DNA of 64,000 nt from Candidatus Gastranaerophilales bacterium (GTDB lineage Bacteria > Cyanobacteriota > Vampirovibrionia > Gastranaerophilales > Gastranaerophilaceae), in the NCBI GenBank assembly GCA_944322745.1, contig CALUPV010000001.1:248001-312000 (forward strand). Direction: 5' to 3'. Position numbers and translations under genes: made by a program. This document shows positions 1 to 64,000 of this stretch, piece by piece. Within the stretch, counting starts at the first letter, position 1. The number at the start of each line of letters is the position of its first letter. A model generated the notes under the pieces. The model ran no database searches and was not told the origin of the DNA. It saw only the letters and a list, made by a program, of their open reading frames with translations.

Positions 1-117
1 CTCAATAGGATCATTAAAAAAAGCAGCATCACTAAATCCTTCTAACATAAATAAAGATTTTAATGAAGAAGTAACAAGTTTATCATCATCAAGAACTAGT
101 ATTTTATATTTTTGCAT
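1..117 (-). CDS. Response regulator receiver domain protein (partial, N-terminus only)
   Basis: Only the first 39 codons are present; the gene runs off the left edge. It starts at an ATG (115-117) and reads MQKYKILVLDDDKLVTSSLK, which is the first beta strand and the acidic triad (DDD) of a CheY-like receiver, followed by a helix and the 'FNDPIE' stretch common in receivers of sensor pathways. The phospho-acceptor Asp and any output domain lie outside the window, so the regulated process cannot be told. It is read in the same direction as the HNH protein, whose start lies about 2 kb to the right, and could share its transcript. Confidence 0.75.
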   Translation of the reverse strand, partial: MQKYKILVLDDDKLVTSSLKSLFMLEGFSDAAFFNDPIE

Positions 118-177
118 ACACGCTCCCTAATAAAATGATAGTTTAAAATGGTCAAAGAAACAAATATTGTTACAATA

Positions 178-2094
178 TTAAGATTGAGTTTCTCTAAGTT
201 TTTCAATATCAAGCTGCTTAACTTCTAAATCTTTAATAGTAGACTGAAGCAATATAATTTCAGCTTTTAGAGCCGAAATAACAGATGGCAGTTTAAGATA
301 AGCTTGTTTATCATTTATACGTCTAATATGAGCAGTTAAAGATTGAGACTCAATTTGAGCATCTTCTAAAGTTTTCCCTGCAGTAATTTTTAAATAATTT
401 TCAATATTTTTTTCAGAAGAACTAATTTGTTTATTTAACTCAGATTCTTGCTTTCTCAAAGAATCAATTTCATCTTGAAGTTCCTTACGTTTCAATGCTT
501 CATTTGCAGATATTACAATATTTGATTGTAATAGTTCAGAAATTTCAGCATCAATTGAATTTTTAGCAGCAGTATTAATAATTGCTTTCAAACCATTACC
601 GGCTGAATGTGCTTCAATATACTTAGCAGCTTCAACAAGGGCCAGGTATCTTTGATAAAGCGTTTGTTCTTCTTCTGAAAATAAAGAAGGATCAAAGTCA
701 TTTTCAGGATACTGCAAAATTTCAGCCTCTAAATTAAAAATTCCTTGTTGGCAAGACAATAAAGAACTATTTAGTTGTTCTAAGGTAGCCTTTTCTGCAG
801 CAATTTTAAGATGTGCAGAAATTATAGCATCAACCTTATTTTTAGAAACTTGTAACATTTCTATAGTAGGAAATTGTTCATCAAGTTCCATTATTTCAAG
901 TTCTATGTCATCTTTACGTGATTCTTGCTGAGCAATATCTTGATTCAAAGTGGCAATTGAGTCTTTATAAGCTTGAATTTTTTCTTCTTTTTCAGAATCT
1001 GTCATTTGGAGTTTAGGATTTTTTTTCGCTTTTTTAGGAGGATTTCGTAAATCATTTAATGCAGAGCTAATGTTACTTCTTCTATCTCTAAGTGTTTGTA
1101 TTGCATTTATCAACTGATCACGTTGATTAACTTTTTGTATTCTTTTAATCAAAGCTTGATATTCCTCGTCAGAAGAAATTGAGTCCAATTTTGCTTGTAG
1201 CGTTTGAATTTCTAGCTGTTTTCCTTCAATTTCATCTTTGCAATTTTGAACACTAGTAGAGACAGAAGAATTAGCTTCTAATATTCTAAAATCAATACTC
1301 CCAAGTCTAGAAACCGTCTCTTCCCTTTGTCCAAAAAGCCTTTGAACATATTTTAGCAAATTAGTCGCAGACATTCTATTTAATATACTTGATGCAGACG
1401 ATGACATTAAATTGGAATGTGCATATTGAAACTTTTCAGGCGGCATATTTTCTTTTATCGAGGGAAACATTGCGTAGAACTCAGGGAAAGACATTCCTTT
1501 TTTTAAATCATGATTACAACAATAACAAGCCTCAACTAAATTAATATCAGAATTATTATTTTCTTCCTCTAAGTTTTGAGGGGAAACATGGTCAACAGTT
1601 CTGGTTAACGGTCGCATGTTCCTTTTTAAGAGTTCAAAGGCATCTTCTGACTCGAGATGATATATTTGCTGAAATATAGCATCGGCTTTTAAAAATGATT
1701 TATCTTCTGCAAATTTTAGAAATTTCTTGAAAAAATCAATTTCATCATGGTTCTCTAACTTTTTAGCAAAAGTTAATTCTTCAGAACGAACTGCTGATTC
1801 AAGTTTTTCCAATACACTTTTAATATCGCCTTGCAGACGGTGAGATTTTGAACTCAACATACTTTTTGCAAGTGCTTCAATTTGAGCTTCACTATACACC
1901 TTACATCCACAATACGCACAGTGATTAGTAGGATTAATAATAGAATCTATATCATATTTTTTCGCACGAAAAGTTACAATATCACCAAAAGAATTTTCAT
2001 TTTTACGATTCATAGGTGAATATGTTTCAGCTTTATCAAAAACAAATCTTTGTTTAAAAGGATTATATAAATTACTTACACTTTGAATTTTCAC
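178..2094 (-). CDS. HNH-type nuclease domain protein with long coiled coil
   Basis: About 638 residues. The N-terminal third holds a zinc-HNH arrangement: a Cys cluster HCAYCGCK near residue 60, then RTVDHVSPQN near 167-176 (the D-H of the HNH fold), Asn near 187 and CYCCNHDLKKG near 192-202. This pattern fits a beta-beta-alpha-metal nuclease. The remaining ~420 residues are rich in Glu, Lys, Gln and Leu heptads and should form long coiled coils, with a basic KKAKKNPK stretch near the middle. Residues ~38-48 carry a 'DIVTF' segment like the N-terminal tag noted in other genes here. A GTG start at 2094 has GAGAG seven bases upstream; a TTG at 2100 is also open but would sit on that site. Target is unknown. 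No toxin partner, methylase or phage gene is adjacent, so defence is only one possibility. Confidence 0.6.
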   Translation of the reverse strand: MKIQSVSNLYNPFKQRFVFDKAETYSPMNRKNENSFGDIVTFRAKKYDIDSIINPTNHCAYCGCKVYSEAQIEALAKSMLSSKSHRLQGDIKSVLEKLESAVRSEELTFAKKLENHDEIDFFKKFLKFAEDKSFLKADAIFQQIYHLESEDAFELLKRNMRPLTRTVDHVSPQNLEEENNNSDINLVEACYCCNHDLKKGMSFPEFYAMFPSIKENMPPEKFQYAHSNLMSSSASSILNRMSATNLLKYVQRLFGQREETVSRLGSIDFRILEANSSVSTSVQNCKDEIEGKQLEIQTLQAKLDSISSDEEYQALIKRIQKVNQRDQLINAIQTLRDRRSNISSALNDLRNPPKKAKKNPKLQMTDSEKEEKIQAYKDSIATLNQDIAQQESRKDDIELEIMELDEQFPTIEMLQVSKNKVDAIISAHLKIAAEKATLEQLNSSLLSCQQGIFNLEAEILQYPENDFDPSLFSEEEQTLYQRYLALVEAAKYIEAHSAGNGLKAIINTAAKNSIDAEISELLQSNIVISANEALKRKELQDEIDSLRKQESELNKQISSSEKNIENYLKITAGKTLEDAQIESQSLTAHIRRINDKQAYLKLPSVISALKAEIILLQSTIKDLEVKQLDIEKLRETQS

Positions 2095-2320
2095 AGTCAA
2101 TCTCTCAAACGTATCACTTAGAGAAAATATGAATAAAAGATTTTTTGTTACTATATTAAAAAAGATTTACAAGACCCTCAAAAATACTTGTAAAATTTTG
2201 TAAATAGGAGAATAAAAACTAACAATAACATAATTTAGAATTTTTATATACAGATGTCTTTTGTGTTTAGAAATAATATATTAATTCTCATTCAGGATTA
2301 GGAAAGATAGGGTAGTTTAT

Positions 2321-5245
2321 ATGAGAATTTTGTTCAATCAAACTTATGGCATTGGAAACATTAATGCTTTACAGAATAAAAAAGCAAACAAAATATATAC
2401 CAATGCAACAACAAGTGACGTAGTATCTTTTTCGGGGAATATAAAGCGTCATAAAATCAAAGTAGAGCCTGATACAGCAGAATTTGTTGCAAACAGCTTA
2501 TCAACATCAACATCAGGACACAGAGCACCATATGGTTCAAAAACTTTTAATCCCGAGATAGTAGAACTAATGACCCTAGGCGTAGCAGAATATGCAAAAG
2601 AGGCTGCAGCAAGAGGCAACAAGAAACCGGTAGTATTAATTGGTGGAGACACAAGACAAGCCACAAAAGAATCACTTCCATTAATAAAAGATACACTGGT
2701 AAATCAAGGTGTAGATGTAATATATATAAAAGAACCGGTACCTACACCATTACATGCTCTAATGACAAAAGAAAATGATATTGATGTATCAATTTTATTA
2801 ACAGCAAGCCATAATCCTTGGAGTGATGGAGGATTTAATTTAGTAACAAAAGAAGGCGCAATTGCCCCACCAGCTGTAACAAAGAAAGTAGCACAAAATA
2901 TTGTGGACTACGCAAAAAAAGGAGTATATACAACCGACAAAAGAAAAAAAGGAGATGTTACAGAAACATATCCATATAATATGTACAGAGATAAACTAAA
3001 TTCATATAATTTGATAGACTGGGATGCTATAAAAGATGCCGGAATATCAATATACTATGATGATTTAAAGGGTACAGGAGGAAATGTATTACCAAAATTA
3101 TTAAGAGAATATGGAATTCCTAATAACTTTGTAATTTCAGGGAAGAAAGAAGGTCCAAATCCAACAGATGAAAATTTAACAGAGGTTAAAGATTGTATAA
3201 GAGAAGACAAATCAGGATTAAAAGTAGGTTTAGCAAATGATGGAGATGCTGATAGATTTGGAATTATAGATGAAAAAGGTACTTTTATAACTCCCAATGA
3301 TGTTATTTTGCTTGTAGCACACCATTTAGCAAATAACAAAGGATTAAAAGGAGATATTATAAGAAGCCAAGCAACTTCGTCACAACTAGATTTGTTTGCA
3401 AGAAATAATGGTCTAAATGTAATACAAACACCTGTAGGATTTAAATATATAGGTGAAGATATTCTCGGATTAGGAGAACAAGGTAAGGATATATTAGTCG
3501 CAGGAGAAGAATCCGGCGGACTAACAATAAACGGACATATACCGGAGAAAGACGGAATTATAGCTTTACTAACTATCTTAGATTTAATGGCAACAGAAAA
3601 TAAACCAATATCTGAAATTTTAGAAGAAACAAAAAAAGGTTTAAATTCTGAATTTAGAGCAGATAGCTTTAGCCAAAAGTTAGAAAAAGAGTCAGATAAA
3701 GAAATCATAATGAACAGAATGAAAGAAATTTATACAAAAGCTCTTGAAGGAGAAACAACTTTTGGTGACTTTGAAATAGATGTTGAAAAAACAAAAGCAA
3801 ATGCAGAAGAAATGGAAAGATATCGCCAAGGCGGAGATGGAGTAAAATTATACTTTACAGACGGTTCATCAATATTAGTAAGAAAGAGCGGAACAGAACC
3901 AAAAGTAAAAGCATATATTGAAACATATAATGATTCTGTAGAGATAGCTGATGCAAATGTTGTAAAACTAAGAAAAGAACTTGAAAAAATATTTGAAATC
4001 AGTCCTAAAAATACAAGTTTTAAAGGGACAAATAATGAAGTACAAGTAAAGATACCCGATATTGATTTATCACAATATAAAGTAAATGCAGCAGAAGCAA
4101 CGAAAGATATACAATCAAGAATCGGAGTAAAAGGTCAATTTCTAAACTGGATTGGAGAATTACCGCAAACACAGCTAAAGAATATTGATAATATATACAA
4201 CCTTGCACAAGAAGCAAAAAAAGGTGGCTACACAGACTTAGCAATACTGGGAATAGGTGGTTCAAGACACACGACTGAAGCAATGATGAAAATGTTGGGA
4301 AAAGATGCAAACGTGCATTTTTACTCTGCTGTTGACGGAGAAAGTTTCAGAAGATTTACAAAAGGACTTGATTTAGATAAAACAAAATTCTTAGTTGTAT
4401 CAAAATCCGGCGGAACCCTAGAAACAACAACTGCATATGAAGCAGCAAAAAAATTAATGCAAGAACATACACAAAAAAATGATGTTTCAGATAAATTTAT
4501 TGCAATGACAGATGCTTCAAGCGAAAAAAGTAATCTAAGAAAAGCTGTAGACAGAGGCGAAATTGATCTTTCAGGACTTGTACATGATGATGTTGGCGGA
4601 AGATTTTCAATATTTGATGATGCAACAATCTTTACAATGGCATATGCCGGAGTTCCCAAAGAAGATATCATAAGAATGTTAAAAGCATCAATAAAAGCCC
4701 AGAAAGAATTTTTAAATCCAAACATAAACGAAAATGAAGCACTTCAATTGGCAGCATTCAATTTGGATTCAAAAACAAAGGGAAAAAGCAAACACTATGT
4801 TGAATACTTTTCTGATGCATTTTCAGGAACAACACTTTGGGATAAACAACTAAACAATGAATCCCTTAAAGCACAGATTTCAACAGAAACAAATATAGGT
4901 CCCGGCTATCTTCACTACAATGCGGAAGCAGATTTAGATGAAGCAAATACAGATTCATATTATACATTTGTATACCCAAAATCTGATGAAAAGACAACAA
5001 ATGCTGTTATAAAAGGTGTTACAACAGCATATTCAAAACAACATCCTGTAACAGAGATTGAGATAAAAGATTTTAGTCCTGAATCAATCGCAAGATTTAT
5101 AGAACTAAAACACTTTGAAACTCTATACACTGGGAATATGTTAAGACGTTACAACGGAAATGTCACATCAGGGAATGAAGCATTACCTGAAGTATTACAA
5201 CCTAATGTAGAAAAATACAAGAAAGAGGTAAAGGCAAATCTATAA
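2321..5245 (+). CDS. Fused phosphohexomutase / glucose-6-phosphate isomerase
   Basis: 974 residues with two complete enzymes. Residues ~50-560 are an alpha-D-phosphohexomutase: catalytic-serine loop TASHNPWSDGG (Ser163), metal loop NDGDADRFG (~307-314), sugar loop GEESGG (~395-400) and phosphate loop RKSGTEPK (~521-528). Residues ~590-974 are a glucose-6-phosphate isomerase: LGIGGS (~643-648), the phosphate-binding SKSGGTLETT (~694-703) and DVGGRFSIFD (~757-766). The fusion would link glucose-1-P (or mannose-P), glucose-6-P and fructose-6-P, joining glycogen or sugar-nucleotide metabolism to glycolysis. A ~45-residue extension precedes the mutase and contains VVSFSGN; the linker between the enzymes contains TSFKGT, as if a second tagged N-terminus had been trapped by the fusion. 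It stands alone, with its own terminator downstream. Mutase substrate (glucose versus mannose) cannot be fixed by eye. Confidence 0.9.
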   Translation: MRILFNQTYGIGNINALQNKKANKIYTNATTSDVVSFSGNIKRHKIKVEPDTAEFVANSLSTSTSGHRAPYGSKTFNPEIVELMTLGVAEYAKEAAARGNKKPVVLIGGDTRQATKESLPLIKDTLVNQGVDVIYIKEPVPTPLHALMTKENDIDVSILLTASHNPWSDGGFNLVTKEGAIAPPAVTKKVAQNIVDYAKKGVYTTDKRKKGDVTETYPYNMYRDKLNSYNLIDWDAIKDAGISIYYDDLKGTGGNVLPKLLREYGIPNNFVISGKKEGPNPTDENLTEVKDCIREDKSGLKVGLANDGDADRFGIIDEKGTFITPNDVILLVAHHLANNKGLKGDIIRSQATSSQLDLFARNNGLNVIQTPVGFKYIGEDILGLGEQGKDILVAGEESGGLTINGHIPEKDGIIALLTILDLMATENKPISEILEETKKGLNSEFRADSFSQKLEKESDKEIIMNRMKEIYTKALEGETTFGDFEIDVEKTKANAEEMERYRQGGDGVKLYFTDGSSILVRKSGTEPKVKAYIETYNDSVEIADANVVKLRKELEKIFEISPKNTSFKGTNNEVQVKIPDIDLSQYKVNAAEATKDIQSRIGVKGQFLNWIGELPQTQLKNIDNIYNLAQEAKKGGYTDLAILGIGGSRHTTEAMMKMLGKDANVHFYSAVDGESFRRFTKGLDLDKTKFLVVSKSGGTLETTTAYEAAKKLMQEHTQKNDVSDKFIAMTDASSEKSNLRKAVDRGEIDLSGLVHDDVGGRFSIFDDATIFTMAYAGVPKEDIIRMLKASIKAQKEFLNPNINENEALQLAAFNLDSKTKGKSKHYVEYFSDAFSGTTLWDKQLNNESLKAQISTETNIGPGYLHYNAEADLDEANTDSYYTFVYPKSDEKTTNAVIKGVTTAYSKQHPVTEIEIKDFSPESIARFIELKHFETLYTGNMLRRYNGNVTSGNEALPEVLQPNVEKYKKEVKANL

Positions 5246-5260
5246 ATATATAAAAGACAA

Positions 5261-5287
5261 AAAGGCACTCTTATTTGAGTGCCTTTT
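5261..5287 (+). terminator. Rho-independent terminator of the mutase/isomerase gene
   Basis: A perfect stem (aaaggcactc / gagtgccttt) with a short AT loop, ending in a T run, 16 bases after the stop codon of the fused enzyme gene. Confidence 0.85.
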
Positions 5288-5297
5288 ATATATTAAA

Positions 5298-5328
5298 AAG
5301 AAAAGGCTGATTTTTTCAGCCTTTTCTT
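5298..5328. terminator. Terminator hairpin between converging genes (tuf side)
   Basis: A 12-bp perfect stem (aagaaaaggctg / cagccttttctt) around a T-rich loop. It lies just past the 3' end of tuf on the minus strand and right after the plus-strand terminator, so it can stop both converging transcripts. Confidence 0.8.
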
Positions 5329-5347
5329 CAATATAGATTAATATTTA

Positions 5348-6556
5348 CTATTCAGTAATTTTATCTACAACACCAGCACCAACTGTACGGCCACCTTCTC
5401 TGATAGCAAATCTCATACCTTGTTCGATAGCTACCGGAGATATAAGCTCAACGTCCATAACAACGTTATCACCAGGCATTACCATTTCACCATCAAATTT
5501 GATAGAACCGGTAACGTCAGTTGTTCTAATGTAGAATTGAGGTCTGTAACCAGGGAAGAAAGGAGTATGACGACCACCTTCATCTTTTGTTAATACATAA
5601 ACGTTAGCAGTAAATTTGGTGTGAGGCTTAATAGAACCTGGAGCTGCTAATACTTGACCTCTTTGTACTTCAGATTTATCAACACCTCTTAATAAAGCAC
5701 CGATATTATCACCAGCGATACCTTCATCAAGAAGTTTTCTGAACATTTCAACACCTGTTACAGTTGTCTTTTTAGTTTCACCGAAACCAACAATTTCAAC
5801 TTCTTGACCAACTTTAACTTTACCACGTTCAACTCTACCTGTAGCAACAGTACCACGACCTGTAATAGAGAATACGTCTTCTACCGGCATCAAGAATGGT
5901 TGATCAACATCACGTTCAGGAGTTGGAATCCAAGTATCAACTGCATCCATAAGTTCCCAAATTTTGTCAACCCATTTATCTTGACCACGAGCAACTGTTG
6001 GATTAGCTTGAACTGCTTCTAAAGCTTTTAGAGCAGAACCTCTAATAAATGGAGTATTATCACCATCAAATTCATATTTTGATAATAATTCTCTAGCTTC
6101 CATTTCAACTAATTCAAGTAATTCTTCATCTTCAACCATATCACATTTGTTCAAGAATACTACCAATTTAGGAACACCAACTTGTCTTGCAAGTAAGATG
6201 TGTTCTCTTGTTTGAGGCATAGCACCATCTGTAGCAGCAATAACTAAGATAGCACCATCCATTTGAGCAGCACCTGTAATCATATTTTTTACATAGTCAG
6301 CGTGCCCTGGGCAGTCAACGTGTGCATAGTGTCTTGCATCAGTTTCATATTCTACGTGTGCTGTAGAAATTGTTATACCTCTAGCTTTTTCTTCCGGAGC
6401 TGCGTCAATTTCATCAAACTTTTTAGCTTGAGCTTTACCAACAGCTGCCATACAAGATGTGATTGCTGCAGTTAACGTTGTTTTACCGTGGTCTACGTGA
6501 CCTACAGTACCAATATTAACGTGCGGTTTGTTTCTTTCAAACTTTTCGCGTGCCAT
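5348..6556 (-). CDS. tuf: Elongation factor Tu
   Basis: 402 residues, full length for bacterial EF-Tu. The GTPase motifs are intact: [10 protein letters not shown] (P-loop), the switch I region ending [21 protein letters not shown] (G3), NKCDM (G4) and GSALKAL (G5); domains 2 and 3 follow to the C-terminal VVDKITE. It delivers aminoacyl-tRNA to the ribosome. AAAGGAG lies eight bases upstream of the ATG. It is the last gene of a unit that begins with tRNA-Thr(TGT), tRNA-Tyr and tRNA-Thr(GGT), the arrangement known from the thrU-tyrU-glyT-thrT-tufB operon of E. coli, so it is probably cotranscribed with these tRNAs from the promoter near 7014-7042. Confidence 0.98.
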
Positions 6557-6621
6557 GAGTTTAAACTCCTTTTTCTTTAATATGTCTACTATTTTTGTTT
6601 TTCTATGATATTCATTTAATC

Positions 6622-6693
6622 AGCCCTTGATGGGACTTGAACCCATGACCTTTCCCTTACCAAGGGAATGCGCTACCTCTGCGCCACAAGGGC
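6622..6693 (-). tRNA. tRNA-Thr (GGT)
   Basis: Complete cloverleaf on the minus strand: acceptor GCCCTTG/CAAGGGC, D arm, anticodon stem TTCCC/GGGAA with loop TTGGTAA (anticodon GGT, codon ACC), and T arm with TTCAAGT. CCA is not encoded. It lies directly upstream of tuf in the same direction. Confidence 0.95.
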
Positions 6694-6703
6694 ATGAATG
6701 CTT

Positions 6704-6796
6704 GCCCAAATTTATGCGCCTTCCCAACGGGAATGCTACCTCTCCTGAAACGATAATTAATCGTTTCACTCGGCAGAGTCTCTGCGCCACAAGGGC
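6704..6796 (-). pseudogene. Degenerate tRNA-like copy interrupted by a stem-loop
   Basis: On the minus strand this begins with the same 17 bases as the adjacent tRNA-Thr(GGT), GCCCTTGTGGCGCAGAG, then has about 35 extra bases containing a perfect hairpin (gaaacga / tcgtttc at 6747-6767). It then resumes with AGGTAGC-ATTCCC as in the intact tRNA. The anticodon stem TTCCC/GGGAA survives but its loop is only three bases (GTT), and no T arm or matching 3' acceptor strand can be found. It therefore cannot fold as a tRNA. It sits between tRNA-Tyr and tRNA-Thr(GGT), where E. coli has tRNA-Gly. It looks like a partial tandem duplication that took an insertion and decayed. Confidence 0.65.
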
Positions 6797-6808
6797 TCAT
6801 ATAGAAAA

Positions 6809-6891
6809 TGGGCAGAGGTGGATTCGAACCACCGTACACTCTCGTGAACAGATTTACAGTCTGTCGCCTTTAGCCACTCGGCCATCTACCC
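6809..6891 (-). tRNA. tRNA-Tyr (GTA)
   Basis: Class II cloverleaf on the minus strand with the long variable arm of bacterial tRNA-Tyr. Acceptor GGGTAGA pairs with TCTGCCC, the anticodon loop is CTGTAAA (GTA), the T loop is TTCGAAT and the discriminator is A. Second of the tRNAs in the tuf unit. Confidence 0.95.
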
Positions 6892-6921
6892 ATATGAATT
6901 TTAAATGTACAATCTAGAAAA

Positions 6922-6993
6922 AGCCGGTGATAGGAATCGAACCTACAACCTACGGTTTACAAAACCGTTGCTCTACCGTTGAGCTACACCGGC
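6922..6993 (-). tRNA. tRNA-Thr (TGT)
   Basis: Complete cloverleaf on the minus strand: acceptor GCCGGTG/CACCGGC, anticodon stem ACGGT/ACCGT with loop TTTGTAA (anticodon TGT), T loop TTCGATT. First gene after the promoter of the tRNA-tuf unit. Confidence 0.95.
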
Positions 6994-7013
6994 GCATCTT
7001 CAATGCTTCTTGT

Positions 7014-7042
7014 ATAATATAAGGGACATAACTCATTGTCAA
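7014..7042 (-). promoter_or_regulatory. Sigma-70 type promoter of the tRNA-Thr/Tyr/Thr-tuf unit
   Basis: On the minus strand a consensus TTGACA (7037-7042) is followed after exactly 17 bases by TATTAT (7014-7019). The tRNA-Thr(TGT) gene begins 21 bases further on. This is one of the cleanest promoter matches in the window. Confidence 0.85.
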
Positions 7043-7169
7043 GAATTTTTTTTAATAATTTTTATCAACTTATATTTTAGAATATATTTGCTTAATATAT
7101 TACAGAGCTATTTACCAATTTAACAATAAGGTTTATCATTTAAATAAGTGAATGTAGGAGGTATTTAAC

Positions 7170-7493
7170 ATGGCAAATGTATTAGAAATTACAGACGAAA
7201 CATTTGAAACAGAAGTTTTGAAAGAAGAAAAGCTGACTCTTGTAGATTTCTGGGCAACTTGGTGCGGTCCTTGCAGAAAACTTTCTCCTGTAATTGATGA
7301 ATTAGCAAATGAATTTACGGACAAAGTCAAATTTGTCAAAATAAAAGCTGATGAAAATCTTCAAACCGCACAAAAGTATTCAATAAGTGGAGTCCCCTGC
7401 CTTTTAATTTTTAAAAACGGTGAACCTGTTGAACGAATAGTAAATATTGTTCCCAAATCTATAATTATAAACAATTTAAACAAACATCTATAG
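7170..7493 (+). CDS. trxA: Thioredoxin
   Basis: 107 residues, the normal size for thioredoxin. The active site WCGPC lies in FWATWCGPCRKLSP near residue 30, followed by the conserved FVKIKADEN strand and the cis-proline SGVPCLLIF. It is a cytosolic dithiol reductant for peroxiredoxins, reductases and ribonucleotide reductase. An AGGAGG site precedes the ATG by eight bases. It heads a rightward run of genes with short gaps (next start 8 bases after its stop). Its reductase is not in the window. The extra Cys next to the cis-Pro (VPC) is less usual but does not affect the call. Confidence 0.95.
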   Translation: MANVLEITDETFETEVLKEEKLTLVDFWATWCGPCRKLSPVIDELANEFTDKVKFVKIKADENLQTAQKYSISGVPCLLIFKNGEPVERIVNIVPKSIIINNLNKHL

Positions 7494-7500
7494 GTAAATT

Positions 7501-7962
7501 ATGTCATATAACCAATCTAATAATGAATTTTTTAGTTACCAGGGTACTATAAACAGGAAAGACTACATAATAAACATTTTTATTGTGATTGCTTTACTAA
7601 TCGGAATTTCATTTGTTCGATTTGATAGTTTTGCGCCTTACATAAAGCCCGAATTTTTATATAGTGTTTTAATGTTTATGGTTAATTTGTTTCAATTTGT
7701 AATGCTAATGTCGATTATTTCACTTGTATATAGGAGAATAGCCGACTTCTCAATTTCAAAATCAATAACATTTAATACAAATATAAAAAAATTATTTTTT
7801 CTTTTTTTTGTATTTCCTGTTTTGTACTTGTTTTGTCTTAGATTTTTTATAGATATTATACCCATATTAAGAAACGTTTTAGATTCACTCGTGATTTTTA
7901 TCCTAACTCCTTTAGGACTAATCTCTGCCATGATTCTGGCTTTTATAAAAGGGGGCAGATAA
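7501..7962 (+). CDS. Small membrane protein, DUF805-like
   Basis: 153 residues with about four hydrophobic helices. The N-terminal FFSYQGTINRKDYIINIF resembles the 'F.GR..R.eyw' opening of DUF805 inner-membrane proteins, and LVYRRIADFSIS matches their 'R.rRRlhD.g.s' element. It starts 8 bases after trxA, with TAGGT upstream, so probably shares its transcript. No catalytic residues are evident and the function of this family is unknown. It is a likely paralogue of the next gene. Confidence 0.6.
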   Translation: MSYNQSNNEFFSYQGTINRKDYIINIFIVIALLIGISFVRFDSFAPYIKPEFLYSVLMFMVNLFQFVMLMSIISLVYRRIADFSISKSITFNTNIKKLFFLFFVFPVLYLFCLRFFIDIIPILRNVLDSLVIFILTPLGLISAMILAFIKGGR

Positions 7963-8017
7963 ATTAATTGATATTTAACAGTTAATATTTTATAATCGAA
8001 TAAAAGGAATATTTTTT

Positions 8018-8506
8018 ATGAGTGATGACAGATTATTTGCTTCAAATAATGCGATCGGAAGAAAATGGTATTGTATAAATATTGTTGTACTTACAATAAT
8101 TACATACTTTACTCAACTAATATTTACGGATCATATAATTCCAAACGTAATAAGTGAAGTATACGTTATAATAGCAACAGGCTTTTTATATTTTGCATAT
8201 TTAATATTTTTAATAACTTTTTTTGCATTAATAGAAAGAAGATTATTTGATATTTGTGGAACAAGAGATACAAAAGGTTATAGGAACACATTAGCAATCC
8301 TAAAGTTTGCTGTTTTTTGCCAAATTTTTTCTTTATATTGTCAGTGGCAAAAACCACAATTACCAATTTCATATGTATCAATAGATTATATAACAATGGT
8401 TATGGATTTGGTATTTTTAGCGATTGTTTTTGCCTTATGTTTTATCAAAGGGAAAATTTCTTGTCTTACATATGATAAATACAGAAAAAAAATAAAATAC
8501 GAATAA
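8018..8506 (+). CDS. Small membrane protein, divergent DUF805-like paralogue
   Basis: 162 residues, about four membrane helices. The N-terminal NNAIGRKWYCINIVVL and the mid-protein IERRLFDICGT follow the same plan as the preceding gene (G.R..y near the start; RR..D after the second or third helix), suggesting an old tandem duplication with strong divergence. AAGGA lies upstream of the ATG. Function unknown; the PanE-like gene follows after 3 bases. Confidence 0.5.
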   Translation: MSDDRLFASNNAIGRKWYCINIVVLTIITYFTQLIFTDHIIPNVISEVYVIIATGFLYFAYLIFLITFFALIERRLFDICGTRDTKGYRNTLAILKFAVFCQIFSLYCQWQKPQLPISYVSIDYITMVMDLVFLAIVFALCFIKGKISCLTYDKYRKKIKYE

Positions 8507-8509
8507 TCT

Positions 8510-9427
8510 ATGCAGGAAATTAATAACGTAATTATATGTGGTTTAGGAGGTTTAGGGTGTATATGTGCTACCGCTATTCAAGATAGTAATATTGCTAACT
8601 TGAAAATATTGTTGGATGCAGACAGATATAAGAAATATAATAAACAACCAACATGCTTTAATAAAAAAAAATACTATTTTGATTACATTCTCCCTGAAGA
8701 AAAAGACTTTAAAGCTGATTTAGTAATAATTGCAACCAAAAATAACGGTCTAGATTCTGCAATAGAAAATATTAAAAATTTTATTTCGAATGATACAATT
8801 ATAATTTCATTATTAAATGGAATTCACAGTGAAAAAAGAATAGCAGCTAAATACAATTATGCAAACATCATTACATCTTTTTATATTGGACATTCCTGTA
8901 TACGAGATAATCGAAATATATTTCAAGACGGAATTTATGAATTTGTAATAGGTTCAGAAAATGAGAACAAGGATAGAATTTTATATAAACTCAGTAATTT
9001 TTTTAAAAAGACAGGTATCAAATACAGAATATCAGGTTCTATTCAAGAGGAATATTGGAAAAAATTTATGATTAATGTTGGTATAAATCAATTATGTAGC
9101 GTAACGGGACTAACATTAAGAGACATAAAAAAAAATACTAGTTTAATAGTGCAACTAAAATCCCTAATAAAAGAAACGGAATTAATAGCACAAAAAGAAG
9201 GAATAAAAAATCACTTAAAAATCTATAATGAAGCGCTGCATTTTCTACTAGAAGAGATTGAAGATGCAACTCCATCAATGTTGCAAGATATAAAATCAGG
9301 CAGAAAAACAGAAGTAGAGATATTTGCAGGAGAAATAATAGAATTAGGGAGAAAACATAATATAAAAACCCCTGTAAATGAAGAAATTTATAACAAAATA
9401 AAACAACTTGAGCAAAGAAAGAATTAA
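8510..9427 (+). CDS. Ketopantoate reductase family protein (PanE/ApbA-like)
   Basis: 305 residues, the family's usual size. The N-terminal Rossmann fold shows VIICGLGGLGC, then DLVIIATKNN and ISLLNGIHSEKRI. The C-terminal helical domain has EYWKKFMINVGINQLCSVTG (the conserved Lys and Asn region) and the family ending SMLQDIKSGRKTEVEIFAG. The predicted reaction is NADPH-dependent reduction of 2-dehydropantoate to pantoate for CoA synthesis. No other pantothenate gene is adjacent, and PanE-family paralogues act on other 2-oxo acids, so the substrate is not certain. No clear Shine-Dalgarno; it begins 3 bases after the previous stop and may be translationally coupled. Confidence 0.8.
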   Translation: MQEINNVIICGLGGLGCICATAIQDSNIANLKILLDADRYKKYNKQPTCFNKKKYYFDYILPEEKDFKADLVIIATKNNGLDSAIENIKNFISNDTIIISLLNGIHSEKRIAAKYNYANIITSFYIGHSCIRDNRNIFQDGIYEFVIGSENENKDRILYKLSNFFKKTGIKYRISGSIQEEYWKKFMINVGINQLCSVTGLTLRDIKKNTSLIVQLKSLIKETELIAQKEGIKNHLKIYNEALHFLLEEIEDATPSMLQDIKSGRKTEVEIFAGEIIELGRKHNIKTPVNEEIYNKIKQLEQRKN

Positions 9428-9477
9428 TATAAAATATATGATATAATATTTTTCAAGATTTATATGAGGAAAAGAAA

Positions 9478-10788
9478 ATGCCGAAAAAATATATTTATTT
9501 TGTAGATGTAACGAATCGTGACGGTGTTCAAACATCAAGATTAGGTTTGGCAAAATTACAAAAAACAATTATTAATCTTATGTTAGATGACCTAGGTATA
9601 ACACAGTCAGAATTTGGATTTCCAACAACAAAACATGAAATAAATTACTTAAACGGTAACTTAGAGCTTGTCGACCGAGGAGTTATTACTAAAACGAAAT
9701 TATCAGGATGGATGAGAGGAATAGAAGAAGATGTAATTCTTTCATTTCAGAATGTACCAAGATTAAAGAATATAAACCTTTCAGTATCAACATCAGATCA
9801 AATGATAAAAGGGAAATATGGCGGAAAAAAGACACGTGAAGATATAATAAAATCAACAATAAAAGCATTAGATACAGCAGTTGCTTGCGGAGCACAAATA
9901 ATAGGTGTAAATGCAGAAGATGCATCAAGGACGGATATAGACTATTTAATTGAATTTGCATTAGAGTCAAAGAAACATGGTGCTCAAAGATTTAGATATT
10001 GTGATACATTAGGATACGATGACCCAATAAGTGCATATGAAAGAATATCCAAAATAGCTCAAGAAACAAAAATGGACATAGAATTACACTTTCATAATGA
10101 TTTAGGTATGGCAGCAGGTAATTCCGTAATGGGCGCAAAAGCGGCTATTGATGCTGGAGTCAACGCATATATAAATACCGCAATAAATGGCATGGGAGAA
10201 AGAGCCGGTAATGCAGATTTAATTTCTTGTTTGCTTGGAGTACTAAAATCAAGCGGAATGCATGGAATGTATGAAATTGATCCGAACATAGATTTATCTA
10301 AGACCTGGAAACTTGCTAAATATACTTCATATGCATTCAATGTTCCAATTCCAATAAATCAACCGGCAACAGGTGACAACGCATTTGCACATGAATCCGG
10401 TATTCATGCTGATGGAGCATTAAAAGACAGGTTAAACTATGAATTATATGATTATGAGGAACTTGGAAGAGGCGAACCTGAAATTGTAGAAACCGGAAGA
10501 ATGATAACAACAGGTGAATATGGCGGTATAAAAGGTTTTAGAAATGTATACGAAAAAATGGAAATAGAATTTCAAGATGAAGATGAAGCAAGAAACATTT
10601 TAGAACTTGCCAGATATGCAAATGTTCACACACAAAAGCCATTAACACAGAGTGAATTAAAATTTATATATTATTATCCGGATATAGCAGCAAAGATTAT
10701 GACTGTTACACCGTATTATATGCCAACAGGAAATTTAAAGAAAAGAGTTGATAATAATTTTATTACTCAACCACACCTATTTGTATAA
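9478..10788 (+). CDS. LeuA-superfamily acyl-transferase, probable Re-type citrate synthase
   Basis: 436 residues. The HMGL-like TIM barrel is clear: VTNRDGVQTSRLG near residues 11-23 (Arg14/Asp15), ECF-type acid/His pairs later with EDASRTD and HFHNDLGMAAGNS, then NGMGERAGNADL. The C-terminal part (FAHESGIHADGALKD) resembles homocitrate/isopropylmalate synthases but the protein lacks the ~120-residue LeuA allosteric domain. Known members with this architecture are homocitrate synthase, citramalate synthase and Re-citrate synthase. The next three genes encode an aconitase-like pair and an isocitrate-dehydrogenase-like enzyme, so I infer condensation of acetyl-CoA with oxaloacetate. Homocitrate synthase is the main alternative. 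GAGGAAAAG precedes the ATG. Confidence 0.65.
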   Translation: MPKKYIYFVDVTNRDGVQTSRLGLAKLQKTIINLMLDDLGITQSEFGFPTTKHEINYLNGNLELVDRGVITKTKLSGWMRGIEEDVILSFQNVPRLKNINLSVSTSDQMIKGKYGGKKTREDIIKSTIKALDTAVACGAQIIGVNAEDASRTDIDYLIEFALESKKHGAQRFRYCDTLGYDDPISAYERISKIAQETKMDIELHFHNDLGMAAGNSVMGAKAAIDAGVNAYINTAINGMGERAGNADLISCLLGVLKSSGMHGMYEIDPNIDLSKTWKLAKYTSYAFNVPIPINQPATGDNAFAHESGIHADGALKDRLNYELYDYEELGRGEPEIVETGRMITTGEYGGIKGFRNVYEKMEIEFQDEDEARNILELARYANVHTQKPLTQSELKFIYYYPDIAAKIMTVTPYYMPTGNLKKRVDNNFITQPHLFV

Positions 10789-10799
10789 AGGAAGAAAAT

Positions 10800-12053
10800 A
10801 TGGGACAAACAATTGCAGAGAAAATATTGTCTGCACACGCAGGCAAAGAAGTAAAACCGGGAGAACTTGTTATTGCAAATATAGATGTAGTAATGGTTCA
10901 AGATGGAACTGGTCCTTTAGCTGTAAATGAATTCAAAAAACTTGGAAAAACAAAACTAAACAATCCTCAGAGAACAATTTTATTTATTGACCACGCAGCA
11001 CCAAGCCCAAGAAAAGAATTATCAAATTCTCATACTGTTTTAAGAGATTTTGCGAAAGAATATGGTGCTATTCTATCAGAAGTAGGTGAAGGAGTTTGCC
11101 ACCAAAGACTTATAGAAAGTTATGTAAATCCCGGAGAAACATTATTAGGCGCTGATTCTCATACTTGTACATCAGGAGCACTTGGAGCTTTTGCAACAGG
11201 CGCAGGTTCGACTGATATTGCAGTAGTAATGGGATTAGGAAGAACTTGGCTAAAAGTCCCATCCACATTTAAAATTGTAGTAGAAGGGAATTTTCCTAAA
11301 GGTGTATATGCAAAAGATTTAATTTTACATTTAATTGGCTTAATAGGTGCCGATGGAGCCACATATAAAGCATTGGAATTCACAGGTTCCGGTGTAAAAA
11401 ATATGACAATGGCAGACAGATTTACAATATCAAATATGGCTGTTGAAGCTGGTGCAAAAGTCGGATTATTTGAAACTGATGAAAAAACTTATGAATATTT
11501 AAAAGAACAAGGCAGAGCAGATAAATATAAAGAAATAAAAGCAGATCCGGATGCAATCTATGAAAGAGTAATAAACATTAATCTTAGTGATTTAAAACCG
11601 ACAATATCGTGTCCCCACACGGTTGATAACACAAAAACTATTGAAGAAATAGAGAAAGTGAAAGTTAACCAAGTATATATAGGAACATGTACAAACGGAA
11701 GAATAGAAGATCTCCGAATTGCGGCAAAAATATTAAAAGGTCAAAAAGTGAATAAAAATGTGAGATTATTGGTTGCCCCTGCATCAAGAAAAGTATTTTT
11801 AAAAGCATTAGAAGAAGGCTTGATTTCAACATTTGTCGAATCAGGTGCTGCAATAGTAACATCAGGATGTGGAGCCTGCGTAGGAGTACACGCCGGAATC
11901 TTAGGTGATGGTGAAGTTTGTTTAGCGACACAAAATAGAAACTTCAGAGGAAGAATGGGAAATACTGAAGGGTATATATATCTATCTTCACCTGCCACAG
12001 CAGCCTACAGTGCAATTAAAGGATATATAGCCGATGTAAGGGAGGTTTTATAA
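10800..12053 (+). CDS. Aconitase/homoaconitase-type hydro-lyase, large subunit
   Basis: 417 residues, the size of LeuC/HacA large subunits. The three [4Fe-4S] ligands are visible: Cys297 in IGTCTNGR, and Cys357 and Cys360 in TSGCGACVG. The GADSHTCTSGALGAF loop (~117-131) is the usual active-site segment. With the small subunit encoded next (stop and start share a base) it should isomerise a tricarboxylate such as citrate/isocitrate. LeuC (isopropylmalate isomerase) belongs to the same family, but the small-subunit loop and the neighbouring dehydrogenase point away from leucine synthesis. Oxygen-sensitive cluster, consistent with an anaerobe. Confidence 0.8.
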   Translation: MGQTIAEKILSAHAGKEVKPGELVIANIDVVMVQDGTGPLAVNEFKKLGKTKLNNPQRTILFIDHAAPSPRKELSNSHTVLRDFAKEYGAILSEVGEGVCHQRLIESYVNPGETLLGADSHTCTSGALGAFATGAGSTDIAVVMGLGRTWLKVPSTFKIVVEGNFPKGVYAKDLILHLIGLIGADGATYKALEFTGSGVKNMTMADRFTISNMAVEAGAKVGLFETDEKTYEYLKEQGRADKYKEIKADPDAIYERVININLSDLKPTISCPHTVDNTKTIEEIEKVKVNQVYIGTCTNGRIEDLRIAAKILKGQKVNKNVRLLVAPASRKVFLKALEEGLISTFVESGAAIVTSGCGACVGVHAGILGDGEVCLATQNRNFRGRMGNTEGYIYLSSPATAAYSAIKGYIADVREVL

Positions 12054-12553
12054 TGGAATTAAAAGGTAAAGCATTCAAATTTGGTGATGATATATCAACA
12101 GACCATATAGCACCGGGGCGATTATTTCATTTGCGTTCGAATCTTCCTGAATTAGCAAAACATGTTTTAGAAGATGCGGATCCTGAATTTGCATCAAAAA
12201 TGAATAAGGGTGATTTTGTAGTAGCCGGTAATAATTTCGGACTTGGCTCATCAAGAGAACACGCCCCTCAAATAATAAAAATTGCAGGAGTCGGTGCTGT
12301 ATTAGCAAAAAGTTTTGCAAGAATTTTTTATCGTAACGCAATAAATATTGGTTTATTACTAATTGAATGTGATACCGATAAGATTGATGCAGGTGATGAA
12401 CTTGAGATAGATGTAAAACAAGGCTTTGTTTTCAATAAAACAAAAAGTATAAAATTGCCATTTGCGCCATTACCTGATGTTATGATTAAATTGCTTAATG
12501 AAGGCGGATTAATCGAACATTTAAAAATTCATGGTGATTTTGATTTAGTCTAG
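12053..12553 (+). CDS. Aconitase/homoaconitase-type hydro-lyase, small subunit
   Basis: 166 residues, typical of LeuD/HacB subunits. FGDDISTDHIAPGR (10-23) and GNNFGLGSSREHAP (59-72) are the swivel-domain active-site segments. The specificity loop reads HLRS (26-29). In studied homologues an Arg here (YLRT in homoaconitase) binds a distal carboxylate, whereas isopropylmalate isomerases have a hydrophobic loop (YLVY). This supports citrate/isocitrate or homocitrate as substrate. The ATG overlaps the stop of the large subunit, so the two are translationally coupled. Confidence 0.8.
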   Translation: MELKGKAFKFGDDISTDHIAPGRLFHLRSNLPELAKHVLEDADPEFASKMNKGDFVVAGNNFGLGSSREHAPQIIKIAGVGAVLAKSFARIFYRNAINIGLLLIECDTDKIDAGDELEIDVKQGFVFNKTKSIKLPFAPLPDVMIKLLNEGGLIEHLKIHGDFDLV

Positions 12554-12563
12554 GAGAAAACAA

Positions 12564-13559
12564 ATGCAAACAGTAACATTAATTCCGGGAGACGGAATTG
12601 GACCGGAAATAACAAAATCTGTTACAAGGATACTCAAAGAGGCAGGCGCTCAAATAGAATGGGATATACAATCTGCAGGTGCAGAAGTAGCAGAAATAGA
12701 AGGAACACCGCTTCCGGATAGAGTTATAGAGTCCATAAAACATAATAAAGTGGCTTTAAAAGCACCTGTTACAACACCAATTGGGAAAGGGTTCAGAAGT
12801 GTCAATGTAGCTTTGAGAAAATCACTTAATCTGTATGCAAACTTACGTCCTTGCAAAAATATAGAAGGAATAAAAACACGTTTTGATAATGTAGATTTAG
12901 TAATAGTAAGAGAAAATACTGAAGATTTATATGCAGGTATTGAAAGACAAGTTGATGATAATACAGCAGAATCAATAAAAATAATTACAAGAAAAGCCTC
13001 AACAAGAATTGTTGAATTCGCATTTGATTATGCAATAAAAAATAACCGAAAACTTGTGACAGCTGTTTCTAAAGCAAATATATGTAAGTTATCCGATGGC
13101 TTATTTCTTGAATGTGCAAGAGAAGTTGCAAAGAAATTTCCGCAAATAGAATATAAAGAAATTTTAGTAGATAATCTTTGTATGCAATTAGTTCAAAAAC
13201 CTGAACAATTTGATGTTCTTGTTCTTCCGAATTTATATGGAGATATAGTATCAGATTTATGTGCAGGACTAATAGGAGGTTTAGGTATTGCTCAAGGCGC
13301 AAATATAGGTGAAGATGCTGCAGTATTTGAACCCGTTCACGGCAGCGCACCTGATATAAAAGGTCAAAATAAAGCAAATCCAACAGCACTTTTATTATCG
13401 GCAATCGAAATGCTTAAATATATAAAACAAAACAACATTGCTGAAAAAATAGAAAAAGCACTTTTTGAAACAATAAAAGAGAAAAAGATTCTGACTCCTG
13501 ATTTGGGTGGAATTGCAACAACAACAGATTTTACTAATGAAATAATAAAAAAACTGTAA
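12564..13559 (+). CDS. NAD-type isocitrate dehydrogenase family (homoisocitrate possible)
   Basis: 331 residues of the beta-decarboxylating dehydrogenase family ([24 protein letters not shown]; metal-binding LYGDIVSDL). The substrate helix is [20 protein letters not shown], with Ser79 and Asn81 ahead of Arg85; in isocitrate dehydrogenases these two residues hold the substrate's gamma-carboxylate, and isopropylmalate dehydrogenases lack the S-x-N pattern. The short length and the [15 protein letters not shown] stretch resemble NAD-dependent short-chain IDH. It ends the four-gene unit 10 bases after the small hydro-lyase subunit and gives 2-oxoglutarate plus CO2, likely for glutamate synthesis. 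Homoisocitrate dehydrogenase is the alternative. Confidence 0.75.
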
Positions 13560-13591
13560 ACTTTTATTAATTTTTTATATATAAAAATGAT

Positions 13592-13627
13592 ATACAAGTC
13601 AATTTTTACTTGTATTTTTTTTTTTTA
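13592..13627 (+). terminator. Terminator of the citrate-to-2-oxoglutarate operon
   Basis: An 8-bp stem (atacaagt / acttgtat) with an 8-base loop followed by about a dozen Ts, 33 bases after the stop of the dehydrogenase gene. Confidence 0.8.
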
Positions 13628-13646
13628 TGTATAGCGAGGATTATTT

Positions 13647-15704
13647 ATGAACATTTCTTCATTAATACAAGGTTTTTCATCATATTTAGAGAGCTTAAAT
13701 GAAACTTCAACAAAAGAATACAATACATCCTCTTCAAGTATTAGTATATTTATGTATTCATCTGAATTCAAAACATATCTTACAGATGAATTAAATATTG
13801 CAGATTCATCAATCTTCTCTAAGAGTATAAACGATATTCTATCAATGGATGTAGTTAATGGGAAATTAGTTGAAAGTACTGAAGATAATTCCGATTCATT
13901 CCTTTCTTCTGCAGAGGAAGACCAAGATGAAGATCCTTCAAATACATCAATAAATGAACAAGGAAATGATTCTACACAAGTTCAAGAAGATATTGTATTA
14001 CCTGAAAATGATTCTACCCAAGTCCAAGAAGATGTTGTATTACCTGAAAATAATTCTCAAGTTGAAGATTCAAATTCAGAAACAACAAATCCAAACACAG
14101 AAAATTTAGAAGAAAATAATGAAGTTTTAACAGAATTACTTAATAATCTTTTCCAAGACCAAACAGTTATTTCCGCACTTGATAGTGACGAAAGCGGAGA
14201 TTTAGATAAAAATGAAATTTCTACATTTTTAAATAATATTAATAGCTTAGACGGAGATACTGAAAATCTTTCGCTTAATGATGTATTATCCGGAATAGAA
14301 CAAATAAAACAAAAAGTTGATTCACAAGCAAATATTGAGACCGTAGAAGAAGAGACTCCTGAAGCAGATGATATCAATCAAACTCAAGCTGCACAAGCTT
14401 CTTCAAACACAGCTACACCTTCATCAGGGAATATTTCAAGCGGTTCAACAGGAGGCAGCAGTACACCATCTTATTATGGTTCGAATGCCGTTCAAGAAAA
14501 AACGCTTGATAATATGACACGAGAAGAATTAAATGCTGAACTTACAACAGCTGAATCAGAATTAACAGGAAAACAAGACATTTTATCTTCGTTACTTGAT
14601 GGTTCTGAAGAAAATCTTCAAGCAATGACAGAAGAAATGGAAAATTTATACGACACATATTTATCTGAACTTGAAACAGTTGATGAAGACATGGCTAAAC
14701 AAGTTGATACTCTGAAACAAAGTATTGACTCTCAAGAAGATATAATAGACTCAAAAGATCAAGAAATTGCAGATCAGGAAGGAATTGTCTCAGAATCAGA
14801 AACTGCATATAATAATGCTGTTTCAACAAAGGAGCAACTTCAATCTTCATTATCTGAGTTAGAATCTACAGACACATCAAACATGGATGATTCTGAAATT
14901 GCAGAATTAAATTCAAAAATTTCCGAACTTAAATCCAAAGTTTCTGAAGCAGAACAAGCAGAAAAAGATGCAAAACAGACTTGGGATGATGCAAAAACTA
15001 AATTAGATTCTCTAAATACAGAAAGAGAATCTATGCAGACAAAACTTGATAGTTTAAATACACAAATGACAGAACTTGAAGAAAAAATTGCAGAAACATA
15101 TCCTCAAGTTCAAGAATCACTTAACTCATATAAGGAAGCAAAAGCAACCCGTGATTCATACAAAGCAGAAGCGACAACAGCTATTAAATCAGAAATTAGC
15201 ACAGCCCAAAGTTATGTCGATGAAGTCAAAACTGCTATAAATAATTTAGACAATAAAGAAATCAAAAAAGAATACAGTATGAATCAGTATGACGCTGAAG
15301 AGGGTGAAAGACTTGTAGATGTTGCTCGACAGATGTTAGACAGATATGGTTCTTCAACAGGTTATTGCGCAACAGGCGTTAGCAGGACATTTGCAATGGC
15401 ATACGGACTAAGTCTCAGCGGTAACGGATGTGACTGGGATACTAATATGGAAGAATTAGTTGAAGAAGGCATGTTTGTTGAAGTAACAAGTGATTACCCG
15501 ACATCAGATGACTTATCAAACTTACCTGCTGGTGCAGTTGTTTGTTGGGAAGCAACAACAGGGTATGGTGGTGGCGGTGCTCAATACGGTCACGTTACAA
15601 TTGCCGATGGTAACGGCGGTGAAATTTCTGACCATTATTCAGCAAATATTTATAAAAGCATAGGTGGAAGCAGCGATAACTATAGAGTTTTCCTACCTAC
15701 ATAA
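13647..15704 (+). CDS. Coiled-coil, EF-hand protein with C-terminal Cys-His (CHAP/NlpC-like) domain
   Basis: 685 residues. A ~75-residue N-terminal domain (IFMYSSEFKTYLTDELN) is shared with the next gene. Residues ~175-210 contain an EF-hand-like loop DSDESGDLDKNE. A Ser/Gly/Thr-rich linker leads to a ~260-residue coiled coil (~285-540). The C-terminal ~120 residues resemble a papain-like amidase fold: Cys in STGYCATGVSRTF and His in QYGHVTIADG, after an AGAVVCWE strand. The plan (coiled coil plus CHAP/NlpC domain) recalls PcsB/CwlO peptidoglycan hydrolases, but no signal peptide is visible at the N-terminus. GAGGA lies upstream of the ATG. Peptidoglycan cleavage is an inference; the export route is unknown. 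Confidence 0.65.
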   Translation: MNISSLIQGFSSYLESLNETSTKEYNTSSSSISIFMYSSEFKTYLTDELNIADSSIFSKSINDILSMDVVNGKLVESTEDNSDSFLSSAEEDQDEDPSNTSINEQGNDSTQVQEDIVLPENDSTQVQEDVVLPENNSQVEDSNSETTNPNTENLEENNEVLTELLNNLFQDQTVISALDSDESGDLDKNEISTFLNNINSLDGDTENLSLNDVLSGIEQIKQKVDSQANIETVEEETPEADDINQTQAAQASSNTATPSSGNISSGSTGGSSTPSYYGSNAVQEKTLDNMTREELNAELTTAESELTGKQDILSSLLDGSEENLQAMTEEMENLYDTYLSELETVDEDMAKQVDTLKQSIDSQEDIIDSKDQEIADQEGIVSESETAYNNAVSTKEQLQSSLSELESTDTSNMDDSEIAELNSKISELKSKVSEAEQAEKDAKQTWDDAKTKLDSLNTERESMQTKLDSLNTQMTELEEKIAETYPQVQESLNSYKEAKATRDSYKAEATTAIKSEISTAQSYVDEVKTAINNLDNKEIKKEYSMNQYDAEEGERLVDVARQMLDRYGSSTGYCATGVSRTFAMAYGLSLSGNGCDWDTNMEELVEEGMFVEVTSDYPTSDDLSNLPAGAVVCWEATTGYGGGGAQYGHVTIADGNGGEISDHYSANIYKSIGGSSDNYRVFLPT

Positions 15705-15745
15705 CTTGAATAATAAAAAATAACATTTTATAAATTTCTGTCTAG

Positions 15746-15775
15746 AAAAAATTATTAAAAACTTTAATAATTTTT
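15746..15775 (+). terminator. AT-only hairpin, possible weak terminator
   Basis: A 12-bp stem (aaaaattattaa / ttaataattttt) with T run, 42 bases after the preceding stop. Stem of A-T pairs only, so it may be weak and allow read-through to the sister gene. Confidence 0.4.
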
Positions 15776-15864
15776 GTAACAAGTTTAATAAAAAAATAAA
15801 TTAATTAGATAAAGTTTTTTTTGCCAATACCGAAAACATAATTAATATGGAATAAAGGTTGGCA

Positions 15865-17823
15865 ATGAATTTTGAACTGCTTAAAATGGGATTCAAGGCT
15901 TATCTTGAAGAAATAAACAAAGAATCAGGAACTGACTATAAACTTGATGATTCAGAAATTAGCGTTTTTATGTATGCCAATGAATTTAAAGATTATATTA
16001 CTGATGAACTTAATCTGGAGTATTCTGTCTATTCAGAGGATATTAATGAAATTTTACGTCTGGAATTAATTAATGGAAAACTAACAGCCCCAGATGCAGA
16101 AAAAGAAAATGAACCAGAAGAAGATGAATTAGATTTGGAAAACCAAACAGATATAAATCTTGAAGATAGTGAAATTATTACTGAACTGTTAAATGATTTA
16201 CTTCAAGATGCAACATTTAAAAAAAGTATAGATATAGATGGGAATGGAGAAATAAACGATGAAGAATTAACGAGCTTTTTTAATACAATAAAAGGTTTCG
16301 ATTCAAATGAAGAAAGCATTTCATTAGATGACATAATAAATGCAACTGAAGATATTAAAGATGGTACATTCAAAATAGCAACTCCCGAATCTATAAAAGA
16401 AAGTGTTGAACAAGAAACTCCTATAACACCTGGCGCAAGAAGTGGAAGTTCTGGAGGGAGTACAAGATCACAAACATCCGGTTCTTCTACTCAAGAAAAA
16501 ACTCTTAATGACATGACAAAAAATGAATTAGATTCAGAGCTTACAACAGCGAAATCCGAATTAGGAGAAAAACAAAATATTTTGTCTTCCTTACTTGATG
16601 GTTCTGAAGAAAATCTTCAAGCAATGAATGAAAATATAGAAAATCTTTATGATACATATTTGGAAGAACTTGAAAAAGTTGATGAAGATATGGCTTCACA
16701 AGTTGATTCTTTGGAACAGAGTATTAGTTCTCAAGAAGATATAATAAATTTAAAAGATCAAGAAATTGCAGATCAGGAAGGAATTGTCTCAGAATCAGAA
16801 ACTGCATATAAAAATAGTGTTTCAACAAGACAAACATTAGAAGATTCACTTGCTACACTGCAAAGTGCAAATAGCACTGAAATGGACAGTGATAAAAGAG
16901 CTGAATTAAATTCAAAAATTGCTGAACTACAATCTAGGATAACAGAAGCTGAGCAAGCACAGAGAAATGCAGAACAAGCATGGAACGATGCTCAAGATAA
17001 GCTAGAAAACTTAAACACAGAAAAACAAACCCTTCAAAGCGAATTAGATGAATTAAATAATCAAATGACGGAACTTGAAGCTCAAATTGCAGAGAAATAT
17101 CCTGAAATACAGAAATACCAGGATGCATATAATGAAGCAAAAGATGAATACAATGAATATAAAGAAGCAGCAACAACTGCTATAAAGTCTGAAATCAAAA
17201 CTGCACAAGATTATGTTAATGAAATAAACACAGCAATAAACAACTTATCAAATAAAGAAATAGCAAAAGAATACGTACTGGATGGTTTAACAGATTTGAC
17301 AAGAACGGCAATTGAACTTGCCTATTCGCAGCTTGGAGTATACGAAGATGGCGGCGATAATAGAGGAACAATGGAAAAATATGGTGGAGGAGCGGGGGTA
17401 CCGTGGTGTGCAGCCTTCGTTTCTTGGCTATACGGAAAAGGACAAGATGGAACTGCAAGTCCACTTAACTTTGATGCAAGTGTATCAGGTTTAAGAGCTC
17501 AAGCAAAAGAATCCGGCTATTATTCGGAAGTAGGAACATATACTCCTGTACCAGGCGATATTATGATACAAAAAAGTAACGGAGCATCCCATACCGGCAT
17601 TGTAGTCGGAGTCGATGATAAATATATTTATACAATAGAAGGTAATTCCGGAAATGCGGTAAGAGAGCGAAAATATGAAATCGGCTCAAGTTCTTACAGC
17701 AAAATATCCGGCTGGATACGTATGAACGAATGGAGTGGAGGTTCAAGTGATATTCCAAGAGATACCTACTTGGCAAACAACAATAGTGAAGACGCAAATG
17801 AAAAAGAACGTTCAACAAGATAA
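15865..17823 (+). CDS. Coiled-coil, EF-hand protein with C-terminal CHAP amidase domain
   Basis: 652 residues from the ATG at 15865, which has AAAGG a proper distance upstream; a TTG six bases earlier is too close to that site. Sister of the preceding gene: same N-terminal domain (SEISVFMYANEFKDYITDELN region), EF-hand loop DIDGNGEINDEE, and a near-identical coiled-coil block around SSLLDGSEENLQAM. The C-terminal domain differs and is a clearer CHAP: Cys in VPWCAAFVSWLYG, His in ASHTGIVVG, then YTIEGNSGN. It is a likely peptidoglycan amidase/endopeptidase. No signal peptide or membrane anchor is visible. The two genes share their front halves but carry different catalytic domains. Confidence 0.75.
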   Translation: MNFELLKMGFKAYLEEINKESGTDYKLDDSEISVFMYANEFKDYITDELNLEYSVYSEDINEILRLELINGKLTAPDAEKENEPEEDELDLENQTDINLEDSEIITELLNDLLQDATFKKSIDIDGNGEINDEELTSFFNTIKGFDSNEESISLDDIINATEDIKDGTFKIATPESIKESVEQETPITPGARSGSSGGSTRSQTSGSSTQEKTLNDMTKNELDSELTTAKSELGEKQNILSSLLDGSEENLQAMNENIENLYDTYLEELEKVDEDMASQVDSLEQSISSQEDIINLKDQEIADQEGIVSESETAYKNSVSTRQTLEDSLATLQSANSTEMDSDKRAELNSKIAELQSRITEAEQAQRNAEQAWNDAQDKLENLNTEKQTLQSELDELNNQMTELEAQIAEKYPEIQKYQDAYNEAKDEYNEYKEAATTAIKSEIKTAQDYVNEINTAINNLSNKEIAKEYVLDGLTDLTRTAIELAYSQLGVYEDGGDNRGTMEKYGGGAGVPWCAAFVSWLYGKGQDGTASPLNFDASVSGLRAQAKESGYYSEVGTYTPVPGDIMIQKSNGASHTGIVVGVDDKYIYTIEGNSGNAVRERKYEIGSSSYSKISGWIRMNEWSGGSSDIPRDTYLANNNSEDANEKERSTR

Positions 17824-17856
17824 AGAAAGAGCATACTCGTCAGTATGCTCTTTCTT
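17823..17856. terminator. Bidirectional terminator between the CHAP gene and pckA
   Basis: A 14-bp perfect stem (aagaaagagcatac / gtatgctctttctt) with a 6-base loop and T-rich flanks, between two converging genes. Confidence 0.85.
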
Positions 17857-17910
17857 CTTTTGTTAACCAACGTCTTGGTCTTCAAAATTTATTATAAAGC
17901 TAGGAGTTAA

Positions 17911-19572
17911 TTAAACACCAACACCAACTTTAGCTTGTGAAACAACTTTTTCCAAAGCTTCTAAAGCGTCAGCTGGAAGTTTATCTATACCTGCTTTTTC
18001 AGTTTCTCTTGATTTTACGAAATTAATTCTATCGTTCATACGAGCAACAAACTGAGAAGCATATTCTTTGTTACTGAATGAAGCGTCAAAGCCTTCAACT
18101 TCCATAATTTCGATATCAGAGAAGTTTTCCCATTTATGGAATTTAGCACTTCCTTCAACAATAGCTTCAATTACACCTAAAGTATGAGCAGGTTTAACCT
18201 TTGTACCCATAAATTCACCAGTATTCAAGATATAACAATCAACACCATCTTCTATTAATTGTTTAAATCTTGTATAATCAACAGCTAAAGGATAAACTCT
18301 GAATGGGTTAGCATATGGTTCAACAACTAAAGCATTCGGATCAACACCCTTAGCAAGTCTTTCAGCAGATGAACGTTTAGTAGCAAGAGTAGCACCCATT
18401 GCAGAACCTAAAGAAGCACCTGATAATTTCAATACAGGAGGTATAGTAGGATCTTTCATCAACCAGAAAATAGCATTGATAGGTTGATCAATTCTATCAA
18501 CTCTATTTGGTGACCATAATTTAGATTTTACTGCACGACCATTACCATTTCTGATATCTTCTGTTACAGAAACGATTTTACCATCAGCCATTGCAATAAC
18601 ACCATTATTTTGTTGAGTCAAAATATATTTGTTATCATCACAACCTATCGGATAATCTGCAGTTTTGTCAAAATAAGCAGGTTCCAATGCGATTGTATAT
18701 TTATCTTCAACATTGATAATAAATGCATCATCATGAAGAACAGTAATATCATATTTGTTATTGTGTTTTGCGTGAGTAATTGTAGATTTACCACTTCCTG
18801 ATAGACCAAATACAGCAACTTGGAAAGATTTACCATCAGCAAGGTTATATCTCTTCATACCGCCGTGGCAAGAAGCATAACCATTTCTTGCAGCAGCACC
18901 CCAAGCAAGAGTTAATGTACCTTTTTTGTGTTCACCAAAATATCTCATACCTAAAATAGCTGCACAGTTATGTTCCGGATCAAAGAATGTTAAACCATAT
19001 GGGAAATCAGGGTGACTCCAATCCGGATCAGAGAATACATAAATATCACCTTCATTGATTTTTCTTGAATCAGCATACATTTGTGCATATACTTCGTTTA
19101 TGTATTGGAAGTTCAACATCCAAGAATACATAACATTTTCAAAGCCTTCAGGAATTAATAAATGAGCTTTAATCATAAAGTCATTTTCTAATCCAACAAC
19201 AACTTCTGTTGAATACATTAAACGGTCACGAGTGTTGTATACAGCTTCTCTGATAATTGGTAGTAAATAAGCCAAATCACAATTTGGTTCACCAACAATT
19301 TTTCTGGCAGCAGCACAACGACCAACTACTGTACCATCATTGAACAATAATTGGTTCGCGCCTTGAGGCAAACCTAATTTTTCAGGCATATAAACAGGCA
19401 TACCTGTTAATTCTACAGTACCTGGGCTGTTTTTTGCTAATTTATAAGCTTCAGCTACAGATTTTACATGTTCTACATTGTTTCCGAAGAATGGAGCAGT
19501 TAACGTTGCTCTTGCAGGAGACATCATTTTATGCAATTCTTCTGAGTTTGAAAAATATTCAATTGTACTCAT
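17911..19572 (-). CDS. pckA: Phosphoenolpyruvate carboxykinase, ATP-type (divergent)
   Basis: 553 residues. The kinase P-loop is FGLSGSGKSTITHA, followed by a DDAFIINVED segment (metal/phosphate) and, further on, PVLKLSGASLGSAMGATLATK and CYILNTGEFMG, which line up with the C-terminal nucleotide lid of ATP-dependent PEPCKs. The sequence is divergent from E. coli PckA. It interconverts oxaloacetate + ATP and PEP + CO2 + ADP; in fermenters it can run either way. The ATG at 19572 has AAAGGAG at the right distance; an upstream in-frame GTG (19590) would include that ribosome site within the gene, so I rejected it. It follows oadB after a perfect palindrome. Confidence 0.8.
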   Translation of the reverse strand: MSTIEYFSNSEELHKMMSPARATLTAPFFGNNVEHVKSVAEAYKLAKNSPGTVELTGMPVYMPEKLGLPQGANQLLFNDGTVVGRCAAARKIVGEPNCDLAYLLPIIREAVYNTRDRLMYSTEVVVGLENDFMIKAHLLIPEGFENVMYSWMLNFQYINEVYAQMYADSRKINEGDIYVFSDPDWSHPDFPYGLTFFDPEHNCAAILGMRYFGEHKKGTLTLAWGAAARNGYASCHGGMKRYNLADGKSFQVAVFGLSGSGKSTITHAKHNNKYDITVLHDDAFIINVEDKYTIALEPAYFDKTADYPIGCDDNKYILTQQNNGVIAMADGKIVSVTEDIRNGNGRAVKSKLWSPNRVDRIDQPINAIFWLMKDPTIPPVLKLSGASLGSAMGATLATKRSSAERLAKGVDPNALVVEPYANPFRVYPLAVDYTRFKQLIEDGVDCYILNTGEFMGTKVKPAHTLGVIEAIVEGSAKFHKWENFSDIEIMEVEGFDASFSNKEYASQFVARMNDRINFVKSRETEKAGIDKLPADALEALEKVVSQAKVGVGV

Positions 19573-19630
19573 TTTCTTTTCTCCTTTCACTTGAGTATAT
19601 ATTTTTACAACCTTTAATTTTATTTAAAAT

Positions 19631-19654
19631 TCTCGGAGGTTTAAACCTCCGAGA
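19631..19654. repeat. Perfect 24-bp palindrome between oadB and pckA
   Basis: tctcggaggttt / aaacctccgaga is a perfect inverted repeat with no spacer. On the minus strand it lies 11 bases after the oadB stop and about 60 bases before the pckA start. It is not followed by a strong T run, so it may be an RNA processing or partial-termination hairpin, or a dimeric protein-binding site, setting pckA apart from the oad genes. Confidence 0.7.
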
Positions 19655-19664
19655 AAACTATTTT

Positions 19665-20852
19665 TTAGTGCGGGATTAAAGCAAGTAATACACCAGCAGC
19701 AACTGCAGAACCGATTACACCTGCAACATTTGGCCCCATTGCGTGCATCAATAAGAAGTTTTGAGGATTTGCTTCTAAACCTAATTTATTAGATACACGT
19801 GCAGCCATTGGTACTGCAGATACACCTGCTGAACCAATAAGCGGATTGATTTTTTCTTTTAAGAATAAATTCATTATCTTCGCCATTATTACACCGGCTG
19901 CAGTTGCTAGTGAGAATGCAATAATACCCAAGAATAATATCTTCAACGTTTCAATTGTCAAAAAGTGATCTGCCTGAAGCTTTGAACCAACTGTTAAACC
20001 TAAGAAGATAGTAACGATATTAATTAAAGCATTTTGCATTGTATCTGATAATCTATCTACAACACCACATTCTTTACATAAATTACCGAATGTCAAAGCA
20101 CCAACTAAAGGACAAGCTGACGGTAAGAATATCAAACAAAGAATTAGAACTGCAATAGGGAATACAATTTTTTCTCTTTTTGAAACTTCTCTTAGCTGAG
20201 TCATTTGAATTTTACGTTCAGCTTCAGTAGTTAATAATTTCATAATAGGCGGCTGAATAACAGGAACTAAAGCCATATAAGAATATGCAGCAACTGCTAT
20301 TGAACCTAACAATTCTTGTTTAAGTTTTGTTGTTACATATATAGATGTAGGACCATCAGCACCGCCAATTATACCAATTGAACCTGCAGCTTGCATATCA
20401 AAACCTAAAACCAAAGCAAGTAATAAAGCACCAAAAATACCAAATTGTGCAGCACCACCTAGAAGTAAAGTTTTAGGATTTGCAATTAAAGGACCGAAAT
20501 CGGTCATTGCTCCAACACCCATGAATATAATCAATGGGAACAAACCTTTATCAATACCGGCTGCGAAGATTATTCCTAAAAATCCATTTGGACCGGCTAT
20601 TTCTTCTCCTAATGGCATAGGAATATTTGATAATAAACCACCAAAAGCAATTGGTACCAATAATAATGGTTCAAACTGTTTTTTGATTCCAAGCCACAAT
20701 AAGAAACAACAAATAATAATCATTATAGGCTGACCAAAGTGAGTCAAAAATTGATCAACACAAGTACCACCTACATGTTCAGTAGCTGTTTTAATGAAAT
20801 TATAAATACCTGTTGATTGCCAAAGTTGTTCTAAACCTTCTGTTAATTGCAT
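19665..20852 (-). CDS. oadB: Na+-pumping oxaloacetate decarboxylase, beta subunit
   Basis: 395 residues, very hydrophobic (about nine to eleven helices), matching the OadB/GcdB/MmdB family. Diagnostic segments include [21 protein letters not shown] (with the family Asp), [14 protein letters not shown] and [16 protein letters not shown], plus [18 protein letters not shown] at the C-terminus. The subunit decarboxylates carboxybiotin on the alpha subunit and exports Na+, building an ion gradient without respiration. AGGAGG precedes the ATG. It is encoded directly after oadA (10-base gap). The same family serves methylmalonyl- and glutaconyl-CoA decarboxylases, but the alpha subunit here fixes the substrate as oxaloacetate or pyruvate-linked. 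Confidence 0.93.
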
Positions 20853-20862
20853 TTAAAACCTC

Positions 20863-22671
20863 CTAACCTACTGTTGCCAATACTTGACCTGTAGCGATTT
20901 TATCATTTTGAGCAACAGCCAAAGAAGTAATACTTCCTGAGACCGGAGACTTGATTGGTGTTTCCATTTTCATTGCTTCAATAACTAAAATCTCTTCATT
21001 TTCTTCTACAGTATCACCAACTGATTTTAGAACTCTTAGTACAGCCCCCGGCATTGGAGCTTTAACTTCTGTACCTTCACCACTTGCAGAAGCAGAAGAT
21101 ACTTCCTCAATTCCATCTTTAACGTCAACATTATATTCTTTACCATTAACAACTGCTTTACCGTTTTGGAATTTAACAGCATATTTTTTACCGTTAACAG
21201 TAACTGTACAACCATCAGAAGAACTTGCAGCAGGTGCTGAAGCTTGTGCTTTTGCAGCAGTTTTATTAACAGAAACTTGACCTTTGCCTAATAAGAAATC
21301 TATACCTTTATCAACATTTCCATCTTTACAAGCAGCAGCAATAAACAGATTTTCATCAGTTACAGGAAGACCTGCAGCTATTAATCTCTTTTCAGCAGCT
21401 TTTAATCCTTTTTCAGGATCTTTTTCATTCAAATCAACAACTTTTTCAGTAGTTGGTTGCATATTTAATTTTTCACTAGCCCATTTGACTAATTCAGGAT
21501 CAGGTTCGCAAGGAGTTTTACCAAAATAACCTAACAACATTTTAGCGTAACCTGGATTTGCTTGTACCCAAGGTCCTTGAACTGCATTTAAAAATGCTTG
21601 TTGTGCATAGAATTGAGAAACAGGAGTTACAGAAGTAGCGAAACCGCCTCTTTCAACACATTCTTTCATCGCTGCAATAAGAGCTGGGAATTTATCAAGC
21701 ATACCCATATCTTTTAGTTGATTTACAGTAGTAGCCGTTGCACCACCGGGTAATGGAGCTTGAATCAAAATTGGGTTAACTGCTAAAGAAATAGGATCTA
21801 AAGGATAATCCTTCATACATTCTTTAAAGATTTCTTCTGTTTCCATAACTTTCTTTATGTCAATACCCAAGTCATAATCTGTGCCTTTTAATGCATGCCA
21901 CATAGAAATAATATCAGGTTGACCTGTACCGCCTGAAACAGGTTTCATTGCCAAGTCAATACCATCAGCACCACCGTCTAATGCAGCCAAATATGCTGCT
22001 AAACCGGTACCTGCCGTTTCGTGTGAATGGAATCTGATATGGAAGTTTTCACCTAATATTTCACGAGCCATTTTAACTGTTTCATATACTTTTCTTGGAT
22101 TTGAAGTACCTGAAGCATCTTTAAATGCTAATGAATCAAATGGCAATCCTGAATCTAATATATTTCTTAAAACTTTTTCATAGAAAGCTACATCATGAGC
22201 ACCTTCACAACCAAAAGGTAATTCCATCATTGTGATAGTAACTTCATGTTGTAAACCGTGTTTTTTAATACTATTTGCAGAATCAATCAAATTGTTTACA
22301 TCATTCAGTGCATCAAAGTTTCTTATTACGTTAACACCGTGCTTTGCAAACATTTTTGCGTGTAAGTCAATAACATCTCTTGGTTGAGAATTTAAACCAA
22401 CAACATTAACACCACGAGAAAGTGATTGTAATTTTACATCCGGACCAACAGCTGCTCTGATTTTATCCATAGTTTCAAATGCATTTTCATTGCAAAAGAA
22501 TATAGGAGCTTGAAACCTAGCACCACCTGCAGTCTCAAAATGTTTAATTCCTGCATTTACAGCAGCTTGAAGAGCCGGAATAAAGTCATCTACTAAAACT
22601 TTAGCGCCGTAAATTGATTGAAAACCATCTCTAAAAGATGTATCCATAACTTTAATAAGTTTTTTTGCCAT
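20863..22671 (-). CDS. oadA: Oxaloacetate decarboxylase alpha subunit / pyruvate carboxylase subunit B
   Basis: 602 residues. N-terminal carboxyltransferase TIM barrel with VMDTSFRDGFQS and the metal-binding HSHET, then the PYC_OADA helical domain (LPGGATATTVNQLKDMG), an Ala/Ser linker, and a C-terminal biotinyl domain with the biotin-accepting Lys in EAMKMETP. It moves the carboxyl group from oxaloacetate to biotin, handing it to OadB. GAGGG precedes the ATG. Located between oadG and oadB, so the pump is complete. A pyruvate-carboxylase B-subunit role would need a biotin carboxylase subunit, which is not in the window. Confidence 0.93.
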   Translation of the reverse strand: MAKKLIKVMDTSFRDGFQSIYGAKVLVDDFIPALQAAVNAGIKHFETAGGARFQAPIFFCNENAFETMDKIRAAVGPDVKLQSLSRGVNVVGLNSQPRDVIDLHAKMFAKHGVNVIRNFDALNDVNNLIDSANSIKKHGLQHEVTITMMELPFGCEGAHDVAFYEKVLRNILDSGLPFDSLAFKDASGTSNPRKVYETVKMAREILGENFHIRFHSHETAGTGLAAYLAALDGGADGIDLAMKPVSGGTGQPDIISMWHALKGTDYDLGIDIKKVMETEEIFKECMKDYPLDPISLAVNPILIQAPLPGGATATTVNQLKDMGMLDKFPALIAAMKECVERGGFATSVTPVSQFYAQQAFLNAVQGPWVQANPGYAKMLLGYFGKTPCEPDPELVKWASEKLNMQPTTEKVVDLNEKDPEKGLKAAEKRLIAAGLPVTDENLFIAAACKDGNVDKGIDFLLGKGQVSVNKTAAKAQASAPAASSSDGCTVTVNGKKYAVKFQNGKAVVNGKEYNVDVKDGIEEVSSASASGEGTEVKAPMPGAVLRVLKSVGDTVEENEEILVIEAMKMETPIKSPVSGSITSLAVAQNDKIATGQVLATVG

Positions 22672-22702
22672 GTTTTTTCCCTCTTATGTGTCTATCTTCC
22701 AA

Positions 22703-22921
22703 TTATTTTTTAAATTTAGCAGCAGCTACAGCTATAGCCACTTCTAAATCACCAGTAGCGGCTTTTACAGCTGTTTTTACAGCTTGTATTTCCGCCGGGA
22801 ACAGCTTGTTCAAATAGCTGACAACCATTCCCAAGAAACAAACAACAGCCCAAAGAACAACCAAGAAACCAAATACGGTTCCCATTCCAACAGCCATTGT
22901 TGCTAAACCATCATTTAACAT
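22703..22921 (-). CDS. oadG: Oxaloacetate decarboxylase gamma subunit
   Basis: 72 residues: one membrane helix (TMAVGMGTVFGFLVVLWAVV) then a short Lys-ending tail. This matches OadG, the small subunit that anchors the alpha subunit to the beta channel. Position confirms it: its start overlaps the stop of birA and oadA follows after ~30 bases. The tail is short and lacks the Pro-rich linker and terminal zinc-binding His seen in some OadG proteins. Confidence 0.85.
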   Translation of the reverse strand: MLNDGLATMAVGMGTVFGFLVVLWAVVCFLGMVVSYLNKLFPAEIQAVKTAVKAATGDLEVAIAVAAAKFKK

Positions 22922-23667
22922 AACACATCTCCTGTTATTATCCTACATTCGTTATTTTGCTCATCTAATACTACCAATAGACCATCATCATCTATTGCTT
23001 TTGCATAATAATTTCTTATTTCTTCAGCTTCTCTTATAGAAATTTTTTGTCCTAAGAAATTACATCTTTTTATATATTCATCTTTGATATAACAAAAGCC
23101 TGAATCAATAAACTTTTCATATTCAAAAAAGAATTTTTCACAAATCATTTTTACAATATTTTCTATATCATAATTTTTGTTTTTCAAAACAAAAATTGAT
23201 GTAGCTTTTTGATCAATTTTATCTATGGTTTCTTGTTTCAAGTTAACATTCAAACCAAGCCCAAGTACAACTCCATCAATTTTATTATTTGACATACCTG
23301 TTTCAGCTAAAATTCCGGATATTTTCGCTCCATCAACTAAAATATCATTTGGCCATTTAATACTTGGATTAATTCCAAAATTTTCTTCCAGTACTTTGCA
23401 TAATATTACAGATAAGTATTGTGTTAAATTCGGGAAAGGAAAAGATTTTTTTTCAGGTTTAAGAACAATTGACATGTATAAATTTTCTGTATTATCACAT
23501 ATCCATTTTCTATTATATCTGCCTCGTCCACAATGTTGATGAGGTGTATAAATTACGGTTCTATCATCAAAAGATGACAAATATTCAAGTGCATAACTAT
23601 TCGTTGAATGTACTTCTTCCAGTGCTACTATAGTATATTTCGACATGTCCAAATTAACCATAATCAA
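22915..23667 (-). CDS. birA: Biotin--protein ligase
   Basis: About 250 residues, the catalytic ligase without a DNA-binding domain. Motifs: EEVHSTNSYALEYL, the ATP/biotin loop CGRGRYNRKW, KWPNDILVDGAKISGIL and GLGLNVNL. It makes biotinyl-5'-AMP and attaches biotin to the Lys of the OadA biotinyl domain; its place at the head of the oad operon fits. The TTG at 23667 is the longest start; in-frame ATGs at 23661 and 23646 (MSKYTIVALEEV) are possible, and none has a good ribosome site. Without the helix-turn-helix domain it should not repress biotin genes. Confidence 0.9.
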   Translation of the reverse strand: MIMVNLDMSKYTIVALEEVHSTNSYALEYLSSFDDRTVIYTPHQHCGRGRYNRKWICDNTENLYMSIVLKPEKKSFPFPNLTQYLSVILCKVLEENFGINPSIKWPNDILVDGAKISGILAETGMSNNKIDGVVLGLGLNVNLKQETIDKIDQKATSIFVLKNKNYDIENIVKMICEKFFFEYEKFIDSGFCYIKDEYIKRCNFLGQKISIREAEEIRNYYAKAIDDDGLLVVLDEQNNECRIITGDVLC

Positions 23668-23717
23668 ATTTATACTAACACAAACAAAATTTTATTTAAA
23701 TTCAATACAATATGAAA

Positions 23718-24140
23718 TCAATTAAAATTCTTTAAGAAAGGCATCAACTTCTCTAACATAAATTTCATCAATAGTTTATTTCTAATTAACATTGTTTTCG
23801 ATATACACTCTACATTCAATCTTTTAGCTATATTTTCAATATTATACATAGCGGAAACAAGAATAATTTTTGATGAAGAGTACGCACTGATTTTTTGCAC
23901 CTGTTCAACAAGCCACTCACCTGCCAATTTTGGTTCATAATCTGTTTCCATCTGCAAGTCTGTTATTATAAGAGAAAATGGTTCAATTATATTCTGTTTT
24001 ATTATTTTCATTGCTTCAAAAGCAGAACCGGCAGTCGTAATTTCAAATGTTTCACCGTACAGATGATTTATTAGTTCTTCATGAAATAACAACCAAGCTT
24101 TTGTATCATCTACTATTAATATTTTTTTATTCATACGCAT
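23718..24140 (-). CDS. Stand-alone response regulator receiver protein
   Basis: About 140 residues, a single CheY-like domain: KKILIVDDTKAW (acidic pair), phospho-acceptor Asp in LIITDLQME, SerAla in ILVSAMYN, and the conserved Lys in CISKTML. No output domain. It could act through protein contacts in a phosphorelay; no histidine kinase is adjacent. The ATG at 24140 or 24134 is the likely start; a TTG at 24149 overlaps a TATAAT sequence that looks more like a promoter element. Confidence 0.8.
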   Translation of the reverse strand: MRMNKKILIVDDTKAWLLFHEELINHLYGETFEITTAGSAFEAMKIIKQNIIEPFSLIITDLQMETDYEPKLAGEWLVEQVQKISAYSSSKIILVSAMYNIENIAKRLNVECISKTMLIRNKLLMKFMLEKLMPFLKNFN

Positions 24141-24243
24141 ATTATACAATAGTACTATATTTCAGTACAAGATTAATATTTTGTAGATTATTTTATTCAG
24201 AACAACCAACTATAATTTAAAAAGAAATAGTTGGAATCAAAAT

Positions 24244-24402
24244 ATGAATATACGTAATTACTTTTATAATATAATGCAAAAAATAAATAATATTAATTCT
24301 TTTATTTCAAATCCAATCAACCACAAAGATATAAATAATCCTTTCGCATCAATATTACCCAAAACTTATGTTTGGATTGAAGAGGAAAATAATATTAACT
24401 AG
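24244..24402 (+). CDS. Possible small protein, unknown
   Basis: A 52-codon frame beginning MNIRNYFYNIMQKINN, with GGA about ten bases upstream. It overlaps the last codons of the converging glycosyltransferase gene by eight bases. Asn/Ile-rich composition is close to what random AT-rich DNA gives, so it may not be real. No known family. Confidence 0.25.
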   Translation: MNIRNYFYNIMQKINNINSFISNPINHKDINNPFASILPKTYVWIEEENNIN

Positions 24403-25351
24403 CTTTTTTTTCTATTATATACCTAGGTCTTGCTTTGACCTCTTGAAATAATTGTCCGAGATATTCTGCTATTATACCCATGCATAATATCTGAATTCCA
24501 CTTATAAAACCTATTGCAACAACTATAGTTGCCCAGCCTGGCACTGCATTATGTCTTATTAATTTGTCTATAAAAGCGCTAATACCTAATATAAAACTCA
24601 CAAAAGACATCAAAAAACCTATAAAGGTAACTATTCGCAAAGGAACTATACTAAAAGATGTAATTCCGCTAATTGCCAGAGACAACAATGATATTGGTGT
24701 GAATTTAGTTTTACCGGCTTTCCTTGCCTTTACATCAAAATAAACATAATCTTTGTTAAATCCCAAATCATTAAAGATTCCTCTTAAAAATAGATTTATT
24801 TCGTGAAAATTTTTCAAAGCTTCAACAACCTGACTGCTGACCAGCCTATAATCAGAATGATTTGTTTTTATTTTTACACCAAGCAAATTCATTATTTTGT
24901 AAAAAGCCACCGCTGTATATCTTTTAAAAAATCCATCTGTGCTTCTATCTTTTCTGATTCCTAAAACAATTTGAGCTCCATCTTTGTACTTGTGTATAAA
25001 TTCAGGTATTTTTGTTTCATCCTGTTGTAAATCAGCATCTATAGAAATGTAACAATCTGCATTGTATGTTGAGGCTTCCAATAATCCGGCCAGTATTGCT
25101 TTTTGGTTGCCATAATTTCTGCTAAACCTTATTCCCTTTACCTTCCCATTTGTTTCAAGACTATATTTTTCTACTAATTTCCAAGTAGAGTCAGAACTTC
25201 CGTCATCAATATAAAAAATAAAACTTCTTTTAGATATTTCTTCTTTTTTTTCCAGATTCAAAAGTATTTCGAGAAGTTTTTCTGTTGTCAAATCAATACA
25301 CTCTTCTTCATTCAGGCAAGGAACTATTATAGCTAAAACCGGCAACTCCAT
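24395..25351 (-). CDS. Family 2 glycosyltransferase, polyprenyl-phosphate type (GtrB/ArnC-like)
   Basis: 318 residues. GT-A domain: VPCLNEEECI, YIDDGSSDSTW, FSRNYGNQKAILAGL and the SIDADLQQ metal motif, with NHSDYRLVS near the active site. Two C-terminal membrane helices (IVPLRIVTFIGFLMSFVSF and ATIVVAIGFISGIQILCMGI) are typical of enzymes that load a sugar from a nucleotide onto undecaprenyl phosphate. The flipped lipid-sugar is then used for surface glycan changes. The sugar cannot be told. The YdjC-like deacetylase next door, read the opposite way, may act on the same lipid-linked sugar, as ArnD does after ArnC. Confidence 0.88.
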   Translation of the reverse strand: MELPVLAIIVPCLNEEECIDLTTEKLLEILLNLEKKEEISKRSFIFYIDDGSSDSTWKLVEKYSLETNGKVKGIRFSRNYGNQKAILAGLLEASTYNADCYISIDADLQQDETKIPEFIHKYKDGAQIVLGIRKDRSTDGFFKRYTAVAFYKIMNLLGVKIKTNHSDYRLVSSQVVEALKNFHEINLFLRGIFNDLGFNKDYVYFDVKARKAGKTKFTPISLLSLAISGITSFSIVPLRIVTFIGFLMSFVSFILGISAFIDKLIRHNAVPGWATIVVAIGFISGIQILCMGIIAEYLGQLFQEVKARPRYIIEKKAS

Positions 25352-25411
25352 ATTAAATAAAACCTTATTATGTTAAAATTATATGAAAATAATAAAATAT
25401 ATTCGGACATT

Positions 25412-26242
25412 ATGCAAATGAAAAAAGTAATTATCAATGCTGATGACTTTGGTTATTCAAAAGAAAATAATGAAGCAGTAAAGCTTGGCTATAAGAATGG
25501 AATAATAACCTCTTGCAGCATGCTAACCAACATGAATGGATTTGACCAAGCAAAAAATGAAATTTTACCTCAAATTAATGATATTGATTTAGGCTTTCAT
25601 TTCAATATTGTAGAAGGAAAAAGTATTACAAAATCACCTCTATTATGTGATAATAAAGGTGATTTTAATAACAACTATTTGCAACTCATAAAAAAATCTA
25701 AAGATTCAAAATTTTTAATAGACCTAGAAAATGAGTTTAGAGCTCAAATAGAAAGAATTTTACCTTATCATAACATTTCACATATAGATTCTCATATGCA
25801 TGTCCATGCAATTCCTGAATTTTTCAATTTAACAGTAAAATTAGCAAAAGAGTATAAAATAAAATACATAAGAAGCCAGAAGGAAATGCCATATTTTGTA
25901 ATATCAAAATCACTATGTATTAAATTCCCCATAAATACAATAAAGAATATTCTATTAAATTATTATACAAGTACAAATATAAAAACTTTAATAAATACAG
26001 ATTTTTATACAAATGACTATTTCATAGGCATTCTATATACAGGAATGATGAATAAAGATACAATCTTAAATGGATTAAAATCAATTAACACAGAAAATTC
26101 ATTAACTGAAATAATATTCCATCCAACAACAAATAAGTTTAAAAAAAATTACTACAGAGAATTTTTAATAACACAAAATCCGAATTTAAAAAAAGAAATT
26201 GAGAATTTGGGTTTTGTATTCACAAAATATTATGAAAACTAA
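25412..26242 (+). CDS. YdjC/ChbG-like carbohydrate deacetylase
   Basis: About 276 residues from the ATG at 25412 (another at 25418; upstream in-frame ATGs lack conservation and any ribosome site). The YdjC family signature is intact: INADDFGYSKENNEAV with the metal-binding Asp pair, DLGFHFNIVEG (His), and HIDSHMHVHAIPE (His cluster). The family removes acetyl groups from N-acetylated sugars, with known substrates such as chitooligosaccharides. It starts divergently from the lipid-sugar glycosyltransferase, which hints at modification of a lipid-linked or surface sugar. The two promoters would share ~60 bases. Confidence 0.82.
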   Translation: MQMKKVIINADDFGYSKENNEAVKLGYKNGIITSCSMLTNMNGFDQAKNEILPQINDIDLGFHFNIVEGKSITKSPLLCDNKGDFNNNYLQLIKKSKDSKFLIDLENEFRAQIERILPYHNISHIDSHMHVHAIPEFFNLTVKLAKEYKIKYIRSQKEMPYFVISKSLCIKFPINTIKNILLNYYTSTNIKTLINTDFYTNDYFIGILYTGMMNKDTILNGLKSINTENSLTEIIFHPTTNKFKKNYYREFLITQNPNLKKEIENLGFVFTKYYEN

Positions 26243-28227
26243 TATATACTTTTAATATAATTAATTATTTCTTCATTTGAATATCCTTTCTCAAATAAAG
26301 AGATTATACTATCTGATCTTATAGAATCAATTTCTCCTGTGCTTTTTTTGCAGAAATTTATAACACATTCTATATCTGAAATATGAGTTTTACCCAAACA
26401 TAGATTCCATAGTATTTCAGATAATTTTTCATCAATCTTACCGGCAGGATTTTTACATTTTTCGAGTACTAATAATATTTCTTTTGCCTTATGACCACTT
26501 TGGCACATTATAGAACAAATACCGGCACCTTCATCATTAACATTTATATCATCTTTATCCATTGCAGCAAAAACAATATCATTAGCCGTTTGTACAAACT
26601 TTGACTCTGACATGGGAGACTCTGATGATATTAGGAAATTATTTGCAATATTATATAAAACATCCATTGCATTTTTATCTATATTACCCTTCTCGTCTTT
26701 TATTAATGATAGAAGTTTTAATAAATTAGATTTATCTTCAAAAAATTGAGAAAAATATACAAAAAATTCTTTAACATCTTTTTTATTTCTAACCTCAGGA
26801 AGTAAAGCAGCTACTTCTTTACCACCAATAACGGCAGAACTTAAATCACATGCATTTCCAATATCTTCTGGACTATATAATCCGTCCTGTTGTTTTTTAA
26901 CACTTGATAATATTGACATTATATCAACACCTAAAGCCCCTGAAGACTTAATTTGTATAATTGCATTTAGTTTATCATTATTAATTCCGTCTGAATCAAC
27001 GCAGAAATCAGTCATATCAATTAACTGATCATAAGATATTCCGTTATTTCTTAATACTGTTGTTGTACGAAGATATTTAGAGTCTATTTCCCCATTAGCA
27101 TCTTTATACTTTCTTGCATATTCAATCAACAAACCATCTTCCAACTTAGCTATCATATCATCATATTCTTTTTTCAAATCATAGACAGATTTACCCTCAA
27201 TAGGCGAAATATATGTAATTTTATTACCTTTCATAATCATTATGTCGTCGCCCATATTAACAGTAAGAACGCCAAGTTGATTTATAGGATTTTCTCTTTC
27301 CAGTTTCTCATTTGTTCTTTTGGCAGACAAAGTTTTCTTTAAAGAGACAATAGACTTAATAGCGGAATCAGATACTATTTTTTTCGAAGTTGAAGCATTT
27401 TTAACACTTAAGGCTTTTAAAATACTAATTATTGCATCTGTCGATATATTGAATTTTCTCATTTTACAAATCTGAGCTTCAATAGCGGATTGATCTTCAA
27501 AACCTGAATTCAAGAAATTAACAAATTTTAGAGTTTCCGCATCATCAAAGCCTGCTTTTTTTAATGAAAAGATTCTATCACACATTGATAAATCAAAAGT
27601 TCTTTTACCATATTGATCGTCGATTTCTATCGATTCTAATATTTGAGGTATTATTGCAGGACTTACTGATGCACCAGCAAGGATTTCTATCGTTTGGGCC
27701 ACATCATCATCAATAGCACCTTCATCATTGCAGCATTTTTTCAATAAATAAGACAAATTATATTCATCTAAAACAGATGGGTCAAATGAACCTACTATTT
27801 TCTTGATATTTTCATCTATTGTTCCGTCTGATTTTGTATATGCATCCAATATTTTAAAAGGTTCTGCTTTTTCAAAAGAAACAGATATACCTTTTTTCAC
27901 AGGCACTCCTTTAAAAGAAGCAGGAGAATAATAAGCTGCATTTTGTGCTATTTTTTGTGCTGAGAGTTTTTTTGTTATTTCTGATAATTTTGCATCAATC
28001 CACTCTTTTTCACTTGTCAAGGCTTCTTTTTTTGCTAACTCACTTAGTTTCTGCAACAATTCCAATTCTTTTTCCCACATAACTGGAGAATTAGCCATAT
28101 CAGATTTAGCTGCTTTCTTTTTAAAAGAATTATATTCTTTTTTAAGACTTGCAAACTGTGTTTTTGAGGATACATTATTATCAGCTATAAATCCTTCTGA
28201 TGCTTTTCCTATTGAAATATCAGCCAT
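26239..28227 (-). CDS. Large alpha-helical repeat protein of unknown function
   Basis: 662 residues from the ATG at 28227, which has AAAGGTG just upstream; a longer frame to 28254 lacks a site. I recognise no family. The protein is a run of ~40-60-residue helical units, each with a hydrophobic helix pair and a loop like 'sDGtIDeni', 'DEGAIDDDVAQ', 'DANGEIDSKYL', 'DSDGINNDKL', 'DEKGNIDKNAM', 'NPAGKIDEKLS', 'KSTGEIDSI'. The D/N-x-x-G-x-I-D loop recurs at least seven times. SPASFKGVPV near residue 101 resembles the SFKG-type tag seen elsewhere in the window. No signal peptide. It could be a scaffold protein; some loops look like degenerate calcium sites, but that is speculation. Confidence 0.6.
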   Translation of the reverse strand: MADISIGKASEGFIADNNVSSKTQFASLKKEYNSFKKKAAKSDMANSPVMWEKELELLQKLSELAKKEALTSEKEWIDAKLSEITKKLSAQKIAQNAAYYSPASFKGVPVKKGISVSFEKAEPFKILDAYTKSDGTIDENIKKIVGSFDPSVLDEYNLSYLLKKCCNDEGAIDDDVAQTIEILAGASVSPAIIPQILESIEIDDQYGKRTFDLSMCDRIFSLKKAGFDDAETLKFVNFLNSGFEDQSAIEAQICKMRKFNISTDAIISILKALSVKNASTSKKIVSDSAIKSIVSLKKTLSAKRTNEKLERENPINQLGVLTVNMGDDIMIMKGNKITYISPIEGKSVYDLKKEYDDMIAKLEDGLLIEYARKYKDANGEIDSKYLRTTTVLRNNGISYDQLIDMTDFCVDSDGINNDKLNAIIQIKSSGALGVDIMSILSSVKKQQDGLYSPEDIGNACDLSSAVIGGKEVAALLPEVRNKKDVKEFFVYFSQFFEDKSNLLKLLSLIKDEKGNIDKNAMDVLYNIANNFLISSESPMSESKFVQTANDIVFAAMDKDDINVNDEGAGICSIMCQSGHKAKEILLVLEKCKNPAGKIDEKLSEILWNLCLGKTHISDIECVINFCKKSTGEIDSIRSDSIISLFEKGYSNEEIINYIKSIY

Positions 28228-28482
28228 ATTACACCTTTTCCCGCGATTAAACACGTAATTTTACATATAATTCCGAATATGTTTTATTACGGTAAAAAAA
28301 AAATCAACTTTAATTTATTGCTAAAAAAAAGCATTATAAAGTTACATATATTTACAATAAAATATTTATAATTTGTTTTTGTAAACTAATGTAACGTTTG
28401 TTCTTTTTTTTGTAAATTCAAAAAATTTAGTTTACTTTCTTACCACGGAAGATAAATTAAATCGGAATAAAAGGTAAGTAAA

Positions 28483-28830
28483 ATGTTAAACGCAGAAAAA
28501 AAAGTAACAGTAGAATGGATTAATGACAATCAAGAAGAAGACAAAGACACAAACAAGCTTTTGTGTTATAGAAAGACGTCAAATCCTATATACATTGCTC
28601 ATAATACAGATAATTTATCCCAGATGATAACAAATGTTTTGGATAAAGAATTACCAATGTTAAAGAATAACTCTCTCCTGCACGATTTGGTTTTATACAC
28701 TTTAATGGAAAAAATGAAGACTGTACAAACAGTAAAAAATGTTTTATCATATATAAAGGGGAACCGTGCGAAAAAAGTTCAAGATGTATATTTTGAAAAT
28801 GGAGAAGTTCGTATAAAATGTTCGGTTTAA
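28483..28830 (+). CDS. Small protein of unknown function
   Basis: 115 residues, no recognised family. Middle part (DNLSQMITNVLDKELPMLKN, then LYTLMEKMKTVQTVKNVLSYI) is predicted helical; the C-terminus (VQDVYFENGEVRIKCSV) looks like two beta strands. AAAGGTAAG precedes the ATG. Its last 13 bases overlap the start of the next gene, so the two are almost certainly coupled and may form a complex. Confidence 0.6.
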   Translation: MLNAEKKVTVEWINDNQEEDKDTNKLLCYRKTSNPIYIAHNTDNLSQMITNVLDKELPMLKNNSLLHDLVLYTLMEKMKTVQTVKNVLSYIKGNRAKKVQDVYFENGEVRIKCSV

Positions 28831-29120
28831 AACATTTTAAACTTGTTAAAAAATTAAAAGATATTCAGCCACAATTAGATTGGCTCCAGTTCTCTTCATC
28901 CAAAAACAGTAAAAAAGATAAACTTCTAAGTTCAATAATAGCAGATAACAAATTTATTGCTGAAGATTTAAAAATCAGAGCAATGGTTGAAGATATGCTA
29001 AAAAAAGAATTTTCTGAAGAAATTACAAAAATGAAATCTTATGATTTTCTTGTTGATTCTGTTGTTAATAAATTAAAGCAAAAGCAACTTTCGAATTCAC
29101 AAACAGAAGACATAGATTAA
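28818..29120 (+). CDS. Small helical protein of unknown function
   Basis: 100 residues starting inside the end of the preceding gene. It is Lys-rich and mostly helical (FKLVKKLKDIQPQLDWLQF; IRAMVEDMLKKEFSEEI; DSVVNKLKQKQLSN). No recognised domain or membrane segment. The overlap suggests shared translation with its neighbour. A small heat-shock protein gene follows after ~105 bases. Confidence 0.55.
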   Translation: MFGLKHFKLVKKLKDIQPQLDWLQFSSSKNSKKDKLLSSIIADNKFIAEDLKIRAMVEDMLKKEFSEEITKMKSYDFLVDSVVNKLKQKQLSNSQTEDID

Positions 29121-29225
29121 TTTTTATTTATACAAAGTGAATTACCCTATTAGGGAATGTTGGTATGTATTTTTTCCTGCAAAATAATATCGGTTTTACA
29201 CCGTATTTTGTATAGGAGAAAAGAG

Positions 29226-29684
29226 ATGAAATACTTAATAAAAAAACCTGATACTTTTTTAAATACACTGAATGAAGATATTAACGCAATACTTCAAAAA
29301 AGTTTTGACAATTTATTTCCTGAATATATATTTCATCAAGAATTAAAAGGAATGGCAATGCCTGTTGACGTAAAAGAATATGATGAAAAATATTGCGTAA
29401 AAGTAGAATTACCGGGAATAGATAAAAATGATATTAATGTTGATATAAATAAATCTTACGTGAAAATAGAAGCAAAAAAGGAAACAGAAAAAGAAGAAGA
29501 AAAGAAACATAAATATCATAAATCCGAATTCAGATATGGCACATATTCAAGAACTTTATATTTCCCATACGAAATAGACGTAGATAAATCTTCTGCTGAT
29601 TTAAAGAAGGGTATACTCGAACTTCATTTACCTAAACTTCATGCTGAAGATAAAGAGACAAAGAAACTCGAAATAAAAGATTAA
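29226..29684 (+). CDS. Small heat-shock protein, Hsp20 family
   Basis: 152 residues. The alpha-crystallin domain spans ~40-140: MPVDVKEYDEKYCVKVELPG, INVDINKSYVKIEA, the hydrophilic Glu/Lys insert, FRYGTYSRTLYFP and the closing LKKGILELHLPKL. ATP-independent holdase that keeps unfolded proteins soluble. I chose the ATG at 29226 because TAGGAG lies nine bases upstream; an in-frame upstream ATG would add a Cys-rich peptide that does not fit. A small gap separates it from the TM1266-like gene. Confidence 0.9.
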   Translation: MKYLIKKPDTFLNTLNEDINAILQKSFDNLFPEYIFHQELKGMAMPVDVKEYDEKYCVKVELPGIDKNDINVDINKSYVKIEAKKETEKEEEKKHKYHKSEFRYGTYSRTLYFPYEIDVDKSSADLKKGILELHLPKLHAEDKETKKLEIKD

Positions 29685-29689
29685 TTACA

Positions 29690-29929
29690 ATGACAGTTAT
29701 CATAGGGATAAAACTTCCCGACAAAATGCATAATGCAGTTGAATTACAAAAAATACTAACAGAATTCAACTGCATTATAAAAATGCGACTCGGGATTAAT
29801 AATTCATCAATATTTTGCTCTTCAAGCGGAATTGTACTGCTACAAGTTGATAATACTGATAGTTCTGTAAATTTAGAACGAGCATTACTCGAAATTAGTG
29901 GAATAGAAATACAAAGAATGATTTTTTAA
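29690..29929 (+). CDS. TM1266-like ACT-fold protein (iron-only hydrogenase system regulator family)
   Basis: 79 residues with a beta-alpha-beta-beta-alpha-beta pattern: VIIGIKLPDK, a helix through AVELQKILTEFN, IIKMRLGI, GIVLLQVDN, a helix, and IEIQRMIF. This matches small ACT-like proteins often annotated as putative iron-only hydrogenase system regulators, found beside [FeFe]-hydrogenase maturation genes. Two [FeFe]-hydrogenase-type proteins are encoded 25-30 kb away, so a link is plausible though indirect. It lies 5 bases after Hsp20 and 12 bases before the flavoprotein gene, suggesting one transcript. Confidence 0.6.
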   Translation: MTVIIGIKLPDKMHNAVELQKILTEFNCIIKMRLGINNSSIFCSSSGIVLLQVDNTDSSVNLERALLEISGIEIQRMIF

Positions 29930-29941
29930 GAAGGAACAAAT

Positions 29942-31315
29942 ATGGCAGAGAAAGTTGTAATAATAGGTGGCGGAGCAGCCGGACCAAAAACAGCCGCAAA
30001 ACTAAGACGAGAACGTGCTGATTTAACAATAGATTTATATACACAAGAAGATATTATCTCATATTCTGCTTGCGGTCTGCCATATTTTATAGAAAATATA
30101 ATTAAAAACCCTGAAACTTTAATCTTGAGAACACCTGAAGATTTTAAAAAACAAAATATAGATATTCATATTAAACAAAAATGCATAAAAGTAGATACAA
30201 GGGAGAAAAAAGTTCTAATCGAAGACTTAAGGACAACAGAAGTATATGAAGTATCATACGATATTCTTGTCATCGCAACAGGCGCAATTCCAGAAATTCC
30301 TAACATAAAAAATGTTGATTTAAAGAACATTTTCACATTAAGAACAATTCAAGACGGAATAAAAATTAAAGAAAAAATGTTTAAATCCAATAAAGCTGTA
30401 TTAATTGGCGGAGGCTACATTTCAATAGAAGTAATGGAGGCCTTCGTCAAAAATAACATTCAAGTTACATTAATTGAAAGAAATCCACATATATTAAAAA
30501 TGTTTGATGATGACTTTGCAAAAATGATTACAGACTATATCATAGGAAGAAATCCCGGGCAAGTTAATATTCTGACAAATGAAGAAGTTATAATGTTTCA
30601 AGGTAATGAACAAGGAGAAGTAACAAAAGTAATAACTGCATCAGGAAAACAAATAGAAACAGATCTTGTTGTTTTAGGAACCGGAGTCCGACCAAATACA
30701 GATTTTCTCATAGGAAGTGATATAAAACTAAGCGTAAAAAACAGTATAAAAGTTGGGAATACAATGAGAACATCAAAATCAGGCATATATGCGGTAGGTG
30801 ACTGTACAGATAATTTTAGTCTAATTACAAACAGATATACTTGGGTGCCGATGGGCTCAACTGCCAATAAAGAAGGAAGATGTGCCGCAATTAATATAGC
30901 AGGCGGGAATTGTTTATTTGATGGTATTTTAAATTCCACAATTACCAGGTATTTTGATTTTACAATTTCAATAATCGGCATAAGTTACCAAGAAGCATTA
31001 AAACTGGGATTTCAACCGGAATATGCAATAGTAACGAAGAGGGATAAAGCAGGATACATGCCTGATACAGGCACATTAACGCTAAAACTGATAGCAGACA
31101 GAAATACTCATACAATATTAGGAATACAAGGTATTGGAGAAGGGGAAGTAAACCAAAGAATAAATACTGTAATTCCGGCCATTTTAGGAAAAACAAAACT
31201 TGAATCATTTATGAATTTAGATTTACCATATTCACCGCCATATTCGCCGGCAATTGATCCGGTGTTAAATGCCGCGCAAATTGTTTACCATAAAATTAAT
31301 TGCGAACATTTATGA
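29942..31315 (+). CDS. FAD/NAD-dependent oxidoreductase, CoA-disulfide reductase/NADH oxidase-like
   Basis: 457 residues, full length for this family. FAD-binding VVIIGGGAAGPKTAAKLR at the N-terminus; redox Cys in ISYSACGLPYFIE (~42-55); second nucleotide site KAVLIGGGYISIEVMEAF; FAD/AVGD motif GIYAVGDCTDNF; C-terminal dimer domain with TLTLKLIADRNTHTILGIQ. Members reduce CoA disulfide, persulfides, O2 or act on rubredoxin. The single Cys (no CxxxxC pair) fits CoA-disulfide reductase, persulfide reductase or NADH oxidase. AAGGA precedes the ATG. In an anaerobe an oxygen- or sulfur-detoxifying role is likely. Confidence 0.82.
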   Translation: MAEKVVIIGGGAAGPKTAAKLRRERADLTIDLYTQEDIISYSACGLPYFIENIIKNPETLILRTPEDFKKQNIDIHIKQKCIKVDTREKKVLIEDLRTTEVYEVSYDILVIATGAIPEIPNIKNVDLKNIFTLRTIQDGIKIKEKMFKSNKAVLIGGGYISIEVMEAFVKNNIQVTLIERNPHILKMFDDDFAKMITDYIIGRNPGQVNILTNEEVIMFQGNEQGEVTKVITASGKQIETDLVVLGTGVRPNTDFLIGSDIKLSVKNSIKVGNTMRTSKSGIYAVGDCTDNFSLITNRYTWVPMGSTANKEGRCAAINIAGGNCLFDGILNSTITRYFDFTISIIGISYQEALKLGFQPEYAIVTKRDKAGYMPDTGTLTLKLIADRNTHTILGIQGIGEGEVNQRINTVIPAILGKTKLESFMNLDLPYSPPYSPAIDPVLNAAQIVYHKINCEHL

Positions 31316-31425
31316 TTTATAGCTTTAAAGAAACAAACAGGACAAAGAAATTAAATATTTGATATATCTAAAGTAATAATATACAATAGACAATGTTAAA
31401 AATAGTATATGTATAAGGATTTGGT

Positions 31426-33087
31426 TTGTTTTCAAAAGCAATATCAAGAATTATAAAAAAGAAGAGCTTAAATTGTTTAATAATTACTCCTCCATTAATG
31501 GAGCCAAATACATTTTATACTGCCTCACCTATATTAACAGGTCAATTGTTAGCTAATGGTTTTTATGCAAAGAACCTTGACTTAAATATTAAGTTTTTCA
31601 GGAAAATATTAACAAAAGAATACATAAATAAAACAAAGAAAATACTCAGTTCAAAAAAGATAACGTATGATAAAAAAGAGGTCAATTATTTAACTGAAAA
31701 TATAGACAAGTCCATCAAAATATATCGAGAAGGGGCAAGCAATGGAATAACTTTTCAGAAATCAGAAGAAGTTATTAATACTGCACTACGATTTATTGCA
31801 AAGCCATATAAATGTTTTAAATTAAGCCAATTAAAAAACTTTGAAGAATGCTATGCCGGTTATAATTATAATTGGGAAAGTATAAAAAAAATAAGTTTAA
31901 ATAAAGAAGCTAATATTTTTATAGATTTTTTTGAACAAATAATCAAAGAAATAAAAAAACAACACATCGATTTTATCGGAATTACAATACCATTTCCAGG
32001 AAATATAATACCAGCATTAACACTTTCAAGACTTTTAAAAAAGAGAACTAAAATATATGTTACTTTAGGTGGAAATTTTATTAAAAAAGAACATATATAC
32101 AATCACCCTGAAATTCTGGACATATATTGTGATTCCGTATTAATAGGTGATGGCGAAATTTCCATTGTAGAATTAGCAAATGCTCTAAAAAACAATACAA
32201 ATTTAAATGATGTAAATGGAATAATATATAAAAATAACAAAAAAGAAATTATTCAAACAGAATCAAAACCGATAAAAAACATAAATACCATAGCAAATGT
32301 ATCGCTTGATGGATTAAATTTTGAAGAATATATGGCTAATAATCCAACCATTCAATTAATTAACTCAAAAGGTTGTTATTGGGGGAAATGTACGTTTTGC
32401 AGCTTAGCAGCTAAATATTCAAAATATTGCATTAAAACCCCACATAAAATCATTTCAAATATTAAAGAGTTAAAGGAAAAAATTAATACATTAAAATATA
32501 TATCTTTTCAAGATGATGCTATACATCCAAATTATTTAGACAAATTAGCAGATGAGATAATTAAGGAGAACTTAAATATTCAATATTCTATATTTGGCAG
32601 ATTTGAAAAAGAATTTACAAGAGATTTATTGCAAAAATTATATAAATCAGGTTTAAGGTCAATATACTGGGGGCTTGAATCCGGAAGTCAAAAAATCCTT
32701 AACGACATGAATAAAGGAATAAATCTAGAAAATGTTGCTAGGATATTAAAAGATGCAAACGAAATAGGCATAGAAAATATGGTAGGAATAATTGTCAATT
32801 TTCCAACTGAGACAACAAAAGAATATAACGAAACACTTGAATTTCTTAGTAAAATTAAACAATATGCTACTATTAGTCCCGGTCGATTTGCCATAATGAA
32901 GAATAGTATAATCGCAAAAAATGCAGACAAATATGGCGTAAAAGCACTTGGTGCTGAAGAGTTTTCATATTGTATTATGTATAAAAATAATAATATTTCA
33001 GAGGAAGAAGAACAACAGAAATGGGAGTATTTCTGCGAATGCATTAGAAAATCAGATTTTCATATAGATTCCAATAAAAATATATAA
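31426..33087 (+). CDS. B12-binding-type radical SAM protein with CX4CX2C motif
   Basis: 553 residues. N-terminal region (LNCLIITPPLMEPNTFYTAS; QLLANGFYAKNLDLNIK; FIGITIPFP; YVTLGGNFI) fits the cobalamin-binding-like Rossmann domain of this superfamily. The radical SAM core follows, with cluster Cys317, Cys322 and Cys325 in KGCYWGKCTFCS, then ISFQDDAIHP and the GLESGSQKILNDMNKG strand. The cluster motif is CX4CX2C, one residue longer than the usual CX3CX2C. Product and substrate are unknown; relatives make methylations, lipids or RiPP modifications. TTG start with AGGAT upstream. Stands alone between unrelated genes. Confidence 0.8.
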   Translation: MFSKAISRIIKKKSLNCLIITPPLMEPNTFYTASPILTGQLLANGFYAKNLDLNIKFFRKILTKEYINKTKKILSSKKITYDKKEVNYLTENIDKSIKIYREGASNGITFQKSEEVINTALRFIAKPYKCFKLSQLKNFEECYAGYNYNWESIKKISLNKEANIFIDFFEQIIKEIKKQHIDFIGITIPFPGNIIPALTLSRLLKKRTKIYVTLGGNFIKKEHIYNHPEILDIYCDSVLIGDGEISIVELANALKNNTNLNDVNGIIYKNNKKEIIQTESKPIKNINTIANVSLDGLNFEEYMANNPTIQLINSKGCYWGKCTFCSLAAKYSKYCIKTPHKIISNIKELKEKINTLKYISFQDDAIHPNYLDKLADEIIKENLNIQYSIFGRFEKEFTRDLLQKLYKSGLRSIYWGLESGSQKILNDMNKGINLENVARILKDANEIGIENMVGIIVNFPTETTKEYNETLEFLSKIKQYATISPGRFAIMKNSIIAKNADKYGVKALGAEEFSYCIMYKNNNISEEEEQQKWEYFCECIRKSDFHIDSNKNI

Positions 33088-33112
33088 AAAACAATAAAAC
33101 ATTATGAAATAA

Positions 33113-33144
33113 AAAACCAGTATATTGTTACATATACTGGTTTT
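33113..33144. terminator. Bidirectional terminator between radical SAM gene and ctpA
   Basis: A 13-bp stem (aaaaccagtatat / atatactggtttt) with a 6-base loop; A run on one side and T run on the other, placed between converging genes. Confidence 0.85.
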
Positions 33145-33184
33145 ATTATTCTATACCATAAAATACATAAAACTGTAATTTATA

Positions 33185-34414
33185 TTAACGGTTAGCAGAC
33201 ATTTTTTCATTTTGAATCATTTGTAATAGAACTTCTTGTGCTTTTTTTAGCTGCACATCATTTTTAGCTTTTATATCTGCTTCGGTAATTTTAACTTCAA
33301 TGTCCGGTGCAATTCCTTTTTTATTAATATCTGTACCGTTGGGTGTCAAATATTTTTGTACGGTAATATTAAGACCTGCACCAAAAGGGGTCAATGGTTT
33401 CACTTCTTGAACTAAACCCTTTCCGAAAGTATTTTCACCTATAAGAATTGCCCTTTGGTTATCTTTTAAAGCTCCCGACATAATTTCACTTGCAGAAGCA
33501 CTGCCTTTATTAATTAAAATAACCAAAGGCTGAGTTGAAAAATATCTTTTTGAAGAGCGGGAAGTATCTTTATACCCATCTCTATCAACAGTGCTAACAA
33601 TTATTTCATCATCTAAGAACAAATCTGATATTTCAATAGCATTTGTTAATAATCCACCGGTATTGGCTCTAAGATCAATTATTATACCTTCTTTATCTTT
33701 ATAAGATTGCATTATATTTTTAAAATCTGCACTAACATTTCTCCCCATAAAAGAACTAAGTCTAATATAACCTATTTTTTCATCCAACTTAAAATTATCA
33801 GGCAACTTTTGAGAAATTGATTTTATTTGAATTTCATCTCTGACAATTTTGTATGTTTTATTGGGCACACCTTTTCTTTTTATAAGAAGTTCTACCGTTG
33901 TACCTTTTTTTCCTCTGATTTTATCAGCTGCTTTATCTATTGACATATCCTTAGTTGAAACACCGTCAATTGCTAAAATTTCATCTTCAGCAAGAAGACC
34001 TGCTTTTTCTCCGGGAGTATCTTCAATAGGCGCAATGACTAATATTTTACCGTCTCTTAACCCCATCTGAATTCCGATACCAAATAAAGAGCCTTTTATC
34101 ATGCTTTTTTCTTCTTCAAACTCTTTTGGAGTTACAAATCGAGTATATTTATCATTCAAGCTTGCAACCATAGTATCTATAGCTACATAAGCATCTTCAG
34201 GCGTTTTAATCTTATCATCATACTTATGACGCCATTTGTTCCAATCTTGACCATTATTTGTTTGATCTAAGAACCTTGAATTAACTATTTTCCATACCAT
34301 ATCATATAATACAGTTTCTGATTCAGCCATTGCAGTATTACTTCTATTACAAGTAATACTTACCATAACTAATGCAAGTGTTATTAATGCAGTATTTTTT
34401 AAAAACTTTTTCAC
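33185..34414 (-). CDS. C-terminal processing peptidase (S41), secreted
   Basis: 409 residues. An N-terminal signal peptide (MKKFLKNTALITLALVMVS, with a Cys soon after but no clear lipobox), a PDZ domain (ILVIAPIEDTPGEKAGL; DEILAIDGVSTKDMS), and the S41 catalytic domain: IIDLRANTGG, catalytic Ser in KGSASASEIMSGALKD and the Lys in GENTFGKGLVQ. CtpA-type proteases trim C-termini of periplasmic proteins and, in diderms, can regulate peptidoglycan hydrolases. In this window the CHAP proteins and SLH proteins are conceivable clients. Monocistronic, opposite to bcp. Confidence 0.92.
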   Translation of the reverse strand: MKKFLKNTALITLALVMVSITCNRSNTAMAESETVLYDMVWKIVNSRFLDQTNNGQDWNKWRHKYDDKIKTPEDAYVAIDTMVASLNDKYTRFVTPKEFEEEKSMIKGSLFGIGIQMGLRDGKILVIAPIEDTPGEKAGLLAEDEILAIDGVSTKDMSIDKAADKIRGKKGTTVELLIKRKGVPNKTYKIVRDEIQIKSISQKLPDNFKLDEKIGYIRLSSFMGRNVSADFKNIMQSYKDKEGIIIDLRANTGGLLTNAIEISDLFLDDEIIVSTVDRDGYKDTSRSSKRYFSTQPLVILINKGSASASEIMSGALKDNQRAILIGENTFGKGLVQEVKPLTPFGAGLNITVQKYLTPNGTDINKKGIAPDIEVKITEADIKAKNDVQLKKAQEVLLQMIQNEKMSANR

Positions 34415-34598
34415 AACTCTCTCCTTGTTAATCTAATTATAATATAAAATTCGATATTTGTTTATTATCCCTCAAGAGTATATGACTAATTTACAGCAAT
34501 AAAGTTTCACTCACTACATAAATAGCCTTCTGATTTAATCAATAAGTGAATACAAAGGAATTTACTACAAAATTAAAATAACAAAAAGGAGGTAAATT

Positions 34599-35039
34599 AT
34601 GAATTATTTAGATATAAAACTAAAAGGCATTAATCAAAATGGGGAAGAAAAAGAATATAAACTTTATGATTTTAAAGGAGAAAATTTAATAGTTTATTTT
34701 TATCCAAAAGATGATACGCCCGTATGCACAAAAGAAGCACAAGAATTTAGAGATGCTATGACAGAGCTAAAAAAATACGCACAAATAATAGGAGTCAGTG
34801 ATAATGATATAAACGACCATTTAGATTTTCAAAAAAAATATAACTTAAATTTCATATTACTATCTGACACTGATAATAAATTAAAAAATACCTTTCAGAA
34901 ACACGATATTCACATTCAGAACTTGCATCGAGCAACTTTTATACTCGATAAAGAAGGTCAAATTATAAAATATTGGAATAAAGTTGATGTTGATGAACAC
35001 ATAGAGGATATTCTTAAATTCTTTAGGGATAAAGAATAA
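34599..35039 (+). CDS. bcp: Thiol peroxidase, Bcp/PrxQ-type peroxiredoxin
   Basis: 146 residues of the AhpC/TSA fold: LIVYFYPKDDTPVCTKEAQEF with peroxidatic Cys in PVCTKEA, IIGVSDNDINDH, and the C-terminal strand TFILDKEGQIIKYW. The usual resolving Cys five residues later is absent here (the next positions are KEAQEF), so it may work as a 1-Cys enzyme or use a partner thiol. Electrons would come from thioredoxin. Strong AAAGGAGG site before the ATG. It precedes the Tat/Lar operon by ~107 bases. Confidence 0.9.
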   Translation: MNYLDIKLKGINQNGEEKEYKLYDFKGENLIVYFYPKDDTPVCTKEAQEFRDAMTELKKYAQIIGVSDNDINDHLDFQKKYNLNFILLSDTDNKLKNTFQKHDIHIQNLHRATFILDKEGQIIKYWNKVDVDEHIEDILKFFRDKE

Positions 35040-35146
35040 AACTCAAATAAAAAAGGAATATTGTCTGATATACTTCTTATAAAAATTCTGATAAAATTAA
35101 GTAAAGACATCTATAACAGGTATCTTTATTTTATAAGAGGGATAAG

Positions 35147-36388
35147 ATGAAAAGACGAGATTTCATAATAAATTCTGCATTAACGTTAGGCGGAACTATA
35201 CTATTGTCAGGATGCGGAAAAAATGAAATAAAAAAATCCGAATATCAAGTAGTAAGAAGAAAATTTTCCAACACAGATACTCCATTAATAGCACTTGGCT
35301 GTATGAGGCTTCCTATACTCAACGGAAAGATAGATATGGCTGAACTTGACAAAATGGTAGAATATGCTATGACACATGGTGCAAACTACTTTGATACAGC
35401 ATATATGTATGTTGATGGAAAATCTGAAAATGCAATTGGTGAAGTCTTAAAAAAATATCCCAGAGAGAGCTTTATATTAGCAGATAAATGCCCTGCATAT
35501 CTTGTAAAAACACAAACAGATACAAGAAGACTGTGTGAAGAACAGCTAAAGAAGTGTCAAGTAAAATATTTTGACAATTATATGGTTCATAATATTAATA
35601 AAAACACTATAAATAATTATCGTGATAATAAAATGTATGATGAACTTGTTAAACTAAAAAAAGAAGGTTTGGTAAAACATATAGGTTTTTCTTTCCATGG
35701 CGACCCACAAATGCTAAGGGAAGTTATAAATGAACACAAATGGGATTTTTGCCAATTGCAGATTAATTATCTTGACTGGGAAGTAATTAATGCAGATGAA
35801 TTATATAAAATAGCTGATGAAGCAGGTGTTCCTGTTATTGTTATGGAACCTTTAAGAGGCGGAGTACTATGCAATCTTCCAACGAAAGCTGCTGAGAAAC
35901 TAAAACAAGAATGTCCTAATGATACACAAGCTTCATTTGGTTTAAGATGGGTTGCAAATAAGAAAAGAGTATTCACAATCTTAAGCGGAATGAGCAATTT
36001 ACAACAACTTAAAGAAAATGTTAATACCTTTGTAAACTACAAAGCAATGACAGAAAAAGAAGAACAAGTAGCATACGAAATTGCAAAAATTATACAATCA
36101 GGTGGAGCAATAAGCTGTACAGCTTGCAAATACTGCCTTGAAGTTTGTCCGAGAGGAATAAATATACCTGCCATATTTGGATTATACAATATGTATAAAG
36201 GGAATAATGCACCAAATGCAAAATTTATGTTTGTATATAATTATAATGCCCTTGAAGAATCAACAAGAGCAGACAAATGTATAAAATGCGGTTTGTGTAA
36301 TAAAAACTGCCCGCAAAACCTTGATATTCCTGAACTTTTAGCCCAAGTAGACAAAACAGTAAAAGAAGTTGAAAAGAGTATGAATTAA
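35147..36388 (+). CDS. Tat-exported aldo/keto reductase with C-terminal ferredoxin domain
   Basis: 413 residues. The start MKRRDFIINSALTLGG is a twin-arginine signal (Arg3-Arg4) and ends in LLSGC (Cys23), a lipobox, so it is likely a lipoprotein on the outside of the inner membrane. An aldo/keto reductase barrel follows: ALGCMRLP, NYFDTAYMYVDGKSE (catalytic Asp/Tyr), IGFSFHGDP, VMEPLRGG. Two [4Fe-4S] motifs sit at the C-terminus: CTACKYCLEVCPRG and CIKCGLCNKNCPQN. The ferredoxin part suggests electrons come from a partner rather than free NADPH. The next genes encode a membrane polyferredoxin, TatA and TatC, which fits exactly. Substrate unknown. AGAGGG lies upstream of the ATG. Confidence 0.85.
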   Translation: MKRRDFIINSALTLGGTILLSGCGKNEIKKSEYQVVRRKFSNTDTPLIALGCMRLPILNGKIDMAELDKMVEYAMTHGANYFDTAYMYVDGKSENAIGEVLKKYPRESFILADKCPAYLVKTQTDTRRLCEEQLKKCQVKYFDNYMVHNINKNTINNYRDNKMYDELVKLKKEGLVKHIGFSFHGDPQMLREVINEHKWDFCQLQINYLDWEVINADELYKIADEAGVPVIVMEPLRGGVLCNLPTKAAEKLKQECPNDTQASFGLRWVANKKRVFTILSGMSNLQQLKENVNTFVNYKAMTEKEEQVAYEIAKIIQSGGAISCTACKYCLEVCPRGINIPAIFGLYNMYKGNNAPNAKFMFVYNYNALEESTRADKCIKCGLCNKNCPQNLDIPELLAQVDKTVKEVEKSMN

Positions 36389-37665
36389 TGAAAAAAGTAT
36401 ATAAAACAAGATTAATAATAGCAATTATTGTTTTATTACTGGCTATTTTGGGTATATATGGAGTTTTTTATTCCGTAGAAATTTTTGATATTCAGATTTT
36501 ACCATTATTGCAAAGATGTATTGTTGATTTTTCAATTATTGCATTATCATTACTTACAGGTATTATAATTTTAACTGTATTATTTGGACGTATATATTGT
36601 TCTGTAATCTGCCCATTAGGAATAATTCAAGAACTTATAAGTATATTATTTTTTGATTAAAAAAGAAAAAATAAATATACAAAAAATTATTCAATAAAAT
36701 ATTTTATATTAGCGATTTCATTAGGGATTTTATTTGGTGGAAGCGCAACATTTATAAGATATATAGAACCATATACATATTTTGGTTCAGCATTTACGTT
36801 TTCAATTGTCGGAATAATTGCATTACTAGGTATAATTATTCTAATATTTTTCAAAAACAGGTTTTTCTGTACAAATATTTGTCCGGCAGGAACAATACTT
36901 GGTCTTATATCAAAATTTTCAAGAAATAAAATCTATATAGAGAAACATAATTGTATTTCCTGTAGCAACTGCGAGAGCAAATGCCCAGCTGGCTGTATAG
37001 ATTCAAAAAATAAAACAGTTAATAATGAAACCTGTATAAAATGTTTAAAATGTATTGAAATATGTCCTAAAGGTGGTATCAAATACGGAAAAGAACCAAA
37101 AGAACAAATAAAATTTAGTATACAAAGACGAAAAATAATAATAAGTACAGCAGTTTTAGCTGTTTTTGGCTCAATGATTAAAACAGGAATAATAATCAAA
37201 AATAAAATCGCAGAAAAATATAAAGACATAATTTTACCACCCGGTGCAGAAAGCGAAGAAAGATTAATAAATACCTGTTACAATTGCAATCTATGTGTTA
37301 AAAATTGCCCAACTAAGATTATTGTAAAAGCAAATAACGAATTCCCGACAATTCATATTGATTATAAAAATGGAAGCTGCGAAAAAGAATGTAATAAATG
37401 CTCACAAGTTTGTCCGACAGGTGCTATAAAAAGACTTAGTATAGAAGAAAAACAAAAAACAAGAATAGCAATGGCAATGATAGAAAAAGAAAATTGTATT
37501 GAATGCGGACTATGTCAATCAGCATGCCCATATGGAGCAATAATTATAACTAAAGAAGGAACCAGCATTAATGCAGAAAAATGTATAGGCTGCGGAGCTT
37601 GTAAAAAAGCGTGCAATTCTGATGCAATAGAGATTTATGCCGTAAAAAAACAAAGTATAATATAG
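36388..37665 (+). pseudogene. Membrane polyferredoxin (NapH/NapG-like) split by one in-frame TAA
   Basis: The frame from the ATG at 36388 hits TAA at 36658-36660 (codon 91), then continues open in the same frame to 37665, 425 codons in all. The first part has membrane helices and RIYCSVICPLG. Beyond the stop come further helices, NRFFCTNICPAG, CISCSNCESKCPAG and CIKCLKCIEICPKG. A last helix after RRKII follows, then LPPGAESEERLINTCYNCNLCVKNCP and three more CX2CX2CX3C-type motifs. This is a NapH-type membrane part joined to a NapG-like ferredoxin, a quinol-to-periplasm electron relay. No ATG occurs between the stop and 37174. No other damage is visible. Fresh nonsense mutation, sequencing error (AAA to TAA would do it) or read-through are all possible. 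Confidence 0.85.
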
Positions 37666-37684
37666 TTGAAAGGAGAATAATAAA

Positions 37685-37900
37685 ATGTCACTGGGAATAA
37701 CAGAAATAATATTAATCTTAGTTGTTATAATTTTACTTTTCGGAGGAAAGAGAATTCCGGAAATAGCCAGAGCACTCGGTAGGGCATCATATGAATATAA
37801 AAAAGCCAAAGACGTTATAAAAAAAGAAACAGAAGAACTTAAAAATGTAATAGAAAATAATCAAGAAAAGCCGGAAGAATATAAACCGCAAGATGTATAA
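37685..37900 (+). CDS. tatA: Sec-independent translocase protein TatA
   Basis: 71 residues: short N-terminal segment SLGITEIILILVVIILLFGG forming one membrane helix, the FGGKRIPEIARALG hinge and amphipathic helix, then a charged tail. Typical TatA/E. It forms the pore-like part of the twin-arginine system for folded, cofactor-bearing proteins. AAAGGAG precedes the ATG; its last bases overlap the start of tatC. Encoded right after two likely Tat-related iron-sulfur proteins. No TatB is evident, so a minimal TatAC system is probable. Confidence 0.95.
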   Translation: MSLGITEIILILVVIILLFGGKRIPEIARALGRASYEYKKAKDVIKKETEELKNVIENNQEKPEEYKPQDV

Positions 37901-38636
37901 AATGAGCGATATGGAAGATAAAGATGAAAATATAATTTCTCATATTGAAGCATTCAGAGAAATGTTATTAAAAAGTTTTGTTTGTTTGGGAATATTTATA
38001 ATTCCTATGCTTTTTATTGCGCCTAAATGCTTAGATTTACTGATAAAATTACTAATTAAGGATAATAATATATCTCTTAACTATTTTTCGCCGGTAGAAG
38101 TCTTCATAATACAAATAAAACTGGCATTTATTCTTGATATAATACTTTGCTTTCCGTATATAGCAAGACAAATATGGAAATTTTTTGCACCTGCACTTTA
38201 TCAACACGAAAGAAAATTTATAAAATCAATTGTTTTTACCTCGACAACACTATTTATTTCCGGTGTAATATTTTGTTTATTTGTTATTTTACCTCTTATT
38301 ATAGATTTTGGGATAAGTTTTACATCTGAAAAGATAAATGCAGTGTTAGGAATTTCAAATATTGTTAATTTATCATTTTGGCTTACACTATCTTTCGGTT
38401 TAATGTTTCAATTGCCAATAATAACATATTCTTTAATAAAATCAGGGTTTGTAGAATACAAAACATTTGAAAATATAAGACCATATGTTGTTGTAATAAT
38501 ACTCGTTATAGCCGGAATACTAACTCCGCCTGATATTATAAGCCAAATATTACTGTTTACGCCTACATATATGTTATTTGAAGCAGGATTATTTTTTTCA
38601 AAATTAAGAATTAAGAAAGACAAAAATAATGGATAA
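37893..38636 (+). CDS. tatC: Sec-independent translocase protein TatC
   Basis: About 245 residues with six membrane helices. Recognisable segments: IEAFREMLLKSF (family 'HL.ELR.R' position), FSPVEVFIIQIKLAF, the QIWKFFAPALYQHERKFI loop, and GLMFQLPIITYSLIKSG, GILTPPDIISQILLFTPTYMLFE. It binds the twin-arginine signal. The frame may begin at 37893 or at the second ATG (MSDMEDKDE, 37902). Overlaps tatA upstream and larB downstream, marking one operon. Confidence 0.93.
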   Translation: MYKMSDMEDKDENIISHIEAFREMLLKSFVCLGIFIIPMLFIAPKCLDLLIKLLIKDNNISLNYFSPVEVFIIQIKLAFILDIILCFPYIARQIWKFFAPALYQHERKFIKSIVFTSTTLFISGVIFCLFVILPLIIDFGISFTSEKINAVLGISNIVNLSFWLTLSFGLMFQLPIITYSLIKSGFVEYKTFENIRPYVVVIILVIAGILTPPDIISQILLFTPTYMLFEAGLFFSKLRIKKDKNNG

Positions 38637-39309
38637 ATATATAGAACTTGATTTTGCAAAACTTGATACAGATAGAGTAAAAAGACGAGGATACTCAGAA
38701 GCTGTTTTTTGTGAATGTAAAAATGATGAGCAATTAATAAAAATATTCCAATCATTCAAAGATATTGGTTCCAATGTAATAGGAACCCGTTGTTCCAAGA
38801 ATCAATATGAAATACTAAAAAATAAATTTGGAGAAATTATAAAATACAATGAACAAGGAAGAGTTGTAACACTAATACAAAAAGAAATTGAAAGAATTGG
38901 AGAAATTGCAGTTTGTACAGGAGGAACAGGCGATATTCCTGTTGCGGAAGAAGCTGCAGAAACAGCTGAATTTTACGGGAGCAATGTAAAAAAATATTAT
39001 GATATAGGTATTGCAGGCATACACAGACTTTTTGATAAAATTGATGAAATAAAAAAAGCAAATGCAATAATAGTAGCAGCAGGAATGGAAGGTACATTAG
39101 GAGGAATAATTGCAGGACTTGTTGATATACCTGTTATAGCACTACCTACTTCTGTAGGTTATGGAAGCAGTTTTAAAGGACTTTCAGCACTTCTTACAAT
39201 GTTAAACTCTTGTGCAGAAGGAATGAGCGTTGTAAATATTGACAACGGCTATAATGCGGGATATAGTGCCTGTCAAATAAACAGATTAATTGAAAGGAAA
39301 AATAAATGA
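38629..39309 (+). CDS. larB: Nickel-pincer cofactor biosynthesis protein LarB
   Basis: 226 residues. The N-terminal ~100 residues (LDTDRVKRRGYSEAVFCE, then TRCSKNQYEILKN) and the C-terminal AIR-carboxylase-like domain (AVCTGGTGDIPVAEEAAETAEFYG, VAAGMEGTLGGIIAGLVDIPVIALPTSVGYG) are those of LarB. LarB carboxylates and hydrolyses nicotinic acid adenine dinucleotide to give pyridinium-3,5-biscarboxylate mononucleotide, the first step of the nickel-pincer nucleotide. Overlaps tatC by 8 bases and larC by 4. Confidence 0.93.
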   Translation: MDKYIELDFAKLDTDRVKRRGYSEAVFCECKNDEQLIKIFQSFKDIGSNVIGTRCSKNQYEILKNKFGEIIKYNEQGRVVTLIQKEIERIGEIAVCTGGTGDIPVAEEAAETAEFYGSNVKKYYDIGIAGIHRLFDKIDEIKKANAIIVAAGMEGTLGGIIAGLVDIPVIALPTSVGYGSSFKGLSALLTMLNSCAEGMSVVNIDNGYNAGYSACQINRLIERKNK

Positions 39310-40061
39310 ATTTATATTTTGAATGTAATTCAGGTATTTCAGGAGATATGTCTGTTGGAGCATTATTAGACTTGATAGATAACGAAAATATTTTAGATAA
39401 TGCCCTTTCATCAATGAAACTTGATAATGAATTCCAATACAAAATTACAAAGAAGATGGTAAATGCAATCTCAACCACAGATTTTAATGTTATTTTACCT
39501 TTACGCAATCATCACGAGCACAATTATGAGCATAACCACGAACATCACCACGAGCATAGAAATCTGGATGATATAAATAAAATTATTGACAAAGCAAATA
39601 TTAATCAAAATGCAAAGAACTTAGCAAAAAAAATATTTAAAATAGTTGCAGAAGCAGAAAGTAAAGTTCATAATAAAGATCTTTCAGAAGTTCATTTTCA
39701 TGAAGTTGGTGCAATTGATTCAATTATTGATATTGTAAGTTTTGCAGTTTTATATGATTATCTAAAACCGAATAAAACGTATTTTTCAACACTAACAGAA
39801 GGTCAAGGAACCGTAACGTGCCAGCATGGTACACTATCAGTACCGGTTCCGGCAGTTTGTGAAATAGTTTCAAAATACAAAATTCCAATTAAAATAACAA
39901 ATAATGAAGGAGAAATGATAACTCCAACGGGCGCAGCAATTGTTGCAGCATTATATACAGGAGAACAAATCCCTGAAAAAATCATTATAGAAAAAGTAGG
40001 ATATGGTAGAGGTAAAAGGCCCTATAAAAATCCTATTTTAAGAGTTATGAGAATAAACTAA
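39306..40061 (+). CDS. larC: Nickel-insertion protein LarC, N-terminal part only (LarC1-like)
   Basis: 251 residues. NLYFECNSGISGDMSVGALLDL opens the family; a His-rich stretch (HHEHNYEHNHEHHHEH) follows at ~63-80 and likely binds nickel; then SEVHFHEVGAIDSIIDIVSF, TEGQGTVTCQHGTLSVPVP and TPTGAAIVAAL. LarC inserts Ni into the dithiocarboxylated pyridinium in a CTP-dependent step. Full-length LarC is about 400 residues; here the frame stops at ILRVMRIN, just where LarC2 should begin, and the next gene starts 10 bases on. In Lactobacillus plantarum LarC1 and LarC2 are joined by a ribosomal frameshift, but no LarC2 frame exists here. Confidence 0.9.
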   Translation: MNLYFECNSGISGDMSVGALLDLIDNENILDNALSSMKLDNEFQYKITKKMVNAISTTDFNVILPLRNHHEHNYEHNHEHHHEHRNLDDINKIIDKANINQNAKNLAKKIFKIVAEAESKVHNKDLSEVHFHEVGAIDSIIDIVSFAVLYDYLKPNKTYFSTLTEGQGTVTCQHGTLSVPVPAVCEIVSKYKIPIKITNNEGEMITPTGAAIVAALYTGEQIPEKIIIEKVGYGRGKRPYKNPILRVMRIN

Positions 40062-40071
40062 AGGAGATATT

Positions 40072-40974
40072 ATGCATTTAGGAAACGGAATAATATGCCC
40101 AACAACAGGAATACCTATGCTAATGTTAGCAGGAATAACAGCTTATTATGCTTTTAAAAAAGCTAAAACTGATTTTAACAAAGAGAAAATCCTATATACA
40201 ATAACTTTAACTATTTTAGTATTTACTCTGCAAATGATAAATTTTTCAATACCGCACACAGGTTCAAGCGGGCACATAATCGGAGCAATGTTACTTGCAG
40301 TACTAATTGGTCCTTATGTTGGATTTCTTGCAATGTGTAGTATTCTACTTATTCAAGGAATATTCTTTGCAGACGGAGACCTTTTAGCACTTGGATGTAA
40401 CATAATAAATATGGGAGCTTTTGCCAGTTTTGCAGCATATCCTTTAATTTATAAACCTTTTTCAAAAAACAATAAAGAATTTATAGGAGCAATACTATCT
40501 TCAGTTTTTGCATTACAATTAGGAGCTTTGGCAGTTGTAATAGAGGGAGTATTATCAGGTTCAATAGCATTAAATTCAATAGCGAATTTCTCAGGTTTAA
40601 TGCAAATAATACATCTTCCTATTGGTATAATAGAAGGTCTTATAACGGGAATAGTAATTCTTGCAGTTAAGAAAACCAATTACAAAAAAGCATCGATTTC
40701 ATTTGGTTTGTTATCGTTGATATTTGCTTCTTTTATATTTAAATTTGCTTCTACAAAACCTGATGGACTTGAATGGTCATTATTAAAAATAGAAGATTCA
40801 ATTATTCCACAAATTCAAAGTCAAATATTCATAATATCTGAAACATTACAAAATAAAACAGCAATTTTGACCAATATAGAACCTGTATATTCAAATTTAT
40901 CAGGCATCTTAATACTTGGTTTTATAATGTATTTACTATGTTTCTTTATGAATAAACAAAAAGTTAAAAATTAA
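40072..40974 (+). CDS. Nickel/cobalt ECF transporter permease, NikM/CbiM with PDGLE domain
   Basis: 300 residues, about eight membrane helices. MHLGNGIICPTTG is the family's metal-binding N-terminus (the N-terminal Met-His coordinates Ni/Co). Further signatures are LQMINFSIPHTGSSGHIIGAM, LIGPYVGFLAMCSILLIQG and FFADGDLLALGCNIINMG. The C-terminus has TKPDGLEWSL, the PDGLE element of NikMN/CbiN-type fusions. Between larC and larE it is most simply a nickel importer for the pincer cofactor, like LarM in Lactobacillus. The ATPase and T subunits are not in the window. AAAGGAG precedes the ATG. Confidence 0.88.
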   Translation: MHLGNGIICPTTGIPMLMLAGITAYYAFKKAKTDFNKEKILYTITLTILVFTLQMINFSIPHTGSSGHIIGAMLLAVLIGPYVGFLAMCSILLIQGIFFADGDLLALGCNIINMGAFASFAAYPLIYKPFSKNNKEFIGAILSSVFALQLGALAVVIEGVLSGSIALNSIANFSGLMQIIHLPIGIIEGLITGIVILAVKKTNYKKASISFGLLSLIFASFIFKFASTKPDGLEWSLLKIEDSIIPQIQSQIFIISETLQNKTAILTNIEPVYSNLSGILILGFIMYLLCFFMNKQKVKN

Positions 40975-41748
40975 ATGAAAAAAAAATTTGATAAATTAAA
41001 ACAATATTTAAGAGAACTGGATAAGCAAGGCCTATGTCTTGCTTTTTCAGGCGGAATAGACAGCTGTGCACTTTTATATTTATGTAAAGATTTAAATGTT
41101 ATAGCTGTGACATTTAAATCAATTTTTCAAACAGAACAAGAGATTAATGAAGCAAAAGAATTTTGCAATTTTTATGGAATAAAACAAAAAATAATAGAAT
41201 ATTATCCGCTTGAAAATAACATAATAAGAAATAACCCCAAAGATAGATGCTATCATTGCAAAAAACTTATTTTTTCAAAACTTAAAGAATATGCAGGAAA
41301 AAGAATAATACTGGACGGAACAAATGCAGATGATACAAAAACATATAGACCCGGACTTAAAGCATTGAAAGAATTAGGAATTTATTCCCCATTTGCTGAT
41401 TTTGGAATTACAAAAAAAGAAATCATAGATTTTTCAAAAGAAGAAAGTATAAAGAACTATGCAAAACCGTCTTCACCTTGTATAGCAACACGTTTCCCAT
41501 ATAACACTTTATTGAATGAAGAATTAATAGAAAAAGCAAAAAAAGGAGAAGAAATAATAAAAAATTTTGGTTTTACAAACTGCAGATTTAGAATCCACGA
41601 TAATATAGCCAGAATTGAAATTAATCAAGAAGAAATTGAAAAATTCATAAGATACAGAAAAGATATTTTGAATAAACTAAAAGTTCTGGATATAAAATAT
41701 ATCACCTTAGATTTGGAATGTTTACGCAGCGGAAGTATGGATATATAA
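40975..41748 (+). CDS. larE: Pyridinium-3,5-biscarboxylate sulfurtransferase LarE
   Basis: 257 residues. PP-loop CLAFSGGIDSCALLYL; then DRCYHCKKLIFSKLKEY, LDGTNADDTKTYRPG, KPSSPCIATRFPYN and the ending LRSGSMDI, all typical of LarE. It adenylates the pyridinium carboxylates and transfers sulfur. The Cys in SSPCIATRF is where the sacrificial Cys of L. plantarum LarE lies; together with the CxxC of RCYHCK it makes three cysteines, as in LarE proteins that hold a [4Fe-4S] cluster and recycle sulfide. Which mechanism applies cannot be settled by eye. It starts at the base after the permease stop. Last gene of the operon. Confidence 0.92.
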   Translation: MKKKFDKLKQYLRELDKQGLCLAFSGGIDSCALLYLCKDLNVIAVTFKSIFQTEQEINEAKEFCNFYGIKQKIIEYYPLENNIIRNNPKDRCYHCKKLIFSKLKEYAGKRIILDGTNADDTKTYRPGLKALKELGIYSPFADFGITKKEIIDFSKEESIKNYAKPSSPCIATRFPYNTLLNEELIEKAKKGEEIIKNFGFTNCRFRIHDNIARIEINQEEIEKFIRYRKDILNKLKVLDIKYITLDLECLRSGSMDI

Positions 41749-41774
41749 AGCAAAATAAATAAACTATATATCCA
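41738..41774 (+). other. Inverted repeat at the end of larE
   Basis: A 10-bp arm (tggatatata / tatatatcca) with a 17-base loop overlapping the larE stop codon. No T run follows, so it may be a weak transcript end or chance. Confidence 0.3.
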
Positions 41775-41798
41775 GGAAAATTTATAATCCAATCATCT

Positions 41799-42005
41799 TT
41801 AAGATAAATTATTATCGTCTTTTTCTAACTCAGAAATCATTTGAGAGAATGGCATATTAGTCTTATCAGCTTTGATTTTTATTGTTTCAATTAACCAATT
41901 CGGGTTAAATACGTACCATTGTCTCAGTTTGGGATAATTTTGTTGATTATCTCTAAGAATAGTCTCTATTTCTTGTTTAATTTGATCTTCAGTTAATGCT
42001 AACAT
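41799..42005 (-). CDS. Small protein of unknown function
   Basis: 68 residues: MLALTEDQIKQEIETILRDN, then LRQWYVFNPNWLIETIKIKA and an acidic C-terminus. Mostly helical and charged; no known family. GAGGTATTT precedes the ATG. Similar in scale to the next small gene, same strand. Confidence 0.5.
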   Translation of the reverse strand: MLALTEDQIKQEIETILRDNQQNYPKLRQWYVFNPNWLIETIKIKADKTNMPFSQMISELEKDDNNLS

Positions 42006-42120
42006 AAATACCTCGTTTTTGTCTTACTACCAATCCTCTTTTTTATATATTATTCCCGTTCTCAAAAATTCTTCTACATATAAGCATTTATATTTATTCA
42101 TAATTAAATCTAAATAATAC

Positions 42121-42330
42121 TCAAAAGTTATATGTATTACATTTTTTGTGTCTGCCCATCGGAGTATTTAACATAATTTTCTCAAGTTTAGATTTTTCAT
42201 CTGCAGGAAGTTTCTCTTGTTCTTGCAATAATTTTGATAAAGCATACAAAATTTCTGTTTTTGATTTTGCTCTTTGTAAGTCCTTGTAATAAGGCTTTAG
42301 CTGTTCTGGAAGATCCTCTAAATTCGCCAT
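42121..42330 (-). CDS. Small helical protein of unknown function
   Basis: 69 residues, Lys/Glu/Leu-rich (LPEQLKPYYKDLQRAKSKTE; YALSKLLQEQEKL), predicted as two or three helices. Ends in HKKCNTYNF. No family recognised. Start context TATAGGAATATAAA is acceptable. Confidence 0.5.
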   Translation of the reverse strand: MANLEDLPEQLKPYYKDLQRAKSKTEILYALSKLLQEQEKLPADEKSKLEKIMLNTPMGRHKKCNTYNF

Positions 42331-42662
42331 TTTATATTCCTATATTATTTTTCTTCTTATAAAGTATACATATTATCCATTAAATATTTAATCTAATTCT
42401 AATACGTGCTTTTGTAATTTTTGTTTTTATAAGTTTATATATATGTTTCGAAAAACGTTTTTTCATTTTTCAACTAACATATTTCGCATTTTAATTATTA
42501 TATTTCATTCAAATTATATTATTTTTGAAGAAATAAATAAAAATAATTTATGAATCGTAAAATAAATAAAAATATGCTAAAAAAGCTTTAATACATTTCC
42601 CCAAATAAGGCTTTGCTCTGTGAAGTTCTCATCTCAAAACTTACAAAATATAAAACAAAAAA

Positions 42663-42700
42663 ACACCCGAAGGTGTCTTTAAAATGGCGGGACCGACGAG
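42663..42700 (-). repeat. Duplicated tRNA-Asp 3' end plus terminator (direct repeat, distal copy)
   Basis: 36 of 38 bases match 42866-42903: hairpin acacc..ggtgt, the TTTAAAA spacer and the last 16 bases of tRNA-Asp including CCA (tggcgggaccgacgag on the plus strand). The hairpin loop differs (cgaa versus caac) but the stem is kept. Downstream of it on the minus strand is a T run, so it could still terminate transcription. Confidence 0.85.
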
Positions 42701-42861
42701 CGAATTTCCGTACGGACGACACGAGCGAAGGCGTGTTAGTCCGGATAGCGAGAATATCGAGTTTACTAAAATCACAGATTTTAAAAACGAGACTATTCGA
42801 GCGTGGAGGAAATTCAAGACAGGCGAGAACGTAGTGAGAGCTGAGGAATGTACATACTAAA

Positions 42862-42883
42862 AAAGACACCCAACGGTGTCTTT
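42862..42883 (-). terminator. Terminator of tRNA-Asp
   Basis: Stem aaagacacc / ggtgtcttt with 4-base loop, followed by Ts on the minus strand, five bases after the tRNA CCA end. Confidence 0.8.
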
Positions 42884-42887
42884 AAAA

Positions 42888-42965
42888 TGGCGGGACCGAC
42901 GAGGCTCGAACTCGCGACCTTCTGCGTGACAGGCAGACACTCTAACCAAACTGAGCTACGATCCC
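42888..42965 (-). tRNA. tRNA-Asp (GTC)
   Basis: Cloverleaf on the minus strand: acceptor GGGATCG/CGGTCCC, anticodon stem TCTGC/GCAGA with loop CTGTCAC (GTC), T loop TTCGAGC, discriminator G and encoded CCA. Confidence 0.95.
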
Positions 42966-42977
42966 AACTGCAAAACT

Positions 42978-43006
42978 ATTATATGCGGAACAAAAAAAAA
43001 TTGCAA
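42978..43006 (-). promoter_or_regulatory. Promoter of tRNA-Asp
   Basis: On the minus strand TTGCAA (43001-43006), a 17-base spacer containing a T9 run, then TATAAT (42978-42983), 12 bases before the tRNA. Confidence 0.75.
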
Positions 43007-43129
43007 CAGTGTTATTCTTAATTTCCTAATGTTTTTTATTAATTCTCAATTTAAATACAGTCAGAACATTTTACTAATATTCTTTTTGCAATATAATTTA
43101 GATAACAATAAAGGATTAAGAGGATAATT

Positions 43130-45157
43130 ATGAATAAGTATTTGTTGGAAATAGGAACAGAAGAACTTGCATACAAATTTATTCCTTCAGCAATGGAACA
43201 ATTAAAAAATGAATTTTCAAAAACATTAGAAGAAAATGAAATAAAGTTTTCAGATATAAAAGTATATGCAACACCAAGACGTTTAGCAGTCATTATAGAA
43301 AATATTGCTGATAAACAAGATGATATTGAAAAAACAATAAAAGGACCCATTTCAAATATTGCATATGACGAAAACGGAAATTTAACAAAAGCCGCAATCG
43401 GTTTTGCAAATAAAAACGGCATTAATCCTTATAAATTATTTAAAAAAGATAATTATATTTGGGCAAAAATAGAACAAAAAGGCAAGGATACAAAAGAACT
43501 TCTAAAATCCGCAGTACCTAATATTATATTAAAACTAAAAGGCACACACTTTATGAGGTGGGCTGATTTAGACATAAAATTTCAACGCCCAATAAGATGG
43601 ATTGTTTCTTTGTTTAACGAAGAAAAAGTTGAGATTGAAATAGCAAATATAAAATCTTCTAATATTACACGAGGACATAGATTTTCCAAAACAGAAATCG
43701 AAATAAAAAATCCAGATGAGTATCTTACAGTACTGGAATCAGCAAATGTTATAGCGGATGTTCAAAAAAGGAAAGAAACTATAGTAAAACTTGCAAAAGA
43801 AAAAGCAAAAGAAATTGGAGCTGACATTGCAATTGATGAAGATTTACTGGATGAAGTAACTTTTATAACAGAATGGCCAATACCCGTAATATGTTCATTT
43901 GAAGAAAAATATCTTCAAATTCCTGAAAAAGTTGTAGTTACAGTAATGGCAGTACATCAAAGATATTTCCCATTATATAAAGAAGGAAAGTTATTAAATA
44001 AATTTATAACAATAAGCAATTATGTTGGAGATACATTTGAAAATATAAAAGCAGGGAACGAAAGAGTAGTTAAAGCGAGACTGGAAGATGCTATTTTCTT
44101 CGTACAAGAAGACACTCAAAAACCGCTTTTAGCTTATTTAGAAGCACTAAAGGGCGTTACATTCCAAAAAGGATTCGGTTCTGTATATGATAAAACACAA
44201 AGAATATGTCAACTATCTAAAAATATAGCAAAAGAATTAAATATACCCACACAAACAATAGAAAGAACAGCTCTATTATGCAAAGCAGATTTAGTTACGA
44301 AACTTGTTTTTGAATTCACAGAACTTCAAGGCTATATTGGAGCAGATTATGCCCTAAGAAGCGGTGAACAAGAAGAAGTGGCTAACGGCATTATGGAACA
44401 TTATTTCCCATTAAATGCAGATTCTGAAGTAGCAGAAAGTATTGAAGGTCAGGTTGTTGGTATTGCAGATAAAATAGATACCGTTGTAACCGTATTTGCA
44501 GACGGTAAGAAAATATCAGGGTCACAAGATCCTCTTGGTGTAAGGCGTGCAACCCTTGGAATATTAAAAACAATTCTTAATAAAGACCTAAGAATAAACC
44601 TTACACAATTATTAAAACAGACAATTGAAATTCTTCCTGTTCAAATTGAAGATACTAATAAACTTTTTGAAACAGTAAAAAACTTTATAGAACAGAGATT
44701 AATTATTCTTCTATCTGATAAATATAAACACGATACTCTTGAAGCGTGTATTTCAGAAAAAGATGTACTATCTGATTTAAGAGATTTAATTGCAAGACTT
44801 AATATAGTTTCAGATATTATTAATAAAGATAATTATTCACAGTTTCATGAAAGTATCAACAGAATCATAAGACTTCTAAAGACAGAAAAAGATTTCGCTT
44901 CTGTTAATGAAAATTTATTTACAATACAAGCAGAAAAAGACTTATATAACGCAGTTAAAAATATAGAGGAAAATACTCTCACCTATAAACAATTAGAAGA
45001 TAAATTAGTAAAAATTATTCCGTTTATTACTGAATTTTTTGATAAAGTTTTAGTAATGGACAATGACACAAATATAAAGAAAAACAGATTAAATTTACTA
45101 TATTTGGTAAAACAAAAATTTGCAAAACTTGCAGATTTCAGCAAAATTGTTTTTTAG
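43130..45157 (+). CDS. glyS: Glycyl-tRNA synthetase beta subunit
   Basis: 675 residues, near the usual ~690. It starts LLEIGTEELAYKFIPSAMEQL, the hallmark of GlyS, and continues with YATPRRLAVIIENI, KGTHFMRWADLDIKFQRPIRWIV, TVMAVHQRYFPLY and SGSQDPLGVRRATLGIL. It binds tRNA-Gly in the alpha2beta2 synthetase. The alpha subunit gene (glyQ), usually adjacent, is not found here. AGAGGATAA precedes the ATG. Confidence 0.96.
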   Translation: MNKYLLEIGTEELAYKFIPSAMEQLKNEFSKTLEENEIKFSDIKVYATPRRLAVIIENIADKQDDIEKTIKGPISNIAYDENGNLTKAAIGFANKNGINPYKLFKKDNYIWAKIEQKGKDTKELLKSAVPNIILKLKGTHFMRWADLDIKFQRPIRWIVSLFNEEKVEIEIANIKSSNITRGHRFSKTEIEIKNPDEYLTVLESANVIADVQKRKETIVKLAKEKAKEIGADIAIDEDLLDEVTFITEWPIPVICSFEEKYLQIPEKVVVTVMAVHQRYFPLYKEGKLLNKFITISNYVGDTFENIKAGNERVVKARLEDAIFFVQEDTQKPLLAYLEALKGVTFQKGFGSVYDKTQRICQLSKNIAKELNIPTQTIERTALLCKADLVTKLVFEFTELQGYIGADYALRSGEQEEVANGIMEHYFPLNADSEVAESIEGQVVGIADKIDTVVTVFADGKKISGSQDPLGVRRATLGILKTILNKDLRINLTQLLKQTIEILPVQIEDTNKLFETVKNFIEQRLIILLSDKYKHDTLEACISEKDVLSDLRDLIARLNIVSDIINKDNYSQFHESINRIIRLLKTEKDFASVNENLFTIQAEKDLYNAVKNIEENTLTYKQLEDKLVKIIPFITEFFDKVLVMDNDTNIKKNRLNLLYLVKQKFAKLADFSKIVF

Positions 45158-45183
45158 ATTATAAATTATAATATGAAAACATA

Positions 45184-45210
45184 AAAGCCTAAGTTTATAA
45201 CTTAGGCTTT
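45184..45210. terminator. Terminator of glyS, overlapping the end of the converging gene
   Basis: A 12-bp stem (aaagcctaagtt / aacttaggcttt) with a 3-base loop and a T-rich tail. It includes the stop codon of the minus-strand HEAT-like gene. Confidence 0.8.
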
Positions 45211-46430
45211 ATATTTTCAATAATTGCTTTTATATTCGGATTTTTAATTTCTGAAATAATTTTATCAAAATCAATTCCATCAACTGCATTTAAAGCATTC
45301 AAAGCAGTTAAAACTTCACATAAAATAATTTCATCATTAGAATTTAATAATTGAATTAAGTCAGGAATAGCTTCTTTTAAATTATACTCAATAATCACAG
45401 GAAGAACAGAGTGAATACTATCTTTTGACTTTTTTAATTCATTCAATACAAAACTTTTCTGCTGCTTCCAAAAATCATCACCTTGGAATTGCAATAATTT
45501 CAATACAGAAGAAATTTCATATTTTGTGTCTTTATCTTCATCAAAAATATACTCTTGGTTTTCACAAAACATACTAAATTTAGAATAAGCACTAAGTAAA
45601 ATTTCAGCAATTTTACTGGAATTAACATTTTCTGATTTGTTATTGTTTATTAAGAATTCCAACACTTCGAAAAGTTCAAATTGGAAAATATCAGAAAGAG
45701 GAAGAATTTCACCAAATCCACTTAGTATATTATCAATGACTAATAATGTATCACACATATATTCAGAAGATAATAAATTCAATAAACTATCCATATAAGG
45801 AATTTGGCCTGCAATATTTTCAGGCATTTTTGAAGTTTTCATGGCTTTAAATATTGCGTTAAGAGGATAATTTCTACCATAAGCATTAAAGAATTTTACT
45901 GCTTTCAATTTTTCAAAATCATCATCAGAAGCTAGCGTATTCAATGCAATATCAAAAGAAATATCATCTTGCATCTGTCCAAGTGCTTCTGCTGAATTAT
46001 AACTTAACAATTCATTATCAGAGAAAGCGTACTTACTCAACAACTCTAAAGCTACAGTATCAGGAATATAGGAAAAATACTTTGCAGCATACATCTTTTG
46101 CGACTCTGTACCCTTTTCCAGCATTTTAAAGATTTCTTCAGTTAAATTTTGATTAGCATGTTTAGACAAAATACTTGCAAATAAATCATCATAATAAACA
46201 GAATAAATATCAAAAAACTTTAAAAGATTCCAATAATTTTCATTAGATACAGCTAATTCTATATACTTAGAAATATTATTTCTTATAAAATCAAAGAGAA
46301 AATCAGATTTATCAACAAGCATTTTAAATAATTCAATATCACCGCTATTCACTAAATAAGAAGCCGCTTCTTGTGCCTTATTCTTATCTTTTGAAGTCAA
46401 ATCTTTTAAATATAATTCTAAATCATTCAT
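45195..46430 (-). CDS. HEAT-repeat-like protein
   Basis: 411 residues made of repeating helix pairs. Several units show the HEAT pattern of small residues and a central Asp/Asn: LTSKDKNKAQEAASYLVNSGD, SDNELLSYNSAEALGQMQDD, ASDDDFEKLKAVKFFNAYG, KEAIPDLIQLLNSNDEIILCEVLTALNAL. No signal peptide, so it is likely a cytosolic scaffold or adaptor. Relatives in cyanobacteria serve in pigment metabolism, but nothing here supports that. Partner unknown. Confidence 0.7.
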   Translation of the reverse strand: MNDLELYLKDLTSKDKNKAQEAASYLVNSGDIELFKMLVDKSDFLFDFIRNNISKYIELAVSNENYWNLLKFFDIYSVYYDDLFASILSKHANQNLTEEIFKMLEKGTESQKMYAAKYFSYIPDTVALELLSKYAFSDNELLSYNSAEALGQMQDDISFDIALNTLASDDDFEKLKAVKFFNAYGRNYPLNAIFKAMKTSKMPENIAGQIPYMDSLLNLLSSEYMCDTLLVIDNILSGFGEILPLSDIFQFELFEVLEFLINNNKSENVNSSKIAEILLSAYSKFSMFCENQEYIFDEDKDTKYEISSVLKLLQFQGDDFWKQQKSFVLNELKKSKDSIHSVLPVIIEYNLKEAIPDLIQLLNSNDEIILCEVLTALNALNAVDGIDFDKIISEIKNPNIKAIIENIKPKL

Positions 46431-46461
46431 ACTGCTATTATAAATTGAAAAATGATGTTTT

Positions 46462-46501
46462 ACAATAAAAACCCTTGATGTTAATCAAAGGTTTTTATTG
46501 T
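46462..46501 (-). terminator. Terminator of the SLH protein gene
   Basis: Stem acaataaaaacc / ggtttttattgt with inner ttga/tcaa pairs, 20 bases after the stop on the minus strand. Confidence 0.75.
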
Positions 46502-46519
46502 ATAAATTTAATCAAAATA

Positions 46520-47965
46520 CTATTGAGCAAATTGTTGAACAGCATCATCTGTTTGAGGAACAGGTTCTGTTGTTTGATTTTCAGGAGCAACAGGAGTAGT
46601 ATTTGAAACAGGTTTGTCAATAATTGTCGTTGTTGTATTTGAATATTGTTGAACATAATCATTATACAAGCTGCAATCAACCTTCAATTCAACAAGGACA
46701 TCTTCATCTTTACTAGCTTTAAAGTTTACACCTGGTGTTAACCAACCTGTAGCAAGACCGACACCTGCACCAACAGGGAAACCAATAGCCATACCATCAC
46801 CAGATCTGTCATTAGCAGCACCAATTGGAAGCCCAATAGCAGCACCACCGATAGCAGCACCTGCAACTGTATATTCTAATGGTTTTAACCATTTATTTTC
46901 ACTTAATACACCTTCTTGATTATTAAGAACTCTTGCTATAAATGGATATTCATTACCATTCGGGAATACCATTTTTGTAAAATGTAAATATACTTCAGCG
47001 TTTTTATTAACCCATTTTTTATCTCTAAGTTCTTCAATTGTTGCATACAATTTTGTATTTGCCGGGATAATTAATGTACCCTCTTTAGTTACAACATCCT
47101 TCTTAAAATAGAAAGGAACAACATCTCCGATTTGAGCTTTTGTTGAATTAAATTTTTCTAAGAAAGAAACTTTAAATACATTCTTCGCTAAAATAATTCT
47201 TCTCAAATTAGTAATATTAACTCTGTCTACTACAGCTTTACCATAATTTTCTAAATGTTCAACAGATAAAAGATATTCTTGAGGTTCTTCTACAACAGGT
47301 TCTTCAATAGGTTCTTCTGCTTTATAGTTTGAATCAACTAAATCTAATGCTTTCATAAGTCTTGCAAGAAGGACAGCAGCTTCTGCTCTGTTTAATTCTC
47401 TATTTGGATTCAATTCTGTTTCTAAAGGATAGTTTACGTATAAACCATACTTAATCGCTTTCGAGAAAGGAATTATACCCCAATCAGGAATTTCTTTTGA
47501 GTCAGCAAACTGATTCAATACAGAAGTATCAACTTCAGTATCTTTTGTAATATGGCTCATTATAGAAGCTGTTTCAACTTTTGTAATAAAACGTTGAGGC
47601 TTAAATTCACCATCAGTATAACCGTATATCAAACCGAATTGGTCAGATCTTGCAATTGAAGGATAACCAAATGTTTCTTGAGTTACATCTGAATAATTAG
47701 GTTCTGATGTTATAGGAGCTTGAGATAAGCCTAAAGCTCTTAATAGCCACTCAGTCCAATCAACTCTTGTAACAGTATCCAATGGTCTATATGTGTTATC
47801 ACCATATATAGGAACAATATTTTTCGTTACAACATCTTCAATTTCTTCTGCAGCCCAATAATCATCAGGAACATCAGTGTAATCTTTTGCCAATGCAGTA
47901 CAAGCACCGGTTAACAACAATGATACTGATAAGAAAATTGTTGCTAAATTTTTTTTAATATCCAT
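46520..47965 (-). CDS. Secreted SLH-domain protein with glycine-rich C-terminus
   Basis: 481 residues. Signal peptide MDIKKNLATIFLSVSLLLTG then ACTALA; the Cys could be a lipobox residue. Three SLH repeats follow: YTDVPDDYWAAEEIEDVV, FGLIYGYTDGEFKPQRFITK, and NPNRELNRAEAAVLLARLM. A beta-rich domain (~240-360; VSFLEKFNSTKAQIGDVVPF, EGTLIIPANTKLYATI) comes next, then a Gly-rich run (AGAAIGGAAIGLPIGA; GFPVGAGVGLATGWL) that may insert in or cross a membrane. The tail is Thr/Pro/Gln-rich. SLH domains anchor the protein to peptidoglycan-linked polymer. A shorter paralogue lies at 50.3 kb. Confidence 0.88.
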   Translation of the reverse strand: MDIKKNLATIFLSVSLLLTGACTALAKDYTDVPDDYWAAEEIEDVVTKNIVPIYGDNTYRPLDTVTRVDWTEWLLRALGLSQAPITSEPNYSDVTQETFGYPSIARSDQFGLIYGYTDGEFKPQRFITKVETASIMSHITKDTEVDTSVLNQFADSKEIPDWGIIPFSKAIKYGLYVNYPLETELNPNRELNRAEAAVLLARLMKALDLVDSNYKAEEPIEEPVVEEPQEYLLSVEHLENYGKAVVDRVNITNLRRIILAKNVFKVSFLEKFNSTKAQIGDVVPFYFKKDVVTKEGTLIIPANTKLYATIEELRDKKWVNKNAEVYLHFTKMVFPNGNEYPFIARVLNNQEGVLSENKWLKPLEYTVAGAAIGGAAIGLPIGAANDRSGDGMAIGFPVGAGVGLATGWLTPGVNFKASKDEDVLVELKVDCSLYNDYVQQYSNTTTTIIDKPVSNTTPVAPENQTTEPVPQTDDAVQQFAQ

Positions 47966-48275
47966 TTGTACCTCACTTAAACTATAAAAATATTAATACT
48001 ATTCCACTCTTAACAGAATTATATGTTAAATTTTATTTTTAGGCAATAAAACTACGCCTATTAATGTAGAAACATTAATTGCATATACATATTTTGATTA
48101 TATAAAAACGGACATATTTTTTTTTGCCAGATTGACCATTTAAGAAACAGCATATAAAATTTTATTAATAAAATTCTATATATTTATAAACTCTATACAC
48201 AAAACAGATAAAAATATTAAAAGTTGTGGAATTATAAAATATTATACATTTTTTCATTATTAAAAAGGAGTTTTT
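47966..48275. other. Divergent intergenic region between SLH and TPR genes
   Basis: About 310 bases, very AT-rich. It holds the SLH gene promoter (48018-48046) and the ribosome site of the TPR gene. I see no RNA gene or further coding sequence. Confidence 0.6.
48018..48046 (-). promoter_or_regulatory. Promoter of the 46.5-kb SLH gene
   Basis: On the minus strand TTGCCT (48041-48046), 17 bases, TATAAT (48018-48023). The start codon is about 50 bases downstream with GAGG before it. Confidence 0.6.
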
Positions 48276-49643
48276 ATGACACAAAAATTTTATGAAATTA
48301 ATAGCAAAATATTATTACTAACTATTTTATTTATTTTAACAACATCGCCAGGATTGACTTCTGATAATTATACAAATAAAGATATAAACAAATCAGTTAT
48401 CGAAATGAAGATGGACAGCCTTTCTCCTGAATATCTTTTCGAAGTAGAAAAGTTATTTTATGAACAGAGAGATGCACAAGATTACGATACTGCTCTAAAT
48501 ACAGTAAATTATTTAATAAATGCATCAATCAAGTATTTTGGCGAAAATCATCCGCAAACAGGTTTTGCTTATTTGGCAAGAGCAAGATATTATACAGAAC
48601 TTATAATTCCCGATCTCGCCAAAAAAGATCTGGATATAGTTTATAAAATATATGAACAAAATAAAGAAAATTTAGATCTTAAAAATAATATTCTATATAG
48701 TTATGTTAATTATTATTCCAATATTGAAGAATATTATGAAGCAATCAAATACTTATATAAAGCACTTGGAAACAAACAGGACACAGCATTTGCATACAAA
48801 ACATATGGACAAATATATTCAAATATGAGAGCAAACGGAAAAGCAAAAAAATATTTTAATAAGTACTATAGCACAATAAAAAATAAAAAAGAAAACCAAA
48901 ATATAGAATTATTCGAATATCATCTATTAATGGCAATGTTATATCAAAATGAAAAAGCTGTAGATATTTTTAAAGAAGAATTAGATAAAGCAGAAAATAT
49001 TCTTAAAACATACAACAACTCAAGACCAGATTTAGAAATATTATTAAACATAGAAAAAGTACAATATTTCATAGATACAAAAGAATTTGATAAAGCATTA
49101 AATTTATTAAAAAAGAACAAAAAATTAATATACAAATATGGAAAAAAATACCAAAAAACGAATATTATACAACAATTTATAGACTGCTATAAAGACAAAA
49201 AAAATCTATTTAAGTTCAACTTATATGCAAGAAAAATTAATAATTTTTATAATTCGTTACCGTCTGATTCATTATTATTTCTTACCCTTGCAGAAAAACA
49301 AATTGATTTATATAGAACTTTAGGTAAAATTGAAGAAGCAAATAAATATGCCCAAAATGCATTAAATAAAATTGAACCTGTAAAAGAATATGTACCAAAA
49401 CTGTATGGTAAATTTTTAAGAAAAGCAGCAGAAATTAAGATCCAAGAAGGAAATATAGCAGAAGCAAAATTATATTTAGAACGAGCAATAGAAAGCTATA
49501 AAAAAACGATACCAGAAGAATCTTTTGAATTTTATGAACTTTACCTGACTTATGGTAACTTATCAAACGCAAACAAAAATAAAGCAGAGACCGAGAATTA
49601 TTATAAAAAAGCAAACTCTATTCTTAAAATATTAAAGGAATAA
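48276..49643 (+). CDS. Secreted TPR-repeat protein
   Basis: 455 residues. An N-terminal hydrophobic segment (KILLLTILFILTTSPGLTS) is a likely signal peptide. The rest is helical repeats of ~34-40 residues: YDTALNTVNYLINASIKYFG, YEAIKYLYKALGNKQDTAFA, FDKALNLLKKNKKLIYKYG, AEAKLYLERAIESYKKTIPE and a final YLTYGNLSNANKNKAETENYYKK unit. TPRs bind partner proteins, here probably in the periplasm. AAAAGGAG before the ATG. Partner unknown; neighbours are SLH surface proteins. Confidence 0.8.
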   Translation: MTQKFYEINSKILLLTILFILTTSPGLTSDNYTNKDINKSVIEMKMDSLSPEYLFEVEKLFYEQRDAQDYDTALNTVNYLINASIKYFGENHPQTGFAYLARARYYTELIIPDLAKKDLDIVYKIYEQNKENLDLKNNILYSYVNYYSNIEEYYEAIKYLYKALGNKQDTAFAYKTYGQIYSNMRANGKAKKYFNKYYSTIKNKKENQNIELFEYHLLMAMLYQNEKAVDIFKEELDKAENILKTYNNSRPDLEILLNIEKVQYFIDTKEFDKALNLLKKNKKLIYKYGKKYQKTNIIQQFIDCYKDKKNLFKFNLYARKINNFYNSLPSDSLLFLTLAEKQIDLYRTLGKIEEANKYAQNALNKIEPVKEYVPKLYGKFLRKAAEIKIQEGNIAEAKLYLERAIESYKKTIPEESFEFYELYLTYGNLSNANKNKAETENYYKKANSILKILKE

Positions 49644-49710
49644 AAACTTAGATAAATTTATTTTAATAAGTTATAGAAAGGTAGCAAAATATTGTTACCT
49701 TTCTATGATA

Positions 49711-49729
49711 TGGTGGGTATGAAGAGACT
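49711..49729 (-). repeat. Remnant copy of tRNA-Leu 3' end
   Basis: tggtgggtatgaagagact matches 17 of 19 bases at the CCA end of the tRNA-Leu gene (49903-49921), 192 bases away and in the same orientation. A hairpin (agaaaggtagc / gttacctttct, 49675-49704) lies beside it just as a terminator lies beside the real tRNA end. Confidence 0.75.
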
Positions 49730-49865
49730 TATCATGCTCGTTCGTGATAAACGGCTTCTTGTTGAATACTCTACGACTCTTCCATTTCGGCCTTTGCTCT
49801 CTCACATCAAACACCATACCAAACCTCGTTTTGTGGAGGTCTCGTCTCTTTTTTCTAGAAAATTA

Positions 49866-49895
49866 AAAAGACAATAACTTTGGTTATTGTCTTTT
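49866..49895 (-). terminator. Terminator of tRNA-Leu
   Basis: 13-bp stem aaaagacaataac / gttattgtctttt with a 4-base loop and flanking T run on the minus strand, eight bases after the CCA end. Confidence 0.8.
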
Positions 49896-49902
49896 AATAA
49901 TA

Positions 49903-49986
49903 TGGTGGGCGTGAAGAGACTCGAACTCCCATGCCGAAGGCGCTTGATCCTAAGTCAAGTGCGTCTACCAATTTCGCCACACGCCC
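49903..49986 (-). tRNA. tRNA-Leu (TAG)
   Basis: Class II cloverleaf on the minus strand: acceptor GGGCGTG/CACGCCC, anticodon stem CTTGA/TCAAG with loop CTTAGGA (TAG), a long variable arm (GCGCCTTCGGCAT region), T loop TTCGAGT, encoded CCA. Confidence 0.95.
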
Positions 49987-50016
49987 ATATTTAATTTTCA
50001 ACTTTCCAATAAATAC

Positions 50017-50045
50017 AATCTATAATAAGCGATTACAATTGTCAA
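50017..50045 (-). promoter_or_regulatory. Promoter of tRNA-Leu
   Basis: On the minus strand TTGACA (50040-50045), 17 bases, TAGATT (50017-50022; an overlapping TATAGA is an alternative). It lies between tRNA-Lys and tRNA-Leu, so Leu may have its own promoter. Confidence 0.6.
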
Positions 50046-50057
50046 CTCTATAGAAAA

Positions 50058-50130
<73 letters not shown>

Positions 50131-50140
50131 ATCTTTGATT

Positions 50141-50170
50141 ATTATAAAACAAAAAAAAATAATTTGTAAA
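50141..50170 (-). promoter_or_regulatory. Promoter of tRNA-Lys
   Basis: On the minus strand TTTACA (50165-50170), 18 bases with a T9 run, TATAAT (50141-50146), ten bases before the tRNA. The layout resembles the tRNA-Asp promoter. Confidence 0.65.
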
Positions 50171-50317
50171 TTATATTTTAAAATAACATGTTACCTTTTT
50201 AAATATTGCAATTTATCAATAAACGCAAGCTTCTTGACAAAAAATATTGCATTAATAATTTTAGTATTATATAATTTGAATGATTAGTTTAGTTTTACTA
50301 CAAATATGGAGAAAAAA

Positions 50318-51583
50318 ATGAAAAAGATTTTAGCTTTACTTGCTGTATTTTTCATGATGTCAGCTTTTAACTCCGCAAATGCCGCTGTATACAGCGATGT
50401 TCCTGCCGATTTTTGGGCTAACAAAGAAATCACAGCAGTTGTTAGTGACGGAGTACTTCCTCTTCTTGAAAAAGAATCTTTCTACCCAGAAAAAGAAGTT
50501 TCCAGATCTGATTTCAATTCAGCATTATTAAGAACTTTAGGTCACAGAATGACAACATTGTCTGAAACAAATCCATTTTCTGATGTTGTTTCTTCAAGAG
50601 CAGATTATGGAGACATTTTATTATCCTACAAATTAGGTTTAATTTACGGTTACAATGATGGCACTTTTAAACCTGATAGACTTATGACAAAATCTGAAGC
50701 TGCTTCTGTTATAAGTCATATAACAAAAGACTTTAAAGGCAATGTTAAATCTTTAGATGCATTTGCTGATAAAGACAGCATTCCGGCATGGGCTGTACAA
50801 CAATACGCAAAAACTATAGATTTAGGTGTCTATGTAAATTATCCTGATGCAAATGAATTATTACCAAATAAAAATTTAAACAGAGCTGAAGCTGCTGTAT
50901 TATTGTATAAACTAAAAGAGAAAATCAACTCTGTAAAAAAAGAATATGTCAGCGATGAAAAAATTCTTTCTACAGAACACTTAAATGTTACAAAAAAGGC
51001 AGAAGTGAATGAAGTTCAAATCACTAATCAAAGAAAAATTGTTCTAGCTAAAAATATTATTAAGGGTTACTTCTATACTTACTTCTCTTCTAAGGATGCT
51101 CAAGTTGGTGATACTGTTACATTTACAGCAAAAAATGATATATGTACAGAAGAAGGAACTTTAGTAATACCTGCTGATACAACAATGAAAGCCAAAATAA
51201 CTTCAATTGAACCTAAAAAATGGTGGAACAAAAACGATAAAGTTACTGTAGAATTTGAATCTATGACTTTACCATGTGGAACTTGTGTTCCATTTAAAGC
51301 AGAAGTTATTAACAACAATGGCGTATTAACAGAAAACAGATGGGCAAAACCCGTTGGTTACACTGTTGGCGGTGCTGTAGTTGGTACTGGTGTTGGTATG
51401 GGAATTGCTGCTATTGCAGCTCAAGATGATGATCATTTTGGTGAAGGTATTGCAATAGGTGCTCCTGTCGGTGCCGGTGTTGGTCTTTTGACAGGTTTAG
51501 CAACTCCGGGTAGAACATACAAAGCTAATAATGGTGAATATGTTTGGTTAGAACTAACTCAGGATTTGTCTATTCCTAACTAA
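50318..51583 (+). CDS. Secreted SLH-domain protein with glycine-rich C-terminus (paralogue)
   Basis: 421 residues from the ATG at 50318, which has GGAG seven bases upstream; the ATG at 50306 would overlap that site. Signal peptide MKKILALLAVFFMMSAFNSA. Three SLH repeats (YSDVPADFWANKEITAVV; LGLIYGYNDGTFKPDRLMTK; LPNKNLNRAEAAVLLYKL). The same beta domain as its paralogue (VGDTVTFTAKNDICTEEGTL, VIPADTTMKAKI), then GGAVVGTGVGMGIAAIAA and GAPVGAGVGLLTGLATPG. It lacks the Pro/Gln tail. Two Cys (LPCGTC) in the beta domain are absent from the paralogue. Confidence 0.88.
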   Translation: MKKILALLAVFFMMSAFNSANAAVYSDVPADFWANKEITAVVSDGVLPLLEKESFYPEKEVSRSDFNSALLRTLGHRMTTLSETNPFSDVVSSRADYGDILLSYKLGLIYGYNDGTFKPDRLMTKSEAASVISHITKDFKGNVKSLDAFADKDSIPAWAVQQYAKTIDLGVYVNYPDANELLPNKNLNRAEAAVLLYKLKEKINSVKKEYVSDEKILSTEHLNVTKKAEVNEVQITNQRKIVLAKNIIKGYFYTYFSSKDAQVGDTVTFTAKNDICTEEGTLVIPADTTMKAKITSIEPKKWWNKNDKVTVEFESMTLPCGTCVPFKAEVINNNGVLTENRWAKPVGYTVGGAVVGTGVGMGIAAIAAQDDDHFGEGIAIGAPVGAGVGLLTGLATPGRTYKANNGEYVWLELTQDLSIPN

Positions 51584-51601
51584 TAATTGAAATTTTCTAT
51601 T

Positions 51602-51637
51602 AAAAAAAGCCTTTTGGAATACCAAGAGGCTTTTTTA
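51602..51637 (+). terminator. Terminator of the second SLH gene
   Basis: aaaaaagcc / ggctttttt stem with an inner ttgg/ccaa pairing and T run, 19 bases after the stop. Confidence 0.75.
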
Positions 51638-51728
51638 ATGTCTTCATACAAAAGGGTTGAAATAAAAACATGTTCTTGCTAATATCTTGGCATAGTAAAA
51701 ATTATAATTATTAAAGGTGGTGAATAAA

Positions 51729-51902
51729 ATGCCTGAAGTAAGAGTTGGTGATAACGAAAGTATTGAAAGCGCTCTTAAAAGATTTAAGAAAAAAATCCAA
51801 AAAGCCGGTATACTTTCAGAAATAAAACGTCGCGAAAGATACGAGAAGCCTAGCATAAAGAAAAAACGCAAATCTGAAGCAGCTCGTAAAAGACGTGTAT
51901 AG
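51729..51902 (+). CDS. rpsU: 30S ribosomal protein S21
   Basis: 57 residues: [20 protein letters not shown], then a very basic tail ending [14 protein letters not shown]. This is bS21, which sits by the anti-Shine-Dalgarno end of 16S rRNA. AAGGTGG lies upstream of the ATG at 51729; an in-frame upstream GTG would include that site. Monocistronic with its own terminator. Confidence 0.95.
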
Positions 51903-51910
51903 TATATAAT

Positions 51911-51944
51911 AAATAAGAGAACTATTTAATTAGTTCTCTTATTT
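51911..51944 (+). terminator. Terminator of rpsU
   Basis: Perfect 13-bp stem aaataagagaact / agttctcttattt with an 8-base loop, 8 bases after the stop. Confidence 0.8.
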
Positions 51945-51962
51945 ACTTTTGAGGGATATATT

Positions 51963-53462
51963 ATGAAAAAAGAAATTGTTTATTCAATTATTATCACAAT
52001 ATTATACGCAATTATTACATTAATTGCGGTATTCAAACATGAAATCTGGGCTGATGAAGCTCAAGTATGGATGTTATGTAAGCATTTATCAATTCCTCAA
52101 TTAATTAATCATCTTCATAATGAAGGCCATCCATCATTTTTTTACCTACTGGTAATGCCATTTGCGAAACTATTTTCAGATATTATATATATGCAAATAG
52201 TTTGTTGGCTGGCAATGTGTTTTTCCGTATTTTTACTAATGTACAAATCAAAGTTCCCACCAATTATTAAGTTCGCTATTATTTCAAGTGCTGGATTTTT
52301 ATATTTTTTACCGGTAATAGCAAGAAGCTACTCAATAATTCCTGCTCTGATTTTTATATCTGCAATTTTATATTCAAGAAGAAAAGAAAATCCTATTTTA
52401 TATGCAATACCGTTATTTCTACTTGCTAACACACACGCTATTATGTTTGGCTTCGTATCTATTCTTGCATTTTTATTTATCTATGAAACTTTAAAAGAAA
52501 AAGAATTTTTCAAAGGCAGAGTAATTTCAATAATCATAATATTATTAGGACTTGCTTTTGTTATATTACAACTTCATAATACGACCTCAAGTAATTTATA
52601 CATAACATTTCAACAAAAAGAAATCATTACAAATTTTATAAAAGTTACTCTATTTTTCTTTATCAACGCATACAATAAAATGATTACGGTCGAAAAATCT
52701 CTGCTTTGCCCTATTTTAGACATTATAGCTATTTTTACGTTAATAACAAGTTTTGTACTTTTATTTGTAAACCTTTACTTTAATAATAAAAAGCTATTTT
52801 TAATAAGTCTTATTGGTATTGGATTTCAATTTGGAATTTATATTTTTACATATAGCGCAAACACATACGTAACAAGAATTTTTTCAGCATTAATCATATT
52901 GATATTTTGTTTTTGGATATTATATGAACAAAATGATTTTAACGGAAAACTAAAGATATGTAATAAGAAGATAACAACAATAATATTATCAATCTTCTTC
53001 TTTTTAACAAGTTACAACGGTTTAAATTATTACAGAATGGATTTTAATTATAATTATGCAGGAGCAAAAGAAACTTCTGAATTCATTAAAAATAATATTA
53101 ATAAAAAAGCAACTCTATTAATAGATAATGAAGCTTATATGATATCTTTAGCTTACTACTTGCAAAATGAATATGAACTTCTTTCTGTAATAAGAAATAA
53201 GAATTTAGATTATGTAATATGGGATAAAATAAACGGTCAAAGACTTTCAAATAAAGCTTGGTCTCAATATGCAAAAATATTTTCTGAAACATATAATAAC
53301 AACATATACATAATCCGTTCATTTGTTGATGAAACAAATCCCAAAATGAAACAAGAGAAATTAAACAAAGAATATCAAAATAACTTTAGACTTATATTCT
53401 CTTCAACTCCCGGAATAGAACCTAACGAAGGATATAAGATATACGAATTCAAGAACAATTAA
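51963..53462 (+). CDS. Multi-spanning membrane protein, GT-C glycosyltransferase-like
   Basis: 499 residues with about eleven membrane helices. The first external loop reads KHEIWADEAQVWMLCKHLSI followed by HNEGHPSFFYLLVMPFAKL; an acidic D-E pair here and the later H-P are features of ArnT/PMT-like GT-C enzymes that use polyprenyl-phosphate sugars. The soluble C-terminal ~120 residues (LIDNEAYMISLAYYLQNEYE) are also typical. It may be the enzyme that uses a lipid-linked sugar such as that made by the 24.4-kb glycosyltransferase; that link is inferred. GAGGGATAT before the ATG. Confidence 0.65.
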   Translation: MKKEIVYSIIITILYAIITLIAVFKHEIWADEAQVWMLCKHLSIPQLINHLHNEGHPSFFYLLVMPFAKLFSDIIYMQIVCWLAMCFSVFLLMYKSKFPPIIKFAIISSAGFLYFLPVIARSYSIIPALIFISAILYSRRKENPILYAIPLFLLANTHAIMFGFVSILAFLFIYETLKEKEFFKGRVISIIIILLGLAFVILQLHNTTSSNLYITFQQKEIITNFIKVTLFFFINAYNKMITVEKSLLCPILDIIAIFTLITSFVLLFVNLYFNNKKLFLISLIGIGFQFGIYIFTYSANTYVTRIFSALIILIFCFWILYEQNDFNGKLKICNKKITTIILSIFFFLTSYNGLNYYRMDFNYNYAGAKETSEFIKNNINKKATLLIDNEAYMISLAYYLQNEYELLSVIRNKNLDYVIWDKINGQRLSNKAWSQYAKIFSETYNNNIYIIRSFVDETNPKMKQEKLNKEYQNNFRLIFSSTPGIEPNEGYKIYEFKNN

Positions 53463-53468
53463 AAAGAA

Positions 53469-54650
53469 TTAATTTTTCTTTGGTAGAAACAAACCAAAAA
53501 CATTTAAAAATCTTTTTATTCTATCCAAAATTCCAAGTTTTTCAGAAACTGTAGAATTTTTTGGAGCGGGTAATGCCAATCTTTCTTGAGCTGGTGGAAG
53601 TGCTAAAATCTCATTAGATTTAGGTGCCCCCTTAGAACTCAATATTTGTTCCGGTTTTATTACAAATCTTGGTTTTTCTTGCATTGTTGGCATTATTTTG
53701 GGTTCAGGCAAAGCCAATATATTATTTTGTCTTATAGAAGCTGCCTCAGGTGTCACATCAACAATTGGTTTTGATGAAACAGTAGGTGCAACTAACGGTT
53801 CCGGAGTAACATCAACAATTGGTTTTGAAGGAACTGTAGGCGTAACTGCAGGTTCCGGAGGGACTACAACTGTAGGTTGTGAAGGAGTTGTAGGCGCAAC
53901 TGTCGGTTCAGGAGTTACATCAACTGTTGGTTGTGATGGAACTGTTGGAGAAGATGTTGCTTCCGGAGGAACATTCGTTACAGGAGTTGCAGAAACCTTT
54001 GACGAAATATTCTTGAAACTTGTTTTTATATTTTTTGGCAAATCAATCAAGCATTTTCCGGCAGCTTTTAAAACAGACATGTCTTTCGCACCATCAACAT
54101 TCGCTGCCTTTAATGAAGATTTAGCACCTGCAGCAGAAACACCTAAAGTAAATGTTCCTGTCCCCATCTCTTGCCATGCTTGTTTTGCTTCATTATCTGT
54201 TTTAGCATTTACCTGTTTATAAATACCTTTACCAATTTGTACAGCCCCACCTATAAGTCCGGCAGCAACCATCACGGGAGCAGCAGCTCCGCTGGTTAGA
54301 GCAATTAATGCAGCACCACCGGCAATTGTAGCAGCTGTTATTAGCATATTTTTAGGCGATGCAAATATATTTTTTATTGGTTTTACAAGACCTTCTCCAA
54401 AATTTTTCATTTTTTCTTTAAATGAAATTTTACCATCATCTTTTCCATCAGAAGTTGTAACCGAATTTTCGAGATTAATATTTTGAGCAGATGGTTTTGC
54501 ATTTGTAGTTTTTTGCAATATATCTTTATCTATCTTTCCAGAAAGCGCAGAATCAGGGAAATATCTTTTTTCAGCACGTCTCTCTGCCCAGATATCCATT
54601 ATCTGATCCTTGAAATCACACAAATTAGAATCTACATAATTATGAGTCAT
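53469..54650 (-). CDS. Protein with hydrophobic core and Pro/Thr/Val tandem repeats, unknown
   Basis: 393 residues, no family recognised. N-terminal ~80 residues are polar; ~105-160 contain a hydrophobic Ala/Gly-rich region (MLITAATIAGGAALIALTSG; PVMVAAGLIGGAVQIGKGI) that could be two membrane helices. Then come an Ala/Lys region and, at ~235-310, four tandem units of about 22 residues built on 'P.VPS.P.VDVTPEP.VAP'. The C-terminus has ALPPAQERLALPAP. The repeats look like an extended spacer or wall-spanning segment. No signal peptide is clear. Confidence 0.55.
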   Translation of the reverse strand: MTHNYVDSNLCDFKDQIMDIWAERRAEKRYFPDSALSGKIDKDILQKTTNAKPSAQNINLENSVTTSDGKDDGKISFKEKMKNFGEGLVKPIKNIFASPKNMLITAATIAGGAALIALTSGAAAPVMVAAGLIGGAVQIGKGIYKQVNAKTDNEAKQAWQEMGTGTFTLGVSAAGAKSSLKAANVDGAKDMSVLKAAGKCLIDLPKNIKTSFKNISSKVSATPVTNVPPEATSSPTVPSQPTVDVTPEPTVAPTTPSQPTVVVPPEPAVTPTVPSKPIVDVTPEPLVAPTVSSKPIVDVTPEAASIRQNNILALPEPKIMPTMQEKPRFVIKPEQILSSKGAPKSNEILALPPAQERLALPAPKNSTVSEKLGILDRIKRFLNVFGLFLPKKN

Positions 54651-54734
54651 AATAAACCATTAAATATTCTTTATTAAATATATAAAGAATATTTAACAAT
54701 CAAAATTGCTTACTTTTGAGCAAAAAATTACAAA

Positions 54735-56180
54735 TTATTTTAAATCATTACTCTTTTCAAGAAGTGCATTTATTATTTTCTTTGCTATTTTAGGATTTGC
54801 AATTGTAGAATTACCGCCGATACAACCACCTTCACAGCACATAACTTCTATTAAATTGCCATCTTGGCAAGCACCATCTTTTGCATACTTTTTCAATTGT
54901 CTTATAGTTTCCTTGGTTAAACCATCAATATAACAAGGTTTTGCCTTTTTTCCATCAGGGAGCAATGAATTAACAGCACCTGCTACACCGCAGGTTACGC
55001 CATAATTACGGCCTTGTCTTGAACTTTCAACAGAATATTCACATTCATTCATTTCTAAAATCTCAATCTTTCTTCCGACAAAAACTGCACCAAGCTCATC
55101 TGCATTCATTACGTAATCTATTTTATCATTTAGCTGAACTTCTTTCCGCTTAGCAACACAAGGACTTATAAATACAGTCACGGCATCCGGATATTTTTCT
55201 TTTACTATCTCAGCAGTATAGAACAATGGTGTTTTTGTATCAGATACATATGGTTTTATTTCAGGTAGATGTTTTTCTATAAGATTATTATAACCGGCAC
55301 AACATGATGTGGTCATAAAAGTTGCACCTTTTTCCATTCTTTCAATAAATTCAGCAGACTCTTTCCTTGTTGTAACATCAGCACCTTGAGCAACCTCTAC
55401 AACATCATAAAATCCTGCTTTTATCATTGCAGACTTTAACTGGAAAATATTTCCCGGAAATTGACCTGCAATAGCAGGAGCAAACATTGCAACGACTTTT
55501 TTCCCAATTTTTATAGCTTTTAAAATATCAATCAATTGACTTTTTTCATTAACAGCACCAAATGGACATGCAGCAACACATTTACCGCAAGATATACATT
55601 TTTCAAAATCTATAACCGCAGTTCCGTTATCTCCTTTTGAAATAGCGCCAACAGGACATGCCTGTTCACAAGGAACAATCAAACGTACAATTGCATTATA
55701 CGGACAAGCGCTAATACACATACCGCAATTTTTACATTTTGAAGCATCTATATTACTTTTTCCGCCTGCAATTTCAATTGCGCCAAACCTACATGTTTTC
55801 TCGCAAGAACGAGCAACACAGCCCTGACACAAATCTGTTACGTATACTCTTGAAGGAACACATCCCTTACAAGCTGCATCTATAATCGTCAACGGATTTT
55901 CTTCTATTTCTTTTCTATCAAGTGATTGAGTTGCAAAATCTTCTAATTTTTCTGTTTCATCAAGATTTTCAAGAGAAAAACCCAAGTCTGCAATTATTCT
56001 GTCTTTTATAATTTCACGTTCTTTATAAATACAACATCTATATGGGACTTCGCAATCCTTTGGTCTCATTTGAAAAGGAATTGAAGCTGTGTTTTTCTCA
56101 AAATCATTAGAATCAAAAGCTTGCACAAGTCTAATTAAAATATCTCTTTTTATATGAATTGATTGACTATTGTTATTCAT
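54735..56180 (-). CDS. [FeFe] hydrogenase, monomeric type (group B-like)
   Basis: 481 residues from the ATG at 56180, which has TTGGTGA upstream and overlaps the previous gene. Cys-rich N-terminus with CQGCVARSCEKTC, CKNCGMCISACPYN and CISCGKCVAACPFG ([4Fe-4S] clusters), then the H-cluster domain: L1 TTSCCAGYNN, L2 FISPCVAKRKE, L3 EVMCCEGGCIGGNST. All four H-cluster cysteines are present, so catalysis (H2 evolution or uptake with ferredoxin) is likely. HydE/F/G maturases are not in the window. Last gene of the rex cluster. Confidence 0.88.
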   Translation of the reverse strand: MNNNSQSIHIKRDILIRLVQAFDSNDFEKNTASIPFQMRPKDCEVPYRCCIYKEREIIKDRIIADLGFSLENLDETEKLEDFATQSLDRKEIEENPLTIIDAACKGCVPSRVYVTDLCQGCVARSCEKTCRFGAIEIAGGKSNIDASKCKNCGMCISACPYNAIVRLIVPCEQACPVGAISKGDNGTAVIDFEKCISCGKCVAACPFGAVNEKSQLIDILKAIKIGKKVVAMFAPAIAGQFPGNIFQLKSAMIKAGFYDVVEVAQGADVTTRKESAEFIERMEKGATFMTTSCCAGYNNLIEKHLPEIKPYVSDTKTPLFYTAEIVKEKYPDAVTVFISPCVAKRKEVQLNDKIDYVMNADELGAVFVGRKIEILEMNECEYSVESSRQGRNYGVTCGVAGAVNSLLPDGKKAKPCYIDGLTKETIRQLKKYAKDGACQDGNLIEVMCCEGGCIGGNSTIANPKIAKKIINALLEKSNDLK

Positions 56181-56436
56181 TTTCACCAACCTTTTTTTCA
56201 ATAGCCAATAGTACCTTTTCAATGGTTGCAGATGATATAACTTCTTCTCCAACTTTTACATATGGTGCCTTTGAATGCTTATCATTTGACGAACATTGTC
56301 CTAAACATAAACTTGGTTTGACTATAACTTTATCACCGTATTTTTGAGGGATCAAATCATATAATTCATTTAAAAAAGAGCTTCCCATAACAAAACACGT
56401 AGTTCCCGAACATATTCTTACTTCTAATGTTTCCAT
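56173..56436 (-). CDS. [2Fe-2S] thioredoxin-like ferredoxin (NuoE-like)
   Basis: 87 residues: LEVRICSGTTCFVMGSSFLN (Cys pair) and VKPSLCLGQCSSN (second Cys pair), the four ligands of a thioredoxin-fold [2Fe-2S] protein. It likely feeds or takes electrons from the hydrogenase, whose start overlaps its stop. AAGGGG before the ATG. A shorter sister lies at 59.4 kb. Confidence 0.85.
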   Translation of the reverse strand: METLEVRICSGTTCFVMGSSFLNELYDLIPQKYGDKVIVKPSLCLGQCSSNDKHSKAPYVKVGEEVISSATIEKVLLAIEKKVGENE

Positions 56437-56481
56437 ATATACCCCTTAACAAGCATTTAATATAACTATTTTATCATATTT

Positions 56482-57639
56482 TTAAATATATCTTACATCG
56501 ACTTTTTTTGTATACTTTTCTTCTAAAATTTCAACTATTCTTTTTACAACATTTCTTCTTATTTCTATTTCTACAGGCATATTAGGATTATAATGAGCTT
56601 GATTTAATTTAACGCCGACCATAAATTTAATTTCATCACTATCTAATAAAAAATTAATTAATTTACCTGCAGCATCATTTTCTGCTATACCTTTTTCAAG
56701 ATACTCCATGGTCTTAGTTAAAGTCAAAATACCTTCGGTAATTAAATCTATCCCTTTCATATAAGAAATTCCGGGAAGTTTTCCGACATTTAAATTTCTA
56801 TCTGTTTCTATTTCCAGGTTTAACTCTCTTGCAATAAGATTAGCTGTAGTTCCTCCTGCAATTGCTTTTTTACCGTTAAAGCTGTAGAAACTCTTGGCAT
56901 ATAATGCATCTTGTTCCATATCATAAGGAGGACCTGTAAATACTATAGATTTTCTAGGTTCTCTAAAATAGAAGCAAACGACAGATGTATCATCTTTTAA
57001 CTTGTGGTCCGGTTCAATTAATTCAATCTGTCTCACAATATGTTTTGTCAGTTCGTCAGAAGATATAAATGGTGTTTCCTTTAATTTATTTAAGACTATC
57101 TCAATAAGACCTTCTCTTCTAACGCCTAATCTTAGTTCTTTCGTACCTAAAGCAGCTTGAGTTACACCATCAGAACAGAATATGATTCTATCATCTTTCT
57201 CTAATTTTATATGATATAAATGCATATGACGATTTGGAAAAGTTTTGGACGTAATTACTCTTTCTTCAGGATTAAGAATTTGATTATTTCTAATCCATAA
57301 AAACTGTGGATTACCTTCTTCTACTATCTTTGCATTTCCTTCTTCATCGCAGTCTATAGCAGAAAATGTAGAATAGCTAATTTTTCTTACTTTACAAACA
57401 GGTAAGGAATTCATAATTGTTTCACAGGCTACTTTTATATCAGATTGAGCCTCTATAAATTTCAATAGCATAGTAGCAGTCATGCTCGCTAAAATATTTG
57501 CTTTTATTCCACTTCCTAAACCATCAGACAATATACCTATAACTCGACCATTGTCTTTATACCTTTTTGAAATAAAATAATCGCCATAAGCATTCTGGTT
57601 ATATTTTTTTTCTTGACTGCATCCTACATCTATGAACAT
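56482..57639 (-). CDS. SpoIIE-type PP2C serine phosphatase
   Basis: 385 residues. PP2C SpoIIE core: GRVIGILSDGLGSGIKANIL (metal Asp), YSTFSAIDCDEEGNAKIVEEG, DRIIFCSDGVTQAALG and LKDDTSVVCFYF. A C-terminal ~150-residue region (KAIAGGTTANLIARELNLEIE; IDLITEGILTLTKTMEYLEKG) has no recognised domain. Such phosphatases are found beside sensory [FeFe] hydrogenases and are thought to relay the hydrogen signal by dephosphorylating a protein. Its start overlaps the stop of the sensor gene. Substrate unknown. Confidence 0.85.
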   Translation of the reverse strand: MFIDVGCSQEKKYNQNAYGDYFISKRYKDNGRVIGILSDGLGSGIKANILASMTATMLLKFIEAQSDIKVACETIMNSLPVCKVRKISYSTFSAIDCDEEGNAKIVEEGNPQFLWIRNNQILNPEERVITSKTFPNRHMHLYHIKLEKDDRIIFCSDGVTQAALGTKELRLGVRREGLIEIVLNKLKETPFISSDELTKHIVRQIELIEPDHKLKDDTSVVCFYFREPRKSIVFTGPPYDMEQDALYAKSFYSFNGKKAIAGGTTANLIARELNLEIETDRNLNVGKLPGISYMKGIDLITEGILTLTKTMEYLEKGIAENDAAGKLINFLLDSDEIKFMVGVKLNQAHYNPNMPVEIEIRRNVVKRIVEILEEKYTKKVDVRYI

Positions 57640-59363
57640 TATTTATCCTCTTCGGTATTACTTTCATAGTCTTTTGCTATTGAATCCAATAATACTTCAG
57701 TTTCGACCATATGTTCACCTAATAAACAAGCTATTTCTTGAACAGTTGCTATATTTTTGGCAATTACATCTCTTGCCTTTTTGGCAATTTTTTCTCTATC
57801 CATTTCAGATTTTGTTACATCTGTTATAACGGCACCGGCGATCTCCCCTGATTCAATAGTAAAAGCACTTATATCATATAATTTATCACCTATGGCATAG
57901 TGTTCTTTGTGTATATCTTGTCCTGAACGTAATGCTGTTTTAAAAATATCGCCAAATGGCACTATTCTTTCAATAGCAGCACCTTTTAATCCTTCTTCTC
58001 TTGATGAAAAAACATCATACATATCAGAACAAAACATCTTAAGAAAAGCATCATTAGTTTCTAATATATTATAATTTTTATCAACCATAACAACAGCAGC
58101 AGGCATACATCTAACCAAAGCGGCAGCTTTTCTTACTGCTATTTTTCGCATATATGATACACACATAGATGTTTCTGCGTCTCCGGCAATTAACGCATTC
58201 ACAAAATCTCGACATGTTGAATACCCGCATCCACTGCAATTTAATTCATCTTCTTGTGAATGTTTACTTATTCTTTTTAGTGCTTCATCTATTTGTTCTA
58301 TTGTATATTTACGTTTTTCAACAGGTTGTGGTTTATAATTTTCACTTACTACAACGTCAGGTTCTTTAGGAACTGTATCACGATATTTTGTTGTCGTTAA
58401 AACATCAGAAGTTACTGCTATAATACCCCTTTCCGTTGACAGACAAGGACCATTTACACAACCACCTTCACAACCCAATGCTTCTATAAATATTTTTCTT
58501 GTTAATTTATCTTCTTCTATACCATCCAATGCTTTATCAAAATTATTTATAGAACTTATACTAATCAATGAAACTTTACTTTCATCAACCCCTACTTTTC
58601 GAATTGTTTCATTCATGCCGCCTTCAATAGGATATAGCGCCCCCTCATATGCACCTTTAGGAACAAAATCAGAACCTTCAAGTTCTTCTATATCATGAAT
58701 ATTAATATCCTCATCTTTTAACCAAAGATTTAATTCTTCAAATGTCAAAGACGCATTAATTAATTCTTGGTGAGAGTCAGATTCCTTCTTTTTTGCTATA
58801 CAAGGACCAATAAAGACAATAGCTATATCATCACCAAATGTCTTTTTAAGTAAACCGGCATGAGTCAACGCAGGTGAAACTATAGGTACAATATTTTTTG
58901 CAAACTTTGGTTTATACATTCTTATATAATCAACAATAACAGGACAAGCACTTGATATAAGCATCTCATTTTTGTCTGAAGAATTAATAATTTTTGCACA
59001 TTCTATAGATACTTCCTGAGCACCTAAGGCCGTCTCACTAACACCTTCAAAACCTAATTTTTTAAGTGCAGAAATCATTTTTTCTTTTTTCACACTATAT
59101 ACTCCAACCCAACTTGGAGCCAAAGATACATATACCTTCTTATTCTGAAGAAATAATTTTTTTACTTTATCAATATCATTTCTTACTCTCTTAGCACCTG
59201 AAGGACAAACCATAACACAGTGACCGCAGGCAACACACCTTTCTCCTATAACATATGCACTGTTATCTTGTATTTTTATTGCTTTTACGTGACATTCTCT
59301 AATACACTTATAACAATCATGACACTCATTTTTTAGTGTATAAACAGGATATAGATTATTCAA
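57639..59363 (-). CDS. [FeFe]-hydrogenase-like sensor with PAS domain (HydS-like)
   Basis: 574 residues. N-terminal two-cluster ferredoxin (CHDCYKCIRECHV; CVACGHCVMVCPSG), then a modified H-cluster domain: L1 SSACPVIVDY (TSCC-type pair reduced to one Cys), L2 IGPCIAKKKES, L3 ALGCEGGCVNGP. After that, a CSGCGYSTCRDFVNALIAG four-Cys [4Fe-4S] domain and a C-terminal PAS domain (MPAAVVMVDKNYNILETNDAFLKMF). This is the layout of sensory group C hydrogenases, which sense H2 or redox state and signal through a neighbouring kinase or phosphatase; a PP2C follows at once. TTG start with GGAAG upstream. Confidence 0.87.
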   Translation of the reverse strand: MNNLYPVYTLKNECHDCYKCIRECHVKAIKIQDNSAYVIGERCVACGHCVMVCPSGAKRVRNDIDKVKKLFLQNKKVYVSLAPSWVGVYSVKKEKMISALKKLGFEGVSETALGAQEVSIECAKIINSSDKNEMLISSACPVIVDYIRMYKPKFAKNIVPIVSPALTHAGLLKKTFGDDIAIVFIGPCIAKKKESDSHQELINASLTFEELNLWLKDEDINIHDIEELEGSDFVPKGAYEGALYPIEGGMNETIRKVGVDESKVSLISISSINNFDKALDGIEEDKLTRKIFIEALGCEGGCVNGPCLSTERGIIAVTSDVLTTTKYRDTVPKEPDVVVSENYKPQPVEKRKYTIEQIDEALKRISKHSQEDELNCSGCGYSTCRDFVNALIAGDAETSMCVSYMRKIAVRKAAALVRCMPAAVVMVDKNYNILETNDAFLKMFCSDMYDVFSSREEGLKGAAIERIVPFGDIFKTALRSGQDIHKEHYAIGDKLYDISAFTIESGEIAGAVITDVTKSEMDREKIAKKARDVIAKNIATVQEIACLLGEHMVETEVLLDSIAKDYESNTEEDK

Positions 59364-59366
59364 TTT

Positions 59367-59597
59367 TTACTTCCTTAATATTTCAATAATTTTTTCCGGA
59401 TTCATTTCATAATAAATTGTACCATCTATTTCAATAGTTGGTCCTTTTTCACAAAGATTTTTACATCTTGAACCATATATTTCAACTTGAGTACTTAGAT
59501 TATTTTCTTTTATATAGTCTTCTATAAATCTTAAATTATCAGCATTTCCTCTTGCGAAACAGGCGCTGCCCATACATATTTTTATTTCTTTTACCAT
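59367..59597 (-). CDS. [2Fe-2S] thioredoxin-like protein
   Basis: 76 residues: EIKICMGSACFARGNADNLR and YGSRCKNLCEKGPTIEI supply the four Cys of a thioredoxin-fold [2Fe-2S] cluster. It sits between rex and the sensor gene with 0-3-base gaps and probably reduces or reports to the sensor. GAGGATAAT before the ATG. Confidence 0.85.
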   Translation of the reverse strand: MVKEIKICMGSACFARGNADNLRFIEDYIKENNLSTQVEIYGSRCKNLCEKGPTIEIDGTIYYEMNPEKIIEILRK

Positions 59598-60226
59598 TAA
59601 TTATCCTCTACACTATGATTTACCGTAAACTGTAAAAAATTTCCTATTAAATTTTCATTCCAGACCTGAACATTTTTAGGAACAGATAAAACACACGGAG
59701 TAAAATTCCATATATATCTAATTCCTGCTTTTACAATAAAATCAGTAACCTCTTGTGCATTTTTCCGAGGCACTGTTAAAATTACTATCTTTGCATCATT
59801 TTTCTCAGCTATCTTTGGCAAGTCATTTAAATGGAAAATATCTTTTCCATTAATACTTGTCCCAACTTTTTCAGGACTTATATCGAATAATGCTGATATA
59901 TTAAATCCATAGGCTTCAAAATTATCATATTTCGCAAGCGCCATGCCCAAATTTCCGGACCCGACAATAAATGCTGTTTTTACTTTTTTAAATTTCAATG
60001 TTTCTTCAATCAAAATCTTTAGTTCTTTTACCTTATATCCAACTTTACACTTGCCTTTATAATGCAAAAGGGCAATATCCTTCCTCACCTGAGTATTATC
60101 AACATGTAATAACTCAGCAATTTGAGGGCTTGAAATATATTCAATACTTTTTTCTATATAATCAGTCAAAATACTATGATATAAAGTTAATCTATTTATT
60201 ACTTTATCAGGAAGATTCTTCTCCAT
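59597..60226 (-). CDS. rex: Redox-sensing transcriptional repressor Rex
   Basis: 209 residues from the ATG at 60226 with AAAGGTT upstream; a longer frame to 60280 adds a Cys-rich leader without a site. N-terminal winged helix (LPDKVINRLTLYHSIL; SPQIAELLHVDNTQVRKDIA) and a Rossmann domain (TAFIVGSGNLGMALAKYDNF) that reads the NADH/NAD+ ratio. Rex usually represses adhE and hydrogenase genes; here it heads the hydrogenase cluster and adhE lies just upstream, so it likely controls both. No clear Rex operator was found by eye. Confidence 0.93.
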   Translation of the reverse strand: MEKNLPDKVINRLTLYHSILTDYIEKSIEYISSPQIAELLHVDNTQVRKDIALLHYKGKCKVGYKVKELKILIEETLKFKKVKTAFIVGSGNLGMALAKYDNFEAYGFNISALFDISPEKVGTSINGKDIFHLNDLPKIAEKNDAKIVILTVPRKNAQEVTDFIVKAGIRYIWNFTPCVLSVPKNVQVWNENLIGNFLQFTVNHSVEDN

Positions 60227-60294
60227 AAAATAACCTTTTCTGAAACAAACACATTTATAACAAATTATATTAAAAAACACAAGTTTAAAAAATA

Positions 60295-60326
60295 AAAAGA
60301 GGAACGCATTTCTACGTTCCTCTTTT
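60295..60326 (-). terminator. Terminator of adhE
   Basis: Perfect 12-bp stem aaaagaggaacg / cgttcctctttt with an 8-base loop, 11 bases after the adhE stop on the minus strand, so it separates adhE from the rex cluster. Confidence 0.85.
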
Positions 60327-60337
60327 GTTTTGTTTTA

Positions 60338-62989
60338 CTACACTACACCGTTATAAGCATCAATATAGATTTTCTTAATATCTTCCATTAACGGATATAC
60401 CGGGTTAGCGCCTGTACATTGATCATCATATGCTAATTCGACTAATTCATCCAAATTATCCATAAATGTCTTTTCATCAACGCCAAAGTCTTTAATTGAA
60501 TTTGGAAGATTGATTGATTTCATTAATTTATCAACTGCTTCTAACAACAATTTAACTTTTTCATCATCATTCTTACCGCCCAATCCAAGTTCATCTGCGA
60601 TTTGACCATATTTTGTTTTTGCACAAGGGAACTTGTATTGTGGGAATATAGCTTGCTTTTTAGGAGCATCAGATGAATTATATTTAATAATTTGTCTGAT
60701 TAATAAAGCATTAGCTACACCGTGAGGAACATGATACATTGCACCAAGCTTATGTGCCATTGAGTGACATAATCCTAAGAATGAGTTAGCAAATGCCATA
60801 CCTGCTATAGTTGCTGCATAGTGCATTTTTTCTCTTGCAACAGGATCATTAGCACCTTCATTATATGAACGTTCTAAATATCTGAATACCAGCTTTGTTG
60901 CTTCTAAAGCATTTGAATTTGTAAAGTTTGTAGCCATACAAGAAACATATGCTTCAATAGCGTGAACTAATGCATCAATACCGGATGCAGACGTTAAACC
61001 TTTTGGCATTCCGTCAACAAAGTTTGGATCTACAATTGCCATATTCGGTGTTAAAGCATAATCTGCAATTGCATATTTAACATGAGTTTCATCATCTGTA
61101 ATAATAGCAAATGGAGTTACTTCTGAACCTGTACCAGAAGTTGTCGGAATAGCAACCATCATTGCTTTCTTGCCCAATTCTGGAATAGCACAAATTCTCT
61201 TTCTGATATCCATAAATCTCATTGAAATATCTTCAAAGTTTGTATCAGGTTGTTCATACATTAACCACATAATTTTAGCAGCATCCATAGGAGAACCGCC
61301 ACCTAATGCAATGATTACATCAGGTTCAAAAGGTCTCAATATAGAAAGTGCTTGATTAATTGTTGATAATGTTGGATCCGGTTTTACATCAAAGAATACT
61401 TCATGTTCAATACCGATTTCATCTAATACATTTGTAATACTATCAACAGCACCTGAATTAAACAAGAATCTGTCTGTAACAATAAATGCACGTTTTTTAC
61501 CAGCCAACTCACGGAGAGCCAAGTCTATAGCACCTCTCTTGAAGTATACTTTTGAAGGAACTTTAAACCATAACATATTCTCTCTCCTTTCAGCAACTGT
61601 TTTGTAGTTCAATAAGTTTTCAACTCCAATATTTCCGGATATTGCATTTTTACCCCAAGAACCACAACCAAGTGAAAGAGATGGTTCTAATTTAAAGTTA
61701 TATAAATCACCAATACCGCCTTGTGATGAAGGAGAGTTTATTAATATTCTGCAAGCAGGCATTTTTTCTGCATATTGGTCAATTCTTGTTTTTGATCTTT
61801 CATCTGTATATAAAACAGCTGTATGACCTGCACCGCCTTTTATAACAAGTTCATATGCTATTTCTGCAGCTTTTTCGAAGTTCTTTGCTCTATACATTGT
61901 AAGAATTGGAGATAATTTTTCTCTTGAGAATGGATCATCCCAATCTACAGCCGGTCTTTCTACCAACAATATTTTAGCATTATCAGGAGTTTTAAATCCT
62001 GCAAGTTCAGCTATCTTATGAGCCGGTTGACCAACTATAGCAGGATGAGCAGTTCCTCTCTTAGGATCAATGAAAGGAAGATCTACCATTTTCTTTTGCT
62101 CTGCTTTATTTACGAGATATGCACCTCTGTATTCAAATTCTTTTTTAACTTCTTCATAAACACTATCAACAACAACTACAGATTGTTCTGAAGCACAAAT
62201 CATACCATTATCAAATGTTTTTGACATTAATATTGAAGAAACAGCCATTTTTATATCAGCAGTTTCATCAATAACTGCTGATGTATTACCAGGACCTACA
62301 CCTAATGCCGGATTACCTGAAGAATATGCTGCTTTAACCATTCCAGGACCACCTGTTGCAACAATACACGATATTGATGGGTGTTGCATTAAAGTATTTG
62401 ATAATTCAATAGATGGAACATCAATCCAACCGATAATATCTTCGGGAGCACCTGCTTTAACTGCCGCTTCTAATACCAATTTTGCTGCAGCAATTGTACA
62501 TTTTGTTGCTCTCGGGTGTGGTGAAAATATAATACCATTTCTTGTTTTTAAAGCTATTAATGATTTAAAAATAGCTGTTGATGTTGGGTTTGTAGTAGGA
62601 ATAATACCTGCTATTACACCCAAAGGTTCAGCTACTATTTTAATACCATTTGCTTTATCTTCTTTTATTATTCCACATGTTTTTGCATTTTTATGTTTAT
62701 TGTAAATGTATTCAGAAGCAAAGTGATTTTTAATAATCTTATCTTCTAATACGCCCATGCCTGTTTCTTCAACGGCCATTCTTGCAAGTGGAATTCTAGC
62801 TTTATCAGCAGCTGTAGCTGCTGCCTTAAAAATAGCATCTACTTTTTCTTGAGAGAATGTTTCATAGATTTTTTGAGCTTTTTTTACTTTAGAAATAAGA
62901 ACTTCTAATTGATCAAGTGTTTCAACAACATCTGACTTATTCAAAGCTTTTTCTAAAGATTCAACAGTCTTCTTACTTTTCGTTGTCAT
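60338..62989 (-). CDS. adhE: Bifunctional aldehyde/alcohol dehydrogenase AdhE
   Basis: 883 residues, full length. The N-terminal aldehyde dehydrogenase half (~1-450) has GIIPTTNPTSTAIFKSL, TGGPGMVKAAYSSG and the catalytic Cys in NGMICASEQSVV. The C-terminal iron alcohol dehydrogenase half (~470-883) has ALGGGSPMDAAKIMW, PTTSGTGSEVTPFAI and the iron-binding His in GLCHSMAHKLGAMYHVPHG. It turns acetyl-CoA into ethanol with two NADH and forms spirosomes in E. coli. AAAGGATTTG before the ATG. Likely a Rex target. Confidence 0.97.
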   Translation of the reverse strand: MTTKSKKTVESLEKALNKSDVVETLDQLEVLISKVKKAQKIYETFSQEKVDAIFKAAATAADKARIPLARMAVEETGMGVLEDKIIKNHFASEYIYNKHKNAKTCGIIKEDKANGIKIVAEPLGVIAGIIPTTNPTSTAIFKSLIALKTRNGIIFSPHPRATKCTIAAAKLVLEAAVKAGAPEDIIGWIDVPSIELSNTLMQHPSISCIVATGGPGMVKAAYSSGNPALGVGPGNTSAVIDETADIKMAVSSILMSKTFDNGMICASEQSVVVVDSVYEEVKKEFEYRGAYLVNKAEQKKMVDLPFIDPKRGTAHPAIVGQPAHKIAELAGFKTPDNAKILLVERPAVDWDDPFSREKLSPILTMYRAKNFEKAAEIAYELVIKGGAGHTAVLYTDERSKTRIDQYAEKMPACRILINSPSSQGGIGDLYNFKLEPSLSLGCGSWGKNAISGNIGVENLLNYKTVAERRENMLWFKVPSKVYFKRGAIDLALRELAGKKRAFIVTDRFLFNSGAVDSITNVLDEIGIEHEVFFDVKPDPTLSTINQALSILRPFEPDVIIALGGGSPMDAAKIMWLMYEQPDTNFEDISMRFMDIRKRICAIPELGKKAMMVAIPTTSGTGSEVTPFAIITDDETHVKYAIADYALTPNMAIVDPNFVDGMPKGLTSASGIDALVHAIEAYVSCMATNFTNSNALEATKLVFRYLERSYNEGANDPVAREKMHYAATIAGMAFANSFLGLCHSMAHKLGAMYHVPHGVANALLIRQIIKYNSSDAPKKQAIFPQYKFPCAKTKYGQIADELGLGGKNDDEKVKLLLEAVDKLMKSINLPNSIKDFGVDEKTFMDNLDELVELAYDDQCTGANPVYPLMEDIKKIYIDAYNGVV

Positions 62990-63026
62990 AATGTTTCAAA
63001 TCCTTTCGTGATTAAAATCTCTATTT

Positions 63027-63057
63027 ATAATAGACCATAAATATAAATTAAAGTCAA
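63027..63057 (-). promoter_or_regulatory. Possible adhE promoter
   Basis: On the minus strand TTGACT (63052-63057) and TATTAT (63027-63032), about 35 bases before the start codon. The 19-base spacer is long, so this is tentative. Confidence 0.35.
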
Positions 63058-63088
63058 TTAAGTTCTGTATTAAGATAATATAAAGAAA

Positions 63089-63116
63089 AAAGAGGCGGTT
63101 AAAAAACCGCCTCTTT
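63089..63116 (-). terminator. Terminator of the GH77-like gene
   Basis: Perfect 12-bp stem aaagaggcggtt / aaccgcctcttt with a 4-base loop, just after the minus-strand stop at 63130. Confidence 0.85.
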
Positions 63117-63129
63117 CTCTTAATATATT

Positions 63130-64000
63130 TTATGCATTTAAAATCATTCTATCAGCATCTTTTCTTGTCATTGGACCATCTTGTCTCAGAATATTTGCGA
63201 AATAATCTAACTTATCAGTAATGGCAGAATGTCTTCCGTTTTGTTTTGCCTTAATTGCTTTACTTAAAGCATCAGCACTATTTAAACCTTTACCCTGAGA
63301 CAAATTTCTAAAGTATTCTTGTTCATAGTCTTGTGATGCTCTATATGACCAATTCCCTGCTGTTGTATTTGGAACATTTATTCTTCTTCTGGAACCTAAT
63401 ATATCAGGAAGCGTTGCAAATTGATTTTTTGTTGTAAATAATTCAGCAAAAACCGCCTTTGAGAGTGCTTCTTGAGAATGTTCCAATTCATGCTTATTTA
63501 AATGCAAATCTTTTGATAAATAACCTGCACGTTCTTTACCGTTTTCGACTTGTTCTAATAGACTATAATCATCGTGAGTACCGGGTCCGATTGTATAATC
63601 TCCGGGTTTCATATTTTGATATTTATTATTACCTTTTGATTCATAATATTTTACACGACCCCATTTCTCACCACCATACCTTGTAATATGAATTAATGTA
63701 GTTCCGAGATTCTTAACCGCATCCAAAGAAGCATAAGAATTACCTCCTAATAATTCTAAAAGGACCTTATCATGGGGAACATTATTTTCATCTGCAGCTC
63801 TCAAAACTATATCTTTTATAATTTGTTGTCCATTATTACCAACTTTTGGCTGATGGTCAAGTTTTCGTCCCAATTTATTACCATTTGAGTCGAATACATC
63901 TTTACCTTGATTTTTCCATGGTTCACAAATCATAGGATGAATCAGTTGCCAAGCTGCATCTATCCTAACACCGTCATATCTCTTAAAGAACAAATTAAAT
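63130..64000 (-). CDS. 4-alpha-glucanotransferase-like protein, GH77 (partial, C-terminus)
   Basis: The last ~289 residues of a gene that enters from the right edge; no stop precedes it. YDGVRIDAAWQLI carries the Arg-x-Asp of the GH77/GH13 nucleophile region. LLELLGG corresponds to the acid/base segment (normally AEDLG), GPGTHDDYSLLEQ matches the THDN region, and RRINVPNTTAGNWSYR the conserved C-terminal NPGT..NW.wR. It likely moves maltodextrin segments, tied to glycogen use and so to the mutase/isomerase fusion. The partially changed acid/base and THD(D) motifs make this a divergent member. Confidence 0.65.
   Translation of the reverse strand, partial: FNLFFKRYDGVRIDAAWQLIHPMICEPWKNQGKDVFDSNGNKLGRKLDHQPKVGNNGQQIIKDIVLRAADENNVPHDKVLLELLGGNSYASLDAVKNLGTTLIHITRYGGEKWGRVKYYESKGNNKYQNMKPGDYTIGPGTHDDYSLLEQVENGKERAGYLSKDLHLNKHELEHSQEALSKAVFAELFTTKNQFATLPDILGSRRRINVPNTTAGNWSYRASQDYEQEYFRNLSQGKGLNSADALSKAIKAKQNGRHSAITDKLDYFANILRQDGPMTRKDADRMILNA

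Follow-up and report, generated by a model that had tools for sequence, protein, structure and literature searches.

We identified an eight-gene operon in a genome (94% complete) whose nearest named relatives are Candidatus Gastranaerophilales, in which the nickel-cofactor genes larB, larC and larE stand together with genes for a predicted exported aldo/keto reductase, a membrane polyferredoxin, a nickel-type permease and the translocase components TatA and TatC. Since these lar genes sit in an exported-enzyme operon and LarA, the only kind of enzyme known to use their product, was not found, the arrangement points to an as yet unrecognized user of the nickel cofactor. The operon spans positions 35147-41748 of the window (the whole stretch of 64,000 nucleotides that was analyzed), and reading frames, coordinates and profile matches bore out the preliminary description of eight genes on one strand (+) with overlaps or short gaps: the successive junctions are a 1 bp overlap, a 19 bp gap, overlaps of 8, 8 and 4 bp, a 10 bp gap and direct adjacency. 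From this spacing only, we infer a single transcript; a consensus scan gave fewer promoter-like sites than shuffled sequence (33 versus 49.8), terminator-like sites were within chance (4 versus 2.7, sd 1.7), and an Rfam scan of the window returned nothing in the operon and six tRNAs elsewhere.

The first gene (35147-36388, +) encodes an aldo/keto reductase with a C-terminal two-[4Fe-4S] ferredoxin domain (AKR-Fd), matching PF00248 (Aldo_ket_red) at 144.6 bits together with a Fer4 dicluster, and its twin-arginine signal (MKRRDFI) and lipobox (LSGC) predict a Tat lipoprotein. Its AlphaFold model (mean pLDDT 86.2) retrieved aldo/keto reductases as top Foldseek matches in the PDB (E about 1e-14), and residues D83, Y88, K114 and H148, which we take to be the AKR catalytic tetrad, are invariant across 50 aligned homologues. 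A C-terminal motif of the SGMS...Q..EN type is kept, and the S-N and stacking-Tyr positions, presumably with roles in the AKR nucleotide site, are unlike those of the aligned PDB AKRs, a deviation common to Fe-S AKRs that carry no Tat signal. Comparison of nucleotide-site residues across 107 aligned AKRs (3 in no group) revealed neither a change distinguishing lar-linked AKRs, where the five "lar-unlinked" AKRs include one (L134) whose genome has a full-length LarC elsewhere, nor a residue signature of binding to a nickel-pincer nucleotide (NPN).

The second gene encodes a NapH-NapG fusion polyferredoxin that reads as two parts in this assembly, a NapH-like N-terminal part (36388-36660, +) ending at an in-frame TAA (36658-36660, codon 91) and the remainder in the same frame (36661-37665, +), so that no uninterrupted reading frame was found; the TAA is absent in all four relatives compared. 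With the stop marked and the two parts profile-searched apart, Fer4_5 was found in both, NapH/NapF/NapG-type matches fell below NCBIfam cut-offs, and the second part carries Fe-S motifs and an internal QRRK followed by a hydrophobic stretch and then by NapG-like cysteine motifs. When the stop is disregarded, a NapH-like membrane part, an internal twin arginine and a NapG-like Fe-S part share one frame, as in the NapH-NapG fusion of the delta proteobacterium MLMS-1, reported to be a dual Sec-Tat protein; unlike that protein as reported, the one described here shares its operon with genes for an AKR and TatAC and with lar genes, and is broken by a stop in this assembly (PMC5449189). Homology suggests NapH-type electron input by the polyferredoxin. 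The electrons may come from quinol, as proposed earlier, and one UbiA-family gene, which might serve quinone synthesis, was found in the source genome. Downstream, tatA (37685-37900, +; TatA_B_E, 55.3 bits) and tatC (37893-38636, +; TatC, 183.4 bits) supply both components of a Tat translocase by profile. No second TatC was found in the source genome, and TatC occurs in 50 of 50 family genomes with a non-remnant AKR, which fits the earlier proposal that export of these proteins is the main Tat duty: Tat would be kept mainly for the AKR module.

The lar genes proper are larB (38629-39309, +; NF033503, 275.6 bits, cut-off 175), larC (39306-40061, +; TIGR00299, 193.7 bits, cut-off 90) and larE (40975-41748, +; TIGR00268, 253.5 bits, cut-off 150), and between the last two lies a cbiM/nikM-type permease with a PDGLE (CbiN/NikN-like) domain (40072-40974, +; CbiM, 165.2 bits). 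LarE is of the three-cysteine ([4Fe-4S]) type, with its sulfur-transfer cysteines, a CxxC and a later cysteine (RCYHC, PCIATR), in a pattern like that reported for [4Fe-4S] LarE (PMC9283937). The permease resembles the CbiMNQO/NikMNQO ECF nickel/cobalt importers in joining CbiM to a PDGLE domain, but CbiQ had no match anywhere in the source genome. All eight gene identities in the preliminary description stood, whereas it had overlooked the stop in the polyferredoxin, the truncation of LarC and the lack of a CbiQ match in the genome. The larC product (251 aa) matches TIGR00299 profile positions 1-233 of 375, which is the LarC1 half only, and PF01969 detected no LarC2 elsewhere in the source genome. 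LarC1-only is the state in 50 of 50 Gastranaerophilales-type genomes with LarC, and true NPN production is thus not certain. The 10 other LarC genomes carry nine full-length copies and one split copy, and Synechocystis LarC is presumably full length, so that the half LarC sets this operon apart from the LarA-less cyanobacterial lar genes, beside which we know of no exported AKR operon. Short LarC (51 copies compared, including the window copy, L093 and the cut copy of L255) retains 36 of the 38 positions conserved in the LarC1 halves of full-length LarC and lacks 19 positions conserved in full-length LarC2, the half that we take to hold the CTP site.

The absence of LarA, previously remarked for the window, extends to the source genome, where PF09861 had no match, and in 147 genomes the same profile gave only four weak matches, all DUF362 proteins (three also by Pfam scan), which speaks against a LarA hidden elsewhere. 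On this point too, a LarA elsewhere having been named beforehand as a refuting outcome, the result favors the preliminary description. Proteins encoded between the operon genes of relatives were likewise not LarA-like when judged by eye: one cluster (c8, 16 loci), between tatC and larB, is of an unrecognized kind, and another (c7, 18 loci), near larE or larC, is a cysteine-rich small protein. The operon resembles the Lar lactate racemase system in having LarB, LarE and LarC1 above curated cut-offs with a nickel-type permease adjoining, and differs in that no LarA was found, LarC2 is missing and the lar genes share an operon with tat genes and those of an exported redox module.

Conservation of gene order in relatives, a check named beforehand, was found when run: 33 of 49 relative loci retain the order AKR-polyferredoxin-tatA-tatC-larB-larC (cbiM being present in 25 of these 33), and 20 of the 49 retain all eight genes, which argues for linkage beyond chance; in 5 of the 16 loci without the six-gene order, the available sequence reaches less than 1 kb upstream of the first module gene. 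Across 89 family genomes, AKR and LarC are both present in 44 and both absent in 36, with LarC only in 3 and AKR only in 6 (three AKR remnants excluded, copies split by frame breaks counted, and Fisher tests on presence/absence ignoring phylogeny); contig ends cut one of the LarC-only genomes (G037) and two of the AKR-only genomes (G042 and G014, the latter with larB at the contig edge). Decayed copies lose parts of the module together, as at L107-L109, where the AKR is a remnant, neither TatC nor LarC was matched in the three genomes and larE remnants persist in two of them. AKR and LarC are also jointly missing from the genomes of G038 and G052, which retain polyferredoxin-tatA-tatC. Against a tie between the lar genes and the exported module stand G023, where tatAC and larBCE persist although the genome has no AKR match and no polyferredoxin adjoins them, and G087, which has larC and a shortened larB match with no TatC and no close AKR. 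No lar, tat or polyferredoxin match was found in any of the 54 loci whose AKR-Fd has no credible Tat signal (L140, L141 and L144-L195; stretches of 3-21 kb).

The module is found beyond this family. A gut alphaproteobacterial contig (L139) carries AKR(Tat)-LarC-LarE-NapHG-CbiM-LarB with a full-length LarC, and its AKR branches apart from a clade that unites the AKRs of Gastranaerophilales with clostridial ones (FastTree support of this clade, 0.999), so the link between lar genes and an exported AKR may have arisen more than once. L255, from the same bacterial order as L139, has larC-larE-permease-like-NapHG, where larC is short at its start and NapHG lies in two frames. In Bacteroidota from a plasmid collection, Parabacteroides distasonis and Bacteroides finegoldii likewise encode a Tat AKR (32-34% identity) beside a 4Fe-4S NapHG polyferredoxin (29-30%), but the stretch shows no lar genes and the AKR is about 50 aa longer. 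Three relatives (G053, G069 and G073) have AKR-polyferredoxin-tatAC with no LarC match (AKR 44-47% identical), and a LarC match is also missing from a fourth relative that has both AKR and TatC (G063, 85% complete). The preliminary description, in tying the exported pair to the lar genes, had overlooked the Bacteroidota pairs and the first three of these relatives; given all of these cases, NPN is probably dispensable for an exported AKR-Fd.

We propose that the operon encodes a single redox module acting outside the cytoplasm, along with what is needed to supply it with cofactor and to export it. The NapH-NapG fusion would conduct electrons through the membrane to the Fe-S clusters that it carries, AKR-Fd and the polyferredoxin would both be exported by TatA and TatC, and LarB, LarE and LarC1 would build an NPN-type cofactor in the cytoplasm with nickel supplied via CbiM; the direction of electron flow is more speculative. 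Because Tat translocates proteins that have already folded and taken up their cofactors, the linkage would be explained most readily if the cofactor is loaded into a Tat cargo of the module prior to export, and we give slightly less than even chances to the lar product serving the exported module. Given that an exported enzyme has no access to NAD(P)H and that NPN is a bound, nicotinate-derived hydride carrier, the AKR itself would be the likeliest recipient, and we put forward its binding of an NPN-type cofactor as a doubtful but specific proposal. The fuller version, in which the exported AKR takes up NPN in the cytoplasm, is exported with it by Tat, uses it in place of NAD(P)H and receives electrons via its own Fe-S clusters and the polyferredoxin, we consider unlikely. 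We know of no NPN enzyme outside the LarA fold, outside the cytoplasm or with net redox chemistry; if this version were true, the AKR would be the first in all three respects, and a LarC1-only insertase would make its cofactor.

It is possible, if on the improbable side, that the lar arm instead serves another NPN enzyme and that the AKR acts in the same pathway without binding NPN; the client would be DUF362, a LarA-fold relative (clan CL0471) found in some relatives, in several lineages, and some further protein in the genome of the window. The predicted structure of the L139 DUF362 protein (pLDDT 76, from only six sequences) matched LarA-family structures in 14 of 14 PDB matches at E<=0.001 (TM-scores by query modest, 0.38-0.50), and all six aligned members have an H and a K spaced by ten residues, with another H 16-17 residues further along, an arrangement like that of H174, K184 and H200 in LarA (positions from PMC7583248). 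Among 55 genomes outside the family (f1 and G094, G098 and G099 left out), nine have both LarC and DUF362, one LarC only, two DUF362 only and 43 neither; DUF362 lies within the lar clusters of G081 (L226) and L139, and a DUF362-like ORF (27%, tblastn) adjoins larB at L256. However, PF04015 had no match in the source genome, for which DUF362 as a universal client is thus rejected, and DUF362 had no match in 29 of the 47 LarC-bearing family genomes; a second search (alignment A2), run without a positive control, found none in 12 genomes, and G150, a genome of unstated completeness, has a DUF362 with the same residues and no LarC found. Within the family, the AKR is the steadier partner of LarC.

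We attach little probability to the idea that, with LarC2 missing, LarB, LarE and LarC1 make a variant cofactor, such as a nickel-free dithio-nucleotide or one with another metal. The uniform LarC1-only state in Gastranaerophilales-type genomes against full-length or split copies elsewhere, the lost LarC2 positions and the reported dependence of LarC nickel insertion on CTP (PMC11796402) speak for it, against which stand the near-complete retention of conserved LarC1 positions and the frequent presence of cbiM in the ordered loci. That the exported redox and lar genes are co-inherited with no functional coupling would account for lar genes standing apart from the AKR at L045, L056, L062, L065, L071 and L079, despite at least 8 kb upstream, and for exported AKR pairs in relatives without LarC or in Bacteroidota without lar neighbors; we nevertheless find it quite unlikely, given the joint presence and absence of AKR and LarC across the 89 genomes and the reshuffled module of L139. 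Decay of the module in the source genome, where the nonsense codon of the polyferredoxin would break the electron path, is highly improbable: stops or splits in AKR, polyferredoxin, tatC, larC or larE matches do occur at several other loci, and the TAA is private among the relatives compared, but the remaining seven reading frames are uninterrupted and score well against their profiles, and a lone stop could be an error of the multi-contig assembly.

In the open-licence literature, we found no paper on lar genes in Gastranaerophilales or on Tat in Melainabacteria, and DUF362 appeared beside Lar terms only as an outgroup within the shared Pfam clan. According to one survey, about 15% of genomes have larB, larE and larC without larA, with no cofactor user assigned, and Synechocystis LarB, LarC and LarE make NPN for a client enzyme yet to be named, which is a similar case of orphan lar genes in a related lineage (PMC11796402). 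In the operon described here, orphan lar genes of this kind are linked to a particular exported enzyme and to the electron carrier and translocase that go with it, so that the search for their client becomes testable with a handful of expressed genes, and DUF362, as a LarA-fold family, is a candidate client in other LarA-less genomes. This link extends across a bacterial family that makes do with half of LarC, and recurs once in an alphaproteobacterial contig.

All eight genes that the preliminary description placed at 35147-41748 on the + strand are present, and profile searches confirmed the identity of each, namely an aldo/keto reductase (AKR) with a ferredoxin domain, Tat signal and lipobox, a NapH-NapG fusion polyferredoxin (NapHG), TatA, TatC, LarB, LarC, CbiM and LarE. 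The junctions range from 8 bp overlaps to a 19 bp gap. In this assembly, the reading frame of the polyferredoxin (36388-37665) is broken at codon 91 by an in-frame TAA (36658-36660), which is absent from the four relatives compared. The closest named AKR records, at 94% identity, belong to Candidatus Avigastranaerophilus faecigallinarum and other Candidatus Gastranaerophilales, an order of gut relatives of cyanobacteria. CbiQ had no match in the window's genome. On the - strand at 54735-62989, genes resembling by eye [FeFe]-hydrogenase-like iron-sulfur proteins, a SpoIIE-like phosphatase, a Rex-like regulator and AdhE stand in a row.

The gene order holds in relatives, as the preliminary reading required: AKR-polyferredoxin-tatA-tatC-larB-larC run on one strand in 33 of 49 LarC loci, and all eight genes are kept in 20 of the 49. 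Of these 49 stretches, 29 include cbiM and 31 include larE. Among the 16 loci without the six-gene order, the sequence available ahead of the module's first gene falls short of 1 kb in five, and in eight at least 7.7 kb is available with no AKR in it; in several genomes with such a locus, AKR was found elsewhere. The peroxiredoxin gene upstream of the operon (34599-35039) has a same-strand counterpart directly upstream in only three loci (L084, L086 and L087). Directly upstream of AKR in eight relatives (L050, L053, L057, L059, L060, L066, L069 and L070), though not in the window, lies a gene judged flavodoxin-like by eye, with an N-terminal hydrophobic stretch in several of them, consistent with redox reactions taking place outside the cytoplasm. 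In two relatives (L048:7266-8000 and L051:12273-13007), a second twin-arginine and lipobox protein, FMN-reductase-like by eye, adjoins the lar genes. Also recurring near larE or larC, in 18 loci (cluster c7; e.g., L045:4763-5359 and L047:5969-6532), is a small protein rich in cysteine, about 190 aa long and possibly a metal or Fe-S helper.

Across the 89 genomes of the family, raw counts that ignore kinship place LarC and AKR together in 44, LarC only in 3, AKR only in 6 and neither in 36, and three of the nine mixed cases (G037, G014 and G042) run into contig ends. By the same raw counts, again ignoring kinship, AKR and TatC occur together in 50 genomes, AKR never without TatC, TatC without AKR in 5 and neither in 34; this AKR tally includes copies split by frame breaks and excludes three decayed remnants without TatC. 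G053, G069 and G073 have an exported AKR but no match to LarC. G038 and G052 carry polyferredoxin-tatA-tatC with no match to AKR or LarC in the genome, and G023 shows the reverse, keeping tatAC and larBCE with no AKR match.

LarC lies near 19 of 80 named AKR loci, Bacteroidota carry exported AKR without lar genes in the neighborhood, and no lar, tat or polyferredoxin match surrounds any of 54 non-Tat AKR loci. The locus L139, on a contig labeled uncultured Alphaproteobacteria, holds a cupin, CMD, FMN reductase, Tat-DUF362, Tat-AKR, full-length LarC, LarE, NapHG, CbiM and LarB, with no tat gene matched within the stretch examined. LarC occurs in 6 of 12 genomes of the same order; of five further loci examined there, one (L255) reads larC-larE-permease-like-NapHG and the other four larB-larC(-larE), with neither AKR nor NapHG in the region examined. 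In a tree with a Bacteroidota outgroup, the L139 AKR falls outside a clade (support 0.999) in which Gastranaerophilales AKRs group with clostridial and other cytosolic-type enzymes, and the lar link therefore has either two origins or one ancient origin followed by frequent losses.

No LarA was found beyond the window either: PF09861 had no match in the whole genome (34 contigs totaling 2.04 Mb; completeness 94%). Across 147 genomes including this one, that profile gave four weak matches, one barely above the cut-off; all proved to be DUF362 proteins (PF04015), with a Pfam scan agreeing for three of the four. A passage of PMC11770544 places DUF362 and LarA in a common Pfam clan, CL0471. For the predicted model of the L139 DUF362 (L139:9028-9984; pLDDT 76, six sequences), every hit at E<=0.001 was a LarA-family structure (14 in total; TM-scores by query 0.38-0.50). 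Its H173, K183 and H200 are spaced by 10 and 17, compared with 10 and 16 for H174, K184 and H200 of LarA (positions as given in a passage of PMC7583248); among five other aligned members the second spacing is 16 in four and 17 in one. A lar cluster contains or adjoins a DUF362 gene in L226, L139 and, less strongly matched, L256; DUF362 proteins are also encoded at loci L131, L154, L164 and L194. In the 55 genomes outside the Gastranaerophilales-type set, DUF362 and LarC are both present in 9, LarC alone in 1 and DUF362 alone in 2, and both absent from 43; in G150, DUF362 is present and LarC was not found. The LarA-like fold predicted in one model, the H-x9-K-x15/16-H spacing and the co-occurrence with LarC suggest that DUF362 proteins may be overlooked enzymes using the nickel-pincer nucleotide (NPN). 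Here they are no candidate, because PF04015 had no match in the window's genome.

The window's LarC (39306-40061; 251 aa) ends at profile position 233 of 375 and lacks LarC2, as do all 50 Gastranaerophilales-type LarC genomes, this one included (47 in the family plus G094, G098 and G099); in the 10 other LarC genomes the protein is full-length in nine and has its halves apart in one. Of 38 LarC1 positions that full-length LarC copies conserve, the short form retains 36; 19 positions of LarC2 are missing. Structures have been solved both of the complete LarC and of the LarC2 half by itself. LarC2 holds the CTP site. NPN synthesis by LarC requires CTP, according to a passage of PMC11796402.

In the best-supported view, a single operon both produces and equips a Tat-exported redox module. 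Before export, a Tat cargo probably receives a cofactor from the lar arm. AKR would be the first candidate for this role, its binding of the cofactor being a step that we infer from gene linkage. No nucleotide-site change specific to lar-linked AKRs emerged from the comparison of 38 lar-linked, 5 other Tat-signal and 60 non-Tat AKRs and L139, and the nearest structures to the AKR model (pLDDT 86) are aldo/keto reductases, many solved with NAD(P)(H). Quinol may be the electron input; the search for UbiA-family genes gave one. The gene combination is real, conserved and unusual, and it provides a concrete candidate for the user of NPN in genomes that lack LarA.
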